The notes under the pieces were generated by a model, which was not told where the DNA came from, searched no databases, and worked only from the letters and a program-made list of their open reading frames with translations. The translations under genes and the position numbers were made by a program. This document shows positions 1 to 33,781 of a DNA stretch of 33,781 bases, in pieces. Where the stretch lies: contig REDB01000116.1 in assembly GCA_007693685.1 (NCBI GenBank), positions 1-33,781 of the forward strand, in the 5' to 3' direction. The DNA comes from Oceanospirillales bacterium (GTDB lineage: Bacteria > Pseudomonadota > Gammaproteobacteria > Pseudomonadales > Balneatricaceae). Positions within the stretch are counted from its first letter, which is position 1. Each line of letters begins with the position of its first letter.

Positions 1-2349
1 GATACCTGCCAGACTCCAAAAAATGGCTTTGTATTGTGAGTCGTAAAAGCGAGCAGCTAAGATAAACAGCAAAACTGGCGCGCCATAGGCTAACAGCAAT
101 AGATTGAAAATCGGTGTTTCACTAACAGCTTCGTTCCAGTTAAATAGTGGGTTTAACCAAGTGATCAGTAATAAGTAATTCATTACAGAAGCGATTAACA
201 ATAGTTGTGCGGTTAATCGATACAGGCTTTGCATCTGCTCTGCTAAGAAGCTTCGGTAATAGTAGACCAAACCCAGACTTCCCCAAATGACGGTATTGAA
301 TGCGGCTTCGGTAAAGCTATAGCGGCGTAAAAACAGGTTGCCATCATAAAGCCAGTAGCGCAGTAACATAAAGAGAAGCAATACGAATAGGTGTAGGCTG
401 GCGCCCTCTAACCAGCGTGAGATGGAGCTAGATCTGTTCAATCGGCTGGCAATAAATACCAAGGCAAAGCATCCTGCATAACTGATCAAGCTAGTATCGT
501 ATTGCGGAAATATCCAAGGTTGAAATGTCAGTCTTGCCAGAATCAACATCAGCAAAATTTTCATCACCCAACTTAATAACGCATCTTCATGCTGCTGATG
601 TAGCCAAGCAAGTGAGATGACCTGTGCCGCCAAGGCAAGAATCAATGTTGCCGAATCAAAGAAGATCACTACCGATAATGAATAACCTAAATGACCCGCC
701 AGAATAAGCCATGAGCGACAGCGATCTTTTTGCTGTCTTAACTGTGCTCGACCAATATAGCCCAGACCACAGATCAGCGCTGCTGCACTCCAGAACCAAT
801 CTTGTAATAAATCTCCCGCCAGTTGCCAAGCGAGAGCCAAAGCAAATAGCGGTGCCATGATGCCTAACGACAGCTTAAGGGCAGGGTAGCGTTGTGTTTT
901 CAGTGACCAGTAGGCATGACCCACGTATAGCAGAGTCCAAACCACGAGCAGTTTAAGTAAGGCTGTTTGATCTTCAAGATTGAGCGATACAAAGCGAGTG
1001 GAGAAGGTCCAGCCAGTATGAAAGTGAGCGGCGATAAGACTACTGAAGAACACCATCGCGCTCAGCCAAGGCAGAAGTTTAATCTGCTCATTAAAGCGAC
1101 TGCTGAATAAAATCAAAACTAACAGGGGTGTCCAAAGCCAGATTGCGTCTTGCCATTCAGGGTGAAGTGAAATGCTGATTCCTTGAGCCAGAATAATAAA
1201 ACTCAAGGCGATTAGCCTTTGACGTTGATCGATTGCTTTAAAACGGAAGAAAGCTTTAAGTGATCGCTTGATCGGTTGATCAAAATAAGTCTTTGTCAGC
1301 CTGAAATTAAACTCAGGAATACTTAGGAACAGATAGGCACTAAAGGTTAAGTAAAGCCCTACCCATTCCAATGACTGGCCACTCAGTTGAAGTAACCACC
1401 ACCAGCCCAGAACACCCGTTAGGGTTAAATTAAACAGCCAGTTTTGCTGCACATAACGCAGTAAGACAAGAGAGGAAGTCGTCACGATTAGAACATAAAT
1501 CAGGACGGGAAGTAGATCAGTGCTCCCTCCTCCGATAAGTAAGGGCACGGCATAAGCGCCCGCAATCCCTATCCAAGCCAAGATCGGACCATGCCATACT
1601 GCCAGCACCATCGCTGCTAAAGAGATCAACGCCAGTAACGCAAAGACGAACATCGGAGGCCAGAGTTGATAGAGATGCAGTGCTGCTAAGGTAACGCTGT
1701 AAAGCATCACAATTGCACCACCGGCGAGTGCGGCAACAGCTGAATATGCAGATTCCATTTTACGCCTTAGCCACTCTGCGCCCAACAACATGCCTAGGCC
1801 TAATAGCAGACCCAACACAATTCGTGCGGTTGGCCCCAATAGCCCTTGTTCAATCGAATAGCGGGCTAAGAAAACACCGGATAAGGCAATACAGCCGCCA
1901 CCTAACCACACCATCCAGTTACTTTTCCAGCTAGGTTGGGAAGTTGGCGCCTGTGTATCGGAAGATGCTTTATGAGTGTTAGCAGTCGCTTCGCTGAGTG
2001 TTTTAGGCTTATCGAATTTCTCACCCCAAGGATTAGGATCAGCTTGCTTCGTCGCCAACGGCTCTGCAGTTTCTGTTTCCTCTGGGAAGCTAGCATCCAA
2101 GTTAGAGATGATTGATTCAGATGTAGATTTAAGTTCTTCAGCTATCTCACTGGGTTCTTGAATCTGCTGGGAGTTAGGTAAGTCTTGAGTAAGGGTGGAG
2201 GAATTCGCTAAGCGTTGTTTGAGTGCTTCAAGTTCAGCAACGGTTCGTTTTAGTTTGCGAAGGGTAAAGAAGTTACTCCAACTCAATACAATGCTGGAGA
2301 GTAGAAGGAAACCCATTACTAGCGCCATCAATAGCCATGCTTCAAACAT
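1..2349 (-). CDS. DUF2339-like large multi-TM membrane protein (3' end lies beyond the left window edge)
   Basis: Open minus-strand frame from ATG at 2349 (MFEAWLLMALVMGFLLLSSIVLSW...) reading without a stop to position 1; N-terminal TM, coiled/charged linker, then many TM helices (WMVWLGGGCIALSGVFLARYSIEQGLLGPTARIVLGLLLGLGMLLGAEWLRR), typical of DUF2339. Absent from the ORF track because it runs off the edge. Confidence 0.8.
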   Translation of the reverse strand, partial: MFEAWLLMALVMGFLLLSSIVLSWSNFFTLRKLKRTVAELEALKQRLANSSTLTQDLPNSQQIQEPSEIAEELKSTSESIISNLDASFPEETETAEPLATKQADPNPWGEKFDKPKTLSEATANTHKASSDTQAPTSQPSWKSNWMVWLGGGCIALSGVFLARYSIEQGLLGPTARIVLGLLLGLGMLLGAEWLRRKMESAYSAVAALAGGAIVMLYSVTLAALHLYQLWPPMFVFALLALISLAAMVLAVWHGPILAWIGIAGAYAVPLLIGGGSTDLLPVLIYVLIVTTSSLVLLRYVQQNWLFNLTLTGVLGWWWLLQLSGQSLEWVGLYLTFSAYLFLSIPEFNFRLTKTYFDQPIKRSLKAFFRFKAIDQRQRLIALSFIILAQGISISLHPEWQDAIWLWTPLLVLILFSSRFNEQIKLLPWLSAMVFFSSLIAAHFHTGWTFSTRFVSLNLEDQTALLKLLVVWTLLYVGHAYWSLKTQRYPALKLSLGIMAPLFALALAWQLAGDLLQDWFWSAAALICGLGYIGRAQLRQQKDRCRSWLILAGHLGYSLSVVIFFDSATLILALAAQVISLAWLHQQHEDALLSWVMKILLMLILARLTFQPWIFPQYDTSLISYAGCFALVFIASRLNRSSSISRWLEGASLHLFVLLLFMLLRYWLYDGNLFLRRYSFTEAAFNTVIWGSLGLVYYYRSFLAEQMQSLYRLTAQLLLIASVMNYLLLITWLNPLFNWNEAVSETPIFNLLLLAYGAPVLLFILAARFYDSQYKAIFWSLAGI

Positions 2350-2541
2350 CTGGTGTCTTGTCCCTTTCGCTACTAAGAAATCACACTTTAGAGCGAGGTG
2401 TTATTCGCTGCAAATACTTTGTGTAAAAAACGACTTCGGATTTGTTAAATACGCCATGACATCAACTTTCTAGTCTAAGGTGAATTCTCAATCCCCTAGT
2501 CTTTGTGTCAGGATTGCATAAAAACTAGGAGGAAGTTTCTC

Positions 2542-2601
2542 GTGCTAGATCAAATTAACCTCAGGGTCGCTCGGGTGGTGAGCAATCATGACAAACATTG
2601 A
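2542..2601 (+). CDS. Possible 19-codon leader/upstream ORF overlapping the GNAT start (MLDQINLRVARVVSNHDKH)
   Basis: GTG at 2542 is preceded at about 8 nt by AGGAGGA (2527-2533); the frame closes at TGA 2599-2601, overlapping the ATG at 2588 in another frame. Confidence 0.3.
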   Translation: MLDQINLRVARVVSNHDKH

Positions 2602-3175
2602 GATTAGAAACTTAAATGGTGATGATATTTGGCCTTGGTTTGATGCCATTGCTGATTTAAGAATTCAGATCTTCAGAGGTTTCCCCTATTTGTATGATGG
2701 TACCCGAGCCTACGAGCAAAAGTACTTAAAGCATTATCTCAAAAAGCATTCACTGATTGTGGGTGCATTTGATGGCAAAAAACTTGTCGGTGCCGCGACT
2801 TGCGGAATATTGAGTGAGCACGACAAATCTTTTTCTGAAACCCTCTCCGATGCCGGCTTTAATCCAGAGACGATGCTCTACTGTGGTGAGTCGATGTTAC
2901 TGCCAGAATATCGAGGACAAGGGATTGGGTATGCGTTTTTTGATCATCGCGAGGCGCACGGGCGTGATTTAGGGTTGCAGTTTAGTTGTTTTGCTGCGGT
3001 CAGTCGGCCGCTAAGCCACCCTTTAAAACCCGAAAACTATCAATCCTTAGATGAGTTTTGGTATAAACGAGACTATGTTCCGCTAGAGGGTGTTGAAGCT
3101 GACTTTAGTTGGAAAGATGTTGATCAACAAAAAGAAACCGATAAGTCGATGCAGATTTGGCTCAAAATGTTGTGA
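2588..3175 (+). CDS. GNAT family N-acetyltransferase
   Basis: 195 aa; acetyl-CoA binding motif-like LLPEYRGQGIGYAFFDHREAHGRDLG. Confidence 0.85.
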   Translation: MTNIEIRNLNGDDIWPWFDAIADLRIQIFRGFPYLYDGTRAYEQKYLKHYLKKHSLIVGAFDGKKLVGAATCGILSEHDKSFSETLSDAGFNPETMLYCGESMLLPEYRGQGIGYAFFDHREAHGRDLGLQFSCFAAVSRPLSHPLKPENYQSLDEFWYKRDYVPLEGVEADFSWKDVDQQKETDKSMQIWLKML

Positions 3176-3188
3176 TAAAAAGTCATTT

Positions 3189-6100
3189 TTATAAGTTCTT
3201 TTCTTTAAGTAGTTGCTCTAATTGCTGTTGCAACAGAACACGTTTTTTATGGAGCTCTTCGATACCCTGAATGGCTGCGTCTTGCTGATCATTACTTTTT
3301 AGTGTGATCAGATCTATGGCATGTTGATGCAAAGAATGATGTGTCTTATCGATCTTATCAAATATGGCTGAGTTTATTCGTGAGCTAGGTGAATGCTGTG
3401 ATAGCCACGGGCCAAAACGACATTCATCTTTACGAATGAGTGGAGGCATTAGCAGTTGACCTCGTAAGAAGTGTTCTAATTCTTTCGTCCAAGCCAGATG
3501 CTCGACTATCGCAAAAAGTATTGGAAGGTCTCTATGATCTACCGGTTGAATGGAATTAAGCGTTTCTGCTGGTTTCCAAGTTTGAACCCATTCTTCGATC
3601 ATCAATGCAGGCATTGGTTTACCGATTGCGTAGCCTTGTCCTAGTTCACATCCGAGACGAAGTAGCATTTCACAATGTTCGAATGTTTCTACTCCTTCAG
3701 CGATCACTTTACGATTAAATGCCTTAGCTAAACCAATAATGCCGTCTAGAATGGCGAGATCATCTGGATCTTCTAGCATATCTCTAACAAAGCTTTGATC
3801 AATTTTTAGCATCTGTGCCGGTAAGCGTTTCAGATAAGTCAGTGAAGAGTAACCTGTACCAAAGTCATCCACAGAAAAGTCGACGCCTATTTTCTGACAG
3901 GCTTGAATGATCTTAGATACCCCTGCAATATTCTCAAGTGCACTGGTTTCAAGTATTTCGAGTTCAAGTTCTCCAGCAGCAAACTGATCGTGACGTTTAA
4001 TTTCAGCGATTAAGCGATCTATAAAATCGGCTTGCTGCAAGTGTAATGCATGGATATTGACGCTGATGGAAAGCTTTAATCCTTGGTTGCGCCATTCATC
4101 GAGCTGATTGAGTGCTGTCGATAACACCCACTCACCTAGTGATATAGCTAAAGGATGATGTTCGAGTATCGGTAAGAACGCAGCAGGAGGCAGGAGTCCT
4201 CGTTCAGGGTGTTGCCATCGAATAAGGGCTTCGACTCCTAGAACTTCGCCCGTGCGCATGTTGACCTTGGGTTGGTAATACAACACAAATTCATTGTTAC
4301 AGAGGGCTTCACGAATTCTTTCAATACTTTCATACTGTCCGCGCACAGCACTGTCTTGTTCAGTGTCAAAAATATGATAGTGATTCTTACCCGTTTGTTT
4401 GGCTTGATACATAGCTTGATCTGCTTGTCGTATCAATTGATCGGCATCCAGTTCTTCCTCCTGTGGGAAATAACTTACACCGATGCTTGCGGTAATAGAT
4501 ATTTGCCTATCCTTAATGGTGACAGGTTCAGCGCAGGTGTGAAGTAGGCGTTCGAGCACAGGTATACTGCTGGCAAGATTTGGGAAGTCGAGAAGCACAG
4601 CAACAAACTCATCGCCTCCAAAGCGGGCTAAGGTGTCGCCATCGCGCATGACAGACTTCATTTTGTTAGCGACCTGTATAAGCAACAGATCACCAAATTC
4701 ATGATCGTGAGAATCGTTAATGTTTTTAAAGCCATCAAGGTCTAGAAATACAACAGCAACTTTGTTTTTTCGTCGTTGAGCTTGTGCCATAGCTTGTTGA
4801 AGGCGATCCGCTAACAGTACCCGATTCGGGAGTCCAGTCAGCGCATCGTAGTGAGCCATAAACTCGAGTTGTTTTTGCTGATGTTTGAGTTGAGTGATGT
4901 CTGAAAAAATACCGATGTAACGGACCACATCGCCATTAGGTTTACGAATTGTACTGATGTTTAGAAGTTCTGCATAAATTTGGCCATTTTTATGGCGATT
5001 CCATAACTCACCACGCCATAAACCAGTTTGCTCAAGCGCTTTCCACATCTCTTGATAAAACTCTTGATTGTGATAATTAGAGCGCAGCATTCGGGGATTT
5101 TTTCCTATCACATCTTCTCGACTGTAACCGGTGATGTTGGTAAATGCTGTATTAATATCAAGAATTTTTCCTTGAGGGTCGGTGATAATAATGCCTTCAT
5201 TGGCATGTTCAAATACACTGGCTGCTTGACGTGTCAATGCATCGGCTTTGCGTCGCTGCTGTAACATTCGACCACTGACCCATAATGCCCAAAGAGTTAA
5301 AATGCTCAGTAAAACAATACTGGTAACAGCTAACTGACGATGGTCATACCAAAACACCTCTAATGGGATACGCTCATCAAAAGGTGGCATTCTTAAAGCA
5401 CGAGCTAAGTTTTCTACTGGTAAGTAATCACCAGGCGGTGAAAAACCACCAATGCTTGCACTGATGGCGGCTGGATGTGTTTCTTCTAAGGCCATCAATG
5501 CACTGGCAATTAAGCGAACATTTCTACGATCCAAATGAGGTAAGGATACAAATGCCCACTCAGGATATAGCCGGGTTGATACGCGATATGGAAAGTGAGG
5601 ATGTTGTTGAGGGTTAATAATTTTCAGCTCTGTTGGATCGATTTTACCCTCGCGTTCCATCGCTTCAATGATGCCTGTGCGTATAAATCCATATTCAACA
5701 TCACCCGCTAAAACTGCAAACACCACTCCATCATGACCGCCTAACTCAATCAATTCAGCATGGTCTGGCAGCCTCACTCCAACCTGTCTCAACTCATAGG
5801 ATTGGGTTTGAAATCCGCCTAAAAAACGAGTTCCCGGAACACCAATACGACTTCCTCGTAGCTGTCTTAGCTCATTGGCATCAGGATTGTCATAACGTGA
5901 GATAATGACGCCACCCAGATGATCAACCGCTTGACCATCCTCCTTGCTGATGAGTGTGGCTAGGGCTCCACTTAGTGGACTTCGACTTCTGACCTGAACA
6001 TAGTGGCTGGGGTTGGTAAAAAGTAAGTCTAATCGTTGATTCAGGATAGCATCTTCAATCTCATCTTGAGTCAGTACCTCAATAACCACCTGAGTATCGC

Positions 6101-6350
6101 CCAGTGCCTCAGTTAGATAGTCCGCTAAGGGTTGGTATTGTTGAGCTAGGATCTCTTTCGGACGAAAAGCGAAGATGCCCAGCGTAATATGTTTGTCGGT
6201 AAGTTGATGTTCGTAGCTACTAGCATGGGGTATAGAAGAAAAACACAGGATTAGTAGAAGCCCGAATAGTGCTATTGGCTTCAAAAATTTAAATCTAAGA
6301 CCGCTACCATTAGTGTCTGCGGCGCTGGTTATGATATTGATCAACACCAT
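3189..6350 (-). CDS. PhnD-like periplasmic-binding domain / TM / PAS / GGDEF / EAL protein with C-terminal CZB-like domain (bifunctional c-di-GMP signalling protein)
   Basis: Signal/TM N-terminus, PhnD-like region (ITLGIFAFRPKEILAQQYQPLADYLTEAL...), TM (LAVTSIVLLSILTLWALWVSG), PAS (FEHANEGIIITDPQGKILDINTAFTNITGYSREDVIGKNPRML), GGDEF (RFGGDEF) with RDGD I-site five residues upstream, EAL (GVEALIRW, DDFGTGYSS, EGVET), and a C-terminal HLAW...CRFGPWL...HHSLHQHA pattern. Confidence 0.9.
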   Translation of the reverse strand: MVLINIITSAADTNGSGLRFKFLKPIALFGLLLILCFSSIPHASSYEHQLTDKHITLGIFAFRPKEILAQQYQPLADYLTEALGDTQVVIEVLTQDEIEDAILNQRLDLLFTNPSHYVQVRSRSPLSGALATLISKEDGQAVDHLGGVIISRYDNPDANELRQLRGSRIGVPGTRFLGGFQTQSYELRQVGVRLPDHAELIELGGHDGVVFAVLAGDVEYGFIRTGIIEAMEREGKIDPTELKIINPQQHPHFPYRVSTRLYPEWAFVSLPHLDRRNVRLIASALMALEETHPAAISASIGGFSPPGDYLPVENLARALRMPPFDERIPLEVFWYDHRQLAVTSIVLLSILTLWALWVSGRMLQQRRKADALTRQAASVFEHANEGIIITDPQGKILDINTAFTNITGYSREDVIGKNPRMLRSNYHNQEFYQEMWKALEQTGLWRGELWNRHKNGQIYAELLNISTIRKPNGDVVRYIGIFSDITQLKHQQKQLEFMAHYDALTGLPNRVLLADRLQQAMAQAQRRKNKVAVVFLDLDGFKNINDSHDHEFGDLLLIQVANKMKSVMRDGDTLARFGGDEFVAVLLDFPNLASSIPVLERLLHTCAEPVTIKDRQISITASIGVSYFPQEEELDADQLIRQADQAMYQAKQTGKNHYHIFDTEQDSAVRGQYESIERIREALCNNEFVLYYQPKVNMRTGEVLGVEALIRWQHPERGLLPPAAFLPILEHHPLAISLGEWVLSTALNQLDEWRNQGLKLSISVNIHALHLQQADFIDRLIAEIKRHDQFAAGELELEILETSALENIAGVSKIIQACQKIGVDFSVDDFGTGYSSLTYLKRLPAQMLKIDQSFVRDMLEDPDDLAILDGIIGLAKAFNRKVIAEGVETFEHCEMLLRLGCELGQGYAIGKPMPALMIEEWVQTWKPAETLNSIQPVDHRDLPILFAIVEHLAWTKELEHFLRGQLLMPPLIRKDECRFGPWLSQHSPSSRINSAIFDKIDKTHHSLHQHAIDLITLKSNDQQDAAIQGIEELHKKRVLLQQQLEQLLKEKNL

Positions 6351-6499
6351 AATAGCTCTATTTGATCTGTCTTATCATTAGTGTATATAAATACTCTTAT
6401 AAAATATAAGTGATTATAGTTGTTTATAGAGTATAAGACATGAAAAGGTTTTTCTGTATTTACGCATGCTAATATTTAGTTTAATAAAGCGATAAATAG

Positions 6500-7678
6500 T
6501 TAGTTTTTACTCAACTCTTTCATCGCACCATCCAGCCCTTCCAGTGTCATTGGGAACATACGCTGCTTAACAAGGTTTTGTATCATTCCAATGGACTGAG
6601 TGTAAGGCCAGTAGCGCTGCTCGACAGGGTTTAACCATATTAAAGAGGGCCAGTGCTGAGTGAGTCGCTCTATCCAGCGCTGACCCGGTTCAGCATTCAT
6701 ATGCTCAACACTGCCACCGGGAACAGCGATTTCATAGGGCGACATGGACGCATCACCAACAATAATGACTTTGTAATCGGATGCGTAGGTGTTGATTAAG
6801 TCTAGTGTCGCGGTGCGGTTATCGAAGCGACGACGATTATCACGCCAAACCGATTCATAGATGCAGTTATGAAAGTAATAACTTTCTAGATGCCGAAACT
6901 CGGTCTTACAGGCACTGAATAAGGCTTCGATATGCTGTATGTGTTCATCCATTGATCCACCAATATCCAACAGCAGCAATACCTTAACAGCGTTATGGCG
7001 TTCACGTACCATTTTGATATCTAAGTGACCCGCATTGCGGGCGGTAGCTCGAATAGTGGATTCCAGATCCAGTTCTTCATGAGCGCCGGTACGGGCGAAT
7101 TTACGCAATCGTTTCAGTGCAACTTGAATATTGCGGTTATCAAGATTTTGATTGTCATCGAGGTTACGAAATTCTCGCTTCTCCCAAACCTTTACCGCTT
7201 TGCGATGGCGAGATTCACCACCGATACGAATACCTTCGGGATGATAGCCGCTATGACCAAAGGGTGAGGTTCCGCCTGTTCCGACCCATTTGTTGCCGCC
7301 CGCATGACGACCTTTTTGTTCATCTAAACGTTGTTTGAGCGTGTCCAGCAACTTTTCTAAACTGCCTAGACTACTTAATTCGGATTTTTCGGCGTCACTG
7401 AGTTCACGTGCAAAGGTTTTTCGCAGCCATTCATCGGGAATCAGTTGCTCTAGTGACATGGGCAACTCGCCTAACCCAGAAAAGTAATAGGCAAAGGCTT
7501 GGTCAAAACGGTCATAGAACTTTTCGTCTTTGACTAAGCAAGTACGTGCTAGCAGATAAAAAGCATCCATATCCGCAAAGGCAAGATTGCTATCCAGTGC
7601 TCGCAGTAGGTCGAGAAATTCCCGTGGTGTTACAGGTAATTCCGCTTTACGCAGTGTCTCGAAAAAATCGATTAACAT
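6500..7678 (-). CDS. CoxE-like VWA domain-containing protein
   Basis: VWA-like LLLLDIGGSMDEHIQHIEALFSAC; adjacent to a MoxR ATPase. The track ORF begins at 7777, but MLIDFFETLRKAELPVTPREFLDLL (ATG at 7678) is the plausible start because it removes most of the overlap with the ATPase gene. Confidence 0.85.
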   Translation of the reverse strand: MLIDFFETLRKAELPVTPREFLDLLRALDSNLAFADMDAFYLLARTCLVKDEKFYDRFDQAFAYYFSGLGELPMSLEQLIPDEWLRKTFARELSDAEKSELSSLGSLEKLLDTLKQRLDEQKGRHAGGNKWVGTGGTSPFGHSGYHPEGIRIGGESRHRKAVKVWEKREFRNLDDNQNLDNRNIQVALKRLRKFARTGAHEELDLESTIRATARNAGHLDIKMVRERHNAVKVLLLLDIGGSMDEHIQHIEALFSACKTEFRHLESYYFHNCIYESVWRDNRRRFDNRTATLDLINTYASDYKVIIVGDASMSPYEIAVPGGSVEHMNAEPGQRWIERLTQHWPSLIWLNPVEQRYWPYTQSIGMIQNLVKQRMFPMTLEGLDGAMKELSKN

Positions 7679-7695
7679 TTCAAAGCCCTTGTCGC

Positions 7696-8541
7696 TTAAC
7701 GTTGCTGGCGACGAATCATAAAGGCTAGTCGTTCCAATAGGCTGGTGTCTTGTTCGTTTTTGACCAGTGCACCACATAAAGGAGGAACGGCTGAAGCGGT
7801 GTCTTGCTTCAGGAGTACTTCGCGAGCAAGATCATCTGCCATCAATAGCTTAAGCCAATCCACTAATTCTGAAGTGCTGGGCTTTTTCTTCAATCCAGAA
7901 ATATCCCTTAGGTCATAAAAGACCTCTAAGGCGCGTTCGACCAATCTTTTCTGAATCTCTGGAAAGTGCACATCAATGATTTGACGCATCGTCTCTTTGT
8001 CAGGAAAGCGGATGTAATGAAAGAAACAACGACGCAGAAAGGCATCTGGGAGTTCTTTTTCATTATTAGAGGTAATAATCACCAAAGGGCGGTGAATGGC
8101 ACGGATGTTTTGCTGGGTTTCGTAAACATAAAACTCCATTCGATCCAGTTCAAGTAATAAATCGTTAGGAAACTCTATGTCTGCTTTGTCGATTTCGTCG
8201 ATTAACAGCACCGCAGGTGAATCACTGGTGAAGGCTTCCCATACTTTTCCTGGCACGATGTAGTTGCTGATGTCATGCACACGATCATCACCGAGTTGCG
8301 AATCACGTAACCGTGAAACAGCATCATACTCATATAGGCCCTGCTGCGCCTTAGTGGTGGATTTGACGTGCCAGGTAAATAAAGGGCGGCCTAATGCACT
8401 CGCGACTTCTTCAGCCAGTAAGGTTTTACCAGTACCCGGTTCACCTTTAATCAGCAGTGGACGTTGGAGAGTTAAAGCAGCGTTAACGGCTAGTTGAAGC
8501 TCATCCGTTGCCACATAACGTTCAGTACCTGTGAATTGCAT
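7696..8541 (-). CDS. MoxR family AAA+ ATPase
   Basis: Walker A GEPGTGKTLLAEEVA, Walker B VLLIDEIDKAD, sensor-1 region VIITSNNEKELPDAFLRRCFFHYI. Confidence 0.9.
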   Translation of the reverse strand: MQFTGTERYVATDELQLAVNAALTLQRPLLIKGEPGTGKTLLAEEVASALGRPLFTWHVKSTTKAQQGLYEYDAVSRLRDSQLGDDRVHDISNYIVPGKVWEAFTSDSPAVLLIDEIDKADIEFPNDLLLELDRMEFYVYETQQNIRAIHRPLVIITSNNEKELPDAFLRRCFFHYIRFPDKETMRQIIDVHFPEIQKRLVERALEVFYDLRDISGLKKKPSTSELVDWLKLLMADDLAREVLLKQDTASAVPPLCGALVKNEQDTSLLERLAFMIRRQQR

Positions 8542-8722
8542 CTTAACTTTTCCATTTGCGATTTTAGATAGTGGTGAGTGTACTGTGCTATTCGATTTGG
8601 CTCAAACATGACGCATTGCAGCATGGAAGCATGCAAACATCTGTACTAGATTTAATAGTAAGCGTTTGAAACTCAGGTCAAAGAAAAAATAAGATTAAGA
8701 CCGAGAATATAAGGAGAAGAAG

Positions 8723-9802
8723 ATGGCGATGATGATGAAAGCGGCGGTGTTCGTAGAACCAGGCCGCATTGAATTAGAAGATAAGCCTATCCCTGATATT
8801 GGCCCCAATGATGCGTTGATTCGAGTAACCACGACCACTATCTGCGGTACCGATATTCATATTCTTAAAGGTGAATATCCGGTAGCGAAAGGTTTGACGG
8901 TTGGACATGAACCCGTTGGAATCATTGAAAAATTAGGTGCTAACGTACAGGGCTATCAAGAGGGCCAGCGCGTCATAGCGGGTGCCATTTGTCCGAGTTT
9001 TACCTCCTACGGTTGCCAAGATGGCTGCAGTGCTCAAGATGGCGGTAGTCACTCGCATGGTTATAAGCCGATGGGTGGCTGGCGCTTTGGTAACACCATT
9101 GATGGAGCTCAAGCAGAGTACTTACTGGTTCCTGATGCGCAGGCAAACCTGTCTCCAGTACCTGACGGCTTAACCGATGAACAGGTATTGATGTGTCCTG
9201 ACATTATGTCTACCGGCTTTGCTGGCGCTGAATCTGCCAATATACGTATTGGTGATACGGTCGCGGTATTTGCTCAGGGGCCTATTGGTCTTTGTGCAAC
9301 CGCTGGCGCAAAACTTCGAGGGGCTAGCCAAATTATTGTGGTGGATGGTATTCCAGAACGTTTGGAAATGGCGCGGAAAATGGGCGCTGATATTACCCTA
9401 GATTTTAATAAGGTCGATGTCGTATCCGAAATACTTAAAATTACCGGTGGACGAGGAGTCGACTCTTCTATTGAAGCGCTGGGTTTACAATCGACTTTTG
9501 AAGCTGCGCTGAGGGTGCTAAAGCCAGGAGGAACCCTGTCTAGCCTCGGTGTCTACTCTTCAGATCTACATATTCCACTAGATGCTTTCTGTGCAGGTTT
9601 GGGTGATCATAAAATCATCACCTCATTATGCCCAGGGGGTAAAGAGCGGATGCGTCGCCTAATGAGCATCATTGCTTCAGGGCGAATCGATTTAGGTCCG
9701 ATGGTGACACACCGATACTCTTTAGAAAACATAGTCGAGGCTTATGACCTCTTCTCTAACCAGCGCGATGGTGTGCTTAAAGTTGCCATACAAGCAGTCT
9801 AA
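8723..9802 (+). CDS. Zinc-dependent alcohol dehydrogenase (MDR superfamily)
   Basis: CGTDIHILKGEYPVAKGLTVGHEPVGII zinc-ADH signature, Rossmann region VAVFAQGPIGLCATAGAKLRGASQIIVVD; AAGGAGAAGAAG upstream of ATG. Confidence 0.88.
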   Translation: MAMMMKAAVFVEPGRIELEDKPIPDIGPNDALIRVTTTTICGTDIHILKGEYPVAKGLTVGHEPVGIIEKLGANVQGYQEGQRVIAGAICPSFTSYGCQDGCSAQDGGSHSHGYKPMGGWRFGNTIDGAQAEYLLVPDAQANLSPVPDGLTDEQVLMCPDIMSTGFAGAESANIRIGDTVAVFAQGPIGLCATAGAKLRGASQIIVVDGIPERLEMARKMGADITLDFNKVDVVSEILKITGGRGVDSSIEALGLQSTFEAALRVLKPGGTLSSLGVYSSDLHIPLDAFCAGLGDHKIITSLCPGGKERMRRLMSIIASGRIDLGPMVTHRYSLENIVEAYDLFSNQRDGVLKVAIQAV

Positions 9803-11514
9803 TTAATCCATAACATTAAGTTAGCTAAGAGTAATATAACACCCAATAATGCAGCTACTTGAGATCGACTAAAGATCTCAAGTGCTGCTGATGGGGTAGG
9901 TTGTTGATCTTTGTCTACCCAGTTCAATAAGCTCGGCTGAACCTTTTGTTCATTTTTATCTTCTTTTTTATCCGCGCTCGCTTCTTTAACGCTAAACCAA
10001 GGCTCTATCAATACAATCAAATCGCCTTGAGGAACACTGGCACGAAGTGGCTGGCTGATAAACCAAAACGCAAAGACGCTGGCGATAACCGGAACCCAGA
10101 GTAATCCCAAGTATTCGATGGGTTGTTGTAAGACACTCTTGGTTTCTAGATTGCCACTAAAGAGAAGCGGTGCTAAAAAACCACATATCAATAAACCAGC
10201 CCAACTCAGCTGCATCCAATGATCAGCGGGTGAAGCTTGCAGTGATTCTCGTCTTTCCTGTCGTAGTAACCATAAGAATCGATACATTAATCCTGTAGTA
10301 GCCAGCGCACTCAGGGTTATACTCATGACAATACCGGGTAGATAGAGTGCATAAAGCCCTTCTTTTAATAATAGTTTCGCCTGAATACCGCTACCTGCGA
10401 TACCGACTAACGACAGTGCAGGTAACAACATCCCTAACACAAATAACACAATGGGAATGGATCGGTATTGGCTATTTATGCCAACCGATAAAAATAGTGC
10501 GCCTTTCGAGAGTGCATGATGCAGTGCGAAGAATGCCAGAACCGGAATGACTAATGGAGTTAACTCCGGCTTTAAGAATAAACATCCAATAGTGACCGTC
10601 ATTAAGCCCATTTGACTAATACTGGAGTAAGCTAAAACCGCTTTAGGTGCAAGTTGGAGCATGCCTACTAATCCGCCACCAAAGGATGCTACAAAGCCAA
10701 AGATGATCAGTAATATTCCCCATCCGGATGAATGCATATATCCCAATGGTAAAAGGCTGATCCATGCAAATAAACCTGCTTTGATCATTGCGCCACTGAG
10801 GACAGCACTGGCAGGAGTCGGTGCAACTGGGTGCGCTAAGGGCAGCCAAAGATGCATCAGAGGAATGCCCGCTTTGACACCAAAGCCGAAGAATAAACAG
10901 AAGAGTAGTAAATTGATCTGATTAGATTCTGGAATGGCTGCGGCAATATCCTGAGCAAGAATAGAGGTGTGCCCTGTGGCAGCACTGCCTAAAAATAATG
11001 CGGTGAGTATCAGCATTTCGCCGATCACCGCCATGATTAGATAGATCCGACCAGCACGTAAAGCCAGCTCTTTACCGGTATGAATCACTAATCCATAGCC
11101 AGCGAAGGTCATCAGAGCGAAAAATCCGTAAAAACTAATGATATCGGCACTGACTAATAATCCCAGATTGCCACTGAGGGTCAGTAACCACAAAATCCAA
11201 AAACGCTGCGCCTTGTCATCAGACTTGGTATAGCCTATGCCATACAGAGCGCTGAAGAACCAAAGTACCGAGGTAAATAGTAAAAATGTCATACCGGTTG
11301 GATGGGTATGCCAAACACTACCGAGTAATACCGCAGGCATACTTAGGTAAGTAATCTCTAACTGTCCAAGGTTAAGTAGACTCAGCAAAAATGCGGGTAA
11401 CACGGCAATGGCAGCGAAGATGCCCGCATTCTTCTTGAAAGTCTTAAAGCAGGCGAGTATCGCCAACATCATTGGAAATAAAGGCGTTAAAAAGAGTAAT
11501 CCTTGGCTGATCAT
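9799..11514 (-). CDS. Mrp/NuoL-like antiporter subunit D homologue (third, most divergent paralogue)
   Basis: Proton-antiporter family motifs LLFCLFFGFGVKAGIPLMHLWLPLAHPVAPTPASAVLSGAMIKAGLF and KAVLAYSSISQMGLM; charged linker near the C-terminus followed by a last TM helix. Confidence 0.85.
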   Translation of the reverse strand: MISQGLLFLTPLFPMMLAILACFKTFKKNAGIFAAIAVLPAFLLSLLNLGQLEITYLSMPAVLLGSVWHTHPTGMTFLLFTSVLWFFSALYGIGYTKSDDKAQRFWILWLLTLSGNLGLLVSADIISFYGFFALMTFAGYGLVIHTGKELALRAGRIYLIMAVIGEMLILTALFLGSAATGHTSILAQDIAAAIPESNQINLLLFCLFFGFGVKAGIPLMHLWLPLAHPVAPTPASAVLSGAMIKAGLFAWISLLPLGYMHSSGWGILLIIFGFVASFGGGLVGMLQLAPKAVLAYSSISQMGLMTVTIGCLFLKPELTPLVIPVLAFFALHHALSKGALFLSVGINSQYRSIPIVLFVLGMLLPALSLVGIAGSGIQAKLLLKEGLYALYLPGIVMSITLSALATTGLMYRFLWLLRQERRESLQASPADHWMQLSWAGLLICGFLAPLLFSGNLETKSVLQQPIEYLGLLWVPVIASVFAFWFISQPLRASVPQGDLIVLIEPWFSVKEASADKKEDKNEQKVQPSLLNWVDKDQQPTPSAALEIFSRSQVAALLGVILLLANLMLWIN

Positions 11515-13007
11515 CGCAGGTACTCCCTTAAAGTAATCAGTTCAGCCCATCCCAAGGGACTTAGGATAGAGCTAGCAAATAAACCTGCAGCGATACTCAG
11601 AGATGCTGTGACTAATGCTGGAATAAGCAGTAAAGGTATCGCGTCTCGGTTGTTATTGATAACTTCAAGTGGCCATTGCCCTTGCTGAGGGTTAAACCAA
11701 ATTCGTTTAAGTACCGGTAAGAAGTAAGCTGCATTGAGTAGACTACTGCCAATCAAAACAAAAATGACCCATTCCATATTTGCTTCAAGCGCACCCATCC
11801 CTAGATACCATTTACTGATAAAGCCAGCTACAGGTGGCAATCCAATCATCCCTAAAGCACCTACGGTAAAGGCTGCACTGGTTAGTGGCATGCGTTTGCC
11901 AACACCATCTAACTCATGAATCTTATGAATACCGAGGGTTTCAGCGAAATTACCTGCACAGAAGAACAGAGTGACTTTCATCAAACCTTGATGCAGTAAG
12001 TGAACTAAGCCTCCGATGGTGCCAAGGGGACCAAATAAGCTAATACCCAATAAGATATAAGAGACTTGGCTAACCGTTGAATAGGCAAGTCGCTTTTTGA
12101 TATCTATTTGTTGTAATGCTCGCCAAGAGCCGTACAAAATAGTAAATGAAGCGAGCACGGCGATGGGGAAAAGAAAACCTTGCTGCCATGACAACTCTAT
12201 ACCATAGATATCGTAAATTACCCTGACGATACCAAAAGCCCCTGCCTTAACTACCGCTACCGCATGCAAAAGCGCACTCACAGGTGCAGGGGCCACCATC
12301 GCAGTGGGCAGCCAACCATGGAAGGGGAAAATGGCCGCTTTAACTCCTAAACCAGCAATCAGTAAAATAAAGATGATGGTCATCAGTTCCGGCCAGGTGC
12401 CGACTAATGCCGCTGTGCGTTCAATATCACCAAACGCGATGTCACCGCCAAGCGCATATAGAGCAGCAACACCTAGCAGCAGAACTACACCGCCGCTTAG
12501 GGTATAGATCAAATAGGTTCGACCCGCTTTAATAGATGCGGCATTACCTCGGTGAACCACCAACGGATAGGTAGACAGAGTTAATAGCTCGTAAAAAATT
12601 AAAAAAGTGAACAGGTTACCAGCCAGTGATATCCCCATGGTACTGGCAACGCATAAACTGAAATATCCAAAGAAACGGCTTCGGTTGGGTGAGTTTTCAA
12701 GATAGCCTATGGCATATAGGGTCGTGAACAACCAAAGTACCGAAGACAAACCTGCAAATAAAATCGCGAGCGAATCTGCTCGTAAAATCAATTCTAATCC
12801 TGGAAGTACCTCCAGTCTTATTTCTGGATACTGTTGCTTTAACACTGCCTGTATTAAGAACACGATAAGTATCAATTTGATACAAGCAGCACCTAGATTG
12901 ATGGTGCTGCGAAGGACATGACGTTGTTCAGGCAACATGAAAATGATCGTTGCTGCCATGAAAGAGGTCATTAGCACAGCTAAGGGAAGCCAGTCAGTCC
13001 AGCTCAT
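11511..13007 (-). CDS. Mrp/NuoL-like antiporter subunit D homologue (second paralogue)
   Basis: GLGVKAAIFPFHGWLPTAMVAPAPVSALLHAVAVVKAGAFGI; ATG at 13007 overlaps the preceding gene's stop by 4 nt (ATGA), better than the track start at 13058. Confidence 0.88.
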   Translation of the reverse strand: MSWTDWLPLAVLMTSFMAATIIFMLPEQRHVLRSTINLGAACIKLILIVFLIQAVLKQQYPEIRLEVLPGLELILRADSLAILFAGLSSVLWLFTTLYAIGYLENSPNRSRFFGYFSLCVASTMGISLAGNLFTFLIFYELLTLSTYPLVVHRGNAASIKAGRTYLIYTLSGGVVLLLGVAALYALGGDIAFGDIERTAALVGTWPELMTIIFILLIAGLGVKAAIFPFHGWLPTAMVAPAPVSALLHAVAVVKAGAFGIVRVIYDIYGIELSWQQGFLFPIAVLASFTILYGSWRALQQIDIKKRLAYSTVSQVSYILLGISLFGPLGTIGGLVHLLHQGLMKVTLFFCAGNFAETLGIHKIHELDGVGKRMPLTSAAFTVGALGMIGLPPVAGFISKWYLGMGALEANMEWVIFVLIGSSLLNAAYFLPVLKRIWFNPQQGQWPLEVINNNRDAIPLLLIPALVTASLSIAAGLFASSILSPLGWAELITLREYLR

Positions 13008-14467
13008 GGCAGCGCCTCCATCACAGGACCAGGTAAACTGATCATCTCCAGTGGCCACAACGAAGCAAACCCCAGCAAGATACTAATTCCAGATAAACTC
13101 AGTGCAATAAGCTCTAGGGATAAGCGTGGTCGCTTGTAGGTATCGAGTGCATCGGTTTCTTGATAGGTGTAAGCGAATACTCTGAAGATATAAGCAGCTG
13201 ACAATAGACTGCCTAGCAGCAATACCACGATCCACCACCATTGTCCCGACATAAAGCTGCTTTGTAACAGCATCCACTTAGCATTAAACCCTCCACTCGG
13301 AGGCAGTCCCATCAGACTGACACCGGCCAAGCCAAAAGCAAATATATTGAGTGGCCGATAGCGACTCATACCTGCTAACGAGACTAGGTCGGGCTTCCCT
13401 GTGCAGAAAATGAGGTTACCTGCTGCTAAGAACATGCCTGCCTTGGCAAATGCATGTGCCAAAAGCATCAAAATACCACCCTGGTAGGCAAGCATGGATG
13501 CTTCACTGTTTTCAGCAACCAGCAGCGGAAACATCAAGGTCATGTAACCTATCTGAGCGACGGTGGAGTAAGCAACCACCATCTTTAGATGGGTTTGGCG
13601 TAACGCCATCCATCCTCCCCACAGAATCGCGCCAGCGCCTAGAGCTCCCAATAGCTGAGATAGGGAGGGTAAAAATTGATAAATTTGGAATTCTATCCAG
13701 AAGCGCAGCAGGATATAAAATGAAGCCTTAATCACCAATGCAGAGAGTAATGCGCTGACGGGGGTTAATGCACCACCATGGGCAGGTGGTAGCCAAGTAT
13801 GTAGTGGAAAAACAGCCGTTTTTAGCAGTAAACCACCCAGTATCAGAGTGACTGCTACTTGTGTGGTCGGTCCCCACTGCCAAGTTTCAGCTAAGCTGTC
13901 CATCGCTAGCGTGCCTTGAGCACCATATAGCAGAGCAACACCTAATAGATAGGCCATTGATCCAAGCAAGGCGGCATATAGGTAGCGAATAGAAGCTTCT
14001 AGCGAACGCTCATCTGACGCAAAGGCAACTAAACCCACCGCCGCAAAGGTCAGCAATTCCAACCCGACATAGAGGTTGAAGGTATCAGCTGCAAGCCAAA
14101 TGCCATTGAGTGAAGCCCATAAAAACCAAAGTAGCGGCCAAAAGTTAGCTCGTTTGTGTAAACTCAAATAATGATGGGCATAAAAGGCACAGGCAGACGC
14201 AACAAGACTACTCATTAAAACAAACAGCGTTGCTAAGCCATCGGCACGAAGTGAGATACCCAAAGGCGCTTGCCAATCCGCCATGGCATAAAATTGAGGC
14301 CCATAGTGGGTCACTTGATACCAGAGTATGACGGATGCCATCAGTTGCGTGAAAATACCTACCACTGAAGCGGCTGAACGCCAATGATAGGGCAGCAACA
14401 TGGTCAAAGTGGCGCCTGCCAGCGGAATCACCAATAGCCAAGGGATTGGAGACAGAATCATATTCAT
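13004..14467 (-). CDS. Mrp/NuoL-like antiporter subunit D homologue (first paralogue)
   Basis: GGLLLKTAVFPLHTWLPPAHGGALTPVSALLSALVIKASFYILLRF and KMVVAYSTVAQIGYM; directly downstream of an MnhC-like gene. Confidence 0.88.
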   Translation of the reverse strand: MNMILSPIPWLLVIPLAGATLTMLLPYHWRSAASVVGIFTQLMASVILWYQVTHYGPQFYAMADWQAPLGISLRADGLATLFVLMSSLVASACAFYAHHYLSLHKRANFWPLLWFLWASLNGIWLAADTFNLYVGLELLTFAAVGLVAFASDERSLEASIRYLYAALLGSMAYLLGVALLYGAQGTLAMDSLAETWQWGPTTQVAVTLILGGLLLKTAVFPLHTWLPPAHGGALTPVSALLSALVIKASFYILLRFWIEFQIYQFLPSLSQLLGALGAGAILWGGWMALRQTHLKMVVAYSTVAQIGYMTLMFPLLVAENSEASMLAYQGGILMLLAHAFAKAGMFLAAGNLIFCTGKPDLVSLAGMSRYRPLNIFAFGLAGVSLMGLPPSGGFNAKWMLLQSSFMSGQWWWIVVLLLGSLLSAAYIFRVFAYTYQETDALDTYKRPRLSLELIALSLSGISILLGFASLWPLEMISLPGPVMEALP

Positions 14468-14769
14468 GATGCGTCATCCTCGGGCAGTTGTGTCGATCCT
14501 TTAAGTTGGAACCAGCGACGAATCAACACTAAGCCTAGTGCTGTTGCTGCCACAGCGACAACGATGCCTGTCAGCACCAGTGCTTGAATCACATGGTCAG
14601 TGACACCTTGCCCTCGTTGAGCAAATCCAACCATAACCAGAAATGTACCGTTGCCGATCAAATTAAACGCAATCAATCTTCTTAAAAGGTGCCGATGGTA
14701 AATAAATCCGAAAAAACCTAAGCCACATAGACCCACGCCACACAGGGTGAAAATCAGATTAGTGTCCAT
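14464..14769 (-). CDS. Na+/H+ antiporter subunit C (MnhC/MrpC, NuoK-like)
   Basis: 101 aa, three TM; GVGLCGLGFFGFIYHRHLLRRLIAFNLIGNGTFLVMV...DHVIQALVLTGIVVAVAATALGLVLI. Confidence 0.88.
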   Translation of the reverse strand: MDTNLIFTLCGVGLCGLGFFGFIYHRHLLRRLIAFNLIGNGTFLVMVGFAQRGQGVTDHVIQALVLTGIVVAVAATALGLVLIRRWFQLKGSTQLPEDDAS

Positions 14770-15715
14770 GATCGCCTCCTTGATATGTCTGGTGAGGAGG
14801 GGAATTAGCGATGGTAAATAGGCTTAACAGAATCAGTCCAATGGATAACGTCAGTGCTAGTTCAATCAGCAGAATCAACATGCCAGCGCCACCTTCAGGG
14901 TAGGCAAGTAAAGGCCTTCCTCCAATTAAACTGCTGGTGGCAACCGCCAGAAAAACGCCAAACCCTAATAATAAGCCTGCTTGCATCATTCGATGGCTGA
15001 CTTGAGAAGAGAGTTTGATGCCAGAAATATGCAACAGTATAAAAGCAGCGGCTAACATGGCACCTGCTTGAAATGCACCGCCTGGGCGATCTGAACCTGC
15101 CCAAAGAAGATACATGGAGGTAATCAGCATGGCGGGAATGAGTAACGTCAGACAAGCATGTAACAGAGGGTTAGGTAACCCAGGTAAGCTATCTTGCGCT
15201 TGTTGGTCAGTTTGAAGCGCTAAGCCAACCAATACTGCTAGAACTAAAACTCCCACCTCTAACAAGGTATCGTAACTACGGAAATTGAGTAGCACGGCAG
15301 TAATTGGATGAGATACACCGCTTTCTGGCATTGCCTCAGTTACCAGTAGGTGAATATTGATCGCGGGAGTCGGTTGATTGAACACGGCCCATAACAGTAA
15401 ACCGACTAGAGTAAAGCTGGATACTATCGCGAGAACCAGTCGTTTGCGGCTGGGAGCAGGTTCATCGTTTTCAAGGTTTCCCGTTTTTTTCAAATGTCCC
15501 AGCGTATCTAACAGTAGAACTCCAGTGATACCAGCACCGATTGCCGCTTCTGCTAGGGCAATATCAGGCGCACCCAGTCGAATCCAACCAATCGCAAGCA
15601 TTAAACCTAATAAAATAAAAAACACTACCGAACGAAATAGACTGCGACTTACTATGCAGGTGAAGGCGATGGCGAGTATGCCGATCAACAATGTTAGATC
15701 AATCAGTAGATTCAT
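14759..15715 (-). CDS. Fused DUF4040 (MrpA C-terminal/MbhD-like) plus MnhB-domain antiporter subunit
   Basis: N-terminal SRSLFRSVVFFILLGLMLAIGWIRLGAPDIALAEAAIGAGITGVLLLDTLG (DUF4040-like), middle NFRSYDTLLEVGVLVLAVL (MbhE-like), C-terminal MYLLWAGSDRPGGAFQAGAMLAAAFILL (MnhB-like). Confidence 0.85.
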   Translation of the reverse strand: MNLLIDLTLLIGILAIAFTCIVSRSLFRSVVFFILLGLMLAIGWIRLGAPDIALAEAAIGAGITGVLLLDTLGHLKKTGNLENDEPAPSRKRLVLAIVSSFTLVGLLLWAVFNQPTPAINIHLLVTEAMPESGVSHPITAVLLNFRSYDTLLEVGVLVLAVLVGLALQTDQQAQDSLPGLPNPLLHACLTLLIPAMLITSMYLLWAGSDRPGGAFQAGAMLAAAFILLHISGIKLSSQVSHRMMQAGLLLGFGVFLAVATSSLIGGRPLLAYPEGGAGMLILLIELALTLSIGLILLSLFTIANSPPHQTYQGGDHGH

Positions 15716-16091
15716 CGCCTGACTCTCCTTTTACGGACTCTCTCTTTAATGACTCTCCTTTTAGTGAACCTTCTCCCTTTAAAGAAGCATCTCCTGACGA
15801 TTTAAGCGGTACCTGCTGCGCTCTTGCCTCCCAAGCGACAAGATGACCGCTTAAGGCGCTTGCTAGCATGACTAAAAGCCAGATTAACAGTATTTTTAGC
15901 GTAATTAATACTGAAAAGCTTGCCGGAATAAGCCCGATAACGATTAAACCCAAACCGACATTGTCTGCCTTGGTCAGTGCATGAATTCGAGTGTAAGTGT
16001 CTGGAAAGCGAACTAAGCCAATCGATCCGACTAAAAACATCAGTGCGCCACTGATCAGCAGAATTGTTTGCAGCAGATTCAACAGTGTCAT
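15699..16091 (-). CDS. Na+/H+ antiporter subunit G (MnhG/MrpG) with repetitive charged C-terminal tail
   Basis: SGALMFLVGSIGLVRFPDTYTRIHALTKADNVGLGLIVIGL is MnhG-like; tail SLKGEGSLKGESLKRESVKGESGDESTD. Confidence 0.87.
   Translation of the reverse strand: MTLLNLLQTILLISGALMFLVGSIGLVRFPDTYTRIHALTKADNVGLGLIVIGLIPASFSVLITLKILLIWLLVMLASALSGHLVAWEARAQQVPLKSSGDASLKGEGSLKGESLKRESVKGESGDESTD
15723..15785 (-). repeat. Four degenerate copies of a 15-bp coding repeat (S-L/V-K-G/R-E) in the mnhG-like 3' end
   Basis: Minus-strand units TCTTTAAAGGGAGAA / (GGT) TCACTAAAAGGAGAG / TCATTAAAGAGAGAG / TCCGTAAAAGGAGAG at 15785-15771, 15767-15753, 15752-15738, 15737-15723. Confidence 0.85.
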
Positions 16092-16366
16092 GACTGATCC
16101 TCCGAATCCGGTTTAACCTTCCAAACGCGACTGACAAAGGCAACTGCTGCCAACATGGCGAGTAACGCCAAGACTAAAGCGGTATCACGAGCCGCTGGCA
16201 TCGACTGAAGCTCTGCTAAAATCAGCAATACCGCAACACCGGTGGTACCAAATAACTGAGCAGCTAGAAGCCGATCGGCTAACCGAGGTCCTTGAATGAC
16301 TCGACCAACACCTACGATCAGCGATATCAGCAGGATTAACAGAGTAATGCCATACACCCAAGTCAT
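16088..16366 (-). CDS. Na+/H+ antiporter subunit F (MnhF/MrpF)
   Basis: 92 aa, 3 TM; VGRVIQGPRLADRLLAAQLFGTTGVAVLLILAE; 4-nt overlap with the next gene. Confidence 0.85.
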   Translation of the reverse strand: MTWVYGITLLILLISLIVGVGRVIQGPRLADRLLAAQLFGTTGVAVLLILAELQSMPAARDTALVLALLAMLAAVAFVSRVWKVKPDSEDQS

Positions 16367-16869
16367 TGACTAGTCTCCTGCTTTTTAAACAATGCTATCA
16401 GCTTATCTTCAAGTTTTCTGAGCCCAGCAATGGTTGTCGCTTTATCATCCAGTGAATGAATCACAAGCCCATAGCTTTCACTACTGACACTGAGAGTGCC
16501 CGGCATTAGGCTTAGGCAGCTCATAAACAACCAGCGAGGTAAACCATCTAAGCAGGTTTCAAAAATAACCCACTGAGAACCAACAGGTAAGTCACGACGC
16601 AGAGTACGTTTAGCAATATCAAAGCCAGCGATAAGCGAGGTGGCAATAAAAAAAACAATAAAGCTGGGTAGTGCAATAAAGCGGAGACGATAGGGGTTCT
16701 GCGGCGTCAGATGAAAACTGACTAACACCGCAACTAGCACAGTAGGAATGCCTATTAGCCAACTGCTCGGGCTGCCTTCCGTTAAAATCCACCACAACAA
16801 GCAGCCAAGAGCCAAACGCCAAAATAGCGCTAAGGGCTGAGCCATGATCCGATTGTAAAGACCCACCAT
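16363..16869 (-). CDS. Na+/H+ antiporter subunit E (MnhE/MrpE)
   Basis: SSWLIGIPTVLVAVLVSFHL...IAGFDIAKRTLRRDLPVGSQWVIFETCLDGLPRWLFMSCLSLMPGTLSVSSESYGLVIHSLD, the MnhE PGT pattern. Start could instead be the ATG at 16845. Confidence 0.85.
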   Translation of the reverse strand: MVGLYNRIMAQPLALFWRLALGCLLWWILTEGSPSSWLIGIPTVLVAVLVSFHLTPQNPYRLRFIALPSFIVFFIATSLIAGFDIAKRTLRRDLPVGSQWVIFETCLDGLPRWLFMSCLSLMPGTLSVSSESYGLVIHSLDDKATTIAGLRKLEDKLIALFKKQETSQ

Positions 16870-16912
16870 ACTCTGTTAACCCCTTGTATAACTGCAATTA
16901 CAACTACTTACT

Positions 16913-17812
16913 TTAGCGGAAAGCTGAGCAGTAGTCTTGTTCAGGCATCGTTGGGGTAAAGAGTAAAAAATCGCTTGTTAGTTCCCTAAGTGGGAATTCA
17001 GGATAGGTATCATCTAGGTATTCGCGGGGTTCAGTCATCTCGTCCAGAGACATCAAAATCAAGCTGGTGCTAGGTTGAGTGAACCATCTCGGAACGCCTA
17101 AATCATTTCTGACATGCATAGAGCCAGCAATTAAGACATTGATTTTTTCTTGGTCGGTATTGGCGATCATCATATTGGCGATCTGTTGATCACGACCTAA
17201 TTGAACTTGCAGCATTTGTGCAAGGTTGTCTCTTGGAAGCATTTCACAGTGACTGGTGAAAATCAGTTCCATCATAAACCGACTATGGGCGTGATCTAAC
17301 TGTCCTTCTGCAGCTCCCTGTTGGTAAGCTTGCATTTGACCTGCTCTGGGAAGATCCGCACCAACAACGCGAGTCGCATGATTCAAGGCGGTACGAACCT
17401 GATGTTGATAACGCTCCCAAGGCCAGCCTTGTGACCAGTTCAACTGTTCGGGTTGCACATCATCCCCGCGCTTCAACCAATCATCCAGTAAAGGCTGTTG
17501 ATCGGTGTTGGCCATTTCAAAGGCTACGGCACCCAGTCGGTTATGGTCAGCGAGTTGAGCTAAAATAGCGGTCTGTAATTGATGGTGATCAGGGTGGTCA
17601 TGCTGTTCACCAATCAATAGCCAGCTACCTGCTTCAAGTTGATCAAGTAGCTCTGATAACGAAAGAAGTTCATCAGTTTGGCTATTCCACAACTGTCCAG
17701 TCAGCGAGTGCTGTTGGTGTTCTGGAGCTAGCCATTGAATGTCTAAATCTGCGATAGCTGATAAACTTACACTGAATAGACTTGCGACGAGCAGGGATTG
17801 CCATAGTTTCAT
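16913..17812 (-). CDS. ChaN-like (haem-binding/Tiki-fold) family protein
   Basis: Signal peptide MKLWQSLLVASLFSVSLSAIA; SWLLIGEQHDHPDHHQLQTAIL; MMIANTDQEKINVLIAGSMHVRNDLGVPRW. Confidence 0.8.
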   Translation of the reverse strand: MKLWQSLLVASLFSVSLSAIADLDIQWLAPEHQQHSLTGQLWNSQTDELLSLSELLDQLEAGSWLLIGEQHDHPDHHQLQTAILAQLADHNRLGAVAFEMANTDQQPLLDDWLKRGDDVQPEQLNWSQGWPWERYQHQVRTALNHATRVVGADLPRAGQMQAYQQGAAEGQLDHAHSRFMMELIFTSHCEMLPRDNLAQMLQVQLGRDQQIANMMIANTDQEKINVLIAGSMHVRNDLGVPRWFTQPSTSLILMSLDEMTEPREYLDDTYPEFPLRELTSDFLLFTPTMPEQDYCSAFR

Positions 17813-17827
17813 CCGCAGTGATTCCTT

Positions 17828-18151
17828 TTAGCGTTCTCTCGATTTAACATCTAAATAATCACGCTGAATAACCGTTTCGAGCGCATTAACGGCTGCAACA
17901 AGCTCATCGAAGGTTTCTCGGCATTGGCGGAGTTGTTTGATTTGATCATTGGAAGGAGCGCTGTCAGGTGAAAGCTTGGAGATTTCGAATAGCTCTGTGA
18001 CATAAGCCGCACGCGCATGAGCAACCATGGTTAGAATAGGCTTTAAGTCCTCCAGTGACAGTTCGGGGATCAGTGGATTGATTATAGAGCGGTTGATCTC
18101 ACGGCGAACTTTTTCAAGTTCAAGCATTAAGCGGTTGTTGTTAATGGGCAT
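17828..18151 (-). CDS. Small hypothetical protein (about 107 aa, helical)
   Basis: ATG at 18151 (MPINNNRLMLELEKVRREIN...) preceded by AGAGGAAAGAGCC; the track start at 18244 has no visible RBS. Confidence 0.6.
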   Translation of the reverse strand: MPINNNRLMLELEKVRREINRSIINPLIPELSLEDLKPILTMVAHARAAYVTELFEISKLSPDSAPSNDQIKQLRQCRETFDELVAAVNALETVIQRDYLDVKSRER

Positions 18152-18256
18152 GGCTCTTTCCTCTAGAGTAGTTATACCTTTATTATGGTAGCAGGGTTGC
18201 AATTGTGAAGCCTGTTTGTTGATATTTACGGAAAAATTACCCAAACCGGAATTTAA

Positions 18257-20530
18257 ATGAGCATAGAAACAACGTTTAACGGTGAAACTGAGAGTCTTCC
18301 GCTACGACATTTCAGTGAAAAAGCCTATTTAGATTATTCCATGTACGTCATTTTGGATCGTGCGCTGCCACACATAGGTGATGGCATGAAACCGGTTCAG
18401 CGTCGTATTGTGTATGCCATGTCCGAACTTGGCTTAAAGGCGACGGCAAAGTACAAAAAGTCCGCAAGAACCGTCGGTGACGTGCTGGGTAAGTTCCATC
18501 CTCATGGTGACTCTGCTTGTTACGAAGCAATGGTGCTAATGGCTCAACCCTTTAGCTATCGTTATCCGTTGGTGGATGGTCAAGGTAACTGGGGTTCGCC
18601 GGATGATCCTAAGTCCTTTGCGGCGATGCGTTACACAGAATCTCGCCTTTCTCCTTATGCCGAGGTGCTGCTTAAAGAGTTAGGTCTAGGTACAGTGACT
18701 TGGCAGCCAAACTTTGATGGCACCCTGGATGAGCCAGAGGTATTGCCTGCTCGTCTACCGAATATTCTGTTAAACGGTGGAACCGGAATTGCCGTGGGTA
18801 TGGCTACTGATATCCCGCCTCACAACCTTCGAGAAGTAGCGGCCGCGTGTATTCATCTGCTGGATAATCCGCAAGCTGATATTGAAGCGCTCTGTGAGAT
18901 TATGCCCGGCCCTGATATGCCAACAGACGCGGAGATCATCACACCACGTGACGAGCTGTTAAAGCTTTATGTGACGGGTCGTGGTTCGCTAAAAATGCGC
19001 GCGGTCTATACTCGTGAAGATGGCGACATTGTTATTACGGCGCTGCCTTACCAAGTTTCTGGCAATAAAATCCTTGAGCAAATTGCGGCACAAATGCAGC
19101 AGAAAAAGCTGCCGATGGTCAGTGATTTGCGTGATGAGTCCGATCATGAAAACCCAACTCGTTTAGTCATTGTGCCGCGCTCTAACCGAATCGATGCCGA
19201 ACAGTTGATGGCGCACCTATTTGCCTCTACTGATCTGGAACGCAGTTATCGCGTTAACATGAACATGATCGGTATTGATGGACGCCCGCAGGTCAAAGAT
19301 TTGCGTCAAATTTTGACCGAATGGCTAAGTTGGAGAACAGAAGTTGTTCGCCGTCGTTTGCAGCATCGTTTGCAAAAAGTATTGGATCGCTTACATATTC
19401 TTGAAGGTTTAATGATTGCTTACCTCAATATTGATGAGGTGATCAGAATTATTCGAGAAGAGGAAAATCCAAAGCAGGAGATGGTAGCGCGCTTTGGCAT
19501 TACTGAGATTCAAGCAGATGCGATTTTGGACCTTAAATTACGTCACTTAGCACGTTTAGAAGAGTTCAAAATCCGCACCGAACAAAACGAGTTGGAAGAA
19601 GAGCGCAAAACCTTAGAAGAAACACTCGCTTCCTCTGATAAAATGCGCAAACTGATTCGTGAAGAGATTGAAGCGACCGCGGAAGAGTTTGGAGATGATC
19701 GTCGTTCACCACTGATGCAGCGTGCTGAAGCACAAGCCTTTAGCGAAAAAGATCTGCTGACTTCAGATCCTGTGACGGTGGTATTGTCCAAGCAGGGCTG
19801 GGTTCGTGCTGCTCGTGGCCATGATATTGATGCCGCTGGGTTAAGTTACAAATCGGGTGACGGATTTAAACTGGCTTGCTTGGGTCGGATGAATCAACCG
19901 ACTATTTTGATGGATTCAACCGGACGCAGTTATACGTTGGACACACATACCTTACCTTCAGCTAGAGGGCAGGGTGAGCCAGTGACGGGTAAGCTAACCC
20001 TACCTAAAGGGGCTACTATTGATGGCATGATCTGTGGCGCAGAGTCGGATCAAGTGTTACTTGCTTCTGATGCTGGCTATGGCTTTGTGACTCGTATAGC
20101 GGATCTGAGTAGTAAAACGAAAAATGGTAAAGCTGCGTTGACACTGCCAAAGAACGCACAAGTCTTAAGTCCTGTGCGTATCCATAATGCAGAACAGGAT
20201 CTGTTGGTGGCTATCACTAATGAAGGTCGAATGCTGGTTTTCCCTGTCAGTGAGTTACCTGAGTTATCCAAAGGCAAGGGTAATAAAATTCTGAATATTC
20301 CGTCCGCTCGTGCCGCAAGTCGAGAAGAACTCTTGGTTGCTGTGGCTGTGCTATCTCCTGAAGATCAACTTCAGGTTATTTCAGGAAGGCAGCATCTGAA
20401 GCTAAAAGGCAGTGATCTTGACCACTATCGAGGAGAAAGAGGCCGTCGCGGTAACAAGTTACCCAGAGGCTATCAGCGAGTCGATGGTTTGCAGGTGATT
20501 AAAGCGGGTGGGGAAGAGCCTTTAGCGTAA
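18257..20530 (+). CDS. parC: DNA topoisomerase IV subunit A
   Basis: [101 protein letters not shown]; 757 aa, ParC-length. Confidence 0.95.
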
Positions 20531-20555
20531 AAAAAAGAGCCATCAGCCCAAAACT

Positions 20556-20586
20556 AAAAATCCCGCTATCACAAAGCGGGATTTTT
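20556..20586 (+). terminator. Rho-independent (possibly bidirectional) terminator after parC
   Basis: AAAAATCCCGCT - ATCACAA - AGCGGGATTTTT hairpin with U-tract, between the convergent parC and AhpA-like genes. Confidence 0.9.
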
Positions 20587-20630
20587 TATGTTCAAAGGTT
20601 TTTGCAATAGCAAGCAGCAAGATTAGCGAA

Positions 20631-22316
20631 CTACTGATTCATCTTGCTCATTAAGTGTCTAGATTGTTTTTCTAGAAGATCTTGGTAAGACTGGCTTATC
20701 TGCAAGATAAGCACCTTGTCTTCAGCTTCTCTACGAATGCTGGCGCCTTCTAGTAAAGACTCTTTTAAATGTGGTGATTCAGTTAAGGCAGTATGGCTGA
20801 TCAGTTCATTGCTTTGCGTTGTCCGTGTTAAGAAACGCGCTTCTTCAAGCAAGCGATCCAGCTTTTCTGCTTTGCCTCGTACCAATGCCATGTGTAAATT
20901 CATGACCGGTCTAAATAAGCGAATACGTGAATGGTTGTACTGCTTGTAAAGATGGGTAAACAGCATAGCGGCACACATCGCATTAACACCATGGGTATCA
21001 TCGTCTTGCGGTTGATCAAAAATCATCTGCAAATCGCCATTGGCTGCTTTTTCGACACGTCCGTTGTAGATTGAAGCAACGGATTGAGCCAGTGTGAAAT
21101 AGGTCTTTAGCAGTGTCCGATGTTCATCTTCTTCGACCAGTTCAGAATGTGCACTCGTTGTATCAACTAACAGTAAGTATCCTGCCTCCTTTGCAGGAAC
21201 CAATAGCTCAAGATCCTTTTCAAATGCAAAGATATTAGGTAAATCTTCGTCATCATCCAATGCGCTAAGTAGTGGATTAGACCGAGGTAGAGTGATGTTA
21301 GGTTCAGGCTCGCGTTCTTCCAATTCGACCCATGAATCCTTGTCAAACTTATCAAGATCACGAGTGCTGCCAGCACTCACAGGAGTAAAGCGAGGCATAT
21401 GAGGCGTGTCTCTTTCAGGACGTAAGAGCGACACGAGTTCATCATTATCAAGTTCTTCATCACGTGAACTTAAGTGGATAGAAACTTCGTCCAAAGCATC
21501 AGGAATGTCTCGTTCTGCGGCAAAGCGCTTGATGTCACTGGGTTTTATATCTGAACTAGGCTTAAGTGTTGGTTGGGTTTCAGCTTCTACTCTTGATTCT
21601 TCTGTTGGCCTCACAGGAGGTACTATTCTAGTTTCTTCTTTTCTAACTTCTTTCGCTTCAGCGAAGGGTTCAGCGTTGAAGCTTAAATCTAAACTATCCA
21701 AATCATCAGGGTCTAGAGTGGGTAAACTATCGTCATCAAGTTCATCTTGAGTGAACTGCTGTAATACATTGTTAAAGTCCTTGGCATCCTCGTCTTCTTG
21801 AGGTTTTTCGACTTTAGGGCGAGAAATAATTAGTAATGTGAAAATTAGAAAAGTCAGTGTTATCCCAGCGCCAATGGCCATGGTTGTTTGTTGACGCTGA
21901 AGCATATCCAATAAGCTAGTGCCATCTGCCCAGACTTCTAACTTACCCAGTAGTTCTTCATTCTTCATGAGCTCAACATTAAGGGTTTGACCCTGTTGGC
22001 TGCCGCTGAGTCCTAAAATAGTACCTTGACTGTCTGTCAGACGCATACCTTTGATAACAGGTTGGCTGGTCATTTCATTTAATAGGTAATTGATACTAAT
22101 ACGGTCTTCATTTACGACTAGAGGGGTCAGTAATAAGCTGGCACTCTCAGCTAAAGCTCCACTGCTAAGCAGTGCATGTTCTTCCGCTACGCGAGTATTA
22201 TCCTGTTCTAACCAAAAAAGGGTGGCGAACATTCCTATTAGACTGACTAATAAAGTAACCCAAATGGGACGAAAGCGCGGCGCTGGTGTCTCAGTAACGA
22301 CAGGGGTGTTTTCCAT
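20631..22316 (-). CDS. AhpA/YtjB-like membrane protein with C-terminal degenerate nucleotide-cyclase-like domain
   Basis: Two TM helices flanking a short periplasmic domain (RISINYLLNEMTSQPVIKGMRLTDSQGTILGLSG), long acidic linker, C-terminal YLLLVDTTSAH...LLKTYFTLAQSVASIYNGRVEKAANGDLQMIF. Confidence 0.7.
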   Translation of the reverse strand: MENTPVVTETPAPRFRPIWVTLLVSLIGMFATLFWLEQDNTRVAEEHALLSSGALAESASLLLTPLVVNEDRISINYLLNEMTSQPVIKGMRLTDSQGTILGLSGSQQGQTLNVELMKNEELLGKLEVWADGTSLLDMLQRQQTTMAIGAGITLTFLIFTLLIISRPKVEKPQEDEDAKDFNNVLQQFTQDELDDDSLPTLDPDDLDSLDLSFNAEPFAEAKEVRKEETRIVPPVRPTEESRVEAETQPTLKPSSDIKPSDIKRFAAERDIPDALDEVSIHLSSRDEELDNDELVSLLRPERDTPHMPRFTPVSAGSTRDLDKFDKDSWVELEEREPEPNITLPRSNPLLSALDDDEDLPNIFAFEKDLELLVPAKEAGYLLLVDTTSAHSELVEEDEHRTLLKTYFTLAQSVASIYNGRVEKAANGDLQMIFDQPQDDDTHGVNAMCAAMLFTHLYKQYNHSRIRLFRPVMNLHMALVRGKAEKLDRLLEEARFLTRTTQSNELISHTALTESPHLKESLLEGASIRREAEDKVLILQISQSYQDLLEKQSRHLMSKMNQ

Positions 22317-22420
22317 GGCAGAAATGTTCCGAAAACCTCAAAAATTACTGTAAATCATACCAGTTCATCGTCCAGAGTCACACAGACGATTAGATACTTC
22401 TTATCTTATGTGAAATGCGC

Positions 22421-22449
22421 ATGACCCATAGGTTCAAGCAAGCTATAAT
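22421..22449 (+). promoter_or_regulatory. Predicted sigma70-type promoter upstream of proA
   Basis: -35 ATGACC (22421-22426), 17-nt spacer, -10 TATAAT (22444-22449), about 50 nt before the ATG at 22499. Confidence 0.6.
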
Positions 22450-22498
22450 AACTTACTTTACCGAATCACCGATGCAACCGTTATAGCGGATAGGTTGA

Positions 22499-23755
22499 AT
22501 GAATACTGAAGCATATATGATTGAGTTGGGCAAACAAGCTCGACACGCAGCAAATACCATGGCTAGAGCTGAAACAGGTCAAAAAAATCGTGCCCTTGAA
22601 GCGATGGCGGCTGCGTTAGATGCGGCAAGAGCCGATCTTCATGCTGCAAATGACAAGGATTTGCAAGCAGGTCGTGAAAAAGGTTTGGATGCAGCTATGC
22701 TGGATCGTCTTGAGTTAACGCCCGCTCGAGTCAACGCTATGATTGAGGGGTTGCAGCAGGTTATTGCGTTACCAGACCCAGTCGGTGGTATCACGGGAAT
22801 GAATTATCGACCTAGCGGTATTCAGGTTGGCAAAATGCGTGTTCCCTTAGGCGTTGTGGGAATTATTTACGAATCTCGCCCTAACGTAACGGTTGAAGCA
22901 GCAAGTCTGTGTCTGAAATCCGGCAATGCTACGATTTTACGTGGTGGGTCAGAGGCGATGCACTCTAATCAGGCGATTGCAGAGTGTATCAAGATAGGCC
23001 TAAAACAAGCTGGATTGCCTGAATCGGTTGTGCAAGTCGTTAATACTACCGATCGCGAAGCGGTGGGTCATCTGATCACCATGCCTGAGTACGTGGATGT
23101 GATTGTTCCACGCGGTGGTAAAGGGTTAATCGAGCGCATCTCTAAAGATGCTCGTGTGCCTGTGATTAAGCACCTTGATGGTGTCTGTCATGTCTATATC
23201 GATAAAGCCGCAGATAAAGCGAAAGCAATTAATATCGCATTGAATGCCAAGACTCATCGCTATGGTACTTGCAACACTATGGAAACCTTATTGGTTCATT
23301 CAGATTTAGCCGCCGATGTGCTTCCTGATTTAGCCGAGCGTTATCAGTCCTCAGGTGTAGAGTTGAGAGGTTGTGAGGTTGCACGTCAAAGCCTGCCTTA
23401 TATCAAAGCGGCAACCGAAGAAGACTGGTTTACCGAATATCTTGCGCCAGTGCTTGCTATTAAAGTGGTCGATAGCCTGAACGATGCGATTAAGCACATA
23501 AATCACTATGGTTCACATCACACTGACTCTATTGTGACCGAAAACTATACCGATGCTCGGATATTCCTTCGGGCGGTAGATTCAAGTTCGGTGATGGTGA
23601 ACGCTTCTACACGCTTTGCAGATGGGTTTGAATATGGCTTGGGTGCAGAAATTGGTATCTCAACAGACAAAATTCATGCACGTGGGCCTGTAGGGTTAGA
23701 AGGACTAACATCCGAAAAATATGTTGTTTTGGGTGATGGTCATATACGGCAATAA
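22499..23755 (+). CDS. proA: Gamma-glutamyl phosphate reductase
   Basis: [97 protein letters not shown]. Confidence 0.95.
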
Positions 23756-23758
23756 TTC

Positions 23759-24436
23759 ATGCAGTTAGTAGAACCCTATGTGTTTATGGGCGGGACCTTT
23801 GATCCAGTCCATAACGGACATCTGCGAACTGCGCTAGAACTTCAGCAGTGGCTCAATGTTAAACAGGTTACCCTGATACCCTCAGGTGAACCTGTACATC
23901 GAAGTGAACCGGGCTGTTCAGCCAAGGATCGATTAGCGATGGTTAAACTGGCTGTGGCGGATGCAGCGAGTTTACAAGTTGATTCTCTTGAAGTAGATGC
24001 TCACACACCTTCATATTCAGCACTGACTCTAGCTTCTCTTCGTGAGAGTTTAGGGCCTGATAAGCCTATCTGTATGGTGATGGGAATGGACGCTTATTTA
24101 AGTTTGCCGAGTTGGAAAGATTGGCATACTTTCTTGTCGCTCTGTCATATCATTGCAGTTGCAAGGCCTGGCTATGCTTATGTAGCTCATGATGTGATGG
24201 ATGACTTTACTCGACGCCATCAAACAGCGTCGAGTCAAACGTTTTGGCAGAAGCCCTGTGGCTCAGTGATGATTCATGAGTTAACGCCATTGGGTATTTC
24301 AGCAACACAAATACGTAACTTGGTAGCGCAAGGTAAAACGCCACGCTATTTAACCCCAGATCAAGTCTGGGAATATATCAAACAACATCAGCTTTACGGC
24401 TATCAACGAGGTGATTGGATTAGTGATGCAAACTGA
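23759..24436 (+). CDS. nadD: Nicotinate-nucleotide adenylyltransferase
   Basis: [20 protein letters not shown] and [35 protein letters not shown]. Confidence 0.93.
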
Positions 24437-24773
24437 GCAACTGATCGAAAAAGTAAAAACTATTCTGGATGATATGAAAGCACGCGATCTTGTATTGATC
24501 GACGTCAAAGGTAAATCCAGTGTCACAGATTATATGATCATCGTGAGCGGCACTTCGCGTCGCCATGTTTTGTCTATGGCGGATGAAGTCCTGCAAAAAG
24601 TCAAAGAGCTAGGCATTAAACCAATGGGTAGCGAAGGGCAAGAAGGTGGTGACTGGGTCCTCGTTGATTTGGGCGATATCGTTGTTCATGTGATGATGCC
24701 TGATGCTCGCAGTTTCTATGATCTTGAGCGTTTGTGGCGTCATTCTACAGAAGAAGCTGCAACAACCGCTTAA
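24426..24773 (+). CDS. rsfS: Ribosome silencing factor
   Basis: [35 protein letters not shown]...[37 protein letters not shown]. Start chosen at ATG 24426. Confidence 0.93.
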
Positions 24774-24774
24774 G

Positions 24775-25242
24775 ATGCGCATTCGAGTTCTTGCCGTAGG
24801 GCAAAAAATGCCCAGTTGGGTTGAGACCGGCTATCAGGAATATAGCAAGCGTCTACCTGCCGACTTTCAACTAGAGCTAGTTGAACTTTCCCCTGGTTAT
24901 CGGGGCAAGGGGGCTGATATTGCCAGAGCAATGCGCACGGAAGGTGATGCAATGCTGGCTGCTATAGGCAAGAGTGAACGGGTCGTCGCTTTGGATGTCA
25001 AAGGTAAGCCTTGGAGTACGGAGCAGCTAGCACAGCAAGCTGAGAACTGGCGTATGGACGGGGCTAATGTTTGCTTGCTAGTCGGTGGGCCTGACGGCTT
25101 AGATCCAAGGTGTTTAGAGCGAGCTGATCAAAAGTGGTCTCTATCAGCACTGACTTTGCCTCATCCACTCGTTCGTATTGTATTAGCTGAACAAATCTAT
25201 CGAGCATGGACGTTGCTACAGGGTCACCCCTACCACAAATAA
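24775..25242 (+). CDS. rlmH: 23S rRNA (pseudouridine1915-N3)-methyltransferase
   Basis: [28 protein letters not shown]...[12 protein letters not shown]...[33 protein letters not shown]; the track ORF extends spuriously upstream to 24703. Confidence 0.95.
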
Positions 25243-25251
25243 CAGGTTACT

Positions 25252-27156
25252 ATGCAGCAGGAAACAATCAAGGATTACAGCCAAGATGGACGCACGTTTA
25301 AGCTGCGGGCTATTTTAGCGTTAGTCATAGTGACACTGGTTTTATTTATTCTGCTAGGACGCGTCTATTTTTTACAAGTCGTAGAGTATGATCGATATGC
25401 TGCTATATCGGATCGAAATCGAATACAACTTCAGCCGGTACCACCTAGGCGTGGTTTAATCTATGATCGCAACGGCATTCTGTTGGCGGATAATCAACCT
25501 ACCTTCAGTGTGACCTTACTGCGTGAAGAGATTTCCAATATAGATGAAACTCTTGAGGCGCTGAGTGACTTAATTGAGATCAGTGATCGTGATATTGAAC
25601 GATTCAGGCAACGATTACAGCAGCGTCGTCGTCCCTACGAGACTGTACCCTTACGTTTTCGTTTAACTGAAGAAGAAATTGCAAAAATCTCAGTTAATTA
25701 TCATCAGTTACCGGGTGTTCAGGTCGAAGCTGATCTAATACGTTACTATCCATTTGGTGCCTCTGCAGTTCATGCTTTGGGCTATGTAGGTCGCATTAAT
25801 GAGCGCGATTTAGAAACCTTAGATCCAGTTAAGTATGCGGGGACTAACTACGTTGGAAAGTTAGGTGTCGAGCGTTTTTATGAACCTATTTTGCATGGTG
25901 AAGTGGGTTTTAGAAAGGTAGAAACTAATGCCCGAGGTCGTGTACTTCGTGTTCTAGAACAGCAGGATCCTACTCCGGGAGCTGATATTCAACTCAGTTT
26001 AGATCTACGCTTACAACAGTTTACCGAAAAACTGCTTGAAGGTAGGCGTGCATCTGTCGTTGCCCTTGATCCAAAAACAGGTGGAATTATAGCCTTAGTC
26101 AGTACACCGACCTATGATCCTAACCTCTTTGTGATGGGTATTTCCCACGCAGACTACACAGAGCTTCAAGAAAACTTAGACATTCCTTTGTTTAATCGAG
26201 CAGTCAGAGGTGGTTATAAACCAGGGTCAACCTTAAAGCCAATTATGGGGCTCGCTGCAATAGACTCTGGAACTGTTCGTCCAGACTATACCATTTGGGA
26301 CCCTGGATATTACCAAATTACTCCAGGTGGACGACGCTATCGTGATTGGCGAAGAGGGGGTCATGGTCGAGTTAATCTACCCACCGCTATCGCTCAATCC
26401 GTGAATACTTGGTACTACGATGTTGGTCATCGCATGGGTAATGAGCCTATGTCCCGTTACTTGCGAAAATTTGGCTTTGGTCAGATAACTGCGTTAGACA
26501 CGCCGGAAGCGATTACAGGGGTGTTGCCTACAGCAGAGTGGAAGCGAGCAACCCTAAATGAGCCTTGGTATCCTGGTGACTCAGTAAATATGAGTATCGG
26601 ACAGGGATTTGTAGTCGTGACGCCTTTACAGTTAGCCATTGCTGCTAATGTCCTAGCTAATCGCGGCAAATGGCAGCAACCACGTTTATTAAAAGGTGTT
26701 ATCGAAACGACAGAAGAAGGTGATGTACTGACGCTACCAGATATTGTTGATTCAAGACCAGTTCCAGAAGATGTTGTTGTCACCAATCCAAGTTTCTGGG
26801 ACCCGATTATCAAAGGTATGGTTGACGTTGTTCATGGCCCTACTGGTACTGCCCGCCGAGTCGGTCAGGGAATGCAGTATCAAATGGCTAGTAAAACAGG
26901 TACTGCTCAAGTGGTCGCTCTTCCCGATGATGGTCGTTACAGACCCGATGAGTTGAGCGAAAGAAATCGTGACCATGCCCTATTTATTGCCTTCGCGCCT
27001 GTTGATGATCCAAAAATAGCGTTGGCTATCGTGGTAGAGAACGGTGGAGGCGGTTCCAGTGTCGCAGCGCCTATCGCCAGACAGGTAATGGATGCTTGGA
27101 TATTAGGTGAGTATGGTGATGAAGAAGAAGAGGAGCTAGACGATGGTGAGTCGTGA
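25252..27156 (+). CDS. mrdA: Penicillin-binding protein 2 (peptidoglycan transpeptidase)
   Basis: GGYKPGSTLKPIMG (SxxK), QSVNTWYY (SxN), ASKTGTAQV (KTG); N-terminal TM; RGLIYDRNGILLADNQPTFSV. Confidence 0.95.
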   Translation: MQQETIKDYSQDGRTFKLRAILALVIVTLVLFILLGRVYFLQVVEYDRYAAISDRNRIQLQPVPPRRGLIYDRNGILLADNQPTFSVTLLREEISNIDETLEALSDLIEISDRDIERFRQRLQQRRRPYETVPLRFRLTEEEIAKISVNYHQLPGVQVEADLIRYYPFGASAVHALGYVGRINERDLETLDPVKYAGTNYVGKLGVERFYEPILHGEVGFRKVETNARGRVLRVLEQQDPTPGADIQLSLDLRLQQFTEKLLEGRRASVVALDPKTGGIIALVSTPTYDPNLFVMGISHADYTELQENLDIPLFNRAVRGGYKPGSTLKPIMGLAAIDSGTVRPDYTIWDPGYYQITPGGRRYRDWRRGGHGRVNLPTAIAQSVNTWYYDVGHRMGNEPMSRYLRKFGFGQITALDTPEAITGVLPTAEWKRATLNEPWYPGDSVNMSIGQGFVVVTPLQLAIAANVLANRGKWQQPRLLKGVIETTEEGDVLTLPDIVDSRPVPEDVVVTNPSFWDPIIKGMVDVVHGPTGTARRVGQGMQYQMASKTGTAQVVALPDDGRYRPDELSERNRDHALFIAFAPVDDPKIALAIVVENGGGGSSVAAPIARQVMDAWILGEYGDEEEEELDDGES

Positions 27157-28288
27157 TTTTCAGCGCACCATGCCGGGTGCTAGCACTCACTTTAGGAGAG
27201 CACCAAGTTTGTGGAGCTACACCCACTTAGATGCTTGGTTGCTATTACTGCTTATTATTCTTTGTGGTTATGGCTTGTTTGTCCTCTACAGCGCCTCAGG
27301 TCAGGATATTGGTGATGTAAAACGACAAGCGATACGCATGGGTGCGGGTTTCTTCATGTTGGTTTTTTTGGCGCAGGTTAAGCCGCGAACCTTAGTGACC
27401 TTAACGCCGTGGTTGTATCTATTTGTATTAGCTTTACTCGTGGCAGTGATGCTGTTTGGTGTTTCTGCCAAGGGTGCGCAGCGTTGGATTGCCTTACCCG
27501 GCTTTCGTTTTCAACCCTCAGAGTTGATGAAACTGGTGTTGCCTATGGCAGTAGCGGCTTATTTAGTGCGTGATCAACTGCCACCAAGCTTCAAGCAAGT
27601 CATCGTTGCTATATTGATTATGGCTATTCCAACCGCATTGATAATGAAGCAACCTGATTTAGGAACGAGCCTATTGATTGCATCCTCAGGTGTGTTTGTG
27701 TTGTTGTTATCTGGATTATATTGGCGTTATGTGCTGGGTTCGCTGGCAATTATTGGTGCCTGTTTGCCGGTATTTTGGGGTTTTATGAAACCCTATCAAC
27801 AGCAGCGCGTATTAACCTTTTTAAATCCTGAAAGTGATCCGTTAGGGGCAGGTTGGAATATCATTCAATCTAAAACTGCCATAGGATCAGGCGGTCTGTC
27901 CGGAAAAGGCTGGCTACAGGGAACGCAGTCTCAATTGAACTTTTTACCTGAATCGCACACTGATTTTATTATTGCAGTGATTGGGGAAGAGTTAGGTTTC
28001 TATGGCATTGCATTTCTGTTGGTACTTTACCTGTTAATCATCTTTCGCGGTATGATACTGGCAATGCGTGCTCATGACCGCTTTGCACGTTTATTAGCGG
28101 GTAGTATCACCTTAACTTTCTTTGTTTATGTAATGGTGAACATAGGTATGGTTACCGGTTTATTACCTGTCGTTGGCGTGCCATTACCGATGATCAGTTA
28201 TGGTGGAACATCTATCGTAACCTTAATGTCAGGATTTGGTATTTTGATGTCGATTGGTGCGCATGCTCAATCAAAACAGAGAGCTTAA
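27143..28288 (+). CDS. rodA: Rod shape-determining protein RodA (SEDS glycosyltransferase)
   Basis: SEDS motifs: GFRFQPSELMKLVLPMAVAAYL, QPDLGTSLLIASSG, LPESHTDFIIAVIGEELGFYG, GVPLPMISYGGTSIVTLMSGFGILMSI. Confidence 0.95.
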   Translation: MVSRDFQRTMPGASTHFRRAPSLWSYTHLDAWLLLLLIILCGYGLFVLYSASGQDIGDVKRQAIRMGAGFFMLVFLAQVKPRTLVTLTPWLYLFVLALLVAVMLFGVSAKGAQRWIALPGFRFQPSELMKLVLPMAVAAYLVRDQLPPSFKQVIVAILIMAIPTALIMKQPDLGTSLLIASSGVFVLLLSGLYWRYVLGSLAIIGACLPVFWGFMKPYQQQRVLTFLNPESDPLGAGWNIIQSKTAIGSGGLSGKGWLQGTQSQLNFLPESHTDFIIAVIGEELGFYGIAFLLVLYLLIIFRGMILAMRAHDRFARLLAGSITLTFFVYVMVNIGMVTGLLPVVGVPLPMISYGGTSIVTLMSGFGILMSIGAHAQSKQRA

Positions 28289-28334
28289 CTCGTAAATTTT
28301 ATCTTGGCGCTGACAGCGCTGATTGAGGGTGATA

Positions 28335-29270
28335 ATGCGTTGGTTGCTTATATTCAGTCTTTCACTACTTTTATTAGGCGGATGCGCCACTCAAACTGAC
28401 AAAGGTAAACCCAAGAAAGCTCCCAGTGATCAGCAAACCAATTTTGGTCGCTACAGTATGCAGCATGATAAAGCACCTGAAAGTCCACCGGACGTTAGTA
28501 AAGTGCCAGATGCGGTTCCTCGATACGAGCCACATAGTCGAGGCGGAAATCGAAGCCCTTATGAAGTTTTTGGTCAAACTTATACAGTACTGCCATCCGC
28601 TGAAGGCTATCGCGAAAAGGGGATTGCTTCCTGGTATGGCTTAAAGTTTCATGGCCATTTGACCTCAAACGGAGAGGTCTATGATATGTATGAAATGACG
28701 GCAGCTCATAAAAGTTTACCTTTACCAACTTTTGCACGTGTCACTAACTTAGATAACGGTAGATCTGTGATAGTTCGGATTAACGATCGCGGTCCTTTTC
28801 ATGATGATCGTTTGATTGATTTATCCTATGCCGCTGCCTATCGTCTTGGAATCCTGCAACATGGAACGGGGCGGGTTGAGGTGACTGCTATTACTCCACC
28901 TCCGCCAGCTGGACAGATGTTAGCATCAGCTGGTTCAAGTTCGTCGGGGAGTACTGCTGCAGGTGCGACAAGCACTTCTGCAAATAATGTTGCTGCTCAA
29001 GGTTCTAATGTGACCATGAGAGCATCTCATGATAGGCGTTACTTACAGGTGGGTGCGTTTTCTACTGAAGATGCGGCTCAGCGTGCTCAACGTCAACTTC
29101 AGCCGCTTACTAATGGTTTTCCTGTTGGGATTTACCCAGCAACCCCCTCGGGTTCAACGGTTTACCGTGTTAAGATAGGTCCATTAACAGTTGGCGAACC
29201 ATTAGATAAGCTGATTGCGAGCTTGGCCAGTGCTGGATTTCATCGTCCACACTTAGTAAGCCAGCCTTAA
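28335..29270 (+). CDS. rlpA: Septal ring lytic transglycosylase/lipoprotein RlpA with SPOR domain
   Basis: Lipobox LLLGGCATQ; GIASWYGLKFHGHLTSNGEVYDMYEMTAAHKSLPLPTFARVTNLDNGRSVIVRINDRGPFHDDRLIDLSYAAAYRLG; C-terminal SPOR-like YLQVGAFSTEDAAQRAQ. ATG at 28335 preferred over TTG at 28323. Confidence 0.92.
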   Translation: MRWLLIFSLSLLLLGGCATQTDKGKPKKAPSDQQTNFGRYSMQHDKAPESPPDVSKVPDAVPRYEPHSRGGNRSPYEVFGQTYTVLPSAEGYREKGIASWYGLKFHGHLTSNGEVYDMYEMTAAHKSLPLPTFARVTNLDNGRSVIVRINDRGPFHDDRLIDLSYAAAYRLGILQHGTGRVEVTAITPPPPAGQMLASAGSSSSGSTAAGATSTSANNVAAQGSNVTMRASHDRRYLQVGAFSTEDAAQRAQRQLQPLTNGFPVGIYPATPSGSTVYRVKIGPLTVGEPLDKLIASLASAGFHRPHLVSQP

Positions 29271-29354
29271 GTGTAAGAGTGAACTTAATTGAATATGTAT
29301 AGTCTATCGGCCACACCTCATCATCACAATTCAACTGTAAGGGATGCATCACGG

Positions 29355-30515
29355 ATGTTATCAAGAAGCTTAAATCGTCTTTTTTTGGTCTTCATCTCCA
29401 GCTTGTTGTTGGTGGTTCAAGCACATGCAACCATGATTCCAGCTCCACCACAAATACCAGCAAGATCATACATAGTTATGGATGCAGCAACGGGGCAAGT
29501 GATACTGGCTAAAAATGAACATGAACGATATCCGCCTGCCAGTTTAGTAAAGATCATGACCAGTTATATCGTTGAGCTAGAACTCATCAGAGGAAATCTA
29601 TCTGAAGACGAAATGGTCAGTATCAGTGAAAAAGCTTGGCGAACCGGCGGTTCCCGCATGTTTATTCAAGAAGGGCGGCAGGTGCGCCTCATTGATCTTC
29701 TTCGTGGAGTTATTATCTCATCAGGAAACGACTCATCGGTCGCCCTTGCTGAGCATGTTGCCGGCAGTGAAAGAGCCTTTGCGGATTTGATGAATCAGCA
29801 TGCCCAGCGATTGGGTATGCATAACACCCATTTTGAAAATGCCACAGGCCTGCCTGCTGAAAATCAATATTCAAGTGCTTTCGATTTGGCGTTGTTATCA
29901 CGTGCTTTGATAAATGACTCTCACCAGTATTATCCTATCTATGCTGAAAAATATTTTGAATTCAATGATATCCGTCAACCGAACAGAAATAGGCTGTTAT
30001 GGCGTGATGATACCGTTGATGGCATAAAGACAGGCCATACTTCTGAAGCTGGCTATTGCTTGGTTGCTTCTGCGGTACGAGACAATATGCGTTTAATTAC
30101 CGTTGTTATGGGGTCAGCTAGCGAAGCTACGCGTGCACAAGAAACCCAACAGCTTCTGAACTATGCCTTCCGTTTCTTTGAAAGTGTTCCGCTCTACGCG
30201 GCAGGTCAAATTATCAGCCAGCAGCGTGTATGGGGTGGAGATAAGGATGAAATTCAACTGGGTGTTGCTGAGAATCTAGCGCTGACCATTCCACGCGGAC
30301 AGCAAGATCGCTTGGAAGTGGTGTTGGATCTGCCACGCAGTATTCAAGCACCGATAGAGCAAGGAGCCATGGTAGGTAAAGTGGTGGTATCTATTGATGG
30401 CGAACTTATCAGTGAAACTCCATTAGTGGCGATGCAAGCTATTGAGAAAGGTAGTTTTGTGAAGCGCATATGGCACACTGTATTGAAGTTCTTTACAGGT
30501 CTTTTGAATAGATAA
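29355..30515 (+). CDS. dacA: D-alanyl-D-alanine carboxypeptidase (PBP5/6 family)
   Basis: PPASLVKIMTSYIV (SxxK), SSGNDSSVALAEHVAG (SxN), DGIKTGHTSEAGYCLVASA (KTG). Start at ATG 29355 gives a signal peptide; track start is TTG 29289. Confidence 0.9.
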   Translation: MLSRSLNRLFLVFISSLLLVVQAHATMIPAPPQIPARSYIVMDAATGQVILAKNEHERYPPASLVKIMTSYIVELELIRGNLSEDEMVSISEKAWRTGGSRMFIQEGRQVRLIDLLRGVIISSGNDSSVALAEHVAGSERAFADLMNQHAQRLGMHNTHFENATGLPAENQYSSAFDLALLSRALINDSHQYYPIYAEKYFEFNDIRQPNRNRLLWRDDTVDGIKTGHTSEAGYCLVASAVRDNMRLITVVMGSASEATRAQETQQLLNYAFRFFESVPLYAAGQIISQQRVWGGDKDEIQLGVAENLALTIPRGQQDRLEVVLDLPRSIQAPIEQGAMVGKVVVSIDGELISETPLVAMQAIEKGSFVKRIWHTVLKFFTGLLNR

Positions 30516-30526
30516 GTGAACGATAG

Positions 30527-30802
30527 ATGACCGATACCCCAGAAGCACCCAAAATATCCTTTCCCTGTGCTGACTACCCCATCAAGGTGGTCGGCAACAA
30601 CACTGATGATTTTTATGGTTATGTCGTTGAAACCGTCAAGGGCTTCGATCCAGAATTGGATCTGGAAAAGGTTTCTATTCAAGACAGCCGCAATGGACGC
30701 TTCCGTTCAGTCAGGTTAATGATGACTGCGACAGGCGAAGATCAACTTCAGGCTTTATTTGAAAAGCTCAAGGCATCTGGCCGCGTTCATATGGTGTTGT
30801 AA
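30527..30802 (+). CDS. ybeD: YbeD/DUF493 family protein
   Basis: 91 aa, FPCADYPIKVVGNNTDDFYGYVVETVKGFDPELD...SRNGRFRSVRLMMTATGEDQLQALFEKLKASGRVHMVL, located between dacA and lipB. Confidence 0.9.
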   Translation: MTDTPEAPKISFPCADYPIKVVGNNTDDFYGYVVETVKGFDPELDLEKVSIQDSRNGRFRSVRLMMTATGEDQLQALFEKLKASGRVHMVL

Positions 30803-31411
30803 TTGACTGATCTGATTGTTCGTCAATTAGGTCTTCAGCCTTACGCCCCGATATGGGAGAGGATGCAGACCTTTACTAATCAGCGTGATGCTGATACTTG
30901 TGATGAAATTTGGCTTCTGCAGCATGAACCAGTATTTACTCAAGGTCAGGCAGGAAAGGCTGAGCATCTGTTAAACCCCGGCAATATTCCAGTGGTGCAA
31001 ACGGATCGAGGAGGGCAGATTACCTATCATGGACCAGGACAATTAGTTGCCTATTTACTGTTAGATCTACGTCGTCGAAAACTCGGTGTGCGAGATGTCG
31101 TCACGCTGATGGAAAATGCTGTTATAGACTTATTGGCTTCTTTAGATATAAAAGCATCAGCAAAACCAGATGCTCCAGGAGTCTATGTTAATGACAATAA
31201 AATCGCCTCACTAGGCTTGAGAGTTAGGCGAGGTTGTTCATTTCATGGATTAGCGCTAAATGTCGATATGGATTTAGAGCCATTTTTGCGCATCAATCCT
31301 TGTGGTTACGCAGGAATGCAGATGACTCAGGTTAAAAATCTCGTTGATGACGCCAATATTGACGAACTAGCTAAAGACTTGACCGACTATTTTGTAAAGG
31401 CACTCCGTTAG
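30803..31411 (+). CDS. lipB: Lipoyl(octanoyl) transferase
   Basis: [68 protein letters not shown]; apparent TTG start immediately after the ybeD stop. Confidence 0.95.
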
Positions 31412-31445
31412 TTAAGAATTTGCTAACGTCTTTTCTTCTTAAAAT

Positions 31446-31469
31446 ATGTGCATCAGTGCTGATGCACAT
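31446..31469. terminator. 11-bp perfect inverted repeat between convergent lipB and CBS gene; probable bidirectional terminator
   Basis: ATGTGCATCAG-TG-CTGATGCACAT; on the minus strand followed by ATTTTAAG, on the plus strand by CATCTTATAA. Confidence 0.55.
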
Positions 31470-31492
31470 CATCTTATAAATTGTTAAATCGC

Positions 31493-31879
31493 TTATTCAA
31501 TAGTATTCATAATTGTTTGAACTATGTCGTTCATGCAAACTAAACCGATTAGATCATTGTCATCGACCACAATTACCCGCTTAACACGTTGTGCAGTCAT
31601 CAGGCTTGCAACATGTTTTACCGATAAGCTTTTACCTACCGAGATGATGGGTTTTGCGCAAATATCATAGACATTGATAAGATCGATATCGCCACTTTCG
31701 GCGACTACGGTTTTCATTATGTTGGTGTAAGTGATTAATCCGTAAGCATCATGGTCGGATGTTTTCTCTACCACCAGAGATTTAAGTTTGTGCTGCTTCA
31801 TCAAGCTAAGTGCTTCACGAAGCGTTGCAAAGGAAGATACCGTTACAACATTTTTGATCATTACATCATTTACAAGCAT
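31493..31879 (-). CDS. Two-CBS-domain protein
   Basis: MLVNDVMIKNVVTVSSFATLREALSLMKQHKLKSLVVEKTSDHDAYGLITYTNIMKTVV...CAKPIISVGKSLSVKHVASLMTAQRVKRVIVVDDNDLIGLVCMNDIVQTI: two CBS repeats. Confidence 0.9.
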   Translation of the reverse strand: MLVNDVMIKNVVTVSSFATLREALSLMKQHKLKSLVVEKTSDHDAYGLITYTNIMKTVVAESGDIDLINVYDICAKPIISVGKSLSVKHVASLMTAQRVKRVIVVDDNDLIGLVCMNDIVQTIMNTIE

Positions 31880-31894
31880 GAAATACTGTCCCCT

Positions 31895-32248
31895 TTAAAG
31901 TGTGTCTTTGAGGTGCTGCTCAAACTTCGCTAATTGCGAAAGATCAATGCCACCTAAATGTTCTAGTGGAATGGTGAAGACTACACCATGCGAGTCGTTG
32001 TTTTCTTTGTCTAAAATCAGCGCTTGAATTGCTTTTAGAATCTCTAAGGATAAACCCTTTTCCAGTACCATAATAATAATTGACTGGCTGCCTTCGTAGG
32101 TCATACCAAAAAAAGTTTTCTTAGCGTTGTTGCCAATGCCTCGGCCAGATAACAACGTAATACCTCCAGCACCAGATTTTTGAGCAGTATCAATAACTTT
32201 TTGCTCGTAATCTTCAGAAACAATTGCGGCTAGTACGGAGAATTTCAT
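31895..32248 (-). CDS. Divergent PII-like (nitrogen regulatory protein P-II superfamily) protein
   Basis: 117 aa; KSGAGGITLLSGRGIGNNAKKTFFGMTYEGSQSIIIMVLEKGLSLEILKAIQALI...SHGVVFTIPLEHLGGI resembles PII beta-alpha-beta organisation; overlaps the upstream gene by 4 nt (ATGA). Confidence 0.8.
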   Translation of the reverse strand: MKFSVLAAIVSEDYEQKVIDTAQKSGAGGITLLSGRGIGNNAKKTFFGMTYEGSQSIIIMVLEKGLSLEILKAIQALILDKENNDSHGVVFTIPLEHLGGIDLSQLAKFEQHLKDTL

Positions 32249-33732
32249 ATTGTCTTCCTATTGAATTTGTTCAACCAGTCCACTGCAATGGCATAACACA
32301 TTACAGAAACAATCGGGAAAATAGATGCAAAGGCAATTAAGCCAAACCCATCAATGAGTACGTTACGACCTTCAATATGGGTTGCTAAACCAATGCCGAG
32401 AGCCGTTACCAAGGGTACGGTGACTTCAGAAGTGGTAACGCCGCCTAAGTCGAAAGCTAAGGCAACTATGTACTTAGGGCTAAACATCGTCAGTAAGATC
32501 ACAAGCGTATATCCACCAATAATAAAATAGTGAATCGATCCGCCAGTAATTAGACGATAAACACCAATGGTAATACCGACAGCAACACCCATGGCAACGA
32601 GGATGCGGATCATATTGCCTTTAATTTTACCAGCAGCCGCTTCCTCTGCTTGCTGACCTACCGCAATTAAAGCGGGTTCTGCCATTGTTGTTGCAAAGCC
32701 GATCATGAAGGCGAAAAGATAGATAAACCCATAACTATTTAAGCCGATTAACTGCTCTGCCATGCTAGTGCCAATTGGGAATAGCCCAATTTTAAGACCT
32801 ACCACAAACGCATATAACCCTATGATCACTAGAAGAAAACCGAATGCAATTTTAGGAGGGTTAGATAAAGGCCGTTTCAATACGATATATTGAAAAAACA
32901 AAATTGTGATAAGAATCGGTAAAACATCTCTAAACATGGTCAGCAGATCTAGTAGCCCCTGTACCACTGGATGCGTGACAGCGACTTCTGCCGTTTGAAT
33001 CACTTGAGCAGATACACTGTCAACATCGACTGAATAGACAAAAATTCCATACAGCTGCACGCTGATCATAGGAACCATTACCGCTAAAGCGACTAAACCA
33101 AAGCCATCGATAAGTGGATTACGACCCCGTATCGACGAAGCTAGCCCTATGCCTAAAGCGGCTATCAGTGGAACCGTCACAATGTTAGTGGTGACTCCGC
33201 CAGAGTCATAAGCTAAACCCACTATCTCTTCAGGTGCAAAGAAGGTAACACTCACCACAATGATATAGCCAATAATCATGTACCAATGAATAGGGTGTCC
33301 AAAAATGATTCTGAATACACCTAATGCAATCACTAAACCGACTGACGTTGCTACTAAGAGGCGTAATACCAGCGCATCAATTCGACCTTCACTGATCTCC
33401 TGCGCCTGACTGGCTACCGCTATCAAGGCAGGTTCTGCGACCACCGCTGAAAAGCCGAGTGCGAAACCGAAGCTTAATAGAATCGGCACTGAACCTTTTT
33501 TAGCAAACTGGTTTGAAAGACTTTTACCGACAGGGAAAATACTTAACTCTAATCCCTGTAAGAATAAAGCGACACCGACAGCAACAATCAGCAGGCCAAA
33601 TGCCATGCTGAGACTGTTTTCGGGCATTTGTTGTAAGATGGCAAGCTGAAAAAATAGAACCACAACAAGAATTGGAAGTAAATTCTTGAGTGCGTGGAGG
33701 AATGCATGAGAAAAGCTTTTTAAGTACAGCAA
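32245..33732 (-). CDS. Tandem-duplicated DUF1538 multi-TM membrane protein
   Basis: 495 aa; two homologous halves each with AEPALIAVxxQAxE and D(S/L)GGVTTxxVTVPLxxALGIGLAxxIxGRNxLIDGFGL. Apparent TTG start at 33732 preceded by a GAGG-like RBS; an upstream in-frame TAA limits extension. Confidence 0.88.
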   Translation of the reverse strand: MLYLKSFSHAFLHALKNLLPILVVVLFFQLAILQQMPENSLSMAFGLLIVAVGVALFLQGLELSIFPVGKSLSNQFAKKGSVPILLSFGFALGFSAVVAEPALIAVASQAQEISEGRIDALVLRLLVATSVGLVIALGVFRIIFGHPIHWYMIIGYIIVVSVTFFAPEEIVGLAYDSGGVTTNIVTVPLIAALGIGLASSIRGRNPLIDGFGLVALAVMVPMISVQLYGIFVYSVDVDSVSAQVIQTAEVAVTHPVVQGLLDLLTMFRDVLPILITILFFQYIVLKRPLSNPPKIAFGFLLVIIGLYAFVVGLKIGLFPIGTSMAEQLIGLNSYGFIYLFAFMIGFATTMAEPALIAVGQQAEEAAAGKIKGNMIRILVAMGVAVGITIGVYRLITGGSIHYFIIGGYTLVILLTMFSPKYIVALAFDLGGVTTSEVTVPLVTALGIGLATHIEGRNVLIDGFGLIAFASIFPIVSVMCYAIAVDWLNKFNRKTI

Positions 33733-33781
33733 ATCGGCCTCGCGTTAAGTCATCAGGTCGTGAACGCTAATGTCAAAGGCT

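Follow-up and report, generated by a model that had tools for sequence, protein, structure and literature searches.

A membrane protein of the DUF1538 family is encoded beside two small soluble proteins, one PII-like and one with a pair of CBS domains, in the genome of an Oceanospirillales bacterium. This locus raises the question of what the membrane protein transports and whether its two neighbours control it. The stretch of DNA that was analysed, hereafter the window, comprises 33,781 nucleotides and makes up one complete contig of a draft assembly.

Layout of the locus

The three genes are located on the minus strand. The double-DUF1538 membrane gene (32,245–33,732) encodes 495 amino acids from a TTG start, and its start site (TTGCTGTA) was identical in four relatives. 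The protein consists of a UmpA-like N-half (residues 5–231) and a UmpB-like C-half (residues 264–492). It is followed by the PII-like gene (31,895–32,248; 117 amino acids) and the CBS-pair gene (31,493–31,879; 128 amino acids). According to the ORF coordinates, the stop of the DUF1538 gene and the start of the PII-like gene share an ATGA overlap (32,245–32,248, minus strand), and 15 nt separate the PII stop from the CBS start. An earlier sequence-only reading had described these three genes as tightly packed on the minus strand, and its coordinates, ATGA overlap and 15-nt gap were all exact. The same reading held that a convergent hairpin isolates the operon from lipB. A hairpin is indeed present where the CBS and lipB genes converge (31,441–31,475, minus strand; folding energy −18.7 kcal/mol, z = −4.2), but the terminator scan made no call on it and a long T run is absent. 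Hence, separation of the operon from lipB by a convergent terminator is likely, but not proven.

At the other side of the operon, 49 nt separate the DUF1538 start from the window edge, which falls on the stop codon of a further gene (Ser-Leu-stop; 33,773–33,781, minus strand). In relatives, the umpAB module has its CBS gene at this position; this synteny suggests that the gene cut at the contig end is a second CBS gene, and the operon therefore probably continues past the window edge. In three genus-mates (L031, L036, L039), the gene order is PII-umpA-umpB-PII-CBS, followed by the single-chain (UmpA-UmpB-type) DUF1538 gene, PII and CBS. This array comprises two putative antiporter modules and three PII genes in a single run. 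The arrays of some genus-mates begin at umpA and do not have the first PII gene. In one genome (G007; L037, positions 4419–8053), umpA and the single-chain DUF1538 gene are broken by stops or frameshifts, which may reflect either the draft assembly or decay.

The last genes on another contig of the window genome (C5) are the first PII gene and a truncated umpA of which the start is present; this contig shares synteny with L036 at 85% identity. From this synteny we infer that roughly 2.3 kb between C5 and the window contig (C30) is missing from the assembly. The region upstream of the first PII gene on C5 (L177, positions 1–7126) encodes a CvrA-type K+/H+ antiporter (700 bits) and a CPA2 (Kef-like) protein, as well as the ectoine-catabolism genes doeB2 and a diaminobutyrate transaminase. 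The window genome also contains two canonical PII genes, which flank amtB.

Linkage and fusion of DUF1538 with PII

We compared 398 genomes of Pseudomonadota for the co-occurrence of DUF1538 and PII proteins of the window's subtype. This subtype was found in all 88 genomes with DUF1538, versus only 15 of the 310 genomes without it (Fisher p = 4e-73, with no correction for kinship; the DUF1538 counts span 41 genera). The profile for the window subtype did not match the two canonical PII genes of the window genome, and the idea that it merely catches GlnB and GlnK was rejected for that reason. When the window PII itself served as query, 28 of 57 relatives were matched, all of them with DUF1538, out of 30 DUF1538-bearing relatives. 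The two DUF1538-bearing genomes that were missed have divergent PII proteins adjoining the DUF1538 gene, namely a 130-aa P-II protein in G049 and, in G038 (L043), a 420-aa protein that matches P-II and seemingly contains three PII domains.

The 80 named loci gave a similar picture. PII was located directly downstream of DUF1538 in 62 loci and was fused to it in 13, while in the remaining five the contig ended at the gene. Leaving out these five, PII was adjacent or fused in 75 of 75 testable loci; because the loci were chosen by DUF1538 similarity, this tells us that DUF1538 has a PII, and not the converse. Chance adjacency was rejected on the basis of these loci and the genome counts. PII was also adjacent in all 29 further loci from the Pseudomonadota search, and the DUF1538 gene ended in ATGA in 56 of the 62 relatives with a separate PII gene. 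In six plasmid loci (four of Clostridia, two of Alphaproteobacteria), PII adjoins DUF1538 and a CBS gene is missing. The PII protein linked to DUF1538 in Clostridia has 217–229 amino acids (217–222 in L191, L194 and L196) and two PII domains, one of which is weak in L193. On a Methylocystis plasmid (L192), umpA, umpB and PII are located between IS66-type transposase genes, which suggests that this module moves horizontally. Furthermore, the type of PII tracked the type of the neighbouring DUF1538 protein, with 13 changes versus 63.8 in shuffles on a PII tree built from few columns.

Most of the scores were weak in the 15 genomes with a PII of the window subtype but without DUF1538. In two such cases (L183, L184), the gene was located beside dusB and an ntrB-like gene, and in L183 beside an ntrC-like gene as well. 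This location suggests another role for this type of PII.

In 13 proteins of Campylobacterota, the PII domain forms the C-terminus of the double-DUF1538 chain. The carriers include Sulfurimonas, Poseidonibacter, Aliarcobacter, Sulfuricurvum and Thiovulum, among others. All three fusions that were checked passed both Pfam cut-offs, and the fused form was a single clade in the PII tree, which is short of columns. The predicted model of one fusion (pLDDT 80) showed a PII fold in the fused domain, and the best Foldseek matches of this domain were PII, SbtB and CPII (probability 1.00, E about 0.004). This covalent link is the strongest sequence evidence that PII acts on the DUF1538 protein. Together, adjacency and fusion show a functional association, and are silent on the sign or mechanism of control.

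The CBS gene showed a different distribution. It followed PII in 61 of 61 named loci with a separate PII gene and a continuing contig. However, no CBS gene was found near the loci with fused PII in Campylobacterota, and it was absent from the loci examined in Bacillota and Alphaproteobacteria and from some in Gammaproteobacteria. Because PII is present across the loci and CBS is missing from several lineages, the sequences identify DUF1538 and PII as the core pair, with CBS as an added, lineage-specific third member. Of the three-family linkage proposed by the sequence-only reading, the link between DUF1538 and PII was thus upheld without exception and is conserved in three phyla, whereas CBS belongs to particular lineages.

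Properties of the three proteins

The window membrane protein matched Pfam DUF1538 (PF07556) in two copies (8e-137; 453.8 bits versus a cut-off of 22.6). Its two halves are 47% identical over 219 residues. The best stretch for NCBIfam UmpA was the N-half (451.6 bits; cut-off 490) and that for UmpB the C-half (403.5 bits; cut-off 500). By these scores we assign the protein to the DUF1538 family, and do not assert it to be a UmpAB equivalog. It is about 50% identical to split UmpA relatives and represents a distinct fused subfamily of the UmpA-UmpB type, plausibly with an antiporter function. Given this identity and the scores below the cut-offs, its substrate may differ from that of UmpAB.

UmpA and UmpB of Halomonas zhaodongensis are both DUF1538 proteins (NCBIfam NF041627 and NF041628) and form a heterodimer (PMC5484666), which is consistent with the fused two-half form of the window protein. 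Only the two together rescue an E. coli strain without NhaA, NhaB and ChaA, and the measured activity is a pH-dependent Na+(Li+,K+)/H+ exchange with an optimum at pH 9 (PMC5484666). UmpAB is so far the sole DUF1538 pair that has been assayed (PMC5484666). The view in the sequence-only reading that DUF1538 is uncharacterised and its substrate unknown is therefore out of date, and a substrate class can be proposed for the window protein.

The 4.2-kb insert from H. zhaodongensis contained a truncated citrate-transporter gene, an MFS gene and umpAB, but no PII or CBS gene (PMC5484666). Since UmpAB was active in E. coli on this insert (PMC5484666), the soluble partners are dispensable for activity, which is consistent with a regulatory role. 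In a genus-mate (G001) and in another genome of the order (G721), UmpB scored above the curated cut-off and was directly followed by PII and CBS; in G721, an MFS gene is located upstream, as in the H. zhaodongensis clone. Because these relatives carry both genes while the insert has neither, cloning had probably separated the assayed UmpAB from its PII and CBS genes.

Four acidic residues (E100, D176, E352 and D428) were invariant in an alignment of 45 proteins. They fall within repeated AEP and DxGGVTT motifs, which are strictly conserved and common to the split and fused forms of DUF1538. In the predicted model of the window protein (pLDDT 82, pTM 0.81), these residues are located at or beside breaks between helices, and it is reasonable to regard them as candidate cation or proton sites. 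A sequence search of solved structures returned no relative of the DUF1538 protein, and Foldseek with the membrane model found nothing significant among solved structures (best E 0.015, TM about 0.2); the weak matches to INDY, MATE and glutamate transporters were taken as noise. DUF1538 is among the genes that are informative for bacterial growth pH (PMC13255231), and its named carriers include many halophiles and alkaliphiles.

The PII-like protein of the window matched Pfam P-II (2.8e-7; 31.2 bits versus a cut-off of 25) and belongs to the PII superfamily, with the fold seen in the model of the homologous fused domain. We aligned it with both canonical PII proteins that the window genome encodes. 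Each of these has K90, R101 and R103, the ATP-phosphate ligands of GlnB and GlnK, and the T-loop tyrosine (51), which is their modification site. These three residues and the region of the tyrosine are absent from the window PII-like protein and its relatives. Judged from this alignment, neither uridylylation nor canonical ATP-Mg binding is likely for the subtype. Several conserved glycines and T29 are retained, and ligand binding as in SbtB or CPII is possible. No diadenylate cyclase (PF02457) was found in the 92%-complete genome, which makes c-di-AMP an unlikely ligand and a receptor of the DarA or CbpB type improbable. The nucleotide-gated transporter of the sequence-only reading was hence correct in placing dedicated soluble regulators beside a transporter, as the linkage and fusions indicate, but the PII protein does not have the canonical ATP-phosphate residues, and nucleotide gating is best treated as a hypothesis.

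The CBS-pair protein matched Pfam CBS (4.8e-22) in two stretches, corresponding to two CBS domains. For the CBS adenosine motif G-h-h-T/S-x-x-D/N, GLITYTN fits, and GLVCMND has C in place of T/S. The D/N positions, which serve adenosine-ribose binding, are kept, mostly so in the relatives too, and the T/S position is kept in part. The protein is a probable second, lineage-specific sensor.

A proposed PII-regulated antiporter and its alternatives

We consider it likely that the locus encodes a cation/proton antiporter and, in the PII-like protein, a subunit dedicated to it. This reading builds on gene order, co-occurrence, fusion in relatives, the predicted fold of the fused PII domain and homology to UmpAB; from these we infer antiport by the window protein, docking, the direction of control and the ligands. 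The single-chain UmpA-UmpB fusion would most likely serve pH and salt homeostasis by exchanging Na+, Li+ or K+ for H+. The PII-like protein, presumably a trimer, would dock on the cytoplasmic face as a dedicated regulatory subunit, and would restrain or release transport upon binding a small cytoplasmic ligand, like GlnK on AmtB and SbtB on SbtA. The CBS-pair protein would be an added sensor on the same complex, perhaps of the adenylate level or ionic strength. More generally, the balance of evidence leans towards a widespread antiporter family in Pseudomonadota, Campylobacterota and Bacillota, in which a ligand-sensing PII-like subunit, sometimes covalently attached, gates ion exchange by a DUF1538 protein predicted to be trimeric.

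The same PII-regulated architecture might carry another cargo, such as bicarbonate, another anion or an organic ion moved with Na+ or H+, so that antiport would be a property of the UmpAB subfamily. Antiport has been assayed for one DUF1538 pair to date (PMC5484666), the window protein belongs to a distinct fused subfamily below the UmpA and UmpB cut-offs, and SbtB and CPII, which are tied to bicarbonate, are among the nearest PII folds. Moreover, the genus carries the split and the fused type next to each other, an arrangement that would be redundant for two proteins of equal function. However, the AEP and DxGGVTT motifs are shared strictly by split and fused forms, many of the named carriers live in saline or alkaline conditions, and the neighbourhood consists of antiporters and ectoine metabolism. 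We therefore regard a different cargo as unlikely.

It is very improbable that PII and CBS are co-transcribed sensors of targets elsewhere, such as nitrogen or osmolyte enzymes, and that their linkage reflects shared expression under stress. Canonical PII proteins do have many soluble targets, the window's genus has an additional PII gene ahead of umpA, and PII proteins of this subtype also occur in genomes without DUF1538, where two adjoin dusB and ntrB-like genes. Against such sensors speak the covalent fusions in Campylobacterota, the adjacency in three phyla with differing surroundings, and a PII type that tracks its cognate DUF1538 type. Least probable is a role of the small proteins in assembly or stability instead of ligand-gated regulation, with a degenerate PII fold as a structural cap. 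In favour of this, the whole subtype has lost the canonical ATP-contact residues and the modification site, but its conserved glycines and T29 remain, and SbtB and CPII, which are also divergent PII proteins, still bind nucleotides in deposited complexes. Moreover, neither PII nor CBS is needed for UmpAB to assemble and function in E. coli (PMC5484666).

If the preferred reading of a PII-regulated antiporter is true, PII control reaches beyond nitrogen and carbon uptake into pH and Na+ homeostasis, which a dedicated PII subunit would tie to a metabolic signal. UmpAB would then be only half described, as a cloned fragment without its PII or CBS gene. The natural single-chain fusions lend themselves to structural studies of PII gating. 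Documented PII control of transporters concerns the uptake of ammonium, nitrate, urea and bicarbonate, and a 2023 review of transporter regulation lists only Amt, Nrt, Urt and SbtA, and no PII-controlled antiporter (PMC10710835). Searches for DUF1538 or UmpAB with PII or P-II, and for PII-like proteins with an antiporter and CBS, returned no relevant open-access paper. The ingredients are each known, and the pairing of DUF1538 with PII in three phyla with natural fusions appears to be undescribed, although the link may have been noted elsewhere.

UmpAB is one of the closest known systems. UmpA corresponds to the N-half of the window protein and UmpB to its C-half, the conserved motifs are the same, and a genus-mate has UmpB above the cut-off. 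In contrast to UmpAB, the window protein is fused into one chain and scores below the equivalog cut-offs, and the published work on UmpAB describes no PII or CBS partner. CorB/CorC, MgtE and OpuA likewise use a CBS pair as adenine-nucleotide sensor for a transporter, whereas the window CBS is a separate, lineage-specific protein of 128 amino acids. SbtB-SbtA and CPII share a transporter-linked PII-like fold and are among the nearest structural matches. Their membrane partner is unrelated, however, and for the window PII the binding of cAMP, AMP or bicarbonate is hypothetical. GlnK-AmtB, of which the window genome has its own amtB example, is similar in that a PII-fold protein is encoded beside a membrane transporter. 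It differs in that the transporter belongs to another family, that the window PII has neither the T-loop tyrosine nor the ATP-phosphate residues, and that for DUF1538 and PII a natural covalent fusion exists.
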